Positions 1-64,000 of a stretch of DNA of 64,000 nt are shown one piece after another. The notes beneath the pieces were generated by a model. That model saw only the letters and a list, made by a program, of their open reading frames with translations, did not search any database and was not told the DNA's origin. This stretch comes from Gemmatimonadota bacterium. Lineage in GTDB: Bacteria; Gemmatimonadota; Gemmatimonadetes; Gemmatimonadales; GWC2-71-9. The stretch spans positions 158,524 through 222,523 of the forward strand of contig JAZKBR010000008.1 in NCBI GenBank assembly GCA_040388535.1, read 5' to 3'. The stretch's first letter is position 1, and each line of letters starts with the position of its first letter. A program made the translations under genes and the position numbers.

Positions 1-184
1 TGAAGAGCCGCTCAATCGCTACGATGTCTACACTGCAGACGAAGCATTCTTCACCGGTACCGCGAGTGAACTCGTCGCGATCAGGATGGTCGATGGTCGA
101 GAGATCGGCACCACGCGCCCGGGGCCAGTGACCACGCGGCTGCAGGCGGCGTTCCAGGCGCTGGTGCGCCGAGCGGACGGCTGA
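1..184 (+). CDS. ilvE: Branched-chain amino acid aminotransferase, C-terminal fragment
   Basis: The reading frame is open from the left edge (first full codon at 2) and stops with TGA at 182-184, giving about 60 C-terminal residues. The fragment contains [14 protein letters not shown], followed by a VDGREIG segment and a [10 protein letters not shown] segment. These are characteristic of the C-terminal part of fold-type IV PLP aminotransferases of the IlvE family, where the TGTA(A/S)E loop contacts cofactor and substrate. The enzyme interconverts branched-chain amino acids and their 2-oxo acids in the cytoplasm. The start lies outside the window. A D-amino-acid aminotransferase or aminodeoxychorismate lyase of the same fold is possible but less likely given this tail. 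Confidence 0.85.
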
Positions 185-191
185 CGACGCG

Positions 192-434
192 ATGGCGTGG
201 CGGATTCTGCTGACGGCCGAACACACCTGGACGGTGTCGGTAGCAGCAGAACGCTGCTCCGGGTCGAATGACTGGACGCTGGTGGCGGGTTTTCGCACCA
301 GCGCGCCGGAGCCGAAGCGGCTCTGGGTCGCGCTCCCGATTCGCTCTCCTTCCAAAGCCCAGCTCTTCGCCGAGGCCGACACGATCAGCAATGAAACGCT
401 GCTGGCCGCACTCCAGGCCCGTCTCGCGCTGTAA
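192..434 (+). CDS. Small hypothetical protein (80 aa)
   Basis: An 80-residue frame begins with ATG only 7 nt after the ilvE stop and is probably co-transcribed with it. The product (MAWRILLTAEHT... to ...LLAALQARLAL) has no signal peptide, membrane segment or motif I recognise. It has two cysteine-free halves rich in Ala, Leu and Ser. There is no good Shine-Dalgarno sequence, so translation would depend on coupling to ilvE. It is a plausible real gene because of its position and its codon use, which matches its neighbours, but coding status is not certain. Confidence 0.45.
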   Translation: MAWRILLTAEHTWTVSVAAERCSGSNDWTLVAGFRTSAPEPKRLWVALPIRSPSKAQLFAEADTISNETLLAALQARLAL

Positions 435-518
435 CGCAACGGAACCCGCTGTCGACGCGTCCTACTTGATGTGGGGACCGCGACCGATACGAAGGTTGTA
501 GCCCGCCGGACCCCGCCC

Positions 519-526
519 TACTTTTG
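519..526 (+). promoter_or_regulatory. Candidate promoter of the mltD-like gene
   Basis: TACTTTTG at 519-526 is preceded, at exactly 17 nt, by TTGTAG (496-501). It lies 34 nt before the ATG at 561. The same layout (TTGTAC, 17 nt, TACTTT) precedes the tRNA at 5041-5069. The element fits the TAnnTT(T/C)(G/C) pattern seen before many genes in this window. Confidence 0.45.
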
Positions 527-560
527 GCGATCCATCCTCGTGACCCGGGAGTCTCCATCG

Positions 561-2294
561 ATGCGACGTGCCCTGCTGACGCTGTCGCTCTGTCTCGCTG
601 CCGCCTGTGGGCGGAACGACGTCGACGTGCGTCCGGCAGTGCCCGAGCAGGCCCCGAAACCGGCCGCCGCGCCCGAGAACGCCGCCGACCGGTCGACGCT
701 CCCGCCGCCGCCGCAGTTCCCGAAGCCCAGTGATGCCGCGCTCTCCTTTGATCTGAAGCTGGCCCGCGATTCGGCCGCCGATGAGGCGGTGCTCGACAAT
801 CTGGCGACAGCGGCTCCCAAGGAAGGGCTCCCCGATATTCCGATCGATGCGGCCGCGTCGCGCGAACTCAACGTGCAGGCGTACGCCGATCAGCCGCGGG
901 TCCAGTATTACGTCGACTTCTTCGCCTCGCGGATCCACGACCGCTTCCAGATCTGGCTCGACCGGATGCCGCGCTATGAGTCGTACGCGCGCGAGCGGCT
1001 CGTCGCACAGGGGCTCCCCGGCGACCTCGTCTATCTCGCGCTCATCGAATCGGGCTTCTCGGCCTCTGCGGTGAGCAAGGCCGCGGCGGTGGGGATGTGG
1101 CAGTTCATGCCGGCGACTGGGCGCGGCTATGGTCTCAAGATCGATGCGTGGGTTGATGAGCGTCGCGATCCGGTCAAGGCGACCGACGCCGCAGCGCGCC
1201 ACCTCAAGGACCTGACTGCGCGCTTCGGCTCGCACTACCTCGCCGCTGCCGCCTACAACGCCGGGGCAGGTCGGGTTGGCCGGTCGCTGTCGCGGATGAA
1301 TGCGTCGATGGAGGAGAACGACGACTCCCTCGATCTCAGCAGCGACGACGCCTTCTTCTCGCTCGCCGATACCCGGCTCATCGTCCAGGAGACGCGCGAC
1401 TACGTCCCCAAGCTGATCGCTGCGGCGCTGATCGCGAAGGAGCCGGGCAAGTTCGGCTTCCGCGATCCGGAAAAGGGGACACCGTTCTCGCACGACAGCG
1501 TGATGGTCGATGGCGGCACCGGGCTCGACCTGATGGCGCGGCTTGCTGATACCACGCTCGATGCGATGCGTGACCTGAACCCGCATCTGTTGCGGCTCGT
1601 GACGCCACCGGGGATGCGCTACGCTGTGCGGGTGCCCAACGGCAGGGCCAAACAGATCGCTGCCGCTTACCTCGCGACGCCAAGCGCCGAACGACTCGCG
1701 GTGGCCTCGCACACGGTGCGCGCGGGCGAGACCGTGGCCACGCTCGCGAAGAAGTACGGCGTGAGCAGCGAGGTGATTCGTACGGCCAACCGTTCGGCGC
1801 GCGGCAAGCGGCTCGCTTCAGGTTCGACGCTCTACATCCCGGTGTCGAACAGCATTCCGGTCGCGCTGCTGCGCGAACCGGAGCCGATCAGCAACAGCCG
1901 CACCACGAGTGTCACCCACGTTGTGAAGCGCGGCGAGACCGTCGGTAGCATCGCGCGGAAGTACCGCGTCTCGGCGGCCTCGTTGCGGAGTGCCAATCGG
2001 CTGGGCAAGAGCGCCAAGGTGCGCGTGGGGCAGCGGCTCGTGATCCGGCGAACCATCAAGAGCAAGGTGAGCCTGGCCGCCATCAAGCGTCCCGGCAGCA
2101 AGGGGAGCAGCAAGGTCTCCACGCGCGCGTCGACCTCCACCGCAAGCCGCACGCATGTGGTTCGGAAAGGGGAGACCCTCACCGGCATTGCGTCGCGCTA
2201 CGGTGTCTCTGTGGCCACGCTCGCATCGGCAAACGGCATTGGCCGCAGCAAGGGTGTTCGCGCCGGGCAGAAGCTGAAGATTCCCAAGGCCTGA
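561..2294 (+). CDS. mltD: MltD-like membrane-bound lytic transglycosylase lipoprotein with three LysM domains
   Basis: This 577-residue protein cleaves the MurNAc-GlcNAc bond of peptidoglycan in the periplasm, forming 1,6-anhydro-MurNAc ends. The N-terminus is a lipoprotein signal (LSLCLAAAC, lipid cysteine near residue 16). The SLT domain has the catalytic glutamate at about residue 163 in LIESGFSASAVS, followed by GMWQFMPATGRGYGL and AAYNAGAGRV. Three LysM peptidoglycan-binding repeats follow at about 384-428, 452-495 and 531-576, each starting (V/H)TV or THVV and GET. This matches MltD architecture. The frame is open upstream to 471, but the lipoprotein signal and the promoter at 496-526 make 561 the right start. 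It is monocistronic and followed by a strong hairpin. Confidence 0.92.
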   Translation: MRRALLTLSLCLAAACGRNDVDVRPAVPEQAPKPAAAPENAADRSTLPPPPQFPKPSDAALSFDLKLARDSAADEAVLDNLATAAPKEGLPDIPIDAAASRELNVQAYADQPRVQYYVDFFASRIHDRFQIWLDRMPRYESYARERLVAQGLPGDLVYLALIESGFSASAVSKAAAVGMWQFMPATGRGYGLKIDAWVDERRDPVKATDAAARHLKDLTARFGSHYLAAAAYNAGAGRVGRSLSRMNASMEENDDSLDLSSDDAFFSLADTRLIVQETRDYVPKLIAAALIAKEPGKFGFRDPEKGTPFSHDSVMVDGGTGLDLMARLADTTLDAMRDLNPHLLRLVTPPGMRYAVRVPNGRAKQIAAAYLATPSAERLAVASHTVRAGETVATLAKKYGVSSEVIRTANRSARGKRLASGSTLYIPVSNSIPVALLREPEPISNSRTTSVTHVVKRGETVGSIARKYRVSAASLRSANRLGKSAKVRVGQRLVIRRTIKSKVSLAAIKRPGSKGSSKVSTRASTSTASRTHVVRKGETLTGIASRYGVSVATLASANGIGRSKGVRAGQKLKIPKA

Positions 2295-2318
2295 CGCGGT
2301 GGTTGTGCAGGAAACGCA

Positions 2319-2346
2319 AAGGCCCCCAGCGGATGCTGGGGGCCTT
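2319..2346. terminator. Bidirectional terminator hairpin
   Basis: A perfect 12-bp stem (AAGGCCCCCAGC at 2319-2330, GCTGGGGGCCTT at 2335-2346) with loop GGAT lies between two convergent genes. It is followed by TTCACGTTT on the + side and preceded by an A-rich GAAACGCAAA, which is T-rich for the - side. It can serve both mltD and the leftward transglycosylase. Confidence 0.75.
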
Positions 2347-2369
2347 CACGTTTCGCCGTGGTTCCTGGC

Positions 2370-3011
2370 TCAGGTCCGCTTGCGCAGTCCGCTGAGAATG
2401 GCGCGGGAGTACTTCCCTTCGATCTGGGTGCCGAGCTCCTGTTGTGCGGCGACCAGGGTCGGTCCCTTGTTGTACGCCTCAAGGGCCAGCGCGACGTTAT
2501 TGTCGAAGCGCTTGAGCAGATCCTTGAGGTAACGGAAGCCGATCTGCAGGTTCACATCCGGATTGCGCAGATCGCTCTCGTTGAGCCGTGAGTCGTAGGC
2601 TCGCGCGGTCGGCAGCCGGAGCTGCGTGAGGCCGATTGCCGCGGCATAGCTCGACGCGGTGTTCTTGAAATCGCTCTCGATCTTCACCAGCTGAAAGCCG
2701 ACAGCAGCGGGAATCCCTTCCGCCACGGCGTTGTCGTAAATCGTCGCCGAGAGATCGGCCGGAATACCATACCGCCCAGAGAAGTCGAGAATCTGATGCG
2801 CGCGCTCGAGCTCCTTCCGCGTGGCCTTGAGCTGCCCCCGCATTTCGGCAAGGGACGCCGAGGTGGGTTCAATCGGTGCCTCTGCCGCTACCACTGTGGG
2901 TCCAACCAGATTATCAGCCCGAGTCAGCACGCTCGACACCGCACCCAGCCCGAACAGGGCAAAGGCTCCGATACCGACCACTGCGACCTGCGCTGCGATT
3001 CTCTTGATCAT
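2370..3011 (-). CDS. Transglycosylase SLT-domain protein, membrane-anchored or secreted
   Basis: The 213-residue product begins with a hydrophobic segment (residues 7-29, AQVAVVGIGAFALFGLGAV) that acts as a signal anchor or signal peptide. A short helical stretch (about 52-75) precedes an SLT domain with catalytic Glu112 (VKIESDFKNTASS), then AIGLTQLRLPTA and ALEAYNKGP. It should cleave glycan strands in the periplasm. The start ATG at 3011 overlaps the moaC stop in an ATGA junction, so it is the last gene of holB-moaC-slt. The longer open frame into moaC has no support. Two transglycosylase genes lie convergently here, this one and the mltD-like gene. Confidence 0.85.
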   Translation of the reverse strand: MIKRIAAQVAVVGIGAFALFGLGAVSSVLTRADNLVGPTVVAAEAPIEPTSASLAEMRGQLKATRKELERAHQILDFSGRYGIPADLSATIYDNAVAEGIPAAVGFQLVKIESDFKNTASSYAAAIGLTQLRLPTARAYDSRLNESDLRNPDVNLQIGFRYLKDLLKRFDNNVALALEAYNKGPTLVAAQQELGTQIEGKYSRAILSGLRKRT

Positions 3012-3514
3012 CGTGCCTCCGTTGCATTCGGGTCCAGCCAATCCGTTGCCAGCCAGTCGCCTCGCTGCCCGCCGGACTTTTCGAGGAGGCGGATCCCTTC
3101 GATCCGCATTCCCCGGTCGACTGCCTTCACCATGTCGTAGACGGTGAGACAGGCCACACTCACGGCCACGAGGGCCTCCATCTCGATCCCGGTCTTCGCA
3201 GTGGCAGCGGCTTCTGCCACCACTCGGACGCCCGGCCATTCATCGTGCAGTTCCAGCGTCACACCGATCCGGTCGAGTGGCACCGGATGACAGAGCGGGA
3301 TCAGGTCGCTGGTGCGTTTGGCACCCATCACTCCTGCAAGCTCCGCCACTGCAATCACATCACCCTTCTCGGCGCTGGCACTCTGCACCAAGGCAAATGC
3401 GTCGGCCGACATCACCACCCGACCCTCGGCCACCGCTCGCCGCGCCGTCACCGGCTTAGGCCCAACATCGACCATTCGTGCCCGGCCAGCGGCATCCAGA
3501 TGCGTGAGGCTCAT
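3008..3514 (-). CDS. moaC: Cyclic pyranopterin monophosphate synthase MoaC
   Basis: MoaC converts (8S)-3',8-cyclo-7,8-dihydroGTP, the MoaA product, to cyclic pyranopterin monophosphate, the second step of molybdenum cofactor synthesis. At 168 residues the length is typical. Family motifs are intact: DLIPLCHPVPLD around the active site, AKTGIEMEALVAVSVA, and LTVYDMVKAVD with the catalytic Asp and Lys. It overlaps holB upstream and the transglycosylase gene downstream, each by ATGA, so translation is coupled. No other moa gene lies in the window. Confidence 0.95.
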   Translation of the reverse strand: MSLTHLDAAGRARMVDVGPKPVTARRAVAEGRVVMSADAFALVQSASAEKGDVIAVAELAGVMGAKRTSDLIPLCHPVPLDRIGVTLELHDEWPGVRVVAEAAATAKTGIEMEALVAVSVACLTVYDMVKAVDRGMRIEGIRLLEKSGGQRGDWLATDWLDPNATEAR

Positions 3515-4578
3515 GCCGCCGCCAGCATAGCGAGCTCGTCGGCCAGCACGGCCAGCAGGAGCTGCGGATTCACGTTGCCCTGCGCCTGCTCACGCGTCAC
3601 CAGCACTTTCTCGACTGCGGCGAGTGCGGCTGCCGGTTCCATGCTGCCGCCGCGTCCGCCGGTCATCCCGCTGCGTGCTTCTGTCGCGAGCACCTCGGCC
3701 AGCGCATCGAGCATCGCGGTGAAATCGCCGCGGGCCTGCCACGGTCCCTGGCGGAGCGCCCGGTCGGTGGCTGCCACCGTTCCGTTGCCTACCGCCGAGA
3801 GGAACTCCCGCGCCGCGCTGCCTGCCTTCTCGCGGGTGGTGTCGGCCGCACCGAGCGCGGCGCCGATCGAACCACGAGCACTCCGAACCACCGCATCAGT
3901 CGCCAGGTCGGGCTTCTGGGCCGCCAGATAGCCGCGAACTTCGTCATCGCTGATCCGGGCCAGCCGGATCGGTATGGCCCGCGAGCGGATCGTTGGCAGC
4001 ACCAATCCCGGCTCGGCGGTGGTCAGGACGAAGAGCGAACGGGGCGGCGGCTCCTCGAGGAGCTTCAGCAATGCGTTCGCGGCTTCCTGACTCGACTCCT
4101 GCGGTACCAGCTTCTCTGCCCGGCCGATCAGGAAGACTCGCCAGCCACCCTCGGCGGCCGTGAGGCTCGCCTGACGCTGCACCAGTCTTGCCGACGCGAT
4201 ACCATGGATGGCCATCCCATCGGGCGCCCCCCAGAGGGGAGCTGCCCGCCGCTCGGCCATGACTGCTTCGAGCGACTCCGCCACCTCTTCGGCCTGCTTG
4301 TCAGGCTCGCCCGCCTTGGGGCGAAGCACCGGCACAAACCAATGGACGTCCGGGTGGGCCAGCCCGAGCACCTTGAGACAGCCAGCGCACTTGCCACAGG
4401 GTTCGCCCTGGCTCGGTGCGGAGCAGACCAGCCGCTGCGCCAGCCAGAGCGCCAACCTTTGCTTGCCGATACCTGGAGCACCGGTGACCAGGAGCACCTG
4501 AGGGAGTGTTCCGGCCGCGATTGCGCGATTGAGCTGCGCCCGGATCTCCTGATGCCCGACCAACGGTGCCAATGACAT
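3511..4578 (-). CDS. holB: DNA polymerase III delta-prime subunit
   Basis: The 355-residue protein is an AAA+ clamp-loader subunit that helps load the beta clamp. It has a P-loop-like GAPGIGKQRLA segment near residue 35, a four-cysteine zinc-binding module (C...C-x2-C-x2-C near residues 55-70, CGKCAGC), ALLKLLEEPP, and TIRSRAIPIRL, which resembles the SRC/sensor-1 region. The ATG at 4578 (MSLAPLVGHQEIR) is preferred over an in-frame TTG at 4605. TACCTTCC ends 4 nt before 4578, the same arrangement as several other genes here, and delta-prime proteins usually begin close to this point. It is the first gene of holB-moaC-slt. Confidence 0.9.
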   Translation of the reverse strand: MSLAPLVGHQEIRAQLNRAIAAGTLPQVLLVTGAPGIGKQRLALWLAQRLVCSAPSQGEPCGKCAGCLKVLGLAHPDVHWFVPVLRPKAGEPDKQAEEVAESLEAVMAERRAAPLWGAPDGMAIHGIASARLVQRQASLTAAEGGWRVFLIGRAEKLVPQESSQEAANALLKLLEEPPPRSLFVLTTAEPGLVLPTIRSRAIPIRLARISDDEVRGYLAAQKPDLATDAVVRSARGSIGAALGAADTTREKAGSAAREFLSAVGNGTVAATDRALRQGPWQARGDFTAMLDALAEVLATEARSGMTGGRGGSMEPAAALAAVEKVLVTREQAQGNVNPQLLLAVLADELAMLAAA

Positions 4579-4582
4579 GGAC

Positions 4583-4590
4583 GGAAGGTA
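4583..4590 (-). promoter_or_regulatory. Candidate leaderless promoter element of holB
   Basis: On the minus strand TACCTTCC is followed by GTCC and then the ATG at 4578. No Shine-Dalgarno sequence is present. The identical octamer lies 4 nt before ftsE and 5 nt before the CNNM gene. Confidence 0.45.
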
Positions 4591-5040
4591 GTGAAGCAGG
4601 GCCAAAATGGAAGGGGCAAAAGCGTTGTAACGTTAATTTCCACAACGACTTAGCACGCACCGTGCCAGACAAAAACCGGCCATGATGGCGCACTCAGGTG
4701 CTCAGGTGCAAGAGTGAGTACTCGCAATCGAGATGGTTATGTGAGTAACTGCTCATTTGGCGTTGTAAGTGACCACAGCGTAATGGATTTCGGAAAGGTG
4801 TCCGGAAATCGGGCAAGAATGGCGGTGGCTGTCGGAATGGCTGGTGCAGAGTGACACGAGAAGCGAGGAGGGGGAGGGGGAGGAGGGAGGAGAGAGGTAA
4901 GGTGTCTCCCTGAGCGAAGCGAGGGGGCTGGTCTCAACGTTGAGAGGGTGCTCCCTCGACTTCGCAGCCCCGCGGGCTGCTCCGCTCAGGATGACACTCT
5001 CCCTCCTCCCCTCCTCCTCTCCTCCCTGAGCCAGTTGATC
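4591..5040. other. Gene-free stretch between holB and tRNA-Asn
   Basis: About 450 bp hold no convincing gene. Open frames here are low-complexity translations of purine-rich sequence. The left part (4591-4855) is AT-richer than its surroundings, with no motif I can name. The right part is the hairpin repeat described separately (4859-5031). Confidence 0.6.
4859..5031. repeat. Composite inverted repeat element, copy 1 (purine arms plus CCTGAGCGAAGCGAGG core)
   Basis: A purine-rich arm (4859-4897, GAGAAGCGAGGAGGGGG-like) is mirrored by a pyrimidine-rich arm (4997-5030). Between them lies a core starting TCCCTGAGCGAAGCGAGG (4907-4924) and ending in CCGCTCAGGATGACAC (4983-4998), with an internal palindrome CTCAACGTTGAG (4933-4944). 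The core is the same element as at 63618-63723, in the opposite orientation, including a shared GAGAGGGTGCTCCCTCGACT stretch. It is related in its ends to the copies at 12.2 and 29.1 kb. Confidence 0.75.
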
Positions 5041-5070
5041 TTGTACCGGCACCTCCGTTTCGCTACTTTG
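5041..5070 (+). promoter_or_regulatory. Candidate promoter of tRNA-Asn
   Basis: TTGTAC (5041-5046), a 17-nt spacer, and TACTTTG (5064-5070). The tRNA begins 34 nt after the -10-like box, leaving a short 5' leader for RNase P removal. It closely matches the element before the mltD-like gene. Confidence 0.5.
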
Positions 5071-5103
5071 ACGCCCGCTTGTTAGGTTCGGGCGGTATGT
5101 CAT

Positions 5104-5176
5104 TCCCGAGTAGCTCAGTTGGTAGAGCAGCTGACTGTTAATCAGCGGGTCGGGGGTTCAAGTCCCTCCTCGGGAG
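5104..5176 (+). tRNA. tRNA-Asn (anticodon GTT)
   Basis: The 73-nt cloverleaf is complete: acceptor stem TCCCGAG (5104-5110) pairs with CTCGGGA (5169-5175), D stem GCTC/GAGC, anticodon stem GCTGA/TCAGC with loop CTGTTAA, so the anticodon GTT is at 5137-5139, and a GGTTCAAGT T-loop. G5176 is the discriminator base. The CCA end is not encoded. Confidence 0.97.
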
Positions 5177-5197
5177 CTTCTGTTGCAGCGTCTTGAC

Positions 5198-5227
5198 GGC
5201 GATCCTTCGGGGTCGCCGTTTTCGTTT
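5198..5227 (+). terminator. Rho-independent terminator of tRNA-Asn
   Basis: Stem GGCGATCC (5198-5205) and GGGTCGCC (5210-5217) closes a TTCG tetraloop and is followed by GTTTTCGTTT. It ends the tRNA transcript and rules out start codons upstream of it for the next gene. Confidence 0.85.
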
Positions 5228-5257
5228 GGCCACCCCTTCCTTCCGCCGAGCCTCGAC

Positions 5258-7174
5258 TTGATCAAGATCCCGCAGCTGGGTCTGCGACCGCAGAAGGGCG
5301 ATGTCGCCGATCGTGCGGCCCAGTTTCAGGCGATGGCCTGGAGCCTCTTCGCCGGCCTGTTCATGGCAACGGCGGCGATCATCTTCGCGGGTGCGCCCGT
5401 CATTCCCACGATCGGGGCGGCGTTCGTGTTCGCGTATGTTGCGGGATCCCTCATTGCATGGTTCTCGGGTTCGGTCTCGCACACGTTCATTCACACGCTG
5501 CTCGCTGGTCGCGGCGAACCGCGCGCGCCAGAATACTCCGCGCAGGAAGCGCTGCTGATCCAGGGCCGCGTCGACGAGTCCATCAAATCGTTCCACAGCT
5601 ACATCGCGCATCATCCTGAAGATCTCGATGTGCGCATCCGCCTCGCCGAAGTGCTGGGCAAGGAAGGGAATGACTCCGCGGCATCAGAAGAAATGTTTCT
5701 CGAGGCACGCATCGTGGGCACCAGCAAGCGCCAGGATGTGTCGGTGTCAAACGGGCTGATTGATCTCTACCGTCGCGGCGGAAAGACGGAGCAGCTCAAG
5801 GCCGAACTCGCCCGCTTCGCCCGCAACCACCCTGGCACCTTCGAGGCCCGGAACGCGCAAGCGTATCTGCGCCAGCTCGCCGGCATGATCATCTGCCTCT
5901 TGATGGCTGCAGCCGCGCCATCGCTGGATGCTCAGGCGCCTTACACCCCCACCGCCGCGAACCTCGCCGCCCGCGAACGCTTCCAGGATCTCAAGCTCGG
6001 CATGTTCATCCACTGGGGCCCGGCGATGGTGCTGCAGGATGGCGAGTGGGTGATGGAGAATCGCCATCTCACGGTGCGTGAATACGAGACCCTTCCCGCG
6101 CTCTTCAATCCGGTGCAGTTCGATGCTGATGCGTGGGTCCGCTTCGCGAAGGAATCGGGGCTGCGCTACATCACCCTGATCACCAAGCATCACGACGGCT
6201 TCGCACTCTGGAACTCGAAGGTGAGCGATTGGAACATCATCGCCCGCACGCCGTTCAAGCGCGACATCGTGAAGGAGTTGAGCGGGGCGTGCCAGCGTGC
6301 GGGGATGCCACTCTTTCTCTATTACTCGCAGCTCGACTGGCACAGCACCGACTATTTCCCGCGCGGCGGCACCGGGCGCGGCGCGGGGCGCCCCGAGTCA
6401 GGCGACTTCAACAAGTATCTCGATTACATGGATGCGCAGCTGACCGAGCTGCTTACCAACTACGGACCGATTGCCGGCATCTGGTTCGACGGGATGTGGG
6501 ACCGACCCGACGCCGATTGGCGGCTGCGGCAGACCTACGACCTGATTCACCGCTTGCAGCCGGCGACACTGATCGGTTCCAACCATCATCAGGCGCCGCT
6601 CCCTGGCGAAGATTTCCAGATGTTCGAGAAGGATCTTCCGGGAGCCAACTCTGCCGGCTTCAACACCACCCACATCAGCGCGTTGCCGCACGAGACGGCC
6701 GAGACGGTGGCGGAGTCGTGGGGATTCCGGCTAAACGACCGGGCGACCAAGTCGCTCGACCGGCTGGTGCGCTACGTGGTGAATGCGGCCGGTGTGGGCG
6801 CCAACTTCCTGCTCAACGTGGGACCGATGCCGATCGGCAGTATCTACCCCGACCACGCCGCCCGGATGCGCGAGCTCGGCGGCTGGCTCAAGCAGCACGG
6901 CGAGGCCATCTACGGCACCCGCGCCGGCCCGATCGGGCCCCGGCCCTGGGGGGTGACCACGACACAGGGGAACCGTGTCTTCGTGCACGTCCTCGACTGG
7001 CGCGATCGCGAACTCACGATTCCGCCGGTGGGTGGCGAGGTGATTGGGGCGACCCTCCTGATCGGTGGTGCGGCGGTACCGTTCCGGGCCAGTGGCGATG
7101 GCTGGACGCTGGTCCTGCCCGAGCGCGGGGCAGGGGAGATCGACCAGATTGTAGTCTTGGTTCGGCGCGGCTGA
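5258..7174 (+). CDS. Membrane/TPR-like domain fused in frame to a GH29 alpha-L-fucosidase
   Basis: One uninterrupted frame encodes two proteins' worth of sequence. Residues 1-about 210 carry two hydrophobic segments (about 28-75) and a TPR-like helical region (ALLIQGRVDESIKSFHSYIAHHPEDLDVRIRLAEVL). From Met at nt 5885 (residue 210) a classic signal peptide begins (MIICLLMAAAAPSLDAQA), followed by a complete GH29 domain with KLGMFIHWGP, LITKHHDGFALW and the nucleophile Asp at about residue 411 in IAGIWFDGMW. GH29 enzymes release alpha-L-fucose from glycans in the periplasm or outside. Start choice: TTG 5258 (IKIPQLGLRPQKGD); ATG 5333 (MAWSLFAGLF) is the alternative. The fucosidase alone could be 5885-7174, but I see no Shine-Dalgarno sequence before that ATG. 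The fusion looks like loss of a stop between two adjacent genes. Confidence 0.75.
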   Translation: MIKIPQLGLRPQKGDVADRAAQFQAMAWSLFAGLFMATAAIIFAGAPVIPTIGAAFVFAYVAGSLIAWFSGSVSHTFIHTLLAGRGEPRAPEYSAQEALLIQGRVDESIKSFHSYIAHHPEDLDVRIRLAEVLGKEGNDSAASEEMFLEARIVGTSKRQDVSVSNGLIDLYRRGGKTEQLKAELARFARNHPGTFEARNAQAYLRQLAGMIICLLMAAAAPSLDAQAPYTPTAANLAARERFQDLKLGMFIHWGPAMVLQDGEWVMENRHLTVREYETLPALFNPVQFDADAWVRFAKESGLRYITLITKHHDGFALWNSKVSDWNIIARTPFKRDIVKELSGACQRAGMPLFLYYSQLDWHSTDYFPRGGTGRGAGRPESGDFNKYLDYMDAQLTELLTNYGPIAGIWFDGMWDRPDADWRLRQTYDLIHRLQPATLIGSNHHQAPLPGEDFQMFEKDLPGANSAGFNTTHISALPHETAETVAESWGFRLNDRATKSLDRLVRYVVNAAGVGANFLLNVGPMPIGSIYPDHAARMRELGGWLKQHGEAIYGTRAGPIGPRPWGVTTTQGNRVFVHVLDWRDRELTIPPVGGEVIGATLLIGGAAVPFRASGDGWTLVLPERGAGEIDQIVVLVRRG

Positions 7175-7185
7175 TCCGATACTCT
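7157..7185 (+). promoter_or_regulatory. Candidate promoter of the beta-propeller lipoprotein gene
   Basis: TTGGTT (7157-7162), 17-nt spacer, TACTCT (7180-7185), then GAGGG and the ATG at 7191. The -35-like box lies inside the end of the fucosidase gene. The GAGGG could be a Shine-Dalgarno sequence for a longer transcript, or it may simply lie between the promoter and a leaderless start. Confidence 0.35.
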
Positions 7186-7190
7186 GAGGG

Positions 7191-8726
7191 ATGTCCATGT
7201 CACGCTACCTCCGCCTTCTCAAGCCCACCGCGATCGCAGCCGTGGTCTTCTTCCTGGGCTGCCGCGCACCATTCGAGCCTGATCCGGTCGGCGTGATCCC
7301 GCCGCCACCGCCTGGCCCGCCATCACCGCTGCTGCCGTTCCGGCTCGGTTCCTTCGGCGCCGATTTCGCGAAGGCAGTCGCCGTCGACCCGAGCGGCAGT
7401 GCCTACGTGACGTCGTCGTTCTCGAACACAGTGGACTTCGATCCGGGCAGCGGCAACGTCTCGAAGATCTCGCAGGGCGGCACCGACATCGCGATCGCGA
7501 AATACTGGACCGATGGTACGCTGGCCTGGGTGCTCTCCTTCGGCGGCGTCGGCGCCGACATTCCCTACGATGTCAAGGTGATGCCCAACGGCACTTCGTA
7601 TGTCGTGGGATACCAGAGCGGCGGTGCGCTCTGCAGCGGCAAGGTGATTCCGAATGCCGGCGGACGCGACGCATTCATCGCCCGCATCAGCCCTGCCGGC
7701 GTCTGCGAATGGGCGCTCGGCATCGGTGGCACGCTCGATGACGAAGCACGCAACGTGGTAGTCGAACCGAATGGCGATATCGTCGTCACCGGCCTCTTCC
7801 GCGGCACCGTCGACTTCGATGCTGGCGGTGGCGCTACCGAGCTGGTCTCGCGCGGCGGCAGTGATGTCTTTGTCGCTCGCTACAGCGCTGCAGGGGCCTT
7901 CCAGCAGGCGGTGCAGTTCGGCGGCATCGATGACGATGCGGGATCCGCCATCGTACGTACCGCCGACGGCGACCTGATCGTCGGTGGTGAGTTCCGTGCG
8001 TCGGCGACCTTCGGATCGGCGCTCGCTCCGATCGTCCTGGTGAGTGCCGGCGTCAGTGACTACTTCGTCACGCGCCTCGCGACCGGCCTCGGCCTCCAGT
8101 GGGCGATTCGTGGTGGCGGCACCGGCACCGACCTCATCGGCACCGGCGGAATCGTCGCCGACCCCAACGGCACCATTCTCGTGACCGGTCTCTTCTCCGA
8201 CGTCGCCGACGTCGACCCGAGCCCCGGCACGGTGCTGCTCACCTCGCAGGGGCTCTCCGACATCTTTCTCGTCCGCTACGATGGGTCAGGGGTCTGGTCA
8301 GGGCTCGCGCAACGGATCGGTGGCAGCGGCAGCGATGGGGTCCAGGGATTTGCGCGCGGTTCCGATGGAAATCTCTACCTCGCCGGCTGGTTCCAGGGGA
8401 GCGTCGACTTTGATCCGGGTGCTGCGGTCAAGGCGCTGAACTCCTCAGGGACATCGGGCGCGGCCGACGGCTTCGTCCTGTCGCTCAGCCAGACGGCGGA
8501 GTTCCGCTGGGTGGCCCCGGTGGGTTCGGTCATCGCAGGAGATGCTAACTTCTCTATTGCCAGTGGGTTAGCTGTTTCCAACGACGGTGCCGTATGGGCC
8601 GTCGGGCGTTTCTTCGGTCTGGCCGATCTCGACCCGACCCAGACGGCCGTCCAGGTCCAGAGCCTTGGCGATGCCGATGAGTGGGTGGTTCGCTATCAGG
8701 CGGCCAACGGAACGCTGCTCCGCTGA
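7191..8726 (+). CDS. Lipoprotein with SBBP-type beta-propeller repeats
   Basis: The 511-residue product starts with a lipoprotein signal (AIAAVVFFLGC, lipid cysteine near 24) and a Pro-rich linker (IPPPPPGPPSP). The rest is a series of about 50-residue repeats of the form G-x-AV-x-DPSGSAYVTSSFSNTVDFDPGSG, then GGTDIAIAKY. They recur as VVEPNGDIVVTGLFRGTVDFDAGGG, DPNGTILVTGLFSDVADVDPSPG and others. These match the SBBP (seven-bladed beta-propeller) repeat family. DFDPG-type loops could bind calcium. No catalytic site is visible; a surface scaffold or binding role is an inference. An in-frame ATG at 7197 is an alternative start. Confidence 0.8.
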   Translation: MSMSRYLRLLKPTAIAAVVFFLGCRAPFEPDPVGVIPPPPPGPPSPLLPFRLGSFGADFAKAVAVDPSGSAYVTSSFSNTVDFDPGSGNVSKISQGGTDIAIAKYWTDGTLAWVLSFGGVGADIPYDVKVMPNGTSYVVGYQSGGALCSGKVIPNAGGRDAFIARISPAGVCEWALGIGGTLDDEARNVVVEPNGDIVVTGLFRGTVDFDAGGGATELVSRGGSDVFVARYSAAGAFQQAVQFGGIDDDAGSAIVRTADGDLIVGGEFRASATFGSALAPIVLVSAGVSDYFVTRLATGLGLQWAIRGGGTGTDLIGTGGIVADPNGTILVTGLFSDVADVDPSPGTVLLTSQGLSDIFLVRYDGSGVWSGLAQRIGGSGSDGVQGFARGSDGNLYLAGWFQGSVDFDPGAAVKALNSSGTSGAADGFVLSLSQTAEFRWVAPVGSVIAGDANFSIASGLAVSNDGAVWAVGRFFGLADLDPTQTAVQVQSLGDADEWVVRYQAANGTLLR

Positions 8727-8864
8727 GGTCGGGGAAGGGCCCCCCTTCCCTAAAGCACGCAGCCACCCCATTTTAGACGGCTGAATGGAAGCCGGGCTGG
8801 TGGCGTTGCCGCCGGCCTACAGAGTGTCCGGTGCGCGGCAAACCGCGCGGGAGTAACGAGCGAG

Positions 8865-9170
8865 ATGGCCAAGACGAGTTCGGTCCAGCGCAACCTGAAG
8901 CGCATCAAGCTGGCTGCCAAGTACAACGACCAGCGGCTGAAGCTGAAGCAGATCATCCGCAGCGAGACGGTGTCGCAGTCCGAGAAGGATGACGCGATCC
9001 GGAAGATGCAGGCGATTCCGCGCAACGCATCGCCGGTCCGTGTCCGCAATCGCTGCCAGATGACCGGCCGTGCTCGCGCCTACGTGCGTCGCTTCGGTCT
9101 CTCGCGTATCTCGTTCCGTGAACAGGCGCTCGAGGGAAAGATCCCCGGCGTTCGCAAGGCGTCCTGGTAA
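8865..9170 (+). CDS. rpsN: 30S ribosomal protein S14, zinc-free (C-minus) form
   Basis: This 101-residue protein of the small-subunit head has the diagnostic C-terminus [35 protein letters not shown] followed by VRKASW. It is the longer form without the two CxxC zinc pairs of the short (about 61 aa) S14; only one cysteine is present. It sits 18 nt upstream of rpmG, also the zinc-free type. The leader contains a small hairpin (CGCGG CAAA CCGCG near 8833-8846) but no Shine-Dalgarno sequence stronger than GAGCGAG, and I find no obvious Zur box. Confidence 0.95.
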
Positions 9171-9188
9171 GGGCGAGGAGACGACACC

Positions 9189-9347
9189 ATGGCGAAGAAG
9201 GGACGCGTGCAGGTCAAGCTCCGTAGCACCGAGAGCTCCTACATGTACACGACGACCAAGAACCCGAAGAAGCACCCGGAGCGGATGGAACTGCGCAAGT
9301 ATGATCCAACGCTTCGCCGTCACGCGGCGTTCAAGGAAGAGAAGTAG
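9189..9347 (+). CDS. rpmG: 50S ribosomal protein L33, zinc-free (C-minus) form
   Basis: This short 52-residue gene ([20 protein letters not shown] ... [11 protein letters not shown]) follows rpsN after 18 nt. The sequence [23 protein letters not shown] is typical of L33. The four zinc cysteines of C-plus L33 are absent. GGCGAGGAG 9-17 nt upstream provides a Shine-Dalgarno sequence. A strong terminator follows, so rpsN-rpmG is a self-contained transcription unit. Confidence 0.95.
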
Positions 9348-9374
9348 TCCGACTCACCGGACTTGCAACACCAC

Positions 9375-9414
9375 GGGTCGCTGATGCGTAGGCATCGGCG
9401 ACCCGTTTTCGTTT
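9375..9414 (+). terminator. Rho-independent terminator after rpmG
   Basis: A 13-bp stem (GGGTCGCTGATGC at 9375-9387; GCATCGGCGACCC at 9392-9404, one G-T pair), loop GTAG, then GTTTTCGTTT. Confidence 0.9.
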
Positions 9415-9434
9415 GCCCGCCTCCGGAGATCGCC

Positions 9435-10778
9435 GTGTCGCCTGCTGCCTTGAACCGCGCCCTCGTCCTCCTCACGCTTGTCGCCTCAACGACCGCTGCG
9501 CCGCTGCGGGCGCAGGAAGGCTCTCCCGGTGGGCCAGTGCCCGTCGCATCGCTCCAGGCCCGTCGTGCGGCCTTCCTCGCCGCAATGCCGAAGGGCATCG
9601 CCGTCGTCGAAGCCGGCACGACCAAGAGCAACGATCTCGGTGACTACCCGCAGGACGGCGACTACCGGGAGCGAGCAAATTTCTTCTACTTCACCGGCAT
9701 CGAGAGTCCCGGCGGCCGGCTCGTGTTCATCCAGCCCGATTCCGGCAGCAGCCAGGGGCGCGTGCTCCTCTACCTCGCCGCGCCGCCCAAGCAACGCAAT
9801 GCCTGGTTCGCACCGACGATCGCGGCCGACACGGTCGCGGCTCGTCTCACCGGGCTGTCGATGGAACAGATCATCGCCGGTGGTGGCCCACCGGATGGAG
9901 CCGGCCCGACCGCGCTCCCGGCCGACAAGTTCACCACGGTCTCGGACTCCATCGCCAATGCCCTCTCGCTGTCGAAGCTCGCCCCGCGGGTGATCAGTCG
10001 GCTCATCACGCCGCTGCGATCGATCAAGGACGACGACGAGATCCGTCGCCTCCGTCGCGCCGGCGACATTTCGGCCGAGGCGCATCGTGCCGCGATGCTC
10101 AACGCGCGCCCCGGGATGTGGGAGTTCGAGATCGAGGCGATCGTCGAGTACACCTTCCGTCGTCGCGGCGCCGAGCGCGTGGGGTATCCGTCGATCGTCG
10201 GATCCGGTCCGAATACCACGACACTGCACTACGACCTCTCGCGCCGCCAGACCAAACCCGGTGACCTGGTGCTCATCGACGCGGCCGCCGAATTCGGCTA
10301 CTACTCCGCCGACCTGACGCGCACCTTTCCAGTCGATGGCAAGTTCACGCCGCGCCAGAAGGCGATCTACGAACTCGTCCTCGGCGCGCAGCAGGCGGCG
10401 ATCGATTCGGTACGCCCTGGCACGAACATGGTGGCACTGCACCAGATCGCCGCCAAGTACATGAAGGATCACTCGGGCACCCTCTGCGGCACCAAGACCT
10501 GCGACGCGTACTTCATCCATTTCCTGTCGCACACGGTGGGGCTCGATGTTCACGATGTCGGTGGCGGAAACCAGCCGCTCAAGGCCGGGATGACCTTCAC
10601 CATCGAGCCCGGCATCTATCTCCCCGAGGAGAATCTCGGCGTCCGGATCGAGGACGTGGTGCTGGTCACGGCGACCGGTTCGGAGAATCTCACCAAGGGC
10701 GCACCACGCACGGTGGCCGATATCGAGAAGCTGATGAGTCAGGGCAAGCTGCAGGGACTGAACGCGCTCAAGCCGTAG
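9435..10778 (+). CDS. Secreted M24-family Xaa-Pro aminopeptidase
   Basis: The 447-residue metallopeptidase removes N-terminal residues preceding proline. A signal peptide (ALVLLTLVASTTAAPLRAQ) directs export. An aminopeptidase-P N-terminal domain follows (RRAAFLAAMPKGIAVVEAGT, YFTGIESPGGRLVF). The pita-bread catalytic domain has all five metal ligands: Asp282 (LIDAAAEFG), Asp293 (SADLTRTFP), His366 (SHTVGLDVHDVGG), Glu391 (TIEPGIY) and Glu406 (VRIEDVV). GTG at 9435 is chosen because GGAGA lies at the right spacing and the signal peptide begins there; the frame continues open upstream into the terminator. It likely processes peptides in the periplasm. Confidence 0.9.
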   Translation: MSPAALNRALVLLTLVASTTAAPLRAQEGSPGGPVPVASLQARRAAFLAAMPKGIAVVEAGTTKSNDLGDYPQDGDYRERANFFYFTGIESPGGRLVFIQPDSGSSQGRVLLYLAAPPKQRNAWFAPTIAADTVAARLTGLSMEQIIAGGGPPDGAGPTALPADKFTTVSDSIANALSLSKLAPRVISRLITPLRSIKDDDEIRRLRRAGDISAEAHRAAMLNARPGMWEFEIEAIVEYTFRRRGAERVGYPSIVGSGPNTTTLHYDLSRRQTKPGDLVLIDAAAEFGYYSADLTRTFPVDGKFTPRQKAIYELVLGAQQAAIDSVRPGTNMVALHQIAAKYMKDHSGTLCGTKTCDAYFIHFLSHTVGLDVHDVGGGNQPLKAGMTFTIEPGIYLPEENLGVRIEDVVLVTATGSENLTKGAPRTVADIEKLMSQGKLQGLNALKP

Positions 10779-10791
10779 TGCTCCGGGGGCG

Positions 10792-10799
10792 TATCTTTC
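10792..10799 (+). promoter_or_regulatory. Candidate leaderless promoter element of the decarboxylase gene
   Basis: TATCTTTC lies 6 nt before the ATG at 10806, with only GCGCCC between. There is no Shine-Dalgarno sequence and no clear -35 box. Confidence 0.4.
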
Positions 10800-10805
10800 G
10801 CGCCC

Positions 10806-12224
10806 ATGGACAACGAAGCCTTCCGCCGTCACGGTCACGAGATCGTCGACTGGCTCGCGGACTACTTCCGCGATATCGAAACGCGGCCGATCGTCCCGGC
10901 AGTTGTGCCGGGCGATCTCCGCCGATCGCTCCCCACCGCGGCACCGCTGGCTGGTGAGCCATTCGAACAGATCCTCAGCGATTTTCGCGAGCAGGTACTC
11001 CCAGGCATCACCCACTGGGGCCATCCGGGGTGGTTCGCCTACTTCCCATCCAACACGTCGCCGCCCTCGGTGCTGGCCGAGTTTCTCACCGCCGGGCTCG
11101 GTGCCCAGTGCATGAGCTGGGTGACATCCCCTGCCGCAACCGAACTCGAGCAGGTGGTAATGGTCTGGTATCGCCAGCTGCTCGGCCTCTCCGACGCGTT
11201 CACCGGTGTCATTCAGGATTCGGCATCCACCGCGACCTTCGTGGCGTTCCTCACGGCGCGCGAGCGGCTGGCCGATGATGCCGGACGGATGACGGCCTAC
11301 TGGACTTCACAGGCGCATTCGTCGATCCCGAAGGGAGCACGACTGACCGGGATTCCGGTCGACCGCTGCCGGATCATTCCGGTTGATGATGCCTTCGCAA
11401 TGCGCTCGGACGCCCTCATGACCGCGATGGCCGAGGATGTCGAGCAAGGGCTGGTTCCCGGGATCGTGGTGGCAACGATAGGGACGACGTCGTCAACCGC
11501 CTGCGACCCGCTACGCTCGATTGGCGAGGCCGCGCGGCAGCACGGCGCGTGGTATCACGTGGATGGTGCCTACGGTGGCTCGGCGGCGATTCTTCCCGAG
11601 GCGCGACCACTGCTTGACGGTGTGGAACTCGCTGATTCGTTCGTGACCAATCCGCACAAGTGGATGATGACGAGTTTCGACTGCTCGACCTACTTCGTGC
11701 GCGATGTGGATGGGTTGCTGCGGACCTTCGCCGCAAACCCCGAATACCTCCGCACCCGCCACGACGCGGAAGTAGTCAACTATCGCGACTGGGGGATTCC
11801 CCTCGGCCGGCGTTTCCGCGCACTCAAGCTCTGGTTTGTGCTGCGTTCCTATGGCGTGGCCGGACTGCAGGCGCTGATCCGCAAGCATATCGCGATGGGG
11901 CAGCAGCTGGCGCAGTGGGTCGACGAGGCCGCAGGATGGGAGCGACTCGCCCCGGCACCGCTGGGGCTGGTCTGTCTCCGGCACGTGCCGAAAGCGCTCG
12001 CTGGAGATGAGGCAGTGCTCGCGGCACATAACGCGGCGCTGATGGAGCGTGTGAATGGGTCGGGGAGGGTCTACCTCACGCATACTGTGCTCGACGGCAA
12101 GTACGCGATCCGGGTCGCGATCGGCGCGTGGCGGACGGAGCGGCGGAATGTCGAGGAGGTATGGGAACTACTGAAACGAGAAGCGAGAAGCGAGAAGGGA
12201 GAAGCGGGGGCGCTGTCACCCTGA
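10806..12224 (+). CDS. PLP-dependent aromatic L-amino acid decarboxylase (group II)
   Basis: The 472-residue enzyme belongs to the fold-type I group II decarboxylases that turn aromatic amino acids (Trp, Tyr, DOPA, Phe) into amines. Markers are THWGHPGWFAYFPSNTSPPS near residues 70-90, VDGAYGGSA with the PLP-contacting Asp, and the Schiff-base lysine Lys285 in TNPHKWMMTSFDCS. Substrate cannot be read from sequence. The last 16 or so residues (REARSEKGEAGALSP) are encoded by an intergenic repeat: four 7-bp units GAGAAG(C/G) at 12178-12205 lie inside the gene, and the TGA stop at 12222 is the TGA of the repeat core CCCTGAACGAAG. The native C-terminus has apparently been replaced. Confidence 0.9.
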   Translation: MDNEAFRRHGHEIVDWLADYFRDIETRPIVPAVVPGDLRRSLPTAAPLAGEPFEQILSDFREQVLPGITHWGHPGWFAYFPSNTSPPSVLAEFLTAGLGAQCMSWVTSPAATELEQVVMVWYRQLLGLSDAFTGVIQDSASTATFVAFLTARERLADDAGRMTAYWTSQAHSSIPKGARLTGIPVDRCRIIPVDDAFAMRSDALMTAMAEDVEQGLVPGIVVATIGTTSSTACDPLRSIGEAARQHGAWYHVDGAYGGSAAILPEARPLLDGVELADSFVTNPHKWMMTSFDCSTYFVRDVDGLLRTFAANPEYLRTRHDAEVVNYRDWGIPLGRRFRALKLWFVLRSYGVAGLQALIRKHIAMGQQLAQWVDEAAGWERLAPAPLGLVCLRHVPKALAGDEAVLAAHNAALMERVNGSGRVYLTHTVLDGKYAIRVAIGAWRTERRNVEEVWELLKREARSEKGEAGALSP

Positions 12225-12341
12225 ACGAAGTGAGGGGGCGGAGCCTGGTACTGCAGCGATGCTCCGCCCCCTCGCTTTGCTCAGGGTGACTACGACTCTG
12301 CGGCGATTCACTCGCTTCTCCCTTCTCGCTTCTCCCTTCTC
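12178..12341. repeat. Composite inverted repeat element, copy 2 (GAGAAGC heptamer arms)
   Basis: Four heptamers GAGAAG(C/G) at 12178-12205 are mirrored by four (G/C)CTTCTC units at 12314-12341. The core begins TCACCCTGAACGAAGTGAGGGGGCGGAG (12216-12243) and ends with its near-complement CTCCGCCCCCTCGC, then TTTGCTCAGGGTGA (12262-12289). The element fills the whole space between the convergent decarboxylase and uvrA genes, reaching into the decarboxylase coding end and stopping 2 nt from the uvrA stop. It could act as a bidirectional terminator. Confidence 0.8.
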
Positions 12342-12343
12342 GA

Positions 12344-15127
12344 TCATCCTTCCGCGAGCACCCCTTTCAGGAACGTGCCGGTCCACGAGCCCGCGGTTGC
12401 GGCCACTTCTTCGGGCGTGCCCATCGCGACGATCTCGCCGCCGCCATCGCCGGCCTCGGGACCGAGATCGATGACCCAGTCGGCGCGCTTGATGACATCG
12501 AGATGGTGCTCGATGACCACCACGGTGTGGCCCGCGTCGACCAGCTTGTCGAGTACGCTGATCAGTACTCGCACATCGTCGAGGTGGAGACCCGTGGTGG
12601 GCTCGTCGAGCAGGTAGAGCTTGCGACCGCCACGCTTCTGCGCCGCGATCAGCTCACGAGCGATCTTGAGCCGCTGCGCTTCGCCGCCAGAAAGGGTGGT
12701 GGCCGGTTGCCCGAGGCGGAGATAGCCGAGCCCCACCTGTTGCAGCTGCCAGAGCGCGGCGCCCAGTTTCGGCTGATGCCGGAAGCGGCGGATCGCCTCG
12801 TCGACACTCCACTGCAGCACGTCGTGGATCGAGAAGCCCTGCAGCTTCACGTCGAGTACGGCACGCTTGAAGCGAGTCCCGCCGCAGACCTCGCACGGCA
12901 CGAAGACATCGGCGAGGAAGACCATCTCCACTTGCACGTGTCCGGCACCTTCGCACTCTTCGCAGCGGCCACCTGGCAGATTGAATGAGAAGGTCGCCGG
13001 CGTGTATTTCCGCTGCTTCGAGAGCGGGTGCGCCGCGAAGAGTTCGCGGATCTCGTCGTAGGCCTTGATATAGGTCACTGGATTCGAGCGGGGCGAGCGG
13101 CCGATCGGCGTCTGGTCGACCAGCACGACATCGGTGATGAGTTCCCAGCCCTGCATGGAATCGACTTCACCAACTTCTTCGCCCAGGTGCGTCTTGGCGG
13201 AGTGCTCGCCCTCGAGCCGGCGTTCGAGCTGCCGGTAGAGCACGTCGTAGGCGAAAGTACTCTTTCCCGAGCCCGACACGCCGGTGATGGCGGTGAGGGT
13301 ACCGAGCGGAATCCGCGCGTTGACGCCACGGAGATTGTGGAGCCGCGCGCCGCGCACCGAGAGCCACGCTGGCCCGAGCGGACGGCGCACACTCGGAATG
13401 CCGATCCGCTTGCGGCCGAGGAGATAGTCGGCGGTGAGGGTGTCGTGCGCATCCGCGACGGGGCCGCTGTGCACTAACTGGCCACCCTGTTCGCCGGCAC
13501 CCGGCCCGAGCTCGAGCATCCAGTCGGCGCCCTTGATCGCCGCGGGGTCGTGTTCCACCACCACCACGGTGTTGCCGAGGTCGCGCAGCCGGAAGAGCAG
13601 GGCGAGGAGCCGGTCGGTGTCGCGCGGATGGAGGCCGATCGACGGCTCATCGAGAACGTAGAGGGCATCGACGAGTCGTGAGCCGAGTGCATTGGACAGG
13701 GCGATGCGCTGGGCCTCGCCGCCGGAGAGAGTCCGCGTCTGGCGGTCGAGCGTGAGGTAGCCGAGGCCGACATCGCGGAGATACTCGACGCGACTCGCGA
13801 CCTGTTCGAGCACCAGGTCGGCGACGATGCGCGCCGTATCTGCGAGCTGCAAGCCGGCGAACCAGGCGTGGAGCTTGTCGACGCTGAGTGCGGCGACATC
13901 GGCGATGGTGCGTTCGGCCACGCGCACGGCGAGCGCCTCGGGGCGAAGTCGCGCACCGTGGCAGACGCTACACTGGTGGGCCAGCTGGTACTGCCGCAGG
14001 AAGACGCGGATGTACTGCTTGTAGCGCTTCTCTTCCAGCCCGACGAGGAAGGGAAAGATGCCGAGATATTTCCCCGACTTCCCGTGGAGCAGCGTCTCCT
14101 GCACCTCGGTCGGGAGCGTGTGCCACGGCGCGTCAATATCGGCGCCGAGCTTTTTCGCCGTCGAGGCGAGCAGCTGCCGCTTCGCTTCGTAGCGCGGCTT
14201 GGTCCACGGATCGATGGCGCCTTCACTGATCGATCGTTCCGGATCGGGGACCACGAGCGCGATGTCGTATTGCAGCACCGCGCCGAAGCCGTTGCAGGTG
14301 GGGCACGCCCCGCGCGGATTGTTGAACGAAAAGAGCGCCGGGGTGATCACGGCGGCTGGCGTGTCACAGTTGCTGCACGCTGGAAATTCGGTGAAGCGAA
14401 GGCGGCGAGCCTCGCCAAGCACCAGCGCGATCCCTTCGCCCTCATCGAAGGCGCTCGCGATGGCTTCGGCGATGCGACCGCGCTGATCCTCCACGGCCAC
14501 GAGCCGGTCGATGATGACGAGCACTTCCTTCGCGGCGATCAGGTCGAGCCCGTCAGGGAGTTCGTCGAGATGGAAGGCGGTATCATCGACGAGCAGACGG
14601 ACGAAGCCGAGGGCGCGCAGGTTCTCGACGGTGCCGGTGTGCGAGACGTGGGCCGATGGTGGCAGCGGGAAGGCGACCTGGATCCGGCCCGTCAGCGCAG
14701 CCAGGGTGGCGTCGGTACTCGACTGCGCCGTGTCGCGGCGCACCGGTGCGCCGCACTTGATGCAGAACTGTTCGCCGATGCGGGCCCAGAGGAGGCGCAG
14801 GTAGTCGTAGACCTCGGTCGCCGTTCCAACAGTGGAACGCGAGGACATCGCGGGGGCGCGTTGTTCGATCGCGACGGCAGGAGCGATCCCCTCGATGCGG
14901 TCCACCAGCGGCTTCGGCATCCGCTCGAGGAACTGCTTGGCATAGGTGGAGAGCGACTCGATGTAGCGGCGCTGGCCCTCGGCATACAGGGTATCGAACG
15001 CGAGCGAGCTCTTGCCGCAACCGGAAGGACCGGTGACGACAGTCAGGGAGCGGCGCGGAATCTCGACCGTGATGCCCTTGAGATTGTGCTGGCGTGCGTT
15101 GACGACGCGGATGACGGGGCGATGCAC
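12344..15127 (-). CDS. uvrA: UvrA-family excinuclease ABC subunit A
   Basis: The 927-residue protein has two ABC ATPase modules and is the damage-recognition subunit of nucleotide excision repair. Visible: Walker A GPSGCGKSS near residue 35 and GVSGSGKST in the C half, two LSGGEAQR signatures, DEPSIGLHPRD and DEPTTGLHLDD Walker B regions, and zinc-knuckle cysteines (CSNC...CPTCNGFG; CEECEGAG...CEVCGG). The GTG at 15127 (VHRPVIRVVNARQHNLKG) is chosen: TACGTTTC stands 4 nt upstream, and the further open frame to 15238 is only translated repeat sequence. Being distinct in some linker motifs, it could be a UvrA paralogue; uvrB and uvrC are not in the window. Confidence 0.88.
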   Translation of the reverse strand: MHRPVIRVVNARQHNLKGITVEIPRRSLTVVTGPSGCGKSSLAFDTLYAEGQRRYIESLSTYAKQFLERMPKPLVDRIEGIAPAVAIEQRAPAMSSRSTVGTATEVYDYLRLLWARIGEQFCIKCGAPVRRDTAQSSTDATLAALTGRIQVAFPLPPSAHVSHTGTVENLRALGFVRLLVDDTAFHLDELPDGLDLIAAKEVLVIIDRLVAVEDQRGRIAEAIASAFDEGEGIALVLGEARRLRFTEFPACSNCDTPAAVITPALFSFNNPRGACPTCNGFGAVLQYDIALVVPDPERSISEGAIDPWTKPRYEAKRQLLASTAKKLGADIDAPWHTLPTEVQETLLHGKSGKYLGIFPFLVGLEEKRYKQYIRVFLRQYQLAHQCSVCHGARLRPEALAVRVAERTIADVAALSVDKLHAWFAGLQLADTARIVADLVLEQVASRVEYLRDVGLGYLTLDRQTRTLSGGEAQRIALSNALGSRLVDALYVLDEPSIGLHPRDTDRLLALLFRLRDLGNTVVVVEHDPAAIKGADWMLELGPGAGEQGGQLVHSGPVADAHDTLTADYLLGRKRIGIPSVRRPLGPAWLSVRGARLHNLRGVNARIPLGTLTAITGVSGSGKSTFAYDVLYRQLERRLEGEHSAKTHLGEEVGEVDSMQGWELITDVVLVDQTPIGRSPRSNPVTYIKAYDEIRELFAAHPLSKQRKYTPATFSFNLPGGRCEECEGAGHVQVEMVFLADVFVPCEVCGGTRFKRAVLDVKLQGFSIHDVLQWSVDEAIRRFRHQPKLGAALWQLQQVGLGYLRLGQPATTLSGGEAQRLKIARELIAAQKRGGRKLYLLDEPTTGLHLDDVRVLISVLDKLVDAGHTVVVIEHHLDVIKRADWVIDLGPEAGDGGGEIVAMGTPEEVAATAGSWTGTFLKGVLAEG

Positions 15128-15131
15128 CCGT

Positions 15132-15139
15132 GAAACGTA
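15132..15139 (-). promoter_or_regulatory. Candidate leaderless promoter element of uvrA
   Basis: On the minus strand TACGTTTC is followed by ACGG and the GTG start at 15127. The heptamer array begins 3 nt further upstream, so the repeat directly abuts the promoter. Confidence 0.4.
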
Positions 15140-15142
15140 ATC

Positions 15143-15253
15143 GATGAAGGATGAGGGATGACAGATGACAGATGACGGATGACAGATGACCGATGTTCGG
15201 AGGAGGGATCTCCCCGCCCGGGATCCGTCATCTGTCATCTGTCATCTGTCATC
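15143..15253. repeat. Inverted heptamer-array element, copy 3 (GATGACA type)
   Basis: Seven consecutive 7-bp units of the form GATGANN (15143-15191, mostly GATGACA) are mirrored by four (T/C)GTCATC units (15226-15253: one CGTCATC, three TGTCATC). The 34-bp centre contains GGGATCTCC and CGGGATCC. The element occupies the divergent space between uvrA and the rightward flippase-like gene. Translated in frame, it creates an artificial N-terminal extension of uvrA. Confidence 0.8.
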
Positions 15254-15290
15254 CTGCACGGAGCCACTTCTCAGGTCGGCGCTCCGCGCG

Positions 15291-15298
15291 TACGTTTG
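15291..15298 (+). promoter_or_regulatory. Candidate leaderless promoter element of the flippase-like gene
   Basis: TACGTTTG, then GCGCA, then the ATG at 15304. This matches the Bacteroidetes-type TAnnTTTG exactly. A weak TTCTCA lies 17 nt upstream. Confidence 0.45.
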
Positions 15299-15303
15299 GC
15301 GCA

Positions 15304-16362
15304 ATGGCTCTCCTGACTCCCAAGGCGCTCCGCCGCGGCTTCTCCCTCTTCGTCCTGATCTCCCTGGTGGGTTACGTCGCCGTGCTGGTCTATGGTGACG
15401 ATGGGGCAGGATTCGTCCGTTCGCTCAGCGGAATTCACTGGAGCTGGGTGCTGGTCGGGCTGGGGCTCGCGTCGATGGACTGGCTCGGGGGCGGGTTGCG
15501 GCTCTGGATCCTGGCGCGCGAGGTCCACGAACGGCCGCCATTCTGGGGAATGGTCATCGCCGGCGGGATGGGTGCGTGGGGTGCCTACGTCACACCGCTT
15601 CAGGCTGGGGCCTCGCCGATGATGGTGTACGCCATGAAGCGCGCCGGTGTCCCGGTCGCGAAGGCGATGACCATCACGCTGATGTCGTTCATCGCCACCG
15701 TGATCTTCTTCGCCGTCAGCGGTCCGCTGGCACTCCTCCTCGGCGCCGGCAAATCGCTCGGCGGCCGCGGCGATGTGCTCGGGCTTTCCCTGCTCGACCT
15801 GTTCAAGGGAAGCATGGGGATCTTCGCGTTCCTCGGGGTGCTGCTGCTGGTCGTGCTGATCGCGCCGAAGTTCATTTCGGCAATGGTGCATCGCATCGCC
15901 GGTGCGCTCGGCAACCGGAGCGCCCGCGTCGCCGCGCGACTCGAGTCGCTGCACGCCGGGATCGATACCGCACACGCGAGCATGAAGGTGTTCAACACGC
16001 CGCGTGGCTGGCTATCGCTCTTCTGGGCCACCATCGTGTCGGGCCCGAGCCACGCGAACAAGTTGCTCGCCGGCTACGTCGCCTTGCGCGTCGTCGGCAT
16101 CGAGGCGCAGTTCGTCGATGTGCTGCTGCTTCAGACGCTGATCACCTTCCTGCTCTACTTCGCGCCGACGCCCGGTGCCTCCGGCATTGCTGAAGTGCTG
16201 TCGGCGGCGGTGATGTCGCTCTACCTGCCGCGCGAACTCACGCCGCTCTATACCCTCGTGTGGCGCTCCATCCTGAGCTGGTTCACCATCGCCTTCGGTT
16301 TCATGGTCTTCTCGACCTGGGTCCGCAGCGGGGTGAAGGAGATCGAGGTCGACGCGACGTGA
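15304..16362 (+). CDS. Lysylphosphatidylglycerol synthase TM region/UPF0104 family membrane protein
   Basis: The 352-residue protein is largely hydrophobic, with about eight predicted membrane segments and the family pattern GGMGAWGAYVTPLQAGASPMMVYAMKRAG (near residues 84-112) and FAPTPGASGIAEV near 285. These are hallmarks of the flippase-like domain found in MprF and in stand-alone YbhN-type proteins, which move or sense lipids; no catalytic synthase domain is attached. It overlaps the following ABC exporter by GTGA, which suggests a joint role in envelope lipid or glycolipid handling. Confidence 0.8.
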   Translation: MALLTPKALRRGFSLFVLISLVGYVAVLVYGDDGAGFVRSLSGIHWSWVLVGLGLASMDWLGGGLRLWILAREVHERPPFWGMVIAGGMGAWGAYVTPLQAGASPMMVYAMKRAGVPVAKAMTITLMSFIATVIFFAVSGPLALLLGAGKSLGGRGDVLGLSLLDLFKGSMGIFAFLGVLLLVVLIAPKFISAMVHRIAGALGNRSARVAARLESLHAGIDTAHASMKVFNTPRGWLSLFWATIVSGPSHANKLLAGYVALRVVGIEAQFVDVLLLQTLITFLLYFAPTPGASGIAEVLSAAVMSLYLPRELTPLYTLVWRSILSWFTIAFGFMVFSTWVRSGVKEIEVDAT

Positions 16363-18149
16363 GCGGCGTGGCCGCTGACGAGCCGGTTCTCGGAGCCGCC
16401 GATCCCCAGATGGGTCGGCGGCTCCTCGGCTACGTGCGCCCCTACCGTGCGGGGGTTGCCGCCGCCGTGGGGCTGTTGCTGGTGGATGCGGCGCTTGCCC
16501 TGGTGAGCCCGGCGCTCACGCGGCGAGCGCTCGATGTGGTGATCCCGGCCAAAGACAGTGCGATGTTGTTCACGCTGGGCGGGCTCTTTCTCGCGGCGTT
16601 GCTGGTTGGTTTTGTTGCCGAGTACGTCCAGACCGTGGTGACGACCTGGGTCGGTCAGCGAGTGATGTCGGATCTGCGGCGACAGGTGTTCGAGAAGCTG
16701 CAGCGACTCAACGTGTCGTTCTTCGATCACCAGCCGGTGGGCCGTCTGGTGACGCGCGTCACCTCCGATGTCGAGACCCTCAACGAGCTCTTCACCTCTG
16801 GCGTCGTCACGGTGATCGGCGACATCGCGACGCTCCTCGCCATCAGCGGGATGATGCTGGCCATCAACTGGCGGATGGCGCTGGTGGCCTTTGCCGTGCT
16901 GCCGCTGATGGGGATCGTGGTGGCCATCTTCCGGAAGTCGATGCGCGAGGCGTTTCGCGATATTCGCGGCGCCGTCGCCCGGATGAATGGATTCCTCCAG
17001 GAGCACCTCTCCGGCGTGCGTGTGGTGCAGCTCTTCGATCGCGAGGCCGCCATCGGGGCCGCTTTTGCGGAGACGAACCGGGCTCATCGTGATGCCCAGC
17101 TCCGCTCGATCCATCTCTACGCGCTCTTCTTTCCGGTGGTCGAAGTGCTCACCGCCACTGCCGTGGCACTGCTCCTCTGGTACGGTGGGCTCCGTTCGAT
17201 CGGTGGCTTCCTCACGGTGGGCACTCTCGCGGCGTTCATCCAGCTGGTCCGCCGCTTCTTCCAGCCGTTGCAGGACCTGTCGGAAAAATTCAACCTGCTG
17301 CAGAGCGCCATGGCGAGCGGTGAGCGGCTCTTCCGACTGCTCGATTCCCCGATCGAGGTGCCCGAACCGGTGCACCCGGTAGCATTTCCGGTCCCGGCCC
17401 GCGGTGAAGTGGTCTTCGAGGATGTCTGGTTCCGCTACTCCGATGACGCATCCTATGCACTCTCCGGGGTTTCCTTCCGGGTTGCCCCGGGCGAAACGGT
17501 GGCACTTGTGGGGCACACCGGTGCTGGCAAGAGCACGGTGCTCTCCCTCCTGCTGCGCTTTTATGCGCCGACACGGGGTCGCATTCTCGTCGATGGCGTG
17601 GACATTGCCGAGGTGGACACGGGGGAATTGCGGCGGAGGATCGGGTTTGTGCCCCAGGACCTGTTTCTGTTCCGGGGGGATCTCGAGCGGAATCTTCGGC
17701 TCGATCGCGATCTCGAACCGGCCGCAGTGCAGGGGGCGCTGGCGGCGGTGGGCGCTGACGGGCTGATGGAGCGGCTCCCGGGCGGCCTCGCTCATGTCGT
17801 GGCGGAGCGTGGCCGATCATTGTCGGTGGGCGAGCGGCAGCTGTTGTCGTTCGCGCGGGCGCTGGCCGGGTCACCGCCGATTCTGGTACTCGACGAGGCG
17901 ACCAGTGCGGTCGACCCCGAGTCGGAGGGGAAGATCCAATCGGCGCTCGCTACGTTGCGGCAGGGGCGGACGGCCCTGGTGGTGGCGCATCGTCTGGGGA
18001 CGGTCCTCGATGCCGACCGGATCCTGGTATTTCACCACGGCGAGCTGCGAGAGATGGGGTCGCACGCCGAGCTGATGGCGGCACGGGGGCTGTACGAACG
18101 GCTCGTCCGGCTGCAACGAGGGGAGGTCCCGCGAAAGGGCGTCGGCTGA
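16359..18149 (+). CDS. ABC transporter, fused permease and ATPase (exporter type)
   Basis: The 596-residue half-transporter has an N-terminal six-helix membrane domain (about 20-310) and a C-terminal nucleotide-binding domain. Motifs: Walker A GHTGAGKST near 385, Q-loop FVPQDLFLF, signature LSVGERQLLSFARAL, Walker B ILVLDEATSAVD and switch His in VVAHRLGT. The signature has SVGE instead of SGGQ, as in MdlB-like exporters. It would homodimerise to export a lipid, drug or peptide. The GTG start at 16359 overlaps the upstream stop; ATG 16410 is an alternative. Confidence 0.88.
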   Translation: MSGVAADEPVLGAADPQMGRRLLGYVRPYRAGVAAAVGLLLVDAALALVSPALTRRALDVVIPAKDSAMLFTLGGLFLAALLVGFVAEYVQTVVTTWVGQRVMSDLRRQVFEKLQRLNVSFFDHQPVGRLVTRVTSDVETLNELFTSGVVTVIGDIATLLAISGMMLAINWRMALVAFAVLPLMGIVVAIFRKSMREAFRDIRGAVARMNGFLQEHLSGVRVVQLFDREAAIGAAFAETNRAHRDAQLRSIHLYALFFPVVEVLTATAVALLLWYGGLRSIGGFLTVGTLAAFIQLVRRFFQPLQDLSEKFNLLQSAMASGERLFRLLDSPIEVPEPVHPVAFPVPARGEVVFEDVWFRYSDDASYALSGVSFRVAPGETVALVGHTGAGKSTVLSLLLRFYAPTRGRILVDGVDIAEVDTGELRRRIGFVPQDLFLFRGDLERNLRLDRDLEPAAVQGALAAVGADGLMERLPGGLAHVVAERGRSLSVGERQLLSFARALAGSPPILVLDEATSAVDPESEGKIQSALATLRQGRTALVVAHRLGTVLDADRILVFHHGELREMGSHAELMAARGLYERLVRLQRGEVPRKGVG

Positions 18150-18155
18150 TTTCGC

Positions 18156-18187
18156 TTGCCCCCCTCCCCGGGCGTCGGATAGCTTTC
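18156..18187 (+). promoter_or_regulatory. Candidate promoter of the FHA-PP2C operon
   Basis: TTGCCC (18156-18161), 18-nt spacer, TAGCTTTC (18180-18187), 28 nt before the ATG at 18216. Confidence 0.35.
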
Positions 18188-18215
18188 CCGACCCCCAACC
18201 GATCAACCCTAGGCG

Positions 18216-18869
18216 ATGGAGTCCACCCTGGACGGAATACTGCTGCACGACCCCAGCTCTGGCACGCTGGTGCCGGCGATGGGGGATGAGGCAGGACCCG
18301 TGCTGGCTGTGCTTTTCGTCCGATCGGGCGTCGGTGGGGTCGAGCGTTTTCCGGTGCGGTCCACGACGGCCCGGCTCGGTCGCGCGCCCGACAACGACGT
18401 CGTGCTGGTGGCGCCCTCTGTGGCCCCGGAGCACGCCGAATTGTGGTTGAGGGGCGGTCTCTGGTCGCTTCGCGACCTCGGATCGACTGGTGGGTCGCTG
18501 GTGGACGGCGCGGCCGTCGCAGGGGCGGCATTGCTTGCCCCAGGCTCCGAGATCCAGCTGGGCGAAGTTCGTCTGGCGTTCGACCCCCAGGATCGCTGGG
18601 AAGATTCGCCGGCTGAGGTCGCCATCGAAGCCCCCGAGCCGGTACCTGAGGTTGAAGAAGTGCCGCCGCTGGAATCCGTCGTGCTCGACCCGGCCCGGTT
18701 CGTTGATGAGGTGGAGCCGACCGAGCGCATCCGGCGGTTCCATGAGGCGTCGACGCCATTCCTGGTGATGCCTGAGTCCGAAGCTCCTTCTCGTCGCGTA
18801 TGGTTCATTGCGGCCGTTGCCGTGGTCGCCATCGTCGCCGTCGCCTACTTCCTTCTCCAGGCCCGCTGA
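18216..18869 (+). CDS. FHA-domain protein with C-terminal membrane anchor
   Basis: The 217-residue protein has an N-terminal FHA fold (about 28-118): TARLGRAPDNDVVL carries the conserved Gly-Arg pair, and APSVAPEHAELWL plus DLGSTGGSLVDG carry the conserved Ser/His and Asn/Gly-type positions. FHA domains bind phosphothreonine. An acidic, Pro-rich linker (about 125-190) leads to one membrane segment (about 193-213, VWFIAAVAVVAIVAVAYFLL), giving a cytoplasmic FHA head. The canonical Asn after GST (GSTNG) is replaced by Gly (GSTGG), so phosphopeptide binding may be altered. The next gene, a PP2C phosphatase, starts directly after its stop. Confidence 0.85.
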   Translation: MESTLDGILLHDPSSGTLVPAMGDEAGPVLAVLFVRSGVGGVERFPVRSTTARLGRAPDNDVVLVAPSVAPEHAELWLRGGLWSLRDLGSTGGSLVDGAAVAGAALLAPGSEIQLGEVRLAFDPQDRWEDSPAEVAIEAPEPVPEVEEVPPLESVVLDPARFVDEVEPTERIRRFHEASTPFLVMPESEAPSRRVWFIAAVAVVAIVAVAYFLLQAR

Positions 18870-19637
<768 letters not shown>

Positions 19638-19645
19638 TAACGCCG

Positions 19646-19663
19646 GGGTCGCGCCCGCGACCC
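19646..19663 (+). terminator. Hairpin after the PP2C gene
   Basis: Stem GGGTCGC/GCGACCC with loop GCCC, 8 nt after the stop codon. There is no T-run, so it is a weak or factor-dependent terminator at best. Confidence 0.4.
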
Positions 19664-19733
19664 TGATGCACCGATTCCGGGCGGCACCGCGCACGAGGAA
19701 GTAGAATCTTCTTCTCCTTGCCTGGAACGCCCC

Positions 19734-20873
19734 ATGCCCCGGTTCCCACGTCCCGTCCGGTTCATCTCCGCAATGGCACCCTTGCTCGCCATTGCGTCAC
19801 TGGCCGCGTTTCGCGCCCGCTCCTCTCCCGAGGCGGAGTTTGTTGCGATGGTGAAGGCGTACCTTGCCCTCGGCGGACCGCCGGGCTGGGACATGCTCGA
19901 GAAACTCCCGGCCATCACCTGGGCTCCGCTGCCACCCACCGCGCTCACCAATTGCCTCCCCGACGGTGGCTGCTTCGCGCGGCAGGGGAAGGCGACGCTT
20001 GCCGGGAGGCCGCTCGCGGTGGTCGCGACGGGCGCGCGGTCGATGGTGATGAACATCTATTTCCGGAACAGCGGGGCGCCTTTTGGCGAGGCCGCGATTG
20101 TCGCCGCCTTGAAGGCGGCTTCACTCAATCCATCGCTCGCGCGCTGTCCAGTGAACGGAGCCGCCGGAAGCACCAACTGGTATCGCCTGACCGGCCCCGG
20201 TTACCTCTCGGTGCAGGGCGCGGTTGCGGGCCGGCCGGCCGAAGGGTTCGTGCTGGGGTACGGCGCCGACCTGCCGCGGTTGCAACCGAATCAGCTGGCG
20301 CTCTACAGTGAACAATGCGCGGCGGGAGCGGAGCGCACTGTGGTGTCGAGCGCGAAGCCTCATGAACTCCTGGCGCAAACCGTTGTCGCACTCCTCGCTC
20401 CTGCCACCGGATACGACTGGAAGACCCTGCCAACGCTGGTGCCGGAGATTGTCTGGGATGCGGCCGGACCGAAGAAGGTCGACCTGTCATACAAACAGGA
20501 CCCGAATCCGTCGAGCCTCAACGGCACGGTGAAGCTTGCGGGGCGGGAGTTCTCGGTAATGGCGAGTGGCAGCGCGACCCAGGTGAAGGTGCTCTACTTC
20601 GACGAGATCGGGCTGCACCCGCGTGGCGAACACATGCTCGGCGTGGTCTATCAGAAGGGAATTGCCGTACAGCTGGTCCGTTGCGGACCGGTATACACCG
20701 AGTCGACCAACAACTGGTACGCGCTCAGCAGTTCGAAAAACAGGCCAGCGAGCATCCTGCAGTCGATTCGCTACGACGGCAATCAGGTGCAGGACGCCTA
20801 CGTGCTGCGGCTCGATGGAAGTCTGCCGACCCGTGATCCGCGTGACCGGAATCCCGGCGCGGGTGGGTGCTGA
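19734..20873 (+). CDS. Exported protein of unknown function with two tandem homologous modules
   Basis: This 379-residue product has an N-terminal signal peptide or anchor (about 8-27). I do not recognise the family. It contains an internal duplication: residues 89-110 (LAGRPLAVVATG...NIYF) align with 268-289 (LAGREFSVMASG...LYF), 136-151 (LARCPV...STNWYRL) with 315-331 (LVRCGP...STNNWYAL), and 170-181 (EGFVLGYGADLP) with 354-365 (DAYVLRLDGSLP). A LEKLP/KTLP segment precedes each module at about 56 and 230. Paired cysteines in each half (74, 80, 138, 195; 317, 379) suggest disulfides in the periplasm. No Shine-Dalgarno sequence is obvious. Its function cannot be inferred from neighbours. Confidence 0.7.
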   Translation: MPRFPRPVRFISAMAPLLAIASLAAFRARSSPEAEFVAMVKAYLALGGPPGWDMLEKLPAITWAPLPPTALTNCLPDGGCFARQGKATLAGRPLAVVATGARSMVMNIYFRNSGAPFGEAAIVAALKAASLNPSLARCPVNGAAGSTNWYRLTGPGYLSVQGAVAGRPAEGFVLGYGADLPRLQPNQLALYSEQCAAGAERTVVSSAKPHELLAQTVVALLAPATGYDWKTLPTLVPEIVWDAAGPKKVDLSYKQDPNPSSLNGTVKLAGREFSVMASGSATQVKVLYFDEIGLHPRGEHMLGVVYQKGIAVQLVRCGPVYTESTNNWYALSSSKNRPASILQSIRYDGNQVQDAYVLRLDGSLPTRDPRDRNPGAGGC

Positions 20874-20880
20874 GGCCGGG

Positions 20881-21942
20881 CTAGTTCAGCAGGTCGGCGA
20901 GCAGGTAGAGCCGGCCATCGGTTTTCCGCACTACCACCCGTGTCCTGTCGGGTGAGAGCCGCGCAACTTCCGGGACAGCGCGCCCGATAAAGGTCTGCAG
21001 GATCGACGCCTGACCAGTGGCGAGCGAGATGCGCCAGATATTGCTCGAGGCGACGCTGCCCCCCCCCGCCTCTCGGGTGACGACCAGACAGAGTTCCTGC
21101 TGACAGCTGAGACTTACGACGGCCCGTGATGGCGCGAATGGCAGGGTGTCGACGATGCGCTCCGGGCCGCCAGCAACCGGCAGGGCAACGATCACATTTC
21201 CCGGCTTGTCATACACGATGGTGCTGCCTCCCTCGGCCGATGCGAAGCGCCCGATGGCGGCGGTGCCGGGGATGATGGTGAGCAACGTGGTGTCGCGCGA
21301 AATGACCCCGTGCGTGATGCCGAACGGCGTCAACAGCGAATCGGGGCGGAGATAGTAGGCGCGCGCAATGAAAGCACCCGATCCGGCCCACTGCAGGTCG
21401 GTGAGCCAGTTGATCTGATCGGGCGTCACGGTGGGATGGCCATTGTCGTCGCGGTAGAGCCGCAGGAGGTGCCTGCGCTGGGCGTACGGTGCGTGTCGGG
21501 AACCGAGCCAGAGTTCGGCCTCGGTGCCTACCGGAAAAAAGAAGCCTGGGCGCTGGTGGGTTTGCATGTAGAGCAACTCTCCCATCCCGCCTACGGCCGC
21601 GCTGACAAACACATCGTTGGAATCGCGATAGTGGGTCAGGGTCCGGTCACACAACTGCCAGATCATGCTTCCGCCGGCCGCGGGAATGAGCCCGAGACAG
21701 TTGTCGAGCGGATCCTTGCGTCCGACGCCAACGAGTAGCGGGAGGTCGTAACTCTCGTTCGGTCGGGGCATGAGGAGCAGCACGCCAGAGCCGTCACCCG
21801 CCCAATCAAAATCTCCGTAGGCCCCGACGGTGAGTTGACCATCGGCGTTCAGGGGGCCATCGGCGCGACCCGACGTGCCGACGAACGGTTCTGAGTGTCC
21901 GCATGCTGCAAGCGCGATCGCCAGCAGGAAGGTCCGTCGCAT
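20881..21942 (-). CDS. Lipoprotein, probable beta-propeller
   Basis: The 353-residue product begins MRRTFLLAIALAACGHSE, a lipoprotein signal with lipid cysteine at about 14. The mature part is beta-rich, with repeated W/Y-containing strands and phrases such as WAGDGSGVLLL, LQWAGSGAFIARAYYL, RFASAEGGSTIVYD and NIWRISLATGQASILQ, then RLSPDRTRVVVRKTDGRLYLL. These resemble TolB/WD40-like (PD40) propeller blades. No catalytic motif is seen. It starts 15 nt after the HD-domain gene and is probably its operon partner. Confidence 0.7.
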   Translation of the reverse strand: MRRTFLLAIALAACGHSEPFVGTSGRADGPLNADGQLTVGAYGDFDWAGDGSGVLLLMPRPNESYDLPLLVGVGRKDPLDNCLGLIPAAGGSMIWQLCDRTLTHYRDSNDVFVSAAVGGMGELLYMQTHQRPGFFFPVGTEAELWLGSRHAPYAQRRHLLRLYRDDNGHPTVTPDQINWLTDLQWAGSGAFIARAYYLRPDSLLTPFGITHGVISRDTTLLTIIPGTAAIGRFASAEGGSTIVYDKPGNVIVALPVAGGPERIVDTLPFAPSRAVVSLSCQQELCLVVTREAGGGSVASSNIWRISLATGQASILQTFIGRAVPEVARLSPDRTRVVVRKTDGRLYLLADLLN

Positions 21943-21957
21943 CCGACGCTCGAACGT

Positions 21958-23193
21958 TCAGGAGGGGGTGAGCAACTCGCGGGGAATGCCGTCGAGCTTG
22001 CGCGGTTCACTCGTGAAGATTCGCAGCCGACGCGCCGTGCGATAGAGTTCGTCGGCGACGCGGGGCAGGCCGAGCTGCCCGCTGCGTCCCTCATCGGTGA
22101 GGCGCTCGACCGTGCCTCCGCGCGTCAGCAAGGGCAGATCTACCTCGAGCATGTTGGCACGCTCGGGGTAATCGATGAGCACACCGCCGTTGGGCAGTTT
22201 CAGCGCGCGCGCGAGCGCATCCTCCGCCTCGGCCAGCCGCACCGGATCGTTCCAGAGCCAGTCGGGGAGATCCGCTGGCACCGCAGTGGCCGGGAGATCG
22301 AGCGCGCGCTTGTAGAGGCGCCGCTCGTGTACACCCCGCGCGAGGCCGGTCGGGTCGAGTTCGAGCAGCAGGGTCGTGAGTGTGCCGTCGGTCGCGTCGG
22401 CCACCGTGGCGACATCGAGCGCGCCAGTGGCAACGGTGGCGCGCACGGCGCGCTTGAACATGCAGGTCGCCGAGCGCACCGCGTGATGCCAGTAGACGTT
22501 GCGATACATCTGGTACTTGGCGAAGAGGAGTGATTCCAGTGCGCTGGTTCCCTTTTCCTGCACGCCGACTTCGCGGCCCCCTGTTGCGTTATCCAGGAGC
22601 GAGATCGAGGCGAGCAGGCGATCGACATCGACTTGTCCATAGGGCACCCCGCACATCCGCGCATCGCGACTGAGATAATCGATCTTGTCGAGATCAATCG
22701 AGCCGGAGATCAACCCCCCGAGCGGCGAATCGCTGGTGCCCTGAATCAAGGCGGCGATGGCATCGATGAGCGGCTCGCCACCCAGAGAGCGCAGCACCTC
22801 ACCGAGCTCACCGGTGCGAAGACGTGCCGCGCCAAGACTCTCGTGATGCGTGAAGCCGGCTTCTTCGAGCGCGTGCGAGAAGGGATAGTGACCGATGTCG
22901 TGCAACAAGGCGGCGAGGCGGACCGCGAGCCGCGCTTCTTCGTCGATGCCGTCGAGATCCCCGCGCTCATTGAGCGATGCGAGCGCGCGGCGCGTGAGAT
23001 GGTAGGCGCCGAGCGCGTGTTCGAAGCGCGAATGGGTGGCGCCGGGGTAGACGAGGAAGGCGTGGCCGAGCTGGCGAATGTGACGGAGGCGCTGCACCGT
23101 GGGCGTGTCGAGCGCCGCGACGGCGGCGGGCTCAAGACGGATGTTGTCCCAGAGCGGATCGCGGATGATTTCGGGTGCCTGGCGTGGGAGCAC
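21958..23193 (-). CDS. HD-domain phosphohydrolase (YwfO/SAMHD1-like)
   Basis: The 411-residue protein has the HD superfamily metal centre: THSRFEHALG at about 53-62, and LLHDIGHYPFSHALE with His98-Asp99, plus a downstream SGSIDLDKIDYLSRDARM segment that carries a third Asp ligand. This layout is typical of dNTP triphosphohydrolase-like proteins related to SAMHD1 and Bacillus YwfO. The substrate is therefore probably a nucleoside triphosphate, but this is inferred. GTG at 23193 is chosen because GAGGGG lies just upstream; the open frame to 23394 lacks conservation signs. The lipoprotein gene follows. Confidence 0.85.
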   Translation of the reverse strand: MLPRQAPEIIRDPLWDNIRLEPAAVAALDTPTVQRLRHIRQLGHAFLVYPGATHSRFEHALGAYHLTRRALASLNERGDLDGIDEEARLAVRLAALLHDIGHYPFSHALEEAGFTHHESLGAARLRTGELGEVLRSLGGEPLIDAIAALIQGTSDSPLGGLISGSIDLDKIDYLSRDARMCGVPYGQVDVDRLLASISLLDNATGGREVGVQEKGTSALESLLFAKYQMYRNVYWHHAVRSATCMFKRAVRATVATGALDVATVADATDGTLTTLLLELDPTGLARGVHERRLYKRALDLPATAVPADLPDWLWNDPVRLAEAEDALARALKLPNGGVLIDYPERANMLEVDLPLLTRGGTVERLTDEGRSGQLGLPRVADELYRTARRLRIFTSEPRKLDGIPRELLTPS

Positions 23194-23391
23194 GGGTCCC
23201 CTCGGTGTGGTTTCGCGCTGTCGGAGTCGGGCCACACTCTGGCGATGCGAGCCACGATAGCTGGTCCGGCCGTGAAACTGCAAAGCAATATACTGCAATG
23301 CGTTACCTCTGGTGGCCGGCAGCAGTTGTCGACGGGGAGAACTACACTTCACCAGAGACCCGTGCGGTGCACCCCGAGTCACTTCAAAGCC

Positions 23392-23427
23392 CAACGGGGG
23401 GCGAGCCGATTGGCTCGCCCCCCGTTG
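23392..23427 (-). terminator. Terminator of pckG
   Basis: A perfect 16-bp stem, CAACGGGGGGCGAGCC (23392-23407) with GGCTCGCCCCCCGTTG (23412-23427), loop GATT. It is 28 nt beyond the pckG stop and is followed in that direction by GGCTTT. It can also block transcription in the other direction. Confidence 0.8.
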
Positions 23428-23454
23428 TTTGTGCCGTCAATCTCGTGGCACCGC

Positions 23455-25317
23455 CTAGACCGTTTCGGCCTCGAGTCGCCAGGTCTCCGGCGAACGCCAG
23501 AGGGCCGAGAGAATCAGTTCACGCATGTACATGAACTCCTGCGGCAGGCGATCGTAGAGTTTCTCGAACAACTCGCGGTGCGACAGCAGTTCCGACTTCC
23601 ACTGCTCTCGATCGACTTCCATCAGGGCGAGGAAGGTCTCCTTGGGGAAGGCCATGCCGTCCCAGCGGAGGTCTTCGTAGCGTGGCATCCAGCCGATCGG
23701 TGATTCGATCCCGCTTGCCCGCCCGCGCACCCGGTTCACCACCCATTCGAGCACGCGCATATTCTGCGAGTAGCCGGGCCAGATGAACTTGCCGTTGCCG
23801 TCCTTGCGGAACCAGTTGACACAGAAGACGCGCGGCGGCTCGCTCAGGCCGCGGCCCATCTGCAGCCAGTGATTGAAGTAGTCACCCATGTGATAGCCGC
23901 AGAACGGCAGCATTGCGAACGGATCGCGACGCACCTGACCCGTAGCGCCAGCCGCAGCGGCCGTGGTCTCCGAACCGATGGTGGCGCCGAGATAGACGCC
24001 GAAGTTCCAGTTGAAGGCCTGGTAGACGAGCGGCACTGTGGTCGCGCGGCGGCCGCCGTAGATGAAGGCCGAGATCGGCACACCAGCAGTGTCTTCCCAC
24101 GCGGCATCAATCGACGGACACTGCGACGCCGGCGCGGTGAAGCGCGCATTCGGGTGCGACGACGGGCGCCCGGCGTCAGGCGTCCACTCCTTCCCCTGCC
24201 AGTCGGTGAGCTTTGCGGGCGGCTCCTTGGTGAGCCCTTCCCACCAGACATCGCCATCCGGAGTGAGTGCGACGTTGGTGAAGATCGCGTTCTTCTCCAT
24301 CGTCTTCATCGCGTTGGGGTTGGTCTCCCACGACGTGCCCGGTGCCACGCCGAAGTAGCCGGCCTCGGGATTGATCGCGTGCAGCCGGCCGTCGGTGCCG
24401 GGGCGAATCCAGGCGATGTCATCGCCTACCGTGGTGACCTTCCACCCGGCGTAGCCCTCGGGCGGGATCAGCATCGCGAAGTTGGTCTTGCCGCACGCGC
24501 TCGGGAAACCCGCCGCGACATAGGTCTTCTCGCCCTTGGGATCTTCGACGCCGAGGATCAGGGTGTGCTCGGCCATCCAGCCATCATCGCGGCCCATCAC
24601 CGAGGCGATGCGCAGCGCGAAACACTTCTTGCCCAGGAGCGCGTTGCCACCATAGCCGGAACCGTAGCTCCAGATCTGGCGATCCTCCGGGAAATGCACG
24701 ATGTACTTCTTCTCGGCGTTGCAGGGCCACTTCACGTCGGCCTCGCCCGGTGCGAGTGGCTTGCCGACCGAGTGCACGCAGGGCACGAAGTCACCACCAT
24801 CCAGCGACTCGACCACGGCGCGCCCCATGCGGGTCATGATCCGCATGTTGACCACCACGTAGGGCGAGTCGGAAAGCTCGACGCCGATATGGGACAGCGG
24901 TGAGCCGATCGGGCCCATCGAGAACGGCACCACGTACATGGTGCGGCCACGCATCGCGCCGTCGAACAGCCCGGTGAGGGTATCGAGCATCTCGCGCGGG
25001 TCGACCCAGTTGTTGGTCGGGCCGGCGTCCTGCTTGCGGTGCGAGCAGATGTAGGTGCGGTCTTCCACGCGGGCCACATCGCCCGGGTCGGAGCAGGCGA
25101 GGAACGAATTGGGGCGCTTCGACTCGTTCAGCCGCACGAAGGTGCCGCTGGCGACCATCTGTTCGCAGAGGGCGTCGTATTCCACCTGGGAACCGTCGCA
25201 CCAGTGAATCGCATCGGGACGGGTGAGCGTCGCGATCTCCTGCACCCAGGCGACGAGCTTGGGATGCTTGACCCAGGAAGGTGCGGCGACGTCCAGCGGC
25301 GTGGTCGAGGCGGTCAT
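23455..25317 (-). CDS. pckG: Phosphoenolpyruvate carboxykinase (GTP)
   Basis: This 620-residue cytoplasmic enzyme interconverts oxaloacetate and phosphoenolpyruvate using GTP, the first committed step of gluconeogenesis. The kinase P-loop is FPSACGKTN near 268-276; other markers are [39 protein letters not shown], and the guanine-binding [21 protein letters not shown] near the C-terminus. Length fits the GTP-type family (about 600-620). The ATG at 25317 is chosen over 25341 because GGAG lies about 8 nt upstream. It is monocistronic with its own terminator. Confidence 0.97.
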
Positions 25318-25350
25318 CACGTCTCCATCAGAAGCATACAAAAGGCAGAC

Positions 25351-26010
25351 TCAGCGTCGTGGACCAGGCGCGAGTCGTGAGGGCAGGTGATACAAGGTCT
25401 CGGCGGTGATGCGGTCCTGCTCGGAGAGCTGGTCGACAACCGGATCTCCGAACATGATGTCGCCGATGTTGGGCGACTCGCGCAAGAGTCCAAGTGCGTG
25501 ACCGAGCTCGTGCGTGGCCGTGATCCGGTAGCACCCGTCGAGCCCCGGCGGGTCCGGGGTGAAGCGGGAGTAGATGTAGATCCGGAACGGGAAGAGGACC
25601 GTGTGATTGGTCAAGTTGAATGGGATGTCGGTGGCACCGCGACACTCGGGCGCGAAGGCTTCCGCCCGCATCAGCAGGCCGCCGATGGGTGGTGCGACGA
25701 TGTTCCTGACGATGACGTCGGCTCTCGACGAGTCGTCGACCATCACGGCGTCGAACTCACCGTAGAGGAACGCTGCTTTCCAGCGACTGATGGCAAGCTG
25801 CATGTGGGGCTTCAGCGGGTCGTCGGCGCCGACCCAGACCCGCACCGGCAACGCCGAGCGCGGCCAGTGGAAGGTCACGGTATCGACCGCGCCGTCCGGC
25901 GTGCCCTTTGAGACGAATTGCCGATAGTCGTAAGGCCCTGTGCGCAGCGGCGAGACCAGATCGGAGCAGCCGACGACCAGCAGCGCCAGCAGCGGAAGGA
26001 GTCGCCGCAT
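25351..26010 (-). CDS. Lipoprotein with zincin-like HExxH motif
   Basis: The 219-residue product has a lipoprotein signal (LLPLLALLVVGC, lipid cysteine at 15). Near residue 170 it carries THELGHALGLLRES and then a DIMFGD Met-turn-like segment, which resembles the matrixin-type metzincin site HExxHxxGxxH. At the position of the third zinc His there is Arg (H-E-L-G-H-A-L-G-L-L-R), so zinc ligation is either completed by another residue or lost. Preceding strands resemble a zincin fold. Its start overlaps the stop of the barrel protein gene (TGATG). Confidence 0.75.
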   Translation of the reverse strand: MRRLLPLLALLVVGCSDLVSPLRTGPYDYRQFVSKGTPDGAVDTVTFHWPRSALPVRVWVGADDPLKPHMQLAISRWKAAFLYGEFDAVMVDDSSRADVIVRNIVAPPIGGLLMRAEAFAPECRGATDIPFNLTNHTVLFPFRIYIYSRFTPDPPGLDGCYRITATHELGHALGLLRESPNIGDIMFGDPVVDQLSEQDRITAETLYHLPSRLAPGPRR

Positions 26011-26615
26011 CAGAACCTCCGCTCCACACCGGCGAAGAGGCCGACGCGCTGCACCGTGGTGAACTGCGAGTAGCCGATCTGGTCGAGGTGCTTCGTGGTG
26101 AACGTCGAGTAGTTGTAGCGCGCGTTCACGACAACCGAGTATGCAGCGTTGAGCGGGCGTGACCACGAGGCGCCCGCCGCGAGCAGCCAGCGGGTCGGCG
26201 AGTCATCGAGGAAGACACCGAACTTCTCGGCGGGGCGGTAGAGCAGGGCACCGCCACCGGCTTGCCAACGAAGACTGTGGCCAATGGGACCGTCGAGGAG
26301 CAGGGTCAGGCTCATGGTGCGGAGCGCGCCAAGCTCATCGTTGACGCCGTTGTCGGTGACCTTGAGGGTCGAACTGCCGATGGCGCCCTCGAGCTGCAAG
26401 CGGTACCCAAGGCCGACGTCGTGACTCACCGCGACGGCCAGCGTCGGAGCGATCGCCGGCTTGAGCGTGATCGGTCCGCCGAGATCGTCGCGAACGAGCG
26501 GGGTGCTGACGACGGCGCCGGCACTGAGCCGAAGGGCGGCCTGCGCGCTCGCCTGTCCGGTCCCGATCAGGGCCGCAGAGCAGGCGAGGAGGAGATGGGC
26601 TCGGGTGAGGGGCAT
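26010..26615 (-). CDS. Outer-membrane beta-barrel-like protein
   Basis: The 201-residue protein has a signal peptide ending near ASAQA (about 26). It consists of alternating amphipathic strands (ALRLSAGAVVSTPLV, TLAVAVSHDVGLGYRLQLEGAIG, SLRWQAGGGALLYRP, WLLAAGASWSRPL, SVVVNARYNYSTF) and ends in Phe (VGLFAGVERRF), the usual C-terminal residue of BAM substrates. A small 8-stranded barrel is likely. The ATG at 26615 is supported by the promoter just upstream. It is co-transcribed with the HExxH lipoprotein. Confidence 0.7.
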   Translation of the reverse strand: MPLTRAHLLLACSAALIGTGQASAQAALRLSAGAVVSTPLVRDDLGGPITLKPAIAPTLAVAVSHDVGLGYRLQLEGAIGSSTLKVTDNGVNDELGALRTMSLTLLLDGPIGHSLRWQAGGGALLYRPAEKFGVFLDDSPTRWLLAAGASWSRPLNAAYSVVVNARYNYSTFTTKHLDQIGYSQFTTVQRVGLFAGVERRF

Positions 26616-26619
26616 CCAG

Positions 26620-26650
26620 CAAAGGTGCCGGGAACCGGGTGCAGGGTCAA
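26620..26650 (-). promoter_or_regulatory. Candidate promoter of the barrel protein operon
   Basis: Minus strand: TTGACC (26650-26645), 17-nt spacer, CACCTTTG (26627-26620), CTGG, ATG at 26615. The -35 box overlaps the stop codon of nfo (26647-26649), so this promoter lies at the very end of the upstream gene. Confidence 0.5.
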
Positions 26651-27564
26651 ATCGAAGTCGCAAATCCGCGCAGGAGGGAGAGCATCCGGCGGTCGTTGGT
26701 GACCTCGTCGATCTCCCCCTTGGGGGTTTCGAGGATCTTGGGGATCCCGGCGAACCGGGGGTCCTGCATAATGCGCCGGAAGGGCTCCGGCCCGAGAGAA
26801 CCCTCACCCAGGAGTTCGTGGCGATCCTTCTTCGAGGCGAAAGGGGTCTTGGAGTCATTGAGGTGGAGGCAGTAGAGGTGCTCCAGGCCGATGATCCGGT
26901 CCCAGGCAGCCCAGACCCCGTCGTAATCGCCCTGCAGGTCGTAGCCGGCGCTGTAGAGGTGACAGGTGTCGGCGCAGAAGCCGACCCGGTGGCGGACGTC
27001 GTCACCCACCAGATCCCGCAACCCCCGGAGTTCCTCGAAGCTCCGCCCCAGCACACTGCCGGTCCCGGCGGTGCTCTCGAGATAGACCATCACCTTGCCC
27101 GGAACGGCCCGGAGGGCCTCGGTGATCCCCGCCGCATTTCGCTCCATCCCGGCATCATGGTCGTCGATGAAGTTGCCGGGGTGGGAAACGATTCCGTCGA
27201 GCCCAAGGGCATCGGAGCGGGTCAGTTCGCCCTGAAAGGCCTCGATTGACCGGGCCCGATTGGCTGGTTCCGGGGAGGCCAGGTTGATCAGGTACGAATC
27301 GTGCGAGACCACCGAGCTGACCGGGTGTTCATCGCGGGCGCGCCGGAAGGCATCCGCGATCTCCGGAGTCACTACAGGTTCCCGCCACATGTTCGGGGTC
27401 TTGGTGAAGATCTGAATCGCCGTCGCTCCGATCGCCGCCCCGCGGCCCGGGGCCGTGGCGGGACCACCCGCTGTCGAGACGTGGGCACCCAGTCGTTCCG
27501 AGGTGGGCGCCATCCCCTGAGCCGTTGCTTCCTGTTGAGGTCGAGTGACCGACGTCTTGCGCAT
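26647..27564 (-). CDS. nfo: Deoxyribonuclease IV (AP endonuclease, Nfo)
   Basis: This 305-residue TIM-barrel enzyme cuts DNA 5' of abasic sites in base excision repair. Markers are LGAHVSTAGG, AIQIFTKTPNMW, VSHDSYLINLASP, VYLESTAGTGSVLG, FCADTCHLYSAGYD, LHLNDSKTPF and RHELLGEGSLG, which supply the His, Glu and Asp ligands of the three-zinc site. The ATG at 27564 has a strong GGGAGGAG Shine-Dalgarno sequence 8 nt upstream; ATG 27513 (MAPTSERLGAHVS) is a shorter option closer to the usual family start. With the longer start the gene overlaps the divergent GGDEF gene by 20 bp at their 5' ends. Confidence 0.93.
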   Translation of the reverse strand: MRKTSVTRPQQEATAQGMAPTSERLGAHVSTAGGPATAPGRGAAIGATAIQIFTKTPNMWREPVVTPEIADAFRRARDEHPVSSVVSHDSYLINLASPEPANRARSIEAFQGELTRSDALGLDGIVSHPGNFIDDHDAGMERNAAGITEALRAVPGKVMVYLESTAGTGSVLGRSFEELRGLRDLVGDDVRHRVGFCADTCHLYSAGYDLQGDYDGVWAAWDRIIGLEHLYCLHLNDSKTPFASKKDRHELLGEGSLGPEPFRRIMQDPRFAGIPKILETPKGEIDEVTNDRRMLSLLRGFATSI

Positions 27565-29005
27565 TGAACCGACTCCTCCCGGCGCGCGGGTTCCTTCCAA
27601 AGGAAGGGCACCCCGTCCGTTGATTGTTCTTTCGGGCGACCCGACCGGTCGACCCGATGGGCTCGAGCGTGATCTGCTGCGGGCTGGCTTCCAGGTGGCC
27701 GAGGCCGACGACCCTGAACAGTACCCGGGGCGTCCAGCCCTCGTGCTAGCGACCTGTATGGGGCTCGCCGAAGATTGCCGTCAGCTCGTCGAAGCGTTTG
27801 GTGCCGCGCGTGCGACTGGTGCGCAGGTTGTCGTGCTGCTCAACTCCAACGACCCCGAAGACCTCGTTCGCGCCGCCGAAGCAGGTGCGGACGAAGCGAT
27901 CCTGCTCCCGTCCGACGCTCCATCGCTGATTGCGCGGCTGCGTGCCCGCCTCGTGTCGCCGCGAACGGCGATCCACGGGCCGAGCGCGGGTGATCTCAAG
28001 CTCTTCGAGGTCCTGCAGCAGGTCGCGGTCGAATTGCACCGCGACGAGATGCTGCACGCCCTCGTGCGGGCCATTGGTCACGCGATCGAGGTCCGCTCGG
28101 TGTCGTGCCTGCTGCATGCTGAGGGCGGCCCCATTGGTCGGCTCGTGGCGGCCACCGATGCGCCAAAAGTTCGTGATGCCGACGTCGACCTCGAACGCTG
28201 GCCTGAGGCCGTCGCATCGCTTGCGGCGGGCGAGACGCTCTTCATTCGCGATGTCTCCAGCTCACCGCTCTTTGAACTCCATGGCCGACCGGCGATGTCG
28301 TTGCCACCACTCGACCTCGAGTCGGTCGCCGCCATCCCGCTGCAGCCGCTTGGTCGCGCCCTCGGCACGCTGGTGCTCCGGACGCGCCGGGGCGAAGCGC
28401 CGCTCACGCCAGGGCACATTACCTTCGCCGAGCATGCGGTGCTCGCGACCGCCCGACTGCTCGAAGCAGAGGAACGCCGTGGTGCGATTTCGCGACGGCA
28501 AGCGCTCGCGGCCCACGTCGATCCGCTCACCGGCTGCGGCACGCTCGACGCACTCGACAAGCGAATCCGCGAGGAGTTCGAGCGGGCCCGCCGGTACGAC
28601 ATGACCTTCACCATCATCCTGCTCGACGTCGATGGGATGCGAACCATCAATGAACGCCTCGGTCGTGATGGCGGTCATCGTGTGCTCGCTGATCTCGGTC
28701 GCCTGCTCCAGAAGGAACTGCGGGCTCCGGATTTCGTAGCGCGGTATGGTGGCGAAGAATTCCTGCTGCTGCTCCCCGAGACCGATCTCGAGGGAGCGCG
28801 CGGCACGGTGCACCGGATTCGTGAACGCCTTGGCCCAGCCGGACTCGGCGAGTTGCAACTTGGCGTGCGCTGCCGCCTGACGGCCGGGATTGCCTGCTAC
28901 CCGCATCCGGGCGTGCACAAGCCGGAAGATCTCTTTGCTCAGGCGGAAGCGGCGATGCTGGCGGGGAAGCGGCAGGATGTTGAGCGCATTGGGACCGCCG
29001 CGTAG
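27545..29005 (+). CDS. GGDEF diguanylate cyclase with receiver-like and GAF-like domains
   Basis: The 486-residue protein synthesises cyclic di-GMP from two GTP. The N-terminus (about 25-135) resembles a response-regulator receiver (LIVLSGDPTGRPDGLERDLLRAGFQVAEAD ... GADEAILLPSD) but lacks a clear phosphoacceptor Asp. A GAF-like domain spans about 150-310. The GGDEF domain has an intact active site GGEEF at 402-406 and an RxxD inhibitory site (RAPD, 393-396) five residues before it, so product feedback is expected. GTG at 27545 has GAGG upstream. It overlaps the divergent nfo start. Downstream is the heptamer repeat. Confidence 0.87.
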   Translation: MTDVLRIEPTPPGARVPSKGRAPRPLIVLSGDPTGRPDGLERDLLRAGFQVAEADDPEQYPGRPALVLATCMGLAEDCRQLVEAFGAARATGAQVVVLLNSNDPEDLVRAAEAGADEAILLPSDAPSLIARLRARLVSPRTAIHGPSAGDLKLFEVLQQVAVELHRDEMLHALVRAIGHAIEVRSVSCLLHAEGGPIGRLVAATDAPKVRDADVDLERWPEAVASLAAGETLFIRDVSSSPLFELHGRPAMSLPPLDLESVAAIPLQPLGRALGTLVLRTRRGEAPLTPGHITFAEHAVLATARLLEAEERRGAISRRQALAAHVDPLTGCGTLDALDKRIREEFERARRYDMTFTIILLDVDGMRTINERLGRDGGHRVLADLGRLLQKELRAPDFVARYGGEEFLLLLPETDLEGARGTVHRIRERLGPAGLGELQLGVRCRLTAGIACYPHPGVHKPEDLFAQAEAAMLAGKRQDVERIGTAA

Positions 29006-29027
29006 AGCAACAGGATGACGGAGGGCG

Positions 29028-29221
29028 GATGACAGATGACAGATGACAGATGACAGAAGTGTCATCCTGAGCACAGCGGCCGTCAGGCCGCGGAGTCGAA
29101 GGACCTCTTGCCGATGGTAGGGGGTCCTTCGATTTCGCCCGCTGCGCGGGCTCCACTCAGGATGACAAACTCCGCGACCCGTCATCCATCATCTGTCATC
29201 TGTCATCTGTCATCTGTCGTC
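29028..29221. repeat. Composite inverted repeat element, copy 4 (GATGACA arms plus CCTGAGC core)
   Basis: Four exact GATGACA units (29028-29055) are mirrored by TGTCATC, TGTCATC, TGTCATC and TGTCGTC (29194-29221). The core starts GTGTCATCCTGAGC (29059-29072) and ends CACTCAGGATGACAAAC (29154-29170), so both ends also contain the heptamer. Inside are palindromes GGCCG...CGGCC and GAAGGACC...GGTCCTTC. It fills the convergent gap between the GGDEF gene and envC. Confidence 0.8.
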
Positions 29222-29222
29222 G

Positions 29223-30446
29223 CTACTGCCCCACCCTCCTCCGCAGCCACGCCGTCGGGTCCAGCGCAATCTGGTTCTTGCCACGAATCTCGAAGTAGAG
29301 ATGCGGCCCATCGCCTGAGTTCTCGCCACCCACCGCGCCGATCACCTGTCCGCGGGTGATTTCCTGGCCCACCTTGACCGACGCGCTCTGCAGCTGCATG
29401 TAGCCGCTGTAGTAGCCATCGCCGTGTTCGACGAAGACGGCGAGGCCATAGGTCGAGAGTCGCTGGGCGAGGACCACCTTGCCCGACTCGATCGCCTTCA
29501 CGGGTGTGCCGACTGGCGCCTTGATGCCGATGCCGTTGTGGCGCACCACGCCGCCGTTCTTGAGCGAGTCACGTCCGAAATCGTAGATGATCTGGCCGTC
29601 GACCGGCCAGTCGAGCTTGCCGAGGTCGGCGGTGGTGAGCGACCCGGTAACCGACGGCGCGTTCACCGTGCTCGGGCGTGCTGCGCGATTCGCTTCGGCC
29701 GTGCGCCGTGACTTCTCGAGTGCGGCGAGAAGATCGTTGAGCCGTCCTTCGTCGCGTTCGAGGGTGCTGAGGCGCTGCTTGCCTTGCGTTGAAGTCTTCT
29801 CGAGCGCCTTCAGGCGGTTCTGCCGTTCATCGGCAAGTCGGGCGAAGTTGTCGAGCTCTGCCTCGCGCTCTTCGCGCCGGCGGTCGAGTTCGGTGCGAAT
29901 GCCGAGCAGGTCGTTGCGCCTCCGATCGACCGAGGCATTGAGCTTCTCGACATCGCGCACCAGTGAGCGATCCTGCTGCGATGTGAGATAGAGGTACTTG
30001 TATCGCGTCAGCAGGTCGCCAAAGGACTCGGCCGCGAGGAGCACCTGGAAGGTGTAGAGCGGACCACGCTTGTAGATGTCCGCGAGGCGGCGACGCAGCA
30101 CGGCGCGACGATCGGCGAGGTTGTCCTGCGTGAGCGTCAGCTCCGCAGAAGTGCGCTCGAGCTGCGAACCGAGGGAGGAAATTTCCCGCTCGATCCCGGT
30201 GACCAGCTGGGTGGTCGCTTCTTTCCGGCGCTCGATGAGACGCAACTGCGCCCCAACGTCGCTGACCTGTCCCTCGATCTGCTGCTGCTGCCGCTGCAGA
30301 CGCTCACGCTCCTGGCGGATGTCGTCGAGCTTCTTGCGCTGCTTTTCGAGTTCGGGATTGGTCTGTGCCGATAGCGGCGCCACCCTGGCGGATACGCCCA
30401 CGGTGCCCAGCAGCGCGGCGAGGAGCCAGAACCGGGCGGGTCGCAC
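29223..30446 (-). CDS. envC: EnvC-like murein hydrolase activator (coiled coil plus degenerate LytM/M23 domain)
   Basis: The 407-residue periplasmic protein has a signal peptide (about 1-27), a long coiled coil (about 30-260, rich in Arg, Glu and Gln) and a C-terminal LytM domain (about 285-400). In active M23 peptidases zinc is bound by HxxxD and HxH; here they read HNGIG (Asp to Gly) and HLYFE (second His to Tyr), so the domain is catalytically dead, as in E. coli EnvC, which activates the septal amidases. It follows ftsX after 10 nt, matching the known FtsEX-EnvC pathway in which FtsX recruits EnvC. Confidence 0.92.
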   Translation of the reverse strand: MRPARFWLLAALLGTVGVSARVAPLSAQTNPELEKQRKKLDDIRQERERLQRQQQQIEGQVSDVGAQLRLIERRKEATTQLVTGIEREISSLGSQLERTSAELTLTQDNLADRRAVLRRRLADIYKRGPLYTFQVLLAAESFGDLLTRYKYLYLTSQQDRSLVRDVEKLNASVDRRRNDLLGIRTELDRRREEREAELDNFARLADERQNRLKALEKTSTQGKQRLSTLERDEGRLNDLLAALEKSRRTAEANRAARPSTVNAPSVTGSLTTADLGKLDWPVDGQIIYDFGRDSLKNGGVVRHNGIGIKAPVGTPVKAIESGKVVLAQRLSTYGLAVFVEHGDGYYSGYMQLQSASVKVGQEITRGQVIGAVGGENSGDGPHLYFEIRGKNQIALDPTAWLRRRVGQ

Positions 30447-30456
30447 GCTGGGCCGC

Positions 30457-31326
30457 TTAGACGTGCTTCAGGTGCCGGCCGACGCTCACGAGCGATCCCG
30501 TGAACCCCAGCAGCACGCCGAAGATGAGCAGCAGGATGACCTGCCCGAACCCGAAGAAGTGCAGCCCGACACTGAGCCCGAATTCCTGGGAGCGGAAGCC
30601 GAAGTAGACGGCAGCACAGAGGATCAGGGCGAGCAGGCCACCGAGAAATCCCTTGGCGGCTCCTTCGATCAGGAACGGGCCGCGGATGAACCAGTCGGTC
30701 GCGCCGACAAGCCGCATGATGTGAATCTCTCGCGCGCGCTGCAGTACGGTGATCCGGATCGTGACGCCGATGATGACAATCGACACCAGCGCGAAGGCAA
30801 TGCCGATCGCGAGCCCGACCAGCCCCGCGATGGTGCGCAGGGCATCGAGCCGCTGGACCCAGTCCTTGCCGTACCGCACGTCATCCACGAAATCGAACGA
30901 CCGCATGCGCTCCGCCACCGCACCCGCGTGCACGGCGTCGCGGAACTGCGGCTTGAGCCGGATCTCGAACGACGGCGGCAGCGGGTTGACCTCGAGATCC
31001 TTGTAGGCATCGCTGAATTCGACGAGATCGTGCTTGGCCCGCTCGAGTGCCTCCTCTTCGGAGACGTACTTCACTTCCTGCACTTCAGGGAAGGCGGCGA
31101 TATCCTGGGCTGCCACGGTGAGCCCGGTCGACGGCGTGCCGTGGAGCACGAACGCCACGACTTCGACTCGTTCGGCGACCTCGCTGAGGGCCGAGCGGAG
31201 GTTCAGCGCCACCAGGCCGAAGAGACCGGTCACGAAGAGCGCGAAGGCGATGGTGATGATGGAGAGCGCCGACAGCGTGCGGGTACGCCGGAACGCGAGG
31301 AAGGCTTCACGCCAAAGGAGGTTCAC
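30457..31326 (-). CDS. ftsX: Cell division protein FtsX
   Basis: The 289-residue membrane protein has four membrane segments (about 20-45, 165-192, 215-240, 255-280) and a large periplasmic loop after the first (about 46-160), the family topology. Its N-terminal cytoplasmic start ([31 protein letters not shown]) is typical. With FtsE it forms an ABC-like complex at the septum that controls peptidoglycan hydrolases through EnvC, encoded next. Its ATG overlaps the ftsE stop (ATGA). Confidence 0.93.
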   Translation of the reverse strand: MNLLWREAFLAFRRTRTLSALSIITIAFALFVTGLFGLVALNLRSALSEVAERVEVVAFVLHGTPSTGLTVAAQDIAAFPEVQEVKYVSEEEALERAKHDLVEFSDAYKDLEVNPLPPSFEIRLKPQFRDAVHAGAVAERMRSFDFVDDVRYGKDWVQRLDALRTIAGLVGLAIGIAFALVSIVIIGVTIRITVLQRAREIHIMRLVGATDWFIRGPFLIEGAAKGFLGGLLALILCAAVYFGFRSQEFGLSVGLHFFGFGQVILLLIFGVLLGFTGSLVSVGRHLKHV

Positions 31327-32006
31327 TTGCCATCCCCCCGCTCGGCCGAGTCGTAGACGAGCCTGCCGTCGCGAAGCTCGAGCGTCCGCTTGTTGGTGCT
31401 GCGGACGAGATCGAGATCGTGCGTGGCCATCACTACCACAGTGCCGGCCGCGTTGATGTCCTCGAGCAGCTGGAAGACCCCGCGCGTCGCCCGTTCATCG
31501 AGGTTACCGGTCGGTTCGTCGGCGAGGAGCACCGGCGGGTCGTTCACCAGCGCTCGCGCAATTGCCACGCGTTGCTGTTCGCCGCCCGAGAGTTCGCGCG
31601 GAAAGGACTCGGCCTTCTGGATCAGGCCGACCTGGGCAAGCGCCCGGGTGACCCGCGCGGGAATCACGTCGGCGCGGTGGCCGGTGACCTCAAGCGCGAA
31701 GGCGACGTTTTCGGCTGCCGTGCGATCCTCGAGGAGGCGAAAGTCCTGAAAGACGATGCCAAGGCGGCGGCGCAGGCGGGAGACCTCATCGCGACGCAGC
31801 GCGCCGATGGCGAAGCCGGAGACGCGGACGTCGCCCTCGTTGGGGCGCTCGTCACCATACATCAACTTGAGCAGGGTGGACTTGCCAGCGCCCGAGTGAC
31901 CGGTGAGGAAGACGAACTCGCCGCGACCGACGTGAAAGGACACGTCCTCGAGGGCAGCACCGGTACCGTTGGGATACCGCTTGGAGACCTTGGTGAAGCG
32001 GATCAC
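31323..32006 (-). CDS. ftsE: Cell division ATP-binding protein FtsE
   Basis: The 227-residue ABC ATPase pairs with FtsX. Motifs: [14 protein letters not shown] start, Walker [11 protein letters not shown]-loop IVFQDFRLL, signature [15 protein letters not shown], Walker [12 protein letters not shown] and switch MATHDLDLV. The GTG at 32006 is chosen over an ATG at 32045, which would overlap the upstream gene by 26 bp. FtsE proteins usually begin at this point, and TACCTTCC ends 4 nt upstream. It could therefore be transcribed both from the long upstream operon and from its own promoter. Confidence 0.94.
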
Positions 32007-32010
32007 GATG

Positions 32011-32018
32011 GGAAGGTA
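32011..32018 (-). promoter_or_regulatory. Candidate leaderless promoter element of ftsE
   Basis: Minus strand: TACCTTCC, CATC, GTG at 32006. Identical to the octamers before holB and the CNNM gene. It lies in the 13-nt gap after the trans-sulfuration gene and would make ftsE-ftsX-envC a separate sub-operon. Confidence 0.4.
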
Positions 32019-32019
32019 A

Positions 32020-33168
32020 TCAGAGGGCACCCTCCAGATCGGCAATCAGGTCGGCGGCATCTTCACAGCCGCACGAGAGACGCAGGAAGCCGTCGGGAAT
32101 GCCGAGGGCCTCGCGCTCTTCCGGCGAGAGTGGCTTGTGGGACGTGAGTCGCGGTTCGGACACGAGTGACTCCACACCCGCGAGCGAGGGCGCGTGGGTG
32201 ATGACCTGCAGGCGGGAGAGGAAGCGCTGCGCTCCCGCGGCTCCACCCGGCACCACGAGCCCCACCATGCCGCCGAAGCCGTCGAGCATTTTGCTGGCGA
32301 GCGCGTGGTCAGGATGCGATTTGAGCCCCGGGTAATGCACGGCACCGAACGCCTTGCTCTTCTCGGCCCATTCTGCAACGGCCATCGCGTTGTCGTTGGA
32401 GCGCCCGACCCGGAGGGCCATCGTCTTCATCCCGCGCTCGGTGAGCCAGGCCGCGTGTGGATCAATGCTCGGTCCCCAGGAGCGCATCAGCCGGGTGACT
32501 TCCTCGATCAGCGTTGCCTCACCGGCCACGGCGCCCGCGATGACATCGGTGTGGCCGTTGAGGTATTTCGTCGCGCTGGTGATCACGATATCGGCGCCGT
32601 GCTCGAGCGGCCGGAAATTGATCGGCGAGCAGAAGGTGGCATCCACGAGCAGCGCGAGGCCGTGCTGATGGGTCACCTTGGCGATCGCGGGGATATCGAC
32701 GACGCGCATCAGCGGATTGGTCAGCGCCTCGACGAAGATCGCCCGGGTGTTCTTCTTGATCGCCTTGCGCCAGTCGCGCGGGTGATCGGGATCGACGTAG
32801 GTGATCGAGATCCCGTGGCGAATGAACTCGTTGTCGAAAAGCACCTGGGTCCCGCCATAGATCCAGCGCGACGCGAGCAGGTGGTCACCGGGGCGCAACA
32901 CCGCGAGGTGCGCGAGGGCGGTGGCCGCCATTCCGCTGGCCAGGAAGATCGCGCGCTCGGCGCCCTCGAGCAGGGCGTACTTCTTCGCGAGCTCGACCTG
33001 GTTCGGATTGTTGCCATAGCGGGTGTAGAGCACTTCCTCGTCGCTCCCGACCGGGTTGCGGAAGGTGGTGCTCTGGTAGATCGGAGTCACTGCCGGGGCC
33101 CAGTCGGGTCCGCGATGCGGCCGGCCGTGAATCGCGATGGTAGAGAGGCCTGGGCGGCGGGGCGTCAT
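32020..33168 (-). CDS. Trans-sulfuration PLP enzyme (cystathionine gamma-synthase/lyase family)
   Basis: This 382-residue fold-type I enzyme handles sulfur amino acid metabolism. Motifs are PIYQSTTFRNP near 30-40, TRYGNNPNQVELAKKYALLEGAE, ASGMAATALAHLAVLRPGDH, VDATFCSPINFRPLEHGADIV and the PLP lysine Lys201 in SATKYLNGHTDV. The C-terminal segment LRLSCGCEDAADLIADL is family-typical. Whether it acts as cystathionine synthase, sulfhydrylase or methionine gamma-lyase cannot be decided from sequence. It overlaps the STAS-like gene by ATGA and ends 13 nt before ftsE. Confidence 0.9.
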   Translation of the reverse strand: MTPRRPGLSTIAIHGRPHRGPDWAPAVTPIYQSTTFRNPVGSDEEVLYTRYGNNPNQVELAKKYALLEGAERAIFLASGMAATALAHLAVLRPGDHLLASRWIYGGTQVLFDNEFIRHGISITYVDPDHPRDWRKAIKKNTRAIFVEALTNPLMRVVDIPAIAKVTHQHGLALLVDATFCSPINFRPLEHGADIVITSATKYLNGHTDVIAGAVAGEATLIEEVTRLMRSWGPSIDPHAAWLTERGMKTMALRVGRSNDNAMAVAEWAEKSKAFGAVHYPGLKSHPDHALASKMLDGFGGMVGLVVPGGAAGAQRFLSRLQVITHAPSLAGVESLVSEPRLTSHKPLSPEEREALGIPDGFLRLSCGCEDAADLIADLEGAL

Positions 33169-33707
33169 GCGACGGCTCCGAGCTCGAAGGTGGCGTCGGG
33201 GTAGGCGAGCACACAGCGGTGACGCGCCAGGTCCTGCAGCGCCTCAAGCGCGCGGGCGGCGGGCCAGGCCAGCGAGTCGGCGACCGGGACCGCCTCAGTG
33301 CGCCCGAAGGAGAGCAGCGCCGCGAAGACGGCGTGGCCGTCATCGGTGACCGCGCCGAGCAGGCGGGGCAGCGTCGAGTCGGCGGCGACGATCACGACGG
33401 CGAGGCCGTGACAGTTGAGGGCGTGCTCGATGGCATCGGCGTGCTCACTGCTCACTCCGCGCAGCACGATGCGCGTGACCGGCAGGTGCTCGGCCGCGAG
33501 CAGCTTGGCGACGACTTCGTCGGCACAGGAGTAATCGAGAATGCGGACGGCCGAGAAGTCGAGTTCGGCGTCGAGACCTGGCGCGGCTTCGAGCGCACGG
33601 ATCACGCGCTCACGAATAGCGGCCCCGGTGGGTCGGGTGACCAGGTCGTGGTAGGGCGTTGTCATCGTCTCACGCAGCAACAGGTCGAGCCGGATCACTG
33701 CGCTCAT
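33165..33707 (-). CDS. STAS-like (DUF4325-type) protein
   Basis: The 180-residue protein has an N-terminal segment (MSAVIRLDLLLRETMTTPYHDLVTRPTGAAIRERVIRALE) and a central STAS-like core (ELDFSAVRILDYSCADEVVAKLLA at about 48-71) with the phosphorylatable-Ser position replaced by SCADE. A second half (about 95-175) varies. Such proteins often pair with anti-sigma-type HATPases in partner switching. It overlaps the HATPase gene upstream by ATGA, which supports a functional pair. Domain assignment is by pattern only. Confidence 0.6.
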   Translation of the reverse strand: MSAVIRLDLLLRETMTTPYHDLVTRPTGAAIRERVIRALEAAPGLDAELDFSAVRILDYSCADEVVAKLLAAEHLPVTRIVLRGVSSEHADAIEHALNCHGLAVVIVAADSTLPRLLGAVTDDGHAVFAALLSFGRTEAVPVADSLAWPAARALEALQDLARHRCVLAYPDATFELGAVA

Positions 33708-34600
33708 TCTGCCGCCTCCGGACCGGGAAGAAAGACGTTGACCTGCGAGCCGGGAAACCAGGCAAGGCCTTCGGTGCGAGGTGGTTCGTCGTCCCACGGC
33801 GGAACGATTGCCACGCGTGCAGTGCCGCTGCGAATCGAGATCTTCCCCTGCCACCGCGCAAGATAGCGCTTGGTGCTGAGGAGGCCCTGACCGCGGCCCG
33901 GATCGCGAAAGCGGGAGATGTTGTGGATCAGTGCCGTCTCGATGGCGACACCGTCGTTCCACCGGTCGCCGGCGCGCTTGGCCTGGGTTGCCTCAAGGGA
34001 GCGGCGGAAACCGACACCGGCGTCACTCACGGCGATCACGGCCACCTTGCGACCGAGTCGCTTGCGGAATGAATACGCGTGCACGGCGACCCAGCCACCG
34101 GCTCCGGCGTGCTCGACGATGTTCTGGCAGGTCTCCGACAGCGCCTGGCTGAAGCCGCCGACGACGCTGGCGGGATGGCCGAGTTCGTCCTTGAGAATGT
34201 TGGTGAAGCGCTCGTTGATGCGCCCGATCACCGCGTGCACGTCGAGGTGCTCGCGGATCGGGGTGACCGGGATCAGGACGTCGCTCTGTTCGTCGGCGCG
34301 GCGGCGCGGCACCTTGCCGATCAGCTCGTAATACTCGGCCGCATGCTCGAGCAGCCCGGCCTTGGCCCAGTACGAGGTGACATGATCGTTGGCCGGCAGC
34401 GTGAATCGCGGCTTGTCGACCCCGACCTCCGCGAGAGCCTGGCCCAGCGTGAGCAGGGCGGTGAATCCGGCCGGCGAGGCCCATTCGGTTGCGTGCGCAT
34501 CGACCAGCAGCCGCTCGGTTGGTGGCCAGACGCCAATGCCGGCTGCGAGCTGATCGAGCGAGCGATCGTCAAGCGCCTGGGGCACCGGAACGATCCGCAT
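33704..34600 (-). CDS. HATPase-domain protein with N-terminal STAS-like domain (anti-sigma/switch kinase-like)
   Basis: In the 298-residue protein, residues 1-about 95 look like a STAS-type fold (RLLVDAHATEWASPAGFTALLTLGQAL). From about 125 a GHKL ATPase follows: N-box SQALSETCQNIVEHAGAGGW, G1 VSDAGVGFRRSL, and a G2-like RGQGLLSTKRYLARWQGKISIRSG. There is no histidine phosphoacceptor domain, so it resembles RsbW/SpoIIAB-like serine kinases or switch ATPases. It is located between a PfkB kinase gene (TGATG overlap) and the STAS-like gene (ATGA overlap). The target is unknown. Confidence 0.7.
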   Translation of the reverse strand: MRIVPVPQALDDRSLDQLAAGIGVWPPTERLLVDAHATEWASPAGFTALLTLGQALAEVGVDKPRFTLPANDHVTSYWAKAGLLEHAAEYYELIGKVPRRRADEQSDVLIPVTPIREHLDVHAVIGRINERFTNILKDELGHPASVVGGFSQALSETCQNIVEHAGAGGWVAVHAYSFRKRLGRKVAVIAVSDAGVGFRRSLEATQAKRAGDRWNDGVAIETALIHNISRFRDPGRGQGLLSTKRYLARWQGKISIRSGTARVAIVPPWDDEPPRTEGLAWFPGSQVNVFLPGPEAAE

Positions 34601-35547
34601 CAGGCGAGCACCAGTTCGCCGCGCAGATGGCGCGGCAGGCCGCCAGCGCCGCGGAAGGTGGCGTTGCGCGCGGCGGCTGAGTTCGCCGCGGTCAGCGCCG
34701 CTTCTACGGTATCGCCAGCAAGGAGTCGGGCGAAGCAGGTGGCGCCGAAGACGTCGCCGCAGCCGGTCGGGTCGGTGGCGTCCACCGCAGGGGGCGGTAC
34801 TCGGCGGGTCGTGATGGCGACCGCTTCGGAGGCCTGCGGCGATCCCAACCGGTCGAACCCCGGTCGGGCAACGTAGACAACGCCGTTTGGCCCCACGGTC
34901 ACATTCAAGAGGGAGACTCCCGCCCCGAGTGCCTCGGCGGCGACAACCAGCGGATCGGCAGCGAGCTGTTGCATCTCTTCCTCGTTGAGCTGGACGACAT
35001 CGAAGAAGGAGAACCAGGTCGGAGCATTCGGAAGGGGTCGCAGCACCCGCACCCCATCGCCTCCCATCCCGAGGAAGAGCGAATGCAGATCAGCATAGAT
35101 CGGCCCTTTGAAGCCGTGGCGCAATGCCTCGGCTGTTCCGAGGCACATCTCGAAACCGGAAATGAAGTTCACATAGAGCGCGTCGAGGTCGGCGACCATC
35201 GGCCCGAGCTCCGGCCAGGTCCACGACGGCACGCCACCCGACATCCGTTCGCAGCGCCGCTCTGCCGACTCGTAGCGCAGGGTGACGCGGTTGTTCGCCA
35301 CCGGCACCTCGATGCACCGTGCAGTCGGCGCGACTCGCGCAAGCGAGCCGAGGAAGCGCGCCGCTTCGGCCGCGAGGTCGGAGCCGACCTTGATGAGCGG
35401 GACGATTTCCCACTCTGGCGGAAGGGCCGCATCCATCCCGGCGAGCGCATAGGCGATGCCGCCCCATTCCTCCGCGGGCGCCGCCAGCGGATCGCGTCCG
35501 TGGATCTCGTCCCAGACCAGGGAACCGATCACGCCGACCCGTGGCAT
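34600..35547 (-). CDS. PfkB-family carbohydrate kinase
   Basis: The 315-residue ribokinase-fold enzyme phosphorylates a sugar or nucleoside. The C-terminal PfkB signature is VDATDPTGCGDVFGATCFARLLAG, with the catalytic Asp in GCGD, and an N-terminal GVIGSLVWDEIHG stands in place of the usual di-Gly motif. Substrate is not predictable. It overlaps its neighbours by TGATG on both sides, so it is tightly coupled to the ROK kinase upstream and the HATPase downstream. With the GT9 gene nearby, a role in envelope sugar activation is possible but unproven. Confidence 0.88.
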   Translation of the reverse strand: MPRVGVIGSLVWDEIHGRDPLAAPAEEWGGIAYALAGMDAALPPEWEIVPLIKVGSDLAAEAARFLGSLARVAPTARCIEVPVANNRVTLRYESAERRCERMSGGVPSWTWPELGPMVADLDALYVNFISGFEMCLGTAEALRHGFKGPIYADLHSLFLGMGGDGVRVLRPLPNAPTWFSFFDVVQLNEEEMQQLAADPLVVAAEALGAGVSLLNVTVGPNGVVYVARPGFDRLGSPQASEAVAITTRRVPPPAVDATDPTGCGDVFGATCFARLLAGDTVEAALTAANSAAARNATFRGAGGLPRHLRGELVLA

Positions 35548-36542
35548 CAGATGATGCCTGCGGTGCGCTGATCGAGAAACGCCTTGGCCGCGCCATAGAC
35601 ACCGGCGAGACCATCGAGTTCTCCCGGCACGATCTCGCAGGCCTGGACCGCGGGTTTGAAGGCGCGGCGCGCAACATCGCGTCGCAGCGGATCGAAGAGC
35701 CAGTCGCCCGCCTGGGTCACGCCGCCGACGATCACGACCCGGTCGGGGTTGAAGATGTTGAGCAGGTTGGCGAGCCCGGCGCCGAGATAGTGGGCGGTCT
35801 CGCGCACGACGTCTTTTGCGAACGAGTCGCCCTGTTGCGCCGCCTGATAGACGGTGGCCGCCGTGATTCGGCCGAGGTCACCGTCCACCAGTGCGGTGAG
35901 GGTGCTTTCGGCACCCGACTGCAACTGCTCCACCGCGCGCAGGGCGATTGCAGGCCCCGAGGCATAGGCTTCGAGGCAGCCGTAGTTGCCGCAGCCGCAG
36001 CGCCGACCGTCGAGGTCGATCGTCATGTGGCCGATTTCGCCAGCGCAGTCTGAGGCGCCGTGGTAGAGCATGCCATCGATGACGATGCCGCCACCGATTC
36101 CGGTGCCGATCGTCATTCCCATCACGTACTTCGCGCCACGCGCGGCACCGACCCAGCACTCGCCGAGGATGGCGCAGTTGGCGTCATTGTCGAGTGCGGC
36201 GGTCAGGTGCAGTCCCTCGGCGAGCCGTGCCCGCAGCGGCATGTTGACCCAGCCGAGATTGGGCGTGAGCAGCACCACGCCTTCGCGGCGATCGAGCGGG
36301 CCCGGTGCTCCGACGCCAATGCCCTGCACCCTTGCTCCAGGGATTTCGCGTTGCAGTGTCGCAAGGGTCTGTTCGCCCATCGCGATGAGATCGTGAACAA
36401 CGGCGTCTGCACCTCGGCCGGGGTTCGTCGGCGCGGAGTGAGAGCCGAGCACGCATGAGCCATCGGCAGCGACGGCGCCGACCACGAGATTGGTGCCACC
36501 GATATCGATACCGAGAACGAAATCCAGAGGAGCCTCGCTCAC
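35547..36542 (-). CDS. ROK-family sugar kinase (glucokinase-like)
   Basis: The 331-residue kinase has ATP-binding LGIDIGGTNLVVGAV at the N-terminus, the catalytic Asp in ALDNDANCAILGE, TIGTGIGGGIVIDG, the sugar-contacting GEIGHMT, and the ROK zinc motif CGCGNYGCLEAYAS. It phosphorylates glucose or N-acetylated hexosamines in the cytoplasm. It overlaps the GT9 gene by ATGA and the PfkB gene by TGATG. Confidence 0.9.
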   Translation of the reverse strand: MSEAPLDFVLGIDIGGTNLVVGAVAADGSCVLGSHSAPTNPGRGADAVVHDLIAMGEQTLATLQREIPGARVQGIGVGAPGPLDRREGVVLLTPNLGWVNMPLRARLAEGLHLTAALDNDANCAILGECWVGAARGAKYVMGMTIGTGIGGGIVIDGMLYHGASDCAGEIGHMTIDLDGRRCGCGNYGCLEAYASGPAIALRAVEQLQSGAESTLTALVDGDLGRITAATVYQAAQQGDSFAKDVVRETAHYLGAGLANLLNIFNPDRVVIVGGVTQAGDWLFDPLRRDVARRAFKPAVQACEIVPGELDGLAGVYGAAKAFLDQRTAGII

Positions 36543-37528
36543 GCGGAAGTCAGCAGGGGTTGCAGCGCTTCGAGCACGCGAAGCACGTCGAGCCGGGTCA
36601 TGCAGTGATGATGCCCAAGTGGACAGACCTTGGGGCCGTGCGACGAACAGGGACGACAGTTCAGGTCGATCACCTCGAGCACCACGTCATCCGGGCCGCG
36701 TGGTGCGAAGCCGAAGGCCGGAATGGTCGGGCCGAAGAGCGCTACCACCGGAGTTCCCACGGCCTGCGCCATGTGCATCGGTGCCGAGTCGTTGCTCACG
36801 AGTGCCCGGGCCCGGCCCAGCAGCGCGGCCGACACCCGAAGCGGCAGGGCGCCCGCCGCGTTGATCCCGCCACTGCGTGCGGCTGCGACCACGGTGTCGC
36901 CAAGTGCCCGATCTTCGGGCCCGCCCACCGTCACCACGAAGATGTCGAGCTCCGCCGCGAGCTCCGGAAATTTTCCCCATCGCTTGGTGCCCCAGATCGA
37001 GCCGGGCGCCAGCGCGACGAACTCCTTCGGGACACCTGCGAGATCGAGCCACGCTGCCGCTGCCGCATCGTCGGCGTAGCTGATCCCCAGCGAGACGGCG
37101 AACTCGTCCGGTGCGCCGGCAAGTGCGAGCAGGCGAGGTACCTCGTGCAGGTTCGGGTCGCGGTGCACCGTGCGGGTGTAGGTCCAGTGCGCCGGTGCCG
37201 AGTCGAAGCCGATCCGCTCCGGAATTCCTGCCAGCTGTGCCGCGAGTCCCGAGCGCCAACTCCGATGCGGAAGATAGGCCCTCGCATACCCTTCGGCACG
37301 GAGCCGGCGGGCGAGCCGGAGCACGCCGCGGATGCCGCGTTCACTGCGATGCTTGTCGTGCTGGACCACCTTGCGTACGGCCGGGTGTGACTCGAGCAAA
37401 GCCGCAGCACCGGGCGTTGTCACCACGTCCACCGGACCGAACTCCGCCGCCAGCGCCGTGAGCAGCGGCGTGGTCAGGATCACGTCGCCGAGGAACGCGG
37501 TCTGGATGACCAGTGTGCGCTCGGTCAT
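36539..37528 (-). CDS. Glycosyltransferase family 9 (ADP-heptose:LPS heptosyltransferase-like)
   Basis: The 329-residue protein has two Rossmann-like halves. Markers are VIQTAFLGDVILTTPLL at the start, AYLPHRSWRSGLAAQLAG, FVALAPGSIWGTKRWG, VTVGGPEDRALG, LVSNDSAPMHMAQAVGTPVVALFGPT, and a C-terminal CRPCSSHGPKVCPLGHHHCM. These define GT9 enzymes that add heptose to the LPS inner core. The first ATG with the family start (MTERTLVIQTAF) is at 37528; the open frame to 37570 is not needed. It is the first gene of the nine-gene leftward run. Confidence 0.88.
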   Translation of the reverse strand: MTERTLVIQTAFLGDVILTTPLLTALAAEFGPVDVVTTPGAAALLESHPAVRKVVQHDKHRSERGIRGVLRLARRLRAEGYARAYLPHRSWRSGLAAQLAGIPERIGFDSAPAHWTYTRTVHRDPNLHEVPRLLALAGAPDEFAVSLGISYADDAAAAAWLDLAGVPKEFVALAPGSIWGTKRWGKFPELAAELDIFVVTVGGPEDRALGDTVVAAARSGGINAAGALPLRVSAALLGRARALVSNDSAPMHMAQAVGTPVVALFGPTIPAFGFAPRGPDDVVLEVIDLNCRPCSSHGPKVCPLGHHHCMTRLDVLRVLEALQPLLTSA

Positions 37529-37559
37529 TCGGTGCGGTTGCGCGACTCCGTGAATCGAT

Positions 37560-37579
37560 GGGTCGCGCAAGCGCGACCC
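37560..37579 (-). terminator. Hairpin between lepA and the nine-gene operon
   Basis: Perfect 9-bp stem GGGTCGCGC/GCGCGACCC with an AA loop, 22 nt after the lepA stop. There is no T-run. It may partly terminate lepA transcription or act as a processing site; similar GGGTCGC stems occur at 19646 and 9375. Confidence 0.45.
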
Positions 37580-37601
37580 CAGCGGTCGCAGTCCGGCAGC
37601 A

Positions 37602-39401
37602 TCAATCGACCTGAAGGACGGCCAGGAACGCCTCCTGCGGAATTTCGACCGATCCGACCTGCTTCATTCGCTTCTTGCCTTCCTTCTGCTTCTCCAGGAG
37701 CTTGCGCTTCCGGGTGATGTCACCGCCGTAGCACTTCGCCAGCACGTCCTTCCGCATCGGCGAGATGCTTTCGCGTGCGATCACCTTGGTGCCGATCGCC
37801 GCCTGGATTGCCACCGCGAAGAGTTGCCGCGGGATCAGCTCCTTGAGCTTCGACGCCAGCTTGCGCCCCCATTCGTACGCCTTGTCGCGGTGGATGATCA
37901 CGCTGAAGGCATCGATCGGATCGCCATTGAGCAACATGTCGAGCTTGACCAGCGGCGAGGCGCGGAAGCCCGACATCTCGTAGTCGAGCGAGGCATAGCC
38001 ACGTGAGATCGACTTGAGCTTGTCGTAGAAGTCGAGCACGATCTCGCCGAGCGGGAACTCGAAGGTGAATTCCACGCGCGCCGAATCGAGATAGGTCATC
38101 CCGATGTATTCGCCGCGCCGTTCCTGGCCGAGATTCATGATGCCGCCGATGTACTCGGTGGGCGCCATGATGCGCGCCTTCACGTAGGGCTCCTCGATCC
38201 GCGTGATATTGGCAGGATCGGCCAGCTCACTCGGATTCTGTACGCCGACCATCTCGCCGTCGGTGAGGTAGACGTGATACTTCACCGTCGGCACGGTGGT
38301 GATCAGGTCGAGCCCGAATTCGCGCTCCAGACGTTCCTGCACGATCTCGAGGTGCAGCAGGCCGAGGAAGCCGCAGCGAAAGCCGAAGCCGAGCGCCGTC
38401 GACGACTCGGGCTCGTACTGCAGCGAGGCATCGTTGAGGCGGAGCTTCTCGAGGGCGTCCCGCAGGTCTTCGTACTGCGCCGCATCGGTGGGATAGCAGC
38501 CGGCAAAGACCATCGACTTCACGTCGCGATAGCCGGGGAGGAGATCGCTGGTGGGGTTCTTCGAGTCGACCACCGTGTCGCCCACTCGGGCATCGCGCAC
38601 ATCGCGCAGGTTGGCGACGAAGTAGCCGACTTCGCCCGCCTGCAACGCCGGCGTCGGCCGCTGCCCGAGGGTGAGCACGCCGACCTCATCCACGGTGTAC
38701 ACATCTTCGGGGTGAGCACCGAACGCGATGCTCATCCCCTTCTTCAGTTCGCCATCGACCACCCGGATACTCGGCGTGGCGCCGCGATAGCGGTCATAGT
38801 AGGAGTCGAAGATGAGGGCGCGGAGCGGGGCATCGCGATCGCCCGTCGGAGCCGGGACACGCGCCACCACGGCCTCGAGCAGATCGGGGACGCCGGTGCC
38901 GTCCTTGGCGGAGACGGCGAGGATCTCTTCCCGCCTGGCCCCAATGAGGTCCATGATCTCCTGGGCGCGCTTCTCGGGCTCGGCCCCCGGGAGGTCGATC
39001 TTGTTGAGGACCGGAATGATCTCGAGCCCGGCATCGAGCGCCAGGAAGAGGTTCGAGAGCGTCTGGGCCTGGATCCCCTGAGAGGCGTCGACCACGAGGA
39101 TCGCGCCCTCGCAGGCCGCCAGCGATCGCGAGACCTCATAGGTGAAGTCGACGTGCCCGGGAGTATCGATGAGGTTCAGCTCGTACTCGACCCCGTCCCG
39201 GGCGACGTAGCCCATCCGGACGGCGTTGAGCTTGATGGTGATCCCGCGTTCCCGTTCGAGATCCATCGTGTCGAGCAGCTGTTCGCGCATCTCGCGCTTG
39301 GAGACCGTCTGGGTCACCTCGATGAGCCGGTCCGCGAGCGTGGACTTGCCATGATCGATATGTGCGACGATGCAGAAATTCCGGATCCTGTCCTGATTCA
39401 T
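37602..39401 (-). CDS. lepA: Elongation factor 4 (LepA)
   Basis: This 599-residue translational GTPase catalyses back-translocation or rescue of ribosomes. G motifs: G1 [10 protein letters not shown]2/switch [14 protein letters not shown]3 DTPGHVDF, G4 NKIDLPGA, and G5 SAKDG. The LepA C-terminal domain follows ([27 protein letters not shown]). The ATG at 39401 is chosen by family alignment and by TATATTTG, 4 nt upstream. It is divergent from the EamA gene with only 56 bp between starts. Confidence 0.97.
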
Positions 39402-39405
39402 GGCG

Positions 39406-39413
39406 CAAATATA
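39406..39413 (-). promoter_or_regulatory. Candidate leaderless promoter element of lepA
   Basis: Minus strand: TATATTTG, CGCC, ATG at 39401. An exact TAnnTTTG match with no room for a Shine-Dalgarno sequence. Confidence 0.5.
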
Positions 39414-39457
39414 CCGGGGCCGCCCCATTGGACCCGGCGGGCTAGTATTCTCCCCCA

Positions 39458-40390
39458 ATGACACCCGCCACCACCCGGTCCAGCGCCACCCAGAACCCCT
39501 CCCCGGAGCGGGGGCTCTCCCCGGCCGCCGGGATGGTGCTGGTGACCCTCTTCTGGGGCGGGAACTTCACCGCCACCAAGCTTGCCTTCACCCAGATCGA
39601 GCCGCTCGCCTTCACGGCGCTCCGATTCGTCCTGGCCACGGTGGTGATCTGGTTCATCGTCCGGCGGGTCGAGGGGCCGGCGCCGTTGCCAGCGGGGACG
39701 CTCTGGCCGCTGATCGTCCTCGGGGTCGTCGGCAACACCTTCTACCAGATCTTCTTCGTCGAGGGGCTGGCGCGGACCTCGGCCACCAAGAGTTCGCTCA
39801 TCCTCGCGGCGATGCCGGTGGTCGTGACGGTGGCGGCGTCGCTGCTTGGAGTCGAGAAGGTCAGCAAGCGCCAGGGAATCGCGATCCTGCTCGCGACGAT
39901 TGGCGTCGTCATCGTGGTCTTCGCTCGTGGCGGGACGCTCGGTGGCGGGATTTCGATGGGAGAAATTCTGCTGCTCGGCGGGGTGGTGACCTGGGCGATC
40001 TACACCCTGTTGCTCCGCCACTGGAAACTGCCGATCTCGGCGCTGCGGCTCACGGCCTGGACCTTGTACACCGGCACCCCCGGCTTGGTGATCGTCGGCA
40101 TTCCAGCCTTGCTGCGTACCGACTGGGGCAAGGTTTCCGTCGCGGGGTGGGGGGGCACGCTCTACGCCGCGCTGCTCTCGCTGATTGCGGCGTACATCCT
40201 CTGGAATCGCGGCGTCGCCAAACTCGGCGCCGCGCGCACGGTCGCGTACAACACCATCGTGCCGCTGGTAGCGACGGTGATCGCAATCATCGGGTTGGGT
40301 GAACGCCCCGGCATCGCGCATCTCATCGGCGGTGTGCTGATCGTGGGTGGGGTCTTGCTGACGCGGGGTGAGGTCGCGGCGGAAGGCTAG
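39458..40390 (+). CDS. EamA/DMT-family transporter
   Basis: The 310-residue protein has ten predicted membrane segments in two five-helix EamA repeats (about 25-150 and 165-300), with [25 protein letters not shown] at the start of the first and [22 protein letters not shown] at the start of the second. Family members export amino acids or metabolites; substrate unknown. TAGTATTC 7 nt upstream (39443-39450) is a weak match to the window's start-proximal motif. No Shine-Dalgarno sequence is seen. Confidence 0.88.
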
Positions 40391-40420
40391 CCGATTTTCG
40401 CAATCGTTCCGAATGAGACC

Positions 40421-40516
40421 GGAGGTGCCGCGCTGGCGCGGCACCGGTTTCCGATTCAAGGGGAGCTTGAGTCTTGTCGTCCGGGTGGATCCGTGCCGCG
40501 CGAGCGCGGCACCTCC
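40421..40516. repeat. 96-bp inverted element with 13-bp perfect terminal repeats
   Basis: GGAGGTGCCGCGC (40421-40433) is perfectly complementary to GCGCGGCACCTCC (40504-40516). Each end is also itself a hairpin: GGTGCCGCGC TG GCGCGGCACC (40424-40445) and GTGCCGCGC GA GCGCGGCAC (40493-40512). It lies between convergent genes (EamA and CMD) and could terminate both. Its design (inverted ends around a centre) parallels the heptamer elements but its sequence differs. Confidence 0.7.
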
Positions 40517-40524
40517 ATGCGCAT

Positions 40525-40875
40525 CTACGCGTTAAGCTCCTCGAGCCGCGCCATGGCCCGCCGAAGATGCGGAATCACGATCGACCCCCCGACGACGAGC
40601 CCCACCGAGAAGATCTCGAGGAATTCCTCGCGGGTCACACCTTCCTCGTGGCAGCGCACGACGTGGTAGGTGATGCAGTCATCGCAACGCAGCACCATGC
40701 TCGCGACGAGCCCGAGCATCTCCTTGGTTTTGGTCCCCACCGCTCCCGCTTCATAGGCGCGATTGTCGAGCGCAAAGAAGCGGTTGATGGTGAGGTTCCC
40801 GGCACCCAGGATGAGTTCATTCATCTGCCCGCGAAAGGCATTGAAATCCGCCAGGGTGCCGGATCCCTCCGACAT
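40525..40875 (-). CDS. Carboxymuconolactone decarboxylase/AhpD-like protein
   Basis: The 116-residue all-helical protein has the AhpD-type redox motif RCDDCITYHVVRC (CxxC followed by His three residues on) and the trailing GVTREEFLEIFSVGLVVGGSIVIPHLRRA. Such proteins act as thiol peroxidase partners or decarboxylases. The ATG at 40875 overlaps the M28 peptidase stop (TGATG). The operon with a secreted peptidase gives no direct clue to its substrate. Confidence 0.85.
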   Translation of the reverse strand: MSEGSGTLADFNAFRGQMNELILGAGNLTINRFFALDNRAYEAGAVGTKTKEMLGLVASMVLRCDDCITYHVVRCHEEGVTREEFLEIFSVGLVVGGSIVIPHLRRAMARLEELNA

Positions 40876-42467
40876 CAGGTCCCTGCCTTCTTGGTGGCCG
40901 GCGGCACCTTCCCCTCGACGACGATCGTCTGATAGCTCTCGGGGTTCCACTTCGGGCGCGTAACCGTGTTCGCCAGCTCGACACCGAAGAAGAAGCCGAG
41001 CTTCGCGACTCGCGAGAGCTTGCTGGTGTCGATGAGACCGACTTCGTCGTTGGGGCGGTGGTACTGCGGGTGCGTCCCGTTGAAGAAGAAGAGTACGGGG
41101 ACGCCCTTCTTCGCGAAATTGAAGTGGTCGGAGCGGGAGTAGAAGTTCTCTTCGGGCCAGATGTCGTCCGCGGCGACGAGCTTCAGCTCGGGATGCGCCT
41201 TCTGCACGCGAGCCAGCGTCACACCCATATCCGAGTGTTCCTTGCCGATCACCACGATCGAGTCAGTCGCGTTGCGGCCGATCATGTCCATGTTGATGTC
41301 GGCGATGACCTTCTCCATCGGCAGCGTGGGATGTGCCGCGAACCACGCGGAACCGAGGAGACCCTTCTCCTCGCCGGAGACGTTCAGGATCACGATGGAG
41401 CGCTTGGTCTTGTGCTTGAGCTTCGCGACCGCCTCGGCCACCGAGAGAATTCCCGTGGTACCCGACGCGTCATCGTCGGCACCGTTGCAGATGTTGTCGG
41501 TGCTGCCATCGGGGCGCTTGAGCGCCTGACAGCCGCCGACGCCGTCGTCCACCGTGCCAACGTGGTCCATGTGGCCCGAGAAGATGACATACTCGCTCTT
41601 GAGGGTCGGGTCGCTCCCCGGGACCATCGCGACCACGTTCGGGGCCGTGAAGCGCGAGAGTTCACGATCCTTGAGCAACATCGAAAGACTCACGCCTGGC
41701 GGGGTGTCCATCACCACAGGCGCCGTCCCCTTGCGGATGTCGTTCCAGTTGGGACGATTGGCTGCGTTGGCGTCACCGGCGAAGATCGAGTCGTGCATCG
41801 TGATCGTCGGGACACCAGCGACGGGGGTGCCTTCGAGCTGACCGCGGCCACCCGCCATGGCGCTCCGCTGCAGCTGCGCGAACTGGGCCGGGTCGACGTT
41901 CGTGAGCAGGATCATCGCCGCTGGCTTCTTCGCCACGATGGCGCGCGAGATGATGCGATTGTCGGCGGCCTTGCTGGCGTCCTGGACCCAGAAGACGACC
42001 TGGCCGGCGAGCGCCATCGGCTCGATGTCCTTGAGCGTCAGCAAACCGCCGATGATGCGCAGCGGACCGGTAACCAGCTGACCGGTCATCGGCCCAGTGG
42101 CGTAGGCCCACTTGTCGAACTTGTAGCGGGTGACGTTGCCGCCCTGATCTGCTTCGAAGTAGGACGCGGCGACGTCGGGCGCCCGCTTCACCATCGTGTA
42201 GCGCTGGAAATAGGTGCCGTTCTCGCCGGCCGGGAGGAGGCCCCACTTCTTGTAGTTGTCGGCGAGCCAGAGGGCCGTCTTCTCGAGGCCGGCGCTCGGG
42301 GTGTTCCGGCCGCCCATCGAGTCATCGGCGATGACGGAGATCCGCTCGAGGACCGCCTTGGGAGTAATGAGTTCGGCGGCCTTCTTGATCTCCTTGGCCG
42401 ACTGGGCCGTCAGCAGCATCGGGGAGAGGACAGCCAGGGTGACAGCACGAAGGACGTGACGACGCAT
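40875..42467 (-). CDS. Secreted M28-family metallopeptidase with PA domain
   Basis: The 530-residue protein has a signal peptide (AVTLAVLSPMLLTAQ), a PA-type insert (about 120-290) and an M28 catalytic domain. Zinc ligands are visible: FSGHMDHVG (His, Asp), NGADDDASGTTGILSVAEA (bridging Asp), VSGEEKGLLGS (catalytic and metal Glu), INMDMIGR (Asp), and HPQYHRPNDEV (His). It should release N-terminal residues from peptides outside the cytoplasm. The start at 42467 follows the signal peptide. A TATCTTGC box lies about 68 nt upstream, in the space shared with the divergent DUF58 gene. Confidence 0.9.
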   Translation of the reverse strand: MRRHVLRAVTLAVLSPMLLTAQSAKEIKKAAELITPKAVLERISVIADDSMGGRNTPSAGLEKTALWLADNYKKWGLLPAGENGTYFQRYTMVKRAPDVAASYFEADQGGNVTRYKFDKWAYATGPMTGQLVTGPLRIIGGLLTLKDIEPMALAGQVVFWVQDASKAADNRIISRAIVAKKPAAMILLTNVDPAQFAQLQRSAMAGGRGQLEGTPVAGVPTITMHDSIFAGDANAANRPNWNDIRKGTAPVVMDTPPGVSLSMLLKDRELSRFTAPNVVAMVPGSDPTLKSEYVIFSGHMDHVGTVDDGVGGCQALKRPDGSTDNICNGADDDASGTTGILSVAEAVAKLKHKTKRSIVILNVSGEEKGLLGSAWFAAHPTLPMEKVIADINMDMIGRNATDSIVVIGKEHSDMGVTLARVQKAHPELKLVAADDIWPEENFYSRSDHFNFAKKGVPVLFFFNGTHPQYHRPNDEVGLIDTSKLSRVAKLGFFFGVELANTVTRPKWNPESYQTIVVEGKVPPATKKAGT

Positions 42468-42593
42468 CAGGCGAAACTCCGGGAACGAATGGACCGTCGA
42501 GAACCACGACATGACCAGGGACAAAATCGACTGCGCAAGATACTATCCGGGCGCCGGGCTGGACGGAACGGTGTTCCGAAAGGTTCCATTGCG

Positions 42594-42624
42594 TTGACGC
42601 ACCCCTCGGCGACCCCTACGTTCC
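42594..42624 (+). promoter_or_regulatory. Candidate promoter of the DUF58-mfd-surA operon
   Basis: TTGACG (42594-42599), 17-nt spacer, TACGTTCC (42617-42624), then GCCCCGA and the ATG at 42632. This is the clearest -35/-10 pair among the start-proximal elements in the window. Confidence 0.6.
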
Positions 42625-42631
42625 GCCCCGA

Positions 42632-43540
42632 ATGACGAGCCCGGTCCGTTCCGGCCGTGCCCCCCGTCCCGACCTCCTGCTCCCCGCTGAAGTGGCACGC
42701 CTCGGGGGCCTCGAAGTCGTCACGAGCGGCATCGTCGAAGGTTTTCTTGCTGGACTCCACCGCTCCCCGCGTCGCGGGTTCTCGGTGGAGTTTGCGGAGC
42801 ATCGGCAGTATCAGCCTGGCGACGAGCCGCGTTACGTCGACTGGAAATTGCTGGCTCGCACCGATCGGCTCTACGTCAAGCAGTTCGAAGAAGAGACCAA
42901 TCTCCGCGCGATGCTGGTCCTCGATGCCTCCGCCTCGATGGCCTGGAGCGGCGCGCCCGAGCGCCTGACCAAACTCGACTACGCCTCACGACTCGCCGCA
43001 GCACTCGCCCTCGTGCTGGTGCGCCAGCGCGATGCCGCCGGTCTGGTGACCTTCGACGAAGAGGTCCGGACCATTCTCCCGGCACGCGCGCGCGTCGCCC
43101 ACTGGAACCAGCTGTCGCGTACCCTCGCTGACCTGCGACCAGGGCTCGGGACGGCCGCCGAGCCGGCATTGCAGCAGGTCGTCAGCGCGCTGCGCCGCCG
43201 CGGCATGGTGGTGTTCATCTCGGATCTCCTGCTCGATCGCGAACTCGCCCTGAAGGCGCTCCGCTTCCTGCGACACCGCGGGCACGAGGTGCTGGTGCTC
43301 CACATCGCCGATCCGGCGGAGCTTACCCTCGCCCGCGGCGACGAGACGCGCTTCCGCGATCCCGAGTCGGGAAAGGCCGTGACGTTGTCGCCGTCCGAGT
43401 GGGGTGATGCCTATCAGCGGACGGTCGCCGGCGTCGTGCGTGCGTGGGGTATCTCCTGTCGCGCTGCCGGAATGCGCTATGCCGTGGTGCCGACCGATCT
43501 CCCCTTCGGTGTGGCGCTCGGACGCGCCCTCGGCGCATGA
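42632..43540 (+). CDS. DUF58-domain protein (MoxR-associated type)
   Basis: The 302-residue cytoplasmic protein has the DUF58 signature RRGFSVEFAEHRQYQPGDEPRYVDWKLLARTDRLYVKQFEEE (about 47-88), followed by a von Willebrand-like stretch (MLVLDASASMAWSG, a DxSxS metal site at about 97-103). Such proteins usually work with a MoxR AAA+ ATPase and membrane vWA (Bat) proteins in envelope stress or complex maturation. Here the next gene is BatA-like, while no moxR is in the window. It overlaps that gene by ATGA. Confidence 0.9.
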   Translation: MTSPVRSGRAPRPDLLLPAEVARLGGLEVVTSGIVEGFLAGLHRSPRRGFSVEFAEHRQYQPGDEPRYVDWKLLARTDRLYVKQFEEETNLRAMLVLDASASMAWSGAPERLTKLDYASRLAAALALVLVRQRDAAGLVTFDEEVRTILPARARVAHWNQLSRTLADLRPGLGTAAEPALQQVVSALRRRGMVVFISDLLLDRELALKALRFLRHRGHEVLVLHIADPAELTLARGDETRFRDPESGKAVTLSPSEWGDAYQRTVAGVVRAWGISCRAAGMRYAVVPTDLPFGVALGRALGA

Positions 43541-45321
43541 TCGGATTTACCACGCCCTGGTTGCTGTTCGGTCTGATTGCTGCCGCGATTCCCATTCTGT
43601 TACATCTGGTGCAGCGCCGCGAGCCACCGGAGCTCTCCTTCCCGGCGGTGCGCTACCTCGAAGACGCGACCCGCGATCATCGTCGCCGGATCAAGCTCCG
43701 CCACCTGCTGCTCCTGGCCGTGCGCACCCTGCTCATTGTGGCGCTCGTGCTCGCGGCGGCGGGACTCACCGTGCGACGCGGCGGCGTGGTCCGTCACGCG
43801 CCGAGCGCCCTGGTGCTGATCCTCGACAACTCGGCCAGCAGCGGCACGGTAATCGACGGCATCCCCGTCGTGACGTCGCTGGTTACCGCTGCGCGTGCGG
43901 TGCTTGCGCGAGCCACTGCGGACGATCGACTCTGGCTCCTCACCGCGGACGGCACCGTGCGGGGCGGCACCGCTGCCGACCTCGGTCGGGAACTCGATGC
44001 CGTCGGCGTGCTGCCGGTGCGCCTCGATCTCGGAGTCGCGGTCGCCACCGGGCGTGACCTCGTGCGCGGCGCCGGTCGTCCCGGCGAAGTGGTGGTGATC
44101 AGCGACCTGCAGCGAACGGCGCTCGGTGCCGCGCGCGCCGGGAGCAACGTGCTGGTGCTGCGTCCCGACGTCGCGCCGCCAGCGAATCGCCGGATTCAGT
44201 CGCTGGTCACCAGCTCGCAGCCGTGGGGCGCCGATGGCGGTCGTCTCACCTTCGGCGTGGCTGCCGGAGACACCGTCGCGGTGCCCGTCGCGCTGCGCAT
44301 CGCAGGACGCAGCGGTCGTGACCTGCTGGTGACGCCAGGTGTGCCAGTCACGCAACGGATTAGTGGCCTCACGCCGGGGTGGCTCACCCTCACGGTGTCG
44401 TTGCCTCCCGATGAATTGCGCAGCGATGATGTGCAGTCGGTGGCCGTGCGGGTTGCGCCAGCACCGGTGGTGCGCTGGGACAACGATGATCGCTTCGTGT
44501 CCGCCGCGTTCGAAGTGCTTCGCAGCGATGGTCGCGTGCGCAGTGGCGATGCGGTGCGCTTCGGGACCCTCGGCTCTGGCGCCAGTGTGGTGATGCCACC
44601 GGAAGACCCGTCACGGATTGGCGCGGTGAATCGCGGTCTTGCCGCACGTGGCGTCACCTGGCGCTTCGGAGCGCCGGTGGCGAGCGGTGAACGGACCGAT
44701 AGTTCCGCATTGCTCCCTGGAACCGAACGGATTGCCCGCCGCATCACGCTGGAGTCGGCCGGCCGAAGCGGAGATGTGCTCGCGACGGTGGCAGGCCAGC
44801 CCTGGCTGGTGCGGAGTGGCAATGTGCTGCTCGTGGGCTCCCGGCTCGATACTGCCTGGAGTTCGTTGCCGCTCTCGGCAGCCTTTCTTCCGTTCCTGGA
44901 TGCCCTCGTGAGTCGCGCCGCGGAAGGCGTGCTGACGACCTCCGAACTGGTCGCCGGCGCGGAGTTGCGGCTCCCCGAGGCCGTGGGCTCGGTGGCCGGT
45001 CCGGCCGGTTCAGTGGCGGTTGAGGGCGGGTCGCTCTGGCGGCCCCGGACTCCCGGGGTGTACCACCTGGTGGGCCGCGGAGATACCTTGGGCGCCGTCA
45101 CCGTGACCGTCGATCCGCGCGAATCCGAACTCGCGCGGGCGGCGGATGGTGATGTTCGTGCCCTGTGGAGTGGTGCGACGGTGGCCTCGCTGACCAGCGG
45201 CCCTCGTCGAGCGTTCACTGCCGGGAGCCGCGGCGATCTGCGCGGTGCCCTGCTCGTTCTTGCGCTTTGCTGTGCTCTCGCGGAAACCGGCCTCGCCGGA
45301 CGCGCGGGCCGACGGAACTGA
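43537..45321 (+). CDS. BatA/vWA-type membrane protein
   Basis: The 594-residue protein opens with the BatA N-terminal domain (MIGFTTPWLLFGLIAAAIPILLHLVQRREPPELSFPAVRYL) including a membrane segment (about 6-24) and a second one (about 58-76). A vWA-like region follows (LVLILDNSASSGTV, near 90; the third motif residue is altered), then a long beta-rich periplasmic part and one C-terminal hydrophobic segment (about 566-584). It forms part of the DUF58/Bat system. The mfd gene begins at the base after its stop. Confidence 0.82.
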   Translation: MIGFTTPWLLFGLIAAAIPILLHLVQRREPPELSFPAVRYLEDATRDHRRRIKLRHLLLLAVRTLLIVALVLAAAGLTVRRGGVVRHAPSALVLILDNSASSGTVIDGIPVVTSLVTAARAVLARATADDRLWLLTADGTVRGGTAADLGRELDAVGVLPVRLDLGVAVATGRDLVRGAGRPGEVVVISDLQRTALGAARAGSNVLVLRPDVAPPANRRIQSLVTSSQPWGADGGRLTFGVAAGDTVAVPVALRIAGRSGRDLLVTPGVPVTQRISGLTPGWLTLTVSLPPDELRSDDVQSVAVRVAPAPVVRWDNDDRFVSAAFEVLRSDGRVRSGDAVRFGTLGSGASVVMPPEDPSRIGAVNRGLAARGVTWRFGAPVASGERTDSSALLPGTERIARRITLESAGRSGDVLATVAGQPWLVRSGNVLLVGSRLDTAWSSLPLSAAFLPFLDALVSRAAEGVLTTSELVAGAELRLPEAVGSVAGPAGSVAVEGGSLWRPRTPGVYHLVGRGDTLGAVTVTVDPRESELARAADGDVRALWSGATVASLTSGPRRAFTAGSRGDLRGALLVLALCCALAETGLAGRAGRRN

Positions 45322-48300
45322 ATGACGCTGCGTCCCATCCTTGATGCCTTCGACCGCTGCGCCGCCGTTCGTGCGCTCGCGGATCGCTTGCCCGTGCGCG
45401 GCGCCACGCTCTCGCTCGCCGGACTTCCGGGTTCCTCCCGCGCGGTACTCGCAACCTGGCTGACACAGCGCGTGGGTGCCGGACGTCTCGTGGTGGTCAT
45501 CACCGCGACCCCCGCTGATGCCGAGCGGTGGCTCACCGACTTGCAGCACCTCACCACCGCCGGCGTGGCGCTGTATCCGCAGCGCGAAGCCCTCGGGGAA
45601 GACGAGCCGCACTTCGAGATCGCCGGGGAGCGCATCGAAACACTCGCGTCACTGCTGCGGGGTGAGCTGCAGGTGCTGGTCACCACGGCACGGGCGAGCG
45701 CCGAGCGAACGGCGGTTCCCGCCGCACTCGAGCAGCTGCGGCTGCAAGTGACCGTTGGCGAGGCGCGACCGTTGCGGGATGTCGTTGCTTCGCTGGAGCG
45801 AATGGGGTATCAACGCGTCCCGGCAGTCTCGGAAGTCGCCGAGTTCTCGGTGCGCGGCGGCATCGTTGATGTCTACGGCTTCGGGATGTCGACACCGGCC
45901 CGGCTCGAGTGGTGGGGCGACGATATCTCCTCGATTCGCGCCTTCGATCTCACGACCCAGCGGTCGGGTGATGAATTCCCCGATGTCACGGTGTTGCCGA
46001 TCACTTCGGTTGCCGTGCGCGATCTCGACTCGCCGGGGCAGCGCGTCGAGCGCAAGTCGCTGCTCGAACTCCTGCCGGTCGATGCGCTGCTGTTCGAGGA
46101 ATCGCCGCATCCCGATGAGGAGGAAGTCGACCGCGCCTGGCGCGAGGCCGAGCATCATCTCGAGATCGCGCGACGACTCGGCGAAGATGTGCCGAAGCGC
46201 GACGAGATCTTCGTCGATCCGGCGACCTGGCGCGGCCGGCGTGCGAACTTCGCCCGGCTGGTGATCGCCGAAGAAGCTGCTGACGTGCAAATGGGGTTCT
46301 TCCCGCCTGAACGCGTCGACCGCGACCTCGGCCGACTCCGTGCGATGCTCGGTCACGGCACCCCGACGCTGATCCTCTGCGACAACGAAGGGCAACGCGA
46401 GCGCCTCGATGAACTCCTCGAGGATGGCGGTTTCCGCCCGGCCGGCACCACGCTGGTGGTCGGTGCGCTCGATGGCGGCTTCGTGATGCCGACGCTGCGT
46501 GTCCTCACCGATCACGAAATCTTCCGACGGGCGCGCCGGCTACGCCGTTCGCGTCGCTACCGCCAGGCCGCCCCATCGGCGGTCACCGGCGCGCTCACGC
46601 TGGGCGACTACGTCGTCCATCTCGAACACGGCATCGGCGTCTATCGCGGCATCCAGACGCTCACGATTGATGGTGGCACCATCGAAGTCGCGATTCTCGA
46701 GTACGAAGGTGGCGACCGGCTCAATGTCCCGCTCTATCGACTCGATCAGCTCGAACGCTATCGCGCTGCGGGCGACGACGGCGATCGACCACCGCCGAAG
46801 ATCCATCGTCTCGGTGGCACGGCGTGGCGCAAGGTGCGCGAGAAGACCCGCGAAGCCATCCAGGCGATGGCAGCTGAACTGCTCGACCTGTATGCGCGGC
46901 GCGGCATCAGCGCCGGCTTCCCGTTTCCGCCCGACAGTCGCTGGCAACGCGAGCTGGAGTCGTCGTTCCTCTACGAGGACACGCCGGATCAGCGCACCGC
47001 CACCGAAGACATCAAGAAGGATATGGAACGGCCGAAGCCGATGGACCGGCTGCTGGTGGGCGACGTGGGCTACGGCAAGACGGAAGTCGCGGTACGTGCG
47101 GCCTTCAAGGCGGTGCAGGGCGGGAAACAGGTCGCCGTGCTGGTGCCGACCACGATTCTTGCCGAACAGCATTTCCGGACCTTCGCGGATCGGCTCGCCG
47201 ACTATCCGGTGACGGTGGAGGCACTTTCGCGCTTCCGCAGTGCGAAGGAACAGAAGGAAACGGTACGCAAGCTCGCCGATGGCGAACTCGATATCGTGAT
47301 CGGCACGCACCGGCTGCTCTCGAAGGATGTGCTCTTCAAGGACCTCGGTCTGCTGGTTGTCGACGAGGAGCACCGCTTCGGCGTGAAGCACAAGGAACGG
47401 CTGAAGTCCCTGCGACTCGCGGTCGATGTGCTCACCCTCACTGCCACGCCGATTCCGCGGACGCTCCACCTCTCGCTCGCAGGCCTGCGCGACATGACGG
47501 TGATCGAGACGGCGCCGCGCGATCGGTCGCCGATCCTGACCTTCGTCGAACCGTGGGACGACGCCTTGCTCGAAGAGGCCATGGCGCGCGAACTCGACCG
47601 CGGTGGCCAGGTGTTCGTGGTGCACAACCGGATCGAGACCATCGAGACCATCGCGGCGCGTATCCGCGCCCTGGCGCCGCGGGCGCGGGTCGATGTCGGG
47701 CACGGTCAGATGGCGGCGGACGACCTCGAGAACGTGATGCAACGCTTCGTGGTGGGTGAACTCGATATCCTCGTCTCGACGATGATCGTCGAATCCGGGC
47801 TCGACGTTCCGAATGCGAACACGATGATCGTCCATGACGCCCACCGTTTCGGTCTGGCGCAGCTCTATCAGCTGCGGGGACGCGTTGGCCGGAGCCACCG
47901 GCGGGCCTATTGCTACCTGGTGGTCCCCGACACCATCGACCAGACGGCGGATGAGCGACTCAAGGTGCTTGAGCATCATACTGATCTGGGGGCCGGCTAC
48001 CGGATTGCGCTCAAGGATCTGGAGCTTCGGGGGGCGGGAAACCTCCTCGGGTCAGAGCAGTCGGGGCACGCGCAGGCGGTGGGTTTCGACCTCTATATGC
48101 GCTGGCTGGAAGAGACGGTCACCGCGATGCGCGGGCAGGGCGGTGGGGATGCTCCCCAGCCCCCAGACGTGGTTTTCGACCAGCCGGCCCATCTCCCGGA
48201 CGATTTCGTGCCCGACGACGAGACCAAGCTGGACCTCTACCGGCGACTGGCGCGGGCGTCGGCTCCCGGCGACATTGATGAGCTGCGGGCGGAACTCCGC

Positions 48301-48594
48301 GAGCGGTTCGGACCGCTCCCGGCGGAAGCTGACGCCCTGCTGGACATGGGTCGCCTCCGCGCCCTGGGTGCCAAGCTCGGGGTGCAACACATTCTTGTGC
48401 GGGGGGACGAGGCTCGTCTCTCCTTCCGGCATGGTGCCGCACCGAGGATGGCGGGGCTGACCCAGGCGCTGGATGATGTGCAGCTGGCCGCCGAGGTGCG
48501 CCGGACGGTGCCACTGTCGCTTCGATTGGTCCGGCTCGGGGGTGAAGCTCTCATCCCGTCGTTGGTTCGTGCGCTTCGTCAGGTGGCCGCGTAG
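45322..48594 (+). CDS. mfd: Transcription-repair coupling factor Mfd
   Basis: This 1090-residue DNA translocase removes stalled RNA polymerase and recruits UvrA. Domains in order: UvrB-like N-terminal region (about 30-330; YPQREALGEDEPHFEIAGERIETLASLL), RNA polymerase-interacting CarD-like domain (about 420-490; LTLGDYVVHLEHGIGVYRGI), RecG-like helicase with Walker A GDVGYGKTE, DEEH box, TATPIPRTLHLSLAGLRDMTVI, VESGLDVPNANTMIV and LYQLRGRVGRS, and the C-terminal TRCF domain (about 930-1070). The length is close to the family norm. It abuts the BatA-like gene and precedes the folding genes. Confidence 0.97.
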   Translation: MTLRPILDAFDRCAAVRALADRLPVRGATLSLAGLPGSSRAVLATWLTQRVGAGRLVVVITATPADAERWLTDLQHLTTAGVALYPQREALGEDEPHFEIAGERIETLASLLRGELQVLVTTARASAERTAVPAALEQLRLQVTVGEARPLRDVVASLERMGYQRVPAVSEVAEFSVRGGIVDVYGFGMSTPARLEWWGDDISSIRAFDLTTQRSGDEFPDVTVLPITSVAVRDLDSPGQRVERKSLLELLPVDALLFEESPHPDEEEVDRAWREAEHHLEIARRLGEDVPKRDEIFVDPATWRGRRANFARLVIAEEAADVQMGFFPPERVDRDLGRLRAMLGHGTPTLILCDNEGQRERLDELLEDGGFRPAGTTLVVGALDGGFVMPTLRVLTDHEIFRRARRLRRSRRYRQAAPSAVTGALTLGDYVVHLEHGIGVYRGIQTLTIDGGTIEVAILEYEGGDRLNVPLYRLDQLERYRAAGDDGDRPPPKIHRLGGTAWRKVREKTREAIQAMAAELLDLYARRGISAGFPFPPDSRWQRELESSFLYEDTPDQRTATEDIKKDMERPKPMDRLLVGDVGYGKTEVAVRAAFKAVQGGKQVAVLVPTTILAEQHFRTFADRLADYPVTVEALSRFRSAKEQKETVRKLADGELDIVIGTHRLLSKDVLFKDLGLLVVDEEHRFGVKHKERLKSLRLAVDVLTLTATPIPRTLHLSLAGLRDMTVIETAPRDRSPILTFVEPWDDALLEEAMARELDRGGQVFVVHNRIETIETIAARIRALAPRARVDVGHGQMAADDLENVMQRFVVGELDILVSTMIVESGLDVPNANTMIVHDAHRFGLAQLYQLRGRVGRSHRRAYCYLVVPDTIDQTADERLKVLEHHTDLGAGYRIALKDLELRGAGNLLGSEQSGHAQAVGFDLYMRWLEETVTAMRGQGGGDAPQPPDVVFDQPAHLPDDFVPDDETKLDLYRRLARASAPGDIDELRAELRERFGPLPAEADALLDMGRLRALGAKLGVQHILVRGDEARLSFRHGAAPRMAGLTQALDDVQLAAEVRRTVPLSLRLVRLGGEALIPSLVRALRQVAA

Positions 48595-48629
48595 GTCCAC
48601 CGGTGTTCTTTCATCGATTGAGGAGTCCG

Positions 48630-50102
48630 ATGCTTCGCAAGACTGTGCTCGCCGCGTCCCTGATGGTTGCCCTCAGTGCCTGCGGCGCGGGTGGGCTCGG
48701 TGCGGGTCCCGACGTTGCTGCCAAAGCCGCGGGACAGGAACTCCCCACGCAGCGCGTGGCCGACATTCTCGCGACCGCCAAGGGCGCGAAGCTGACCCCG
48801 GAGTCGGCGGAGTTCATCGCGAATCTCTGGATCGACTACACCCTCTTCGCACAGGGCGTCGCCAACGGCAACTTCACCGCCGACTCGGCGATGATCGTGA
48901 AGTCGACCTGGCCGGCGCTGGCTCAGATCCGGGCGGATCGCTGGCACGACACCCTCATCGCGCGGCGGGCGAAGGCCACCGATGCCCAGGTCGATTCCAC
49001 GTATAACGCCGGTGCCGATCGTGCGATCCAGCACATCCTGATCGGGGTTCCCCCGACGGCGACCAAGGCAGAGCGCGCGGCCGCACAGAAGAAGATCAAT
49101 GACATCGCCAGCCAGCTGAAGGGCGGCGCGAACTTCGGCGCCCTCGCGGTGAAGAACTCAATGGATGGCAGCGCGGGCGACAGCGGCTACATGCCGATCG
49201 GCCCCAAGGGTCGTTTCGTCCCCGCCTTCGATAGCGTGGCATACGGGCTTGCCGCCGGCGCAACCTCGCCGGTGGTGCCGACCCAGTTCGGCTTCCATAT
49301 CATCCGTCGCGCGCCGCTCACCGAATCGCGGAAGCGCTACTCCGACTTCGTCAAGAACTCTCAGATCGCCTTCGTGGATTCGGCCTACTTCGCTGAACTC
49401 GACAAGGCCAACGACTTCAAGCTCGACCCGTCGGCCACGGCCAAGATCAAGGCCGCGCTCGCCGACATCGATGCCAAGCGCAACGACAAGACCACGCTGG
49501 TCTCGTACAAGGGCGGCGGCTTCACGGTGGCGGATCTGCTCAAGTGGGTCGGTGCCCTGACGGCCGATCCGGTCAAGGGACCGCAGACGCTGCAGCAGAT
49601 CAAGGCGGCGCCTGATTCGCAGCTGACCGAGTTCGTGCGCCGGCTCGCGCAGAACGCGCTCGTGCTGCAGGATGCCGAGAAGAACGGAGTGCAGGTGCTG
49701 CCGGCCGAGTGGAAGACGATCAGCACCGACTTCGCCATGCAGATCGACACCATCAAGGCCTCGATGGGGCTGACGCCGGACGTGCTGGATCCGAAGGCGA
49801 GCGCCGCCGACCGCTCCAAGGCCGCCGCGCTGAAGGTGGACCAGTACTTCGACAAGCTCATCAAGGGTGAGACGAAGCTTCGCGTGTTGCCAGGCCTGCT
49901 TGCCTCGGCCCTGCGCGGCGAAGGCAAGTACAAGGTCAATGAACCCGGCATCAAGCGGGCGCTCGAGATTGCGGCGGCCAAGAAGGGCCCCGACAGCACG
50001 GCCGTGCCACCGGCGATGATCCAGCCGGCCCCGGCGGGCGCCCCGGTTCCGGGTGGTGATGCCCAGCCGGTCGCACCGGCTCCTGCCCCGAAGAAGCCGT
50101 GA
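48630..50102 (+). CDS. PpiC-type peptidyl-prolyl isomerase lipoprotein
   Basis: The 490-residue protein has a lipoprotein signal (AASLMVALSAC, cysteine at about 17) and a single parvulin domain (about 132-240: QHILIGVPPTATKAERAAAQKKINDIASQLKGGANFGALAVKNS ... FGFHIIRR). The N- and C-terminal helical regions resemble chaperone domains. A Pro/Ala-rich tail ends the protein (APAGAPVPGGDAQPVAPAPAP). TTGAGGAG 6 nt before ATG 48630 is a clear Shine-Dalgarno sequence, so an in-frame start at 48603 is rejected. Probably an outer-membrane-facing folding factor paired with the SurA gene that overlaps its end. Confidence 0.87.
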   Translation: MLRKTVLAASLMVALSACGAGGLGAGPDVAAKAAGQELPTQRVADILATAKGAKLTPESAEFIANLWIDYTLFAQGVANGNFTADSAMIVKSTWPALAQIRADRWHDTLIARRAKATDAQVDSTYNAGADRAIQHILIGVPPTATKAERAAAQKKINDIASQLKGGANFGALAVKNSMDGSAGDSGYMPIGPKGRFVPAFDSVAYGLAAGATSPVVPTQFGFHIIRRAPLTESRKRYSDFVKNSQIAFVDSAYFAELDKANDFKLDPSATAKIKAALADIDAKRNDKTTLVSYKGGGFTVADLLKWVGALTADPVKGPQTLQQIKAAPDSQLTEFVRRLAQNALVLQDAEKNGVQVLPAEWKTISTDFAMQIDTIKASMGLTPDVLDPKASAADRSKAAALKVDQYFDKLIKGETKLRVLPGLLASALRGEGKYKVNEPGIKRALEIAAAKKGPDSTAVPPAMIQPAPAGAPVPGGDAQPVAPAPAPKKP

Positions 50103-51430
50103 CCTTCCGACCCGGTCTCGCCGCGCTTGCCGTTCTCCTGATCGGGGGGGCGGCGCGACCGTTGTCGGCGCAGGATTCCACCGACGCGGTCGTCGATCGC
50201 GTCGTTGCGGTGGTGGGAGCGACACCGATTCTTCGCTCGCAACTCGACGAAGAACTCTTCTCCCGCTACCGTGCGCCCAATTCACCGCCCACCGATCCGG
50301 CGGCACTGCGCAGCGTCAAGCGGGCGCTGATCGACACACTGATCGGTTTCGAACTGATGTACCAGTCGGCGGTCAAGGACACCACGGTCAAGGTGACCGA
50401 TCAGGAAGTCAATGACGCCGTGGACGCCACCGTGCGTGCCGCGCGCAAGCCGTACACCTCCGAAGTCGCCTTCACGAACGACCTCAAGGCGTCCGGCTTT
50501 GCGTCGCAGGACGAATACCGTCGCATGCTGGTCGATCAGCAGCGCAAGGCGCTGATCATCACCCGGTATCGCGAACACCTCAAGCAGGAAGACAAGCTCA
50601 AGTCGAAGGCGCCGACCGAGAAAGAGATGCGCGCCTTCTACGACGGACTCAAGCGCGAGGGCCGGCTGCCGCCGATGCCGGCAAGCATCACCATCCGGCA
50701 GATCGTCGTGGCACCCAAGCCCTCCGAGGCGGAGCGGGCGCGAAGCAAGGCGCAGGCAGACTCGATCGTCGTCGAACTGCGCAAAGGGGCCGATTTCGCG
50801 GCCGCGGCCAAGCGCTTCTCGATGGATGGTTCCCGCGACCAGGGCGGCGACCTCGGTTGGTTCCGTCGCGGCGCGATGGTGCGCGAATTCGATCAGGTCG
50901 TCTTTGCGCTCAAGCCGGGCGTGGTTTCTGACCCGGTGGAGTCACCGTTCGGCTGGCACATCATCCAGGTGCAGCGCGTCCAGCCGACGGAAGTGCAGGC
51001 GCGTCACATCCTGCTGATGCCACTGGTCGACTCGAGCAACAGCGCGGCAGCCCGCGCGCGCGCCGAGGCGATCGTCGCGGCCATTAACGCCGGGGCCTCG
51101 TTCGATTCGCTCCAGCGGGTCGCCCACGATCCCGGTGAAGAAAAGGAAATCGCGAACTATCCGGTCGACTCGCTCTTGCCGGCGTATGCCAAGGCGCTCA
51201 CCGGCGTCGACACCGGCAAGGTGACAGCGGCGTTTCCGCTCGAAGTTGCCGGTCAGCCGTTGCGGACCAAGTGGGCCGTGGCTCGAGTGATGTCCCGCGC
51301 TCCCGCCGGCGACCTCAGCTATGAAGTCGCGCGTGAGCGGATTCGGCAGATCCTCGGCGCCCAGCTCGGTGAGCAGTCCTTCCTGGCGGAGTTGCGCGCC
51401 AAGACGTACGTGGACGTTCGCGACCCGTGA
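50099..51430 (+). CDS. surA: SurA-like periplasmic peptidyl-prolyl isomerase
   Basis: The 443-residue chaperone has a signal peptide (about 1-24, LAVLLIGGAARPLSAQ), an N-terminal SurA chaperone region (VVDRVVAVVGATPILRSQLDEEL ... IDTLIGFELMYQSAVKD) and two parvulin-type domains (about 196-297, ending FGWHIIQVQRV; and about 300-410, starting ARHILLMPLVDS). SurA escorts outer-membrane proteins to the BAM complex. The GTG start overlaps the upstream stop by GTGA, and the gene overlaps pdxA by GTGA, giving the surA-pdxA pairing also found in enterobacteria. Confidence 0.9.
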   Translation: MTFRPGLAALAVLLIGGAARPLSAQDSTDAVVDRVVAVVGATPILRSQLDEELFSRYRAPNSPPTDPAALRSVKRALIDTLIGFELMYQSAVKDTTVKVTDQEVNDAVDATVRAARKPYTSEVAFTNDLKASGFASQDEYRRMLVDQQRKALIITRYREHLKQEDKLKSKAPTEKEMRAFYDGLKREGRLPPMPASITIRQIVVAPKPSEAERARSKAQADSIVVELRKGADFAAAAKRFSMDGSRDQGGDLGWFRRGAMVREFDQVVFALKPGVVSDPVESPFGWHIIQVQRVQPTEVQARHILLMPLVDSSNSAAARARAEAIVAAINAGASFDSLQRVAHDPGEEKEIANYPVDSLLPAYAKALTGVDTGKVTAAFPLEVAGQPLRTKWAVARVMSRAPAGDLSYEVARERIRQILGAQLGEQSFLAELRAKTYVDVRDP

Positions 51431-52341
51431 ACCGACGCGTCCGCCTCGCCGTCACGCTCGGTGATCCCCGCGGGATCGGCCCAGAGATCGTGGCGGCGGC
51501 GCTGGCGGATGGTGTGGATGCCGATATCACCCTGATCGGCGCCAAGGAACAGATCGCCGGGATCCCGGCTTCCCACCACATTCCCACTGGACCCTGGCGC
51601 CCGCACGACGGTCCGGCGCGTGCTATGGCCGTCGAGGCCGGTCTGATCACCGGTCGCGCCGTGGAGCGCGCCGCGCGGCTCGCACTCGATCACGACGTCG
51701 ATGCGATCGTCACGGCCCCGGCCGAAAAGCATGCGCTGCATCTCGCTGGTTTTCCATTTCCGGGGCATACCGAGTGGCTGGCCCATCTCGCCGGCAATGT
51801 TGATGTCGCGATGATGCTCGCGAGCGATCGCCTGCGAGTCGTGCTGGTCACCACGCATATCCCCTTTCGTGACGTGCCCCTGATGCTCACTGCCGACCGA
51901 ATCGTTCGCGTGGGCGAGGTGACTCGCCGGGGATTGCAGCAGTGGTTCGGCATCGCCGAGCCGCGGATGGCACTCTGTGCGCTGAACCCGCATGCCGGCG
52001 AACAGGGTCTCTTCGGCGACGAGGAGGCGCGAGTGCTGGCCCCTGCAGCCCACCGTCTGGGCACCCCCGGGCCGATCCCGGCGGACACGGTGTTCGTCCG
52101 GGCACTTCGCGGCGAGTTCGATGTCGTGCTGGCGCCGTACCACGACGTCGGGATGACCGCCATCAAGGTGGCCTCGTTCGGCTCGGGCGTGAACATCACG
52201 CTGGGGCTGCCCTTCGTCCGGACCTCCCCGGACCACGGCACCGCCATCGACATTGCTGGCACTGGACGTGCAGATGCCAGCAGCATGCGCGCCTCGATCA
52301 CCCTCGCCATCGATCTCGCCCGACGGAGTCATCCGGCATGA
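51427..52341 (+). CDS. pdxA: 4-hydroxythreonine-4-phosphate dehydrogenase PdxA
   Basis: The 304-residue enzyme oxidises 4-phosphohydroxy-L-threonine in pyridoxal phosphate synthesis by the DXP-dependent route. Markers are [45 protein letters not shown] (metal His), [16 protein letters not shown] and [15 protein letters not shown] (further metal His and Asp). It lies directly after surA and overlaps the GT2 gene by ATGA. Confidence 0.95.
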
Positions 52342-53102
52342 GCCTTCGCGTCTCGATCCTGATCCCGGTGTTCGACGAAGCGCCGACGCTCGAATCGCTG
52401 ATCGAGCGGGTGCGCGCCGTGCCGATCGACAAGGAGATCGTCTGCGTCAACGATGCGTCGCGTGACGGCAGTGCGGCGATCCTGGATCGGTTGCTGGCCG
52501 AAGGGAGGGTCGATGTGGTGCGCCATCATCCGGTGAATCGCGGCAAGGGCGCCGCAATCCGGACTGCCATCGAAGCGGCCACTGGTGATGTGATCGTGGT
52601 GCAGGACGCCGACCTCGAGTACGACCCGGCGGAGATCCCGACGCTGCTCGGGCCGATCGAGGATCGCGGTGCCGACGCCGTCTTCGGCTCACGCTTTCTG
52701 AGCGGGCCGCACCGGGTGCTCTACTTCTGGCACTCGGTCGGCAACCGGATGCTCACGCTCATGTCGAACATGCTTACCGACCTGAACCTGACCGACATGG
52801 AAACCTGTTACAAGCTCGTGCGCGCGCCATTGATGAAGAAGCTGGTACTGACCTCCGACCGCTTCGGCTTCGAGCCCGAACTCACGGCTCGCCTCGCCCA
52901 GGCCCACGCGAACATCTGGGAGCTGCCGATCAGCTATTCCGGGCGGACGTACGAGGAAGGGAAGAAGATCGGCTGGCGTGACGGTGTCGCAGCGTTCTGG
53001 CACATCTTTCAGTACAACGTCTTTCCGCCGGCGAATGCCAACGTGCGGCGGAAGCATCGGAGCCCGCACGACAAGCACATCGCAGAGAGGAAAGCTCCGT
53101 AA
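52338..53102 (+). CDS. Glycosyltransferase family 2
   Basis: The 254-residue GT-A enzyme has [21 protein letters not shown], nucleotide-binding [28 protein letters not shown] with the DxD-type metal motif, and [22 protein letters not shown]. The pattern [15 protein letters not shown] and [13 protein letters not shown] is typical of dolichyl-phosphate-mannose synthase-like enzymes that charge polyprenyl phosphate with sugars. No C-terminal membrane segments are present. It is the last gene of the DUF58-to-GT2 run and is followed by a heptamer hairpin element. Confidence 0.9.
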
Positions 53103-53104
53103 CG

Positions 53105-53224
53105 GATGACAGATGACAGATGACAGATGATGGATACGGAAAGGCCGGCACCTCGAGGGGATGTCGGCCTCCGCTGTTCATCTGTCATCTGTCAACTGTC
53201 ATCTGTCATCTGTCATCCATCATC
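53105..53224. repeat. Inverted heptamer-array element, copy 5 (GATGACA type)
   Basis: Three exact GATGACA units plus GATGATG (53105-53132) are mirrored by five units TGTCATC/TGTCAAC (53183-53217) and CATCATC (53218-53224). The centre holds a hairpin AGGCCG...CGGCCT (53142-53170). The right arm reaches into the stop codon of hisG (53220-53222). It lies between convergent genes and has the shape of a large two-way terminator. Confidence 0.8.
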
Positions 53225-53843
53225 CCCTCAGTCTCGCCATCAATCCCAGGTGCGCCTCCAGCTTCAGCTTCTGACTCGCACGGTTCGCGACGAGGATGGC
53301 GCTGCTCTCGAGCATCGTGACGCGTTCGGTGAGTCCGTTGGCCCGCAGCGTCGCCCCCGTATCTACCAGGTCAACGATCCAGTCGGCGAGGCCGAGCAGC
53401 GGGGCCACTTCGACGCTGCCGCTGATCTCGATCACTTCCACGGCGCGCCCCATCGCGGCAAAATGGGCGCGAGCCAATCGCGGGTACTTGCTGGCGACGC
53501 GCGGCGTATTGCCGTGCGCGAGGTTGGGGTAGCTGGTTGACGTTGGTGCCGCGACGACCAGCCGGCAGGCCCCGAAGCCCAGATCGAGCGGTTCGAGCAC
53601 GTCGGCGTCTGCCTCCCGCAACACATCACTGCCAGTCACGCCCAGATCGGCGGCACCCGACTCCACATACACCGGCACATCACCCGGCTTCACTACCAGG
53701 ATCTCGAGGCCGGGCTCGCTGGTGCCGATCAGCAGCTTGCGACCGGCATCGCCATCGACCGTGATCCCGGCGGCGGCGAGTCGCGCGACGGCCCCATCGT
53801 AGAGTCGACCCTTGGCGAGCGCCATGCGAAGCGTGGTGCTCAC
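53220..53843 (-). CDS. hisG: ATP phosphoribosyltransferase, short form
   Basis: The 207-residue enzyme joins ATP and PRPP in the first step of histidine synthesis. It is the short form lacking the C-terminal regulatory domain: MALAKGRLYDGAVARL, DVPVYVESGAADLGVTGSDVL (family-typical), and the PRPP-binding EISGSVEVAPLLGLADWIVDLVDTGATLRANGL. Short HisG requires HisZ, which is encoded just upstream with an ATGA overlap. Its stop codon lies inside a repeat arm. Confidence 0.95.
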   Translation of the reverse strand: MSTTLRMALAKGRLYDGAVARLAAAGITVDGDAGRKLLIGTSEPGLEILVVKPGDVPVYVESGAADLGVTGSDVLREADADVLEPLDLGFGACRLVVAAPTSTSYPNLAHGNTPRVASKYPRLARAHFAAMGRAVEVIEISGSVEVAPLLGLADWIVDLVDTGATLRANGLTERVTMLESSAILVANRASQKLKLEAHLGLMARLRG

Positions 53844-54799
53844 GCGGTCACCTCGGCAAGGGCGTCGATATCGAATGCCACGCCAAGCGCAGGCATCGGC
53901 CGGCCGAAGCGACCCATCAGATCGTCATAGCGCCCGCCCGCGCCAGCTGCCCTGCCACACCCGGCGACGAAGATCTCGAAGTGCATGCCGGTGTAGTAGT
54001 CGAGGCCGCGCACTTCCCCGAGGTCATATACCACGTGCTGTCGCTCTGCCGGAGTCAGGGCGTCGTCGATCGCGAGCAGTTGGATGAGGGCCGGTTGCAC
54101 ACCTTCCGGTGCACTGACGCGCGCCGCTTCGAGGACGCCGCGGCGGCCGATCACGAACGGGAGCGAAGCCAGCTCCCGGGCCGGCGAGTCGAGTCCGGCG
54201 AGGTGCTGTTCGAGGGCCGCCCGGTCCTTCCGATCGATCCATTTCCGGACCTCGGCCCGGCGCTCGGGTGGCAGCGCCGCAAAGCCCGCAGCGAGCACAC
54301 CAGCGTGTCCGAGGTTCAGCTGGTAGTCGGCAAGGCCGAGCGAGCCGAGCAGGGTCAGTGCGAGCCGCACGAGTTCCACATCGCTCGCGACGCCGCTCGC
54401 GCCCATCGTCTCGGCGCCCACCTGCAGGATCTCGCGGGGCCGCCCGGCACGGCCAGGTGCATGGCGATAGACCTTGCCGGAGTACGATATCCGGATCGGT
54501 GGTGCGACGTCCGCAAATGAAGTTGCCGCCACGCGGGCAATCGCGGCGGTGAAGTCGTAGCGCAGCGCGAGGATCCGGCCATCGACATCGGTGAACCGAA
54601 TCAGCTTGTCGGCGATGTCCGCGCCGCCGGCCCGCAGAAAGATCTCGTCATATTCGAAGGTCGGCGGAATCGCCTCGGCGAAACCCGCGGCGTCGAACAC
54701 GGCCATCGCAGCGCGCTGCAGTTCGCGTCGCTGGCGGACGGCCGGGCCGGTGAGATCGAGCGCCCCCGGTGGAATCGGGGCGATGGAAGAACGACTCAC
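53840..54799 (-). CDS. hisZ: ATP phosphoribosyltransferase regulatory subunit HisZ
   Basis: The 319-residue paralogue of histidyl-tRNA synthetase lacks the anticodon-binding domain and confers activity and histidine feedback on short HisG. Class II synthetase-like motifs: PPTFEYDEIFLRAGG, LRYDFTAAIARVAA (motif 2 region), RHAPGRAGRPREILQVGAETMG, and GLDYYTGMHFEIF ... GAGGRYDDLMGRFG. It overlaps hisG downstream and the CNNM gene upstream, both by ATGA. Confidence 0.93.
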   Translation of the reverse strand: MSRSSIAPIPPGALDLTGPAVRQRRELQRAAMAVFDAAGFAEAIPPTFEYDEIFLRAGGADIADKLIRFTDVDGRILALRYDFTAAIARVAATSFADVAPPIRISYSGKVYRHAPGRAGRPREILQVGAETMGASGVASDVELVRLALTLLGSLGLADYQLNLGHAGVLAAGFAALPPERRAEVRKWIDRKDRAALEQHLAGLDSPARELASLPFVIGRRGVLEAARVSAPEGVQPALIQLLAIDDALTPAERQHVVYDLGEVRGLDYYTGMHFEIFVAGCGRAAGAGGRYDDLMGRFGRPMPALGVAFDIDALAEVTA

Positions 54800-56115
54800 G
54801 ACGGCAGCGTCACTTTCACGGTGTCGACACGACGCCCGGCCATCGTGACGATCTGGAATTCGAACGGCGCCACGCTCACGCGATCGCCCTCGCGCGGCAG
54901 GCGACCGAGCTGGCCGAAGAGGAAGCCGCCCACCGTGGTGTAGTCGGCATCATCGAGCTCGGCTTCGAAACGATTGTTGAAATCCGCGACCGTCATCGCG
55001 CCATCGAGCGTGAGTGAACCGTCGGTGGTCGTCGACTTGTGGACCTGTGCCACGGCGTCGTGCTCGTCGAAGATCTCGCCGACGATCTCTTCGAGCAGGT
55101 CTTCCATCGTCACCAGTCCGGCGGTGCCGCCATACTCGTCGAGGACGACAGCGAGATGGGTCTTGAGCCGCTTCATGTCGGTGAGCACATCCTCGACCTC
55201 GCGCGTTCCCGGCACGAAGAGCGGTTCGCGCACGATGCTCTTGACGGTGGCGCCGGGGCGCTGACGTACCGCGCGGAGAATGTCCTTGGCGAGGACCACG
55301 CCGGTGATCTCATCGAGCGATTCGCTGTAGACCGGGTAGCGCGACCGGCCGGCCTCGGCGACGGCATCGGCGGCGGCCTCGACGCTCAGGTCGGCTTCGA
55401 GCGCGATCATTTCGGTGCGCGGTGTCATCACTTCTTCGGCGGTCTTCTCGCTGAACTCGAAGACGCCCTCGAGCAGCCGCGCATCCTGAGCGCCGAGCGA
55501 GCCACCCTCTTCCGATTGCTCGACGAGGATGCGGATCTCCTCGGGTGAGTGGAGTCGGTCGTGGGTCTGGGAGGCCTTGATCCCCGAGATGCGCAGTAAC
55601 GCGCGAGCAGTGTTGTGCAACAGCGCGATCGGGTAATGCATCACCCACGCGAAGCCGATCAGTGGAATCACCAGCCACCGGCTCACCGTCTCGGGGAAGA
55701 GCAACGCCACGGTCTTGGGGACCAGCTCACCGAGCACAATGTGCAGTGTCGTGATGATGGTGAACGCAATCGCCACGGCCACGCCATGCGTCGCAACTGC
55801 CGCAACGGTTGCCGGGAGTCCGCGGAAGAATCCCTCGAGCAGCCGGGCGAGCGCCGGTTCGCCGACCCAGCCCAACCCGAGGGATGCGAGCGTGATCCCC
55901 AGCTGGGTGGCCGAGATGTAGCGATTCAGGGATTGGATGACCCGGAGGGCCAGCGTAGCTTTGCCGTCGCCTTCGCGGGCGCTCTCTTCCAGGCGGGTCT
56001 TCCGGGCTGACACGAGGGCGAATTCGGCGGCGACGAAATAGGCATTTGTCAGCACCAGTGCCAGAACGGCAGCGATGCTCCACGAAATAGACGGCGGCGA
56101 TGCGGTGGTCTCCAT
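54796..56115 (-). CDS. CNNM/CorC (HlyC) family transporter-like protein
   Basis: The 439-residue membrane protein has a DUF21 domain with three or four membrane segments (about 12-180: LALVLTNAYFVAAEFALVSARKTRLEE, GITLASLGLGWVGEPAL), a CBS pair (about 215-335, MTPRTEMIALEAD ... MKRLKTHLAVVLDEYGGTAGLVTMEDLLEEIVGEI) and a CorC_HlyC domain (about 350-435). Relatives transport or sense Mg2+ and are annotated as hemolysin-like. It starts the CNNM-hisZ-hisG operon. Its ATG (CATG with hisD) shares bases with the divergent hisD start. Confidence 0.9.
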   Translation of the reverse strand: METTASPPSISWSIAAVLALVLTNAYFVAAEFALVSARKTRLEESAREGDGKATLALRVIQSLNRYISATQLGITLASLGLGWVGEPALARLLEGFFRGLPATVAAVATHGVAVAIAFTIITTLHIVLGELVPKTVALLFPETVSRWLVIPLIGFAWVMHYPIALLHNTARALLRISGIKASQTHDRLHSPEEIRILVEQSEEGGSLGAQDARLLEGVFEFSEKTAEEVMTPRTEMIALEADLSVEAAADAVAEAGRSRYPVYSESLDEITGVVLAKDILRAVRQRPGATVKSIVREPLFVPGTREVEDVLTDMKRLKTHLAVVLDEYGGTAGLVTMEDLLEEIVGEIFDEHDAVAQVHKSTTTDGSLTLDGAMTVADFNNRFEAELDDADYTTVGGFLFGQLGRLPREGDRVSVAPFEFQIVTMAGRRVDTVKVTLPS

Positions 56116-57454
56116 GACGGGGAAGGTAAGCGGCGGGGCGGAAGGCGGGCGAGAGCCGGTACTAATCCGGAGCTACGACCTCGCCCGGGAGCCCGGGGGC
56201 CTCGACGGGGTACGGGCCCTGCTGCCGCGCCCGGCCGAGAGCGACCTCGCGACCCGCGATGCCGTGGCCGCCATCGTGGCCGATGTCGCGCTGCGCGGCG
56301 ACGCGGCGGTGGCGGAGTACGCGCGTCGCTTCGATGCGAGCGACCTCGCGCCGGCCGAGTGGGAGCTCTCGCCCGCGACCTGCGCTGCGGCCCTGGACCG
56401 GATCCCGCCGGCCTTGCGTGAAGCGCTCCATTTCGCGGCGGACCGGATCCGTCGCTACCACATCCAGCAGATCGACCACGGTTTCGAGCAGCGCGAATCC
56501 GACGGCACACTCCTCGGCATGCGGGTGACGCCGCTCGACGCCGTGGGTCTCTACGTGCCCGGCGGAAAGGCCGCCTATCCCAGCTCCGTGCTGATGAACG
56601 CGATCCCCGCTGTGGTCGCCGGGGTGCGCGAGATCATCGCCGTGACGCCGCCAGGGGGTGCCAATGACGCGGTGCTCGCGGCGCTTTCCCTGAGCGGGGT
56701 CACCCGGGTCTTCAGGGTGGGTGGCGCGCAGGCGGTTGCGGCGCTCGCATATGGCACGGCGACGATCCCCCGCGTCGACAAGATTGTCGGTCCAGGGAAC
56801 CGCTGGGTGGCCGAAGCGAAGCGGCAACTCTTTGGGCAGGTCGGCATCGATATGATCGCCGGGCCGACCGAGGTGCTCATCCTCGCCGACGACAGCGCCG
56901 ATGCCGACAATCTCGCCGCCGACCTCATCGCCCAGGCCGAGCACGACGAAGACGCCGGCGCCTGGCTGGCCACCACCTCGCGTGAACTTGCGCGGGCCAT
57001 CCCGGCCGCACTGGAGCGCGCCCTGGCCCACGCACCCCGGGCCGCCATCGCGCGAGTGGCCCTGGCCCGGCAGGGGCTCATCATCATGGTCCCCGACCGG
57101 GCCCATCTCGTGGCTGTCGCAAACCTCCGGGCCAGCGAGCATCTCGAGATCGTGACCCGCGATGCCGAGGAACTCTCCCGATCGGTGCGTCACGCCGGCG
57201 CCATCTTCCTCGGGCACGATACCCCCGAGCCGGTGGGCGATTACGTCGCCGGCCCGAGCCACGTGCTGCCCACCGGGGGAACCGCGCGCTATGCCTCGCC
57301 GTTGGGCGTATATGATTTCGTCAAGCGGACCTCGGTCGTGCAATACTCGCGGGCTGCCCTCGATGCAGCTGCGCCGCACATCGTGGCGCTCGCTGAGGCC
57401 GAAGGGCTCTTCGGCCACGCGGCATCGGTCCAACGGAGAATGAGGACTCGGTGA
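56114..57454 (+). CDS. hisD: Histidinol dehydrogenase
   Basis: The 446-residue zinc enzyme oxidises L-histidinol to histidine in two NAD-dependent steps. Motifs: GLYVPGGKAAYPSSVLMNAIPA, RVGGAQAVAALAYGTATIPRVDKIVGPGNRWVAEAK, IDMIAGPTEVLILAD (zinc site), and the active-site His/Asp region PSHVLPTGGTARYASPLGVYDFVKRT. ATG at 56114 is the only reasonable start in frame; it is divergent from the CNNM gene with overlapping start codons, and I see no Shine-Dalgarno sequence. It overlaps the CDF gene by GTGA. Confidence 0.95.
   Translation: MTGKVSGGAEGGREPVLIRSYDLAREPGGLDGVRALLPRPAESDLATRDAVAAIVADVALRGDAAVAEYARRFDASDLAPAEWELSPATCAAALDRIPPALREALHFAADRIRRYHIQQIDHGFEQRESDGTLLGMRVTPLDAVGLYVPGGKAAYPSSVLMNAIPAVVAGVREIIAVTPPGGANDAVLAALSLSGVTRVFRVGGAQAVAALAYGTATIPRVDKIVGPGNRWVAEAKRQLFGQVGIDMIAGPTEVLILADDSADADNLAADLIAQAEHDEDAGAWLATTSRELARAIPAALERALAHAPRAAIARVALARQGLIIMVPDRAHLVAVANLRASEHLEIVTRDAEELSRSVRHAGAIFLGHDTPEPVGDYVAGPSHVLPTGGTARYASPLGVYDFVKRTSVVQYSRAALDAAAPHIVALAEAEGLFGHAASVQRRMRTR
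56121..56128 (-). promoter_or_regulatory. Candidate leaderless promoter element of the CNNM-hisZ-hisG operon
   Basis: Minus strand: TACCTTCC, CCGTC, ATG at 56115. The element lies inside the first codons of hisD on the other strand, so this promoter and the hisD 5' end overlap. Confidence 0.4.
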
Positions 57455-58374
57455 CACGCAAGCTCGCCATTGTACTTGGCCTTACCGCGCTCTTCACACT
57501 CGTGGAGATCGTGGGTGGCCTCGTCAGCAATTCGCTGACGCTGCTCGCCGATGCTGGCCATATGGGAACCGACGTCGCTGCGCTCGGGCTCGCGCTGTTC
57601 GGGGCAAAGATCGCCCAGCGGCGCAACGGCGCCGCCCAGCATTTCGGCAACCTGCGCTGGGAGGTGCTCGCCGCGCTGGTGAATGGCCTGGCGCTGTTCG
57701 TGATCGGTCTCGCGATCACCATAGAAGCAGTCGACCGACTCAAGCATCCGCGCCCGATCGATGCCACGCTCTTTGGTGTAGTCGCCAGCGTCGGGCTCGT
57801 CGTGAACGTTCTCTCATTGCGGGTGCTGCACGGACATCACCACCACGATATCAATGTCCGGGGCGCCTACCTCCATATCATGGGCGATATCCTCGGCTCC
57901 GTCGGCGCGATATCGGCCGCCGTGGTGATCCATTTCACCGGGTGGTTACCGGCCGACCCGCTGATCTCGGTGCTGGTTTCGGTGCTGATCCTCCGGAGCG
58001 CCTGGCGTCTGGTCAAGGAGAGCGCCACCATCCTGCTCGACCGCGTGCCGGGGCATGTGGCCCTTGCCGAAGTGGAAGCCCGGCTCCGCCAGCACACCGC
58101 GGTCGATGCGGTTCACGACGTTCACGTCTGGACCGTCGCCAATGGATTGGTGGCAATGAGTGCTCACGTGGTCGTCCCCGCCCTCGAAGAGCACCCCGAG
58201 GTCCTCCGGCAGCTCGAAGTCGAGATGGGAACGCTCGGCATCGGGCATGTCACGATCCAGCTTGAGACCGGTGGGGCGTGTGGGGGGGAGCTCTGTGGCG
58301 ATGCCGAGGCCCCGTCGGGGCCGGCGTCGGTCGGCGGACATGGGGCGCATCACGGGCACAACCACGCCCATTGA
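57451..58374 (+). CDS. Cation diffusion facilitator (CDF) metal exporter
   Basis: The 307-residue protein has six membrane segments (about 8-200) with the transport site HxxxD in helix 2 (ADAGHMGTD, His37/Asp41) and in helix 5 (HIMGD), and a cytoplasmic domain (about 205-275: DAVHDVHVWTVANGLVAMSAHVV) with metal-sensing His. A His-rich loop (LHGHHHHDI) and a His-rich tail (GGHGAHHGHNHAH) favour Zn2+ or similar. The GTG start overlaps the hisD stop. Confidence 0.93.
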   Translation: MTRKLAIVLGLTALFTLVEIVGGLVSNSLTLLADAGHMGTDVAALGLALFGAKIAQRRNGAAQHFGNLRWEVLAALVNGLALFVIGLAITIEAVDRLKHPRPIDATLFGVVASVGLVVNVLSLRVLHGHHHHDINVRGAYLHIMGDILGSVGAISAAVVIHFTGWLPADPLISVLVSVLILRSAWRLVKESATILLDRVPGHVALAEVEARLRQHTAVDAVHDVHVWTVANGLVAMSAHVVVPALEEHPEVLRQLEVEMGTLGIGHVTIQLETGGACGGELCGDAEAPSGPASVGGHGAHHGHNHAH

Positions 58375-58454
58375 TCGGCTTGCGGTGCCCCGGTGCCCCG
58401 GGTATATATGCCGCCCTTGGGTACTTGGGATCTGTCACATAGGGGTCGTTTGCA

Positions 58455-60308
58455 GTGGAAATTCGCAACATCGCCATCATCGCACACGTCGACCATGGCA
58501 AGACAACGCTGGTCGATCAGATGCTCCGGCAGGCCGGCGCCTTCCGCGCCAATCAGCATGTCGAAGAGCGCGTGATGGACTCGAATCCGCTCGAAAAGGA
58601 GCGGGGCATCACGATTCTCGCCAAGAACACCGCCATCACCTGGCACGGTGTGAAGGTGAACATCGTCGATACCCCGGGCCACGCGGACTTCGGGGGTGAA
58701 GTCGAGCGAATCCTGCGGATGGTCGATGGCGTGCTCATTCTGGTCGACGCCGCCGAAGGCCCGATGCCGCAAACCCGCTTCGTGACCCGCAAGGCGCTGG
58801 CCCTCGGCCTGCAGCCGATCGTCGCCATCAACAAGATCGACCGTTCCGATGCCGAGCCGATGCGCGTGCACGATGAAGTGCTCTCGCTGTTCATGGACCT
58901 CGACGCGACCGAAGCGCAGCTCGATTGCCCGTTCCTCTACACCTCCAGCCGTGCCGGTACCGCCACGCACGAACTGGATGAGCCGGGGACCACGCTCGAG
59001 CCGCTGTTTGATACCATCGTGAAGACCGTCCCGGCGCCCACGGGCAACCCGGGCGAACCGTTCCAGATGCTGGTCTCGACCCTCGACTTCTCCTCGTTCC
59101 TGGGCCGGATCGCCATCGGCCGGATCGAGCACGGCACCATCAATGTCGGCGACCAGGTGGCCCTGTTGCCCCTCGGTGAGCCGGGCATGGTCGGTGACGA
59201 GCCGGGCATCGAGCGCAATCGCGTCACCAAGCTCTACACCTTCGACGGCCTCCATCGCATCGAGGTCCAGCACGCATCGGCTGGCGATATCATCGCCCTC
59301 GCCGGCTTCGAGACGCTCGATATCGGCAAGACGTTCACCTCGGTCGACAAGCTCGAGCGGCTCGAAGGGATCGCCGTCGAAGAGCCGACGATCTCGGTCG
59401 ACTTCATTGTGAGCAACTCGCCGTTTGCCGGCCGCGAAGGGAAGTACGTCACCTCGCGCCAGCTGCGCGACCGGCTCTTCAAGGAACTCGAGCGCAACGT
59501 CGCCCTGCGAGTGGAGCCGACCGACTCGCCCGACACGCACTCCGTCTCTGGTCGTGGTGAGCTGCACCTCGGCATCCTGATGGAGACGATGCGCCGTGAG
59601 GGATACGAATTCCAGGTCTCTCGCCCGCGCGTGATCCTCAAGGAAGGCGAGAAGGGCGAACGGCTCGAGCCGTACGAGGAGCTGACCATCGATGTGCCCG
59701 AGGAGTACATGGGCGTCGTGATGGAGAAGCTCGGGCCGCGGCGGTCAGAAATGACCGAAATGCGAAACCCGGGACAGGGTCAGGTGCGTCTGACCTTCCG
59801 GATTCCGTCGCGCGGTCTCTTCGGCTATCGCTCGGAGTTCCTGACGGATACCCGCGGCACCGGCATGATGAATCACCGGTTCCTCGAGTACGGCCCGTGG
59901 GCGGGTCCGCTCAGCGGACGCAAGCGCGGTGTGCTGGTGGCCGATCGCGAGGCCAGTGTGGTCGCGTTCGCCCTGGGTAACCTGCAGGATCGCGCCCAGA
60001 TGTTCGTGGCGCCGGGTGAGCAAGTCTACGAGGGGATGATCGTGGGCGAGAACTCGCGCCCGGCCGATATGGACGTGAACGTGGGCAAGGAAAAGAAGCT
60101 CACGAACATGCGCACGACGGCGACCGACGATAACGTCTCGCTCGAACCGCCTCGCCAGATTACTCTGGAGTACGCGCTCGAGTACATCGAGGAAGACGAG
60201 CTGATCGAAGTGACGCCGCAGAACATCCGGCTCCGCAAGCGGACACTGCAGGCGACCGAGCGCAAGAAGGTCCAGCGTGCGGCGAATCGGGTCGCCGACG
60301 CATCATGA
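58455..60308 (+). CDS. typA: GTPase TypA/BipA
   Basis: This 617-residue ribosome-associated GTPase of the EF-G family affects stress responses and ribosome assembly. G motifs: AHVDHGKTTLVDQML, ERGITILAKNTAITW, DTPGHADFGGEVERIL, INKIDRSDAEP; the TypA-specific C-terminal part includes GRGELHLGILMETMRREGYEFQVSRP and RGTGMMNHRFLEYGPW. GTG at 58455 gives the conserved start (EIRNIAIIAHVDHG). The long leader contains TATATATG and TACTTGGG boxes but no confident promoter. Its last codons overlap the acidic protein gene by ATGA. Confidence 0.97.
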   Translation: MEIRNIAIIAHVDHGKTTLVDQMLRQAGAFRANQHVEERVMDSNPLEKERGITILAKNTAITWHGVKVNIVDTPGHADFGGEVERILRMVDGVLILVDAAEGPMPQTRFVTRKALALGLQPIVAINKIDRSDAEPMRVHDEVLSLFMDLDATEAQLDCPFLYTSSRAGTATHELDEPGTTLEPLFDTIVKTVPAPTGNPGEPFQMLVSTLDFSSFLGRIAIGRIEHGTINVGDQVALLPLGEPGMVGDEPGIERNRVTKLYTFDGLHRIEVQHASAGDIIALAGFETLDIGKTFTSVDKLERLEGIAVEEPTISVDFIVSNSPFAGREGKYVTSRQLRDRLFKELERNVALRVEPTDSPDTHSVSGRGELHLGILMETMRREGYEFQVSRPRVILKEGEKGERLEPYEELTIDVPEEYMGVVMEKLGPRRSEMTEMRNPGQGQVRLTFRIPSRGLFGYRSEFLTDTRGTGMMNHRFLEYGPWAGPLSGRKRGVLVADREASVVAFALGNLQDRAQMFVAPGEQVYEGMIVGENSRPADMDVNVGKEKKLTNMRTTATDDNVSLEPPRQITLEYALEYIEEDELIEVTPQNIRLRKRTLQATERKKVQRAANRVADAS

Positions 60309-60601
60309 GTGGTACGATGGCTGTGGCTGTTCACCCTGAGCTTGGAACCGTGGAGGCTACCATGTCGGCGTGGGAGGCGTCTCTCGAGGCGACGCTGGAC
60401 GGAGGCACCGTTATGCGGCGCCCCTTCGATGAGGACGAAGAGGAAAACTTCGACACCGAGGGCTTCGGATTCGACGAGGACGAGGACGATCTCGACGATG
60501 ACGAGGACGAGGACTTCGAAGACGACGAGGAGGACGCCGAGGACGAAGAGTTCGGCGGCGGCGACTTCGTGTTCGATGAGGACGGCAACGACGACGCCTG
60601 A
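60305..60601 (+). CDS. Small, extremely acidic protein translated after TypA
   Basis: The 98-residue product is split in two: residues 1-40 are ordinary (MSGTMAVAVHPELGTVEATM...), residues 42-98 are a low-complexity acidic tail with 37 Asp/Glu in 57 residues, interrupted by Phe (FGFDEDEDD, FEDDEED, DFVFDED). No fold or family is recognised. ATG at 60305 overlaps the typA stop by ATGA; ATG 60362 is an alternative inside. A coupled acidic partner of a ribosome-bound GTPase might mimic nucleic acid or bind cations, which is speculation. A strong terminator follows. Confidence 0.7.
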   Translation: MSGTMAVAVHPELGTVEATMSAWEASLEATLDGGTVMRRPFDEDEEENFDTEGFGFDEDEDDLDDDEDEDFEDDEEDAEDEEFGGGDFVFDEDGNDDA

Positions 60602-60621
60602 TCCTGCCCCACGCTCTGCTT

Positions 60622-60657
60622 CGACGCCCCGCCTTTCCGGCGGGGCGTCGCCTGTTT
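60622..60657 (+). terminator. Terminator after typA and the acidic protein gene
   Basis: Perfect 12-bp stem CGACGCCCCGCC (60622-60633) with GGCGGGGCGTCG (60639-60650), loop TTTCC, then CCTGTTT. Confidence 0.75.
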
Positions 60658-60683
60658 CAGCCGTTCCGGGCGTATCATAGAGC

Positions 60684-63614
60684 ATGCTGTGGCCGCTTTC
60701 TCTCCCCATCAGCCCGCGCCGGGCCGCCTTTCTCTTCTGCGGCTACCTCCTGGCCATCTGGCTCGGCTACCGCTTCAATCTCATCTCCGCCACGATCTCG
60801 CCGGTTTGGCCCGCCACCGGCGTCGCGGTCGCCGGGCTGATGCTCTTCGGCCTCCGGTACTTCCCGGTGCTCGGCCTCGGCGCCTTCACGGTGGCCCTGA
60901 TGATGGGGCACGGCCTCCCGGTCTCGCTGGCCTTCTTCAGTGCGCCCACGGTCGAAGCGCTGATCATCGTCGGCATCTACCGGCGTGCCTTCCCACGCTC
61001 CCGTCGACCGGAGTCGGTCGCGGCGATCGGCGTCTTCCTGCTGGGCGCGATCGTCGGACCGGCCATTGGAGCTCTGATCGGCGCCTGGCCGCTCGGGCGC
61101 GAGCTCCACATCCCGGCGCAGTTCCCCCGGCTCTGGCTCGTCTGGTTCAGCGCCGACGTCCTCGGCGCCATCGTGATCGGCACCTTCATCCTCACCTGGT
61201 GGCGGCGGCCGTTCCTGCCCCGGACAACGGCACGGCGGCTCGAGTTCGCCGGAATGGTCGTCGCGGTCGCCTTCGCCGGGTGGCTGATCTTCTTCCAGAC
61301 CTCCCCGACCACGGCCGCCAACTTCCCGGTCACTTTCCTCGCCTTTCCTGCCGGCGCCTGGGCCACGATGCGGTTCGGGCAGCGCGGCGCAACGGCCGCA
61401 TCCACGATCCTCTGGATCATGGCCGTGCGGGGTACGATGGCGGGGCAGGGTCCCTTCGGCCTTGCCCCCACCGACACGCAACTACTGCAATTGCAGGCCT
61501 TCATCGCGGTTCTCGCAATCACCGGCCTGCTGCTGGGTGGCGAGTTCGTTCGGCGCCGCCGGGCCGAGCGCACGCTGACGACCAGCGAAGCACGCTATCG
61601 CTCCCTGCTGGCGCAGGCGCCTGAGGCCATCACCGTGTCGGATATTCGGACCGGGCGATTCGTGGAAGTGAACGAAGCAGCGCAACGGCTCTTCGGAATG
61701 TCCCGTGACGAGCTGCTTCGTGTCGGCCCGGCCGATGTCAGTGCGGCCCTGCAGCCGGGAGGTACGCCGCTTGATGTCGCCTTTCGGGGTGTGGTCGAGG
61801 GAGCCGTCGCCGGGGAACAGCAGGAATTTGAATGGATCCATCTCCGCAGTGATGGGGCGCAGATCCCCTGCGATATCCGATTGATGCGGGTGCCCGGCCG
61901 CACGCCGCAGATTCGCGCCACCATCATCGATCGGACCGACCGGCCCACCTTCGCGCAGGTCACGGTGCTCGAATCGCTCGCCCGTGGTGCCACCCTCGAG
62001 ACTGTGCTCGCGCGATTGCTGACCCTGCTCGAGAGCCAGTTGCGGGGCGGCTGCGGGGCCGTGTTTCGTTGGGACGAGAGTGCGCAGCGTTTCCTCGTAC
62101 TGAGTGCGCCGAGCATGCCGCCGGATTTCGCCGAGCTGAATCGGAGCACGCCGTTCCATCCCGGGATGCCGTTCGTGTCGCGCACGCGCGCCGGCACGCC
62201 GCAGGCCACAGCCGATGTGTTCGAGGATCCCGACTGGGAGGGATTGCGTCCACAGGCCGCGCAGATCGGCTATCGCGCGGTATGGTCGTGGCCCTTCAAC
62301 GACTCCAACGGTGACAAGCTCGGTGTGATGGTGATGCACTTCGCCAAGAGTCGTCTCCCCACACCGGCGCAGCGTGCGCTCGTCGGCGTGGCCGCATCGC
62401 TGGCAGCGCTCGCGATCCAGCGGGACGACAACGCCGCTTCGCTGCGGCAAGCCGAGGAGCAGCTCCGCGAGGCCCAGAAGATGGACGCCGTGGGGCGACT
62501 CGCCGGCGGTATCGCCCATGACTTCAACAACCTGCTCACGGTGATTGCGTCGGCATCGAGCCTGCTCGATGGTCGGCTGCCCGACGATCCCGAAGCGGTA
62601 GAAGAGCTGGAGATGATTCGCGGCGCCACCGATCAGGCGGCGGGGCTCACTCGCCAATTGCTCGCGTTCTCGCGCCGGCAACCGTGGCAGACGCGCGCCC
62701 TCGACCTGAACGATGCAATCGGTCGTCTCGATCCGATGCTCCAGCGCCTTGTGGGTGCGGCCAATCGCATCGAGCTGTCGCTCGACCCTGCGATCGGGCA
62801 CGTGCGCGCCGACGAAATCCAGGTCCAGCAGGTCCTCATCAACCTGGTGGTGAATGCGCGCGATGCGATGGTGGGTGGCGGTACGATTCGCCTCACCACG
62901 CGAGCGCACGTCCCTGGTCGCACCGAGGTTGCGGGGAGCGGACTTCCGACCGACCGCGGTGAATGGGTCGTGCTCGACGTCGAAGACGAAGGCGCCGGAT
63001 TTCAGGAAGGGATGGAAGACAAGATCTTCGAGCCGTTCTTCACGACCAAACCCGCGGGGCAGGGCACCGGACTCGGGCTTGCCACCGTGTATGGCATCGT
63101 CGGACAGGCAGGCGGCTCGATCCAGGCGAGCAATCGCAGCGGCGGTGGAGCCCGTCTTCGGGTGATCCTGCCGACTCTCGTCACCGACACCGCTGGCGGG
63201 CCCGGTGTCGTGAGCGTGGAAAGCGACGCGACCGACACTCCCGGGACGCATCTGCTTCTGGTCGAGGACGAAGCAACACTACGCCGCGTGGTCGCCCGGC
63301 TGCTGCGCAACTCGGGGTACGTGGTCGAGGAGGCGGAGAGTGTGGCACAAGCGCGTGAACTCCTGGCGAACTCGGAGACCTTCAAGCTGGTGATCACGGA
63401 TGTCGTGATGCCGGGTGCCAGCGGTCGCGAACTGGGCGAGTACATCGCAGCCCAGGGCGGACCGCCGGTGCTCTATACCAGCGGCTACACCCAGGATACC
63501 GTCTTCCTCCAGCGGATCCGCGAGGAGGGGCTGCCGTTCCTCGCGAAGCCCTTCACCGTCGACGAACTGCTCGCGGCGGTGCGGCCGCTGGTCCCGTCTC
63601 CACAGAAGAGCTGA
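60684..63614 (+). CDS. Hybrid histidine kinase: MASE1, PAS, GAF, HisKA/HATPase, receiver
   Basis: In the 976-residue membrane sensor, residues about 10-300 form a MASE1 membrane domain ([28 protein letters not shown]). Then a PAS domain (about 310-420, [18 protein letters not shown]), a GAF domain (about 430-585), HisKA with phospho-His612 in [13 protein letters not shown], HATPase motifs ([48 protein letters not shown]) and a C-terminal receiver with phosphoacceptor Asp906 ([13 protein letters not shown]). It is an orphan: no separate response regulator is adjacent. TATCATAG ends 3 nt before the ATG. Confidence 0.93.
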
Positions 63615-63617
63615 GGA

Positions 63618-63723
63618 AGGAGTTGTCGTCCTGAGCGAAGCGAGCCGAAGGCGAGCGTAGTCGAGGGAGCACCCTCTCGCCGTCGAGACCAGCCCCCTCG
63701 CTGCGCTCAGGGGGACAACCTCC
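63618..63723. repeat. Inverted repeat core, copy 6 (no heptamer arms)
   Basis: Starts AGGAGTTGTCGTCCTGAGCG and ends with the near-complement CGCTCAGGGGGACAACCTCC. Its reverse complement matches the core at 4901-4998 along nearly its full length, including a GGGGCTGGTCTC run and a GAGAGGGTGCTCCCTCGACT run. It lies 3 nt after the kinase stop, so it may serve as its terminator. Confidence 0.75.
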
Positions 63724-63784
63724 CTGCTCCAACGTGCGAGCGCAAATCTACGTACTATTCCTGTTGTATTCCCCAGGAGCCCGA

Positions 63785-64000
63785 ATGCGTACCCTCCGAG
63801 TCCTCACTGCTGCCGTAGCGCTCGTCGCCCTGCCCACCGTCCGGGCCGAGGCACGCGCCTTCTCGGTATCGCCCGAAGCGGCCTTTCGCGGGGCGTTCGG
63901 CGTCGCGGTCGATCCGCAGCTCATCGACTGGAAGATTCTCAATTCGCTCGACCTCGGCACGGGGAAGGCGCCGGCCACTCTCGCCGCGCTCGATGGCAAG
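63785..64000 (+). CDS. DUF3299-like exported protein, N-terminal part
   Basis: The first 72 codons are present; the gene runs off the right edge. It has a signal peptide (LRVLTAAVALVALPTVRAEA) followed by FGVAVDPQLIDWKILNSLDLGTGKAPATLAALDGK. This resembles the start of DUF3299 proteins (DWK-L-x-LDY-x-TGK ... LDGK), small periplasmic or lipoproteins of unknown role. The ATG has AGGAG 5 nt upstream. The family call rests on the short visible part. Confidence 0.7.
   Translation, partial: MRTLRVLTAAVALVALPTVRAEARAFSVSPEAAFRGAFGVAVDPQLIDWKILNSLDLGTGKAPATLAALDGK

Follow-up and report, generated by a model that had tools for sequence, protein, structure and literature searches.

The closest described relatives of the repeats analyzed here are the GGGAATC heptamers of Xanthomonas, 7-bp purine-rich tandem repeats that form many convergent inverted pairs and lie in proximity to stop codons (Rehm et al., 2015, PMC4692102). 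Heptamer copies capable of forming a G-quadruplex (G4) more often coincide with the starts or ends of Xanthomonas transcripts, and in that study two species did not share genes with prominent repeats (PMC4692102). The TAACTGA repeats of Beggiatoaceae differ in that they point to start codons and rarely form inverted pairs; because TAACTGA contains stop codons, its overlap with a gene end is limited to 18 nt (PMC4679880), whereas the GAGAAGS unit described below is free of stops. Dispersed hairpin repeats that lengthen conserved proteins by translated sequence are also known, namely Rickettsia palindromic elements and coding MITEs (PMC2229807), but there one element of ∼100–150 bp is fused in frame, whereas here an array and a separate palindrome add a short tail and a stop. 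The REP/BIME sequences with their RAYT genes are similar in that short dispersed palindromes lie at gene ends and the genome contains Y1-type transposase genes. REP palindromes flank the RAYT gene, however, whereas no core lies beside either Y1_Tnp gene here, and REP anatomy is not known to include heptamer arrays. A literature search found nothing on the palindrome core described below and nothing on repeats of this kind in Gemmatimonadota.

The repeat unit between a decarboxylase gene and uvrA is a variant of the stop-proximal paired heptamers known from Xanthomonas, with which it shares the excess of period 7, convergent inverted pairing, and proximity to stops in the same sense. The units found here (GAGAAGC, GATGACA, GACGAGA) have no GGG tracts of the G-quadruplex type, so the arrays would work like the Xanthomonas group but are not a G4 repeat. 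Xanthomonas has one G-quadruplex-type unit per genus, whereas several units occur per genome here and differ between species; a loop palindrome, the appearance of different units at one and the same orthologous gene end, and the explicit extension of C-termini are further differences. What is new is that the unit changes in both arms together at the ends of orthologous genes, and that a stop-free unit provides a way to lengthen a C-terminus.

The window is a stretch of 64,000 nt (positions 158524–222523 of contig C8 in genome G000, 3.72 Mb), and the close relatives compared with it are Gemmatimonadota metagenome-assembled genomes (MAGs). The right arm is the reverse complement of the left array, 97% complementary over 30 nt, and the RNA of positions 12165–12350 is predicted to fold into a single long hairpin (−128.4 kcal/mol, z −13.65). 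The left array is not a product of chance, since it scores as a period-7 tandem repeat, has a complementary arm, and consists of a unit whose triple form (GAGAAGS) has 120 matches in the genome, while the palindrome core (GTCACCCTGARCGAAG) has 173 matches at no more than one mismatch, against 0 for the backwards-read control in each case; a short dispersed palindrome, one trait of REP/RAYT systems, is present. Because the aligned ends of the decarboxylase and UvrA touch in relative G001, the repeat unit makes up the entire spacer in the window. The aligned end of UvrA in congeners reaches residues 913–918 of 919. Despite the strong hairpin, the search for an intrinsic terminator (GC hairpin plus U-tract) found 0 here. 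Among known RNA families only sub-threshold miRNA-precursor models matched; they fit a long hairpin and are regarded as chance matches.

Table 1. Coordinates of the features discussed. Positions are those of the window unless a locus is named.
Feature	Position	Strand	Remark
PLP-dependent (group II) decarboxylase ORF, 472 aa	10806–12224	+	last 11 residues and stop are repeat DNA
Repeat-encoded C-terminal extension SEKGEAGALSP, residues 462–472	12189–12221	+	absent in repeat-free orthologues
Decarboxylase stop TGA	12222–12224	+	within palindrome core
Whole stem-loop unit	12173–12342		one hairpin, decarboxylase–uvrA spacer
Left arm, purine-rich 7-bp array, unit GAGAAG(C/G)	12173–12206	+	stop-free in all forward frames
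Dispersed palindrome GTCACCCTGAACGAAG...CTCAGGGTGAC	12215–12290		nested between arrays
Right arm, inverse 7-bp array	12311–12342	-	1 nt before uvrA stop codon
uvrA, convergent neighbour	12344–15127	-	C-terminus without repeat extension
purD (phosphoribosylamine-glycine ligase, core purine gene)	L149:4154–5452	-	repeat-encoded end REKGEERREG

The decarboxylase carries the Pyridoxal_deC domain (Pfam PF00282, E 1.8e-95), in keeping with a group II PLP-dependent enzyme, and because the match covers only residues 35–392 the conserved domain finishes well upstream of the tail. The protein ends in WELLKREARSEKGEAGALSP, that is, in LLKREAR, native-like through REAR, followed by SEKGEAGALSP and the stop. 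The initial annotation, made from the sequence of the window, held that four GAGAAG(C/G) units (12178–12205) are translated in frame near this end, and the coordinates agree: GAGAAGC at 12178–12184 and 12185–12191, GAGAAGG at 12192–12198, and GAGAAGC at 12199–12205. It also traced the stop codon to a dispersed repeat core, and the TGA is indeed located in CCCTGAACGAAG (12219–12230), within the segment GTCACCCTGAACGAAG where the palindrome begins. The coding units and the stop had been attributed to one element; this part does not hold, as the stop is in the palindrome, the coding units are in a separate 7-bp array pair, and the two occur apart elsewhere.

The decarboxylase–uvrA junction is conserved within the genus. 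Orthologues without a 7-bp array there end in IIRDAAR (G001), LLLANA (G003), and LLRAEAR (G006), with the stop at the equivalent of residue ∼461, and have no 11-residue tail. The whole of REARSEKGEA had been taken as foreign: the SEKGEA part is absent from the repeat-free orthologues, but REAR is similar to native ends. Since LLKREAR aligns with the native LLRAEAR and IIRDAAR, each followed directly by a stop, the terminus was extended by 11 residues and not replaced as had been suggested, although the stop is supplied by the repeat. The nearest repeat-free relatives, at ∼75% protein identity, are too distant to define insertion junctions or a target-site duplication.

One congener, G002, has the same arrangement. 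Its decarboxylase ends in LLKREARDERGETKGSS, terminated by the corresponding TGA of a related palindrome (GTCATCCTGAACGAAGCGAAGG), four degenerate heptamers (GAGAGGC CAGAGAC GAGAGAG GAGAGAC) precede the palindrome, and the alignment with the window covers the array as well as both palindrome arms. The two genomes share ∼74% amino-acid identity over UvrA, PurD, and the decarboxylase, and a tree with weak support does not group them as sisters, so the shared arrangement is either old or arose twice; common descent is more likely than two parallel events. This does not fit the recent, datable insertion initially envisaged. In three other congeners the decarboxylase stop lies within different 7-bp arrays (GAGTCGG/TAGTCGT in G004, GTGAAAC/GTGAAAG in G007, ACGTGAG in G009), each with its own complementary arm downstream. 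The predicted fold of the spacer RNA has z values of −5.93 (G007), −2.96 (G009), −2.11 (G004), and −1.94 (G002), and of −0.37 to 0.87 in three repeat-free spacers.

The gene purD provides a second case of the effect that the initial annotation had proposed for the decarboxylase, namely that the repeat can alter proteins. Its product ends in GWREAARREKGEERREG in G000 and in GWREKERAR in the repeat-free G006. Arrays are found at purD in G002, G004, G005, and G009, and those of G004 and G009 cover the stop codon with another unit sequence. The purD stop TGA of G000 shares bases with the ATG of the gene that follows, which has a mutM-like start (MPELPEVETLV). For a further gene of the ATP-grasp type (L136, 8571–9680) there was no orthologue close enough to judge the tail.

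Genome statistics were obtained by pattern searches and from a 464-kb sample of G000, namely the window plus twenty 20-kb stretches, a few of them placed near known matches and some perhaps richer in repeats than average. Period-7 arrays number 42 in this sample, compared with 0–3 for periods 5, 6, and 8–11, and an inverted partner within 350 bp accompanies 17 of 32 exact period-7 arrays and none of those with the other periods tested. A same-sense stop lies no more than 35 bp from the array start in 24 of 42 cases (expected 5.7, maximum 12 in 300 trials, with placement in non-coding DNA as the null), whereas opposite-sense stops are near only 2 of the 42; read in the coding sense, the purine-rich arm precedes the other. 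Eleven of the 42 overlap a gene end as called by a simple home-made caller, and among the called genes no tripeptide at the C-terminus stood out as a mark of the arrays. Palindrome arms lie near arrays in 13 of 35 cases (chance mean 4.6).

Array position is retained between species while the unit changes. With a score threshold of at least 10, a period-7 array is found at the decarboxylase end in 4 of 7 congeners and at the purD end in 4 of 6, mostly with different unit sequences, in a comparison confined to these two gene ends, both picked for their array in G000. The base rate at gene ends under the same scoring is 33/375 in G000, 11/154 in the G009 sample, and 0/58 in G006; G007 is richer in arrays, with 7 of 17 gene ends in one 20-kb stretch. 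The units vary from genome to genome: GATGACA and GAGAAGG in G000, GACGAGA in G001 and G009, GGTGAAA and GGTCGTA in G007, GAGAAGA in G004, and GAGAAGT in G023. The backwards-read control pattern GAAGAGNGAAGAGNGAAGAG has 56 matches in G011 and 26 in G004, and these two genomes therefore carry yet other 7-bp units. The G006 stretches (L119–L121), without arrays at their 58 gene ends, offer a natural array-free comparison within the same genus.

It is quite probable that at the decarboxylase an inverted 7-bp pair with its loop palindrome formed over the native stop, and that read-through to the TGA produced a passive extension of 11 residues. Arrays would arise preferentially at gene 3′ ends with the purine-rich arm first; here array formation would have covered the native stop, and translation would continue through the array to the next in-frame stop, the TGA of the palindrome. 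The array can be translated through because GAGAAG(C/G) is stop-free in all forward frames (reading E-K-R-E-A-R-S), and the TGA of the palindrome core is the next stop in one of three frames, the one used by the decarboxylase. Units of the GATGACA type contain TGA, and since 7 equals 1 modulo 3 they stop every frame within three units; offering a stop in every frame, such arrays add few residues, with ends such as QDDR and MDDR. The paired arrays probably act as a two-way 3′-end hairpin between genes without a U-tract, a role with which the transcript starts and stops at Xanthomonas heptamers would agree by analogy. The tail is presumably tolerated rather than useful.

Alternatively, the array may have grown in place from native codons, a coding seed resembling GAGAGGCGAG (REA) having been amplified in 7-bp slippage steps and the palindrome being separate. 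The native-like REAR and the presence of CGAGAGGC at the same point in G004 and G002 speak for such growth, as does the heptamer excess of many bacteria, which has been ascribed to slippage (PMC4679880, citing earlier work). We nevertheless consider it rather unlikely, as the unit is widely dispersed (the 120 triple-unit matches) and slippage confined to a single seed does not account for the complementary array on the uvrA side. Insertion of the whole of 12173–12342 in one piece, as a REP/MITE-like non-autonomous element moved by a RAYT-type transposase, is an improbable origin. The dispersal of the palindrome (173 matches), its arms lying near arrays more often than by chance, and two Y1-transposase-like genes in G000 would suit a single mobile element, but arrays also occur without the core in the window (15143–15253 and 53105–53225), many palindromes have no array, and the unit at the same site varies between genomes. 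A linkage to RAYT was rejected, the core being absent within ∼1.5 kb on either side of both Y1_Tnp genes.

A native, functional C-terminus that resembles the repeat only secondarily is a very improbable explanation of the tail: G002 does retain the frame and has a similarly long K/R/E-rich tail, yet the tail is absent from repeat-free orthologues in the genus, and in both G000 and G002 it is what in-phase purine-rich heptamers encode. Tandem repeats are prone to error, and the open frame might reflect an assembly or indel error with the true stop located earlier, but the independent genome G002 has the same frame and stop, and no altered number of stop-free units can restore a stop inside the array, which makes an error of this kind the most implausible of the origins considered. 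Extension by formation of the array pair and palindrome over the native stop is the reading retained here. A broader proposal is put forward tentatively, and we hold it to be possible rather than probable: particular gene ends in the genus may keep an array hairpin while its unit is replaced from species to species, in both arms together, the arrays being a rapidly changing 3′-end module that rewrites stop codons and C-termini repeatedly as it turns over.

The decarboxylase illustrates one concrete way in which repeat DNA can lengthen conserved bacterial proteins, with an array of stop-free units growing over the gene end and translation running on to the next stop. Different repeats at the same spot in relatives indicate that 7-letter repeats arise again and again at gene ends and at times change proteins. 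Because relatives have different arrays at shared gene ends, natural replicates exist within the genus for distinguishing a selected 3′-end structure from a tolerated mutational product, the same question that the Xanthomonas heptamers raise.

Several further copies were observed in G000. Inverted GATGACA array pairs lie between convergent genes at 29014–29218, where the palindrome core is present in the loop, and at 53105–53225, where it is absent; the gene at 53220–53825 (minus strand) has its stop inside a GATGACA array. Another inverted GATGACA pair (15143–15253) is immediately upstream of uvrA, and the mechanically called uvrA ORF begins within it (SVICHPSSVICHPSS); an annotation adopting that start would be over-long, since the start falls inside the array pair. 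At 4904–4996 and 63625–63716 the palindrome family GTC(N)(C/T)CCTGAGCG has more copies, which lack clean 7-bp GAGAAG arrays. Palindrome clusters with a near-regular tandem spacing of ∼85–100 bp, resembling BIME clusters, occur on contig C1 at 21446–22010 and 10176–10466.
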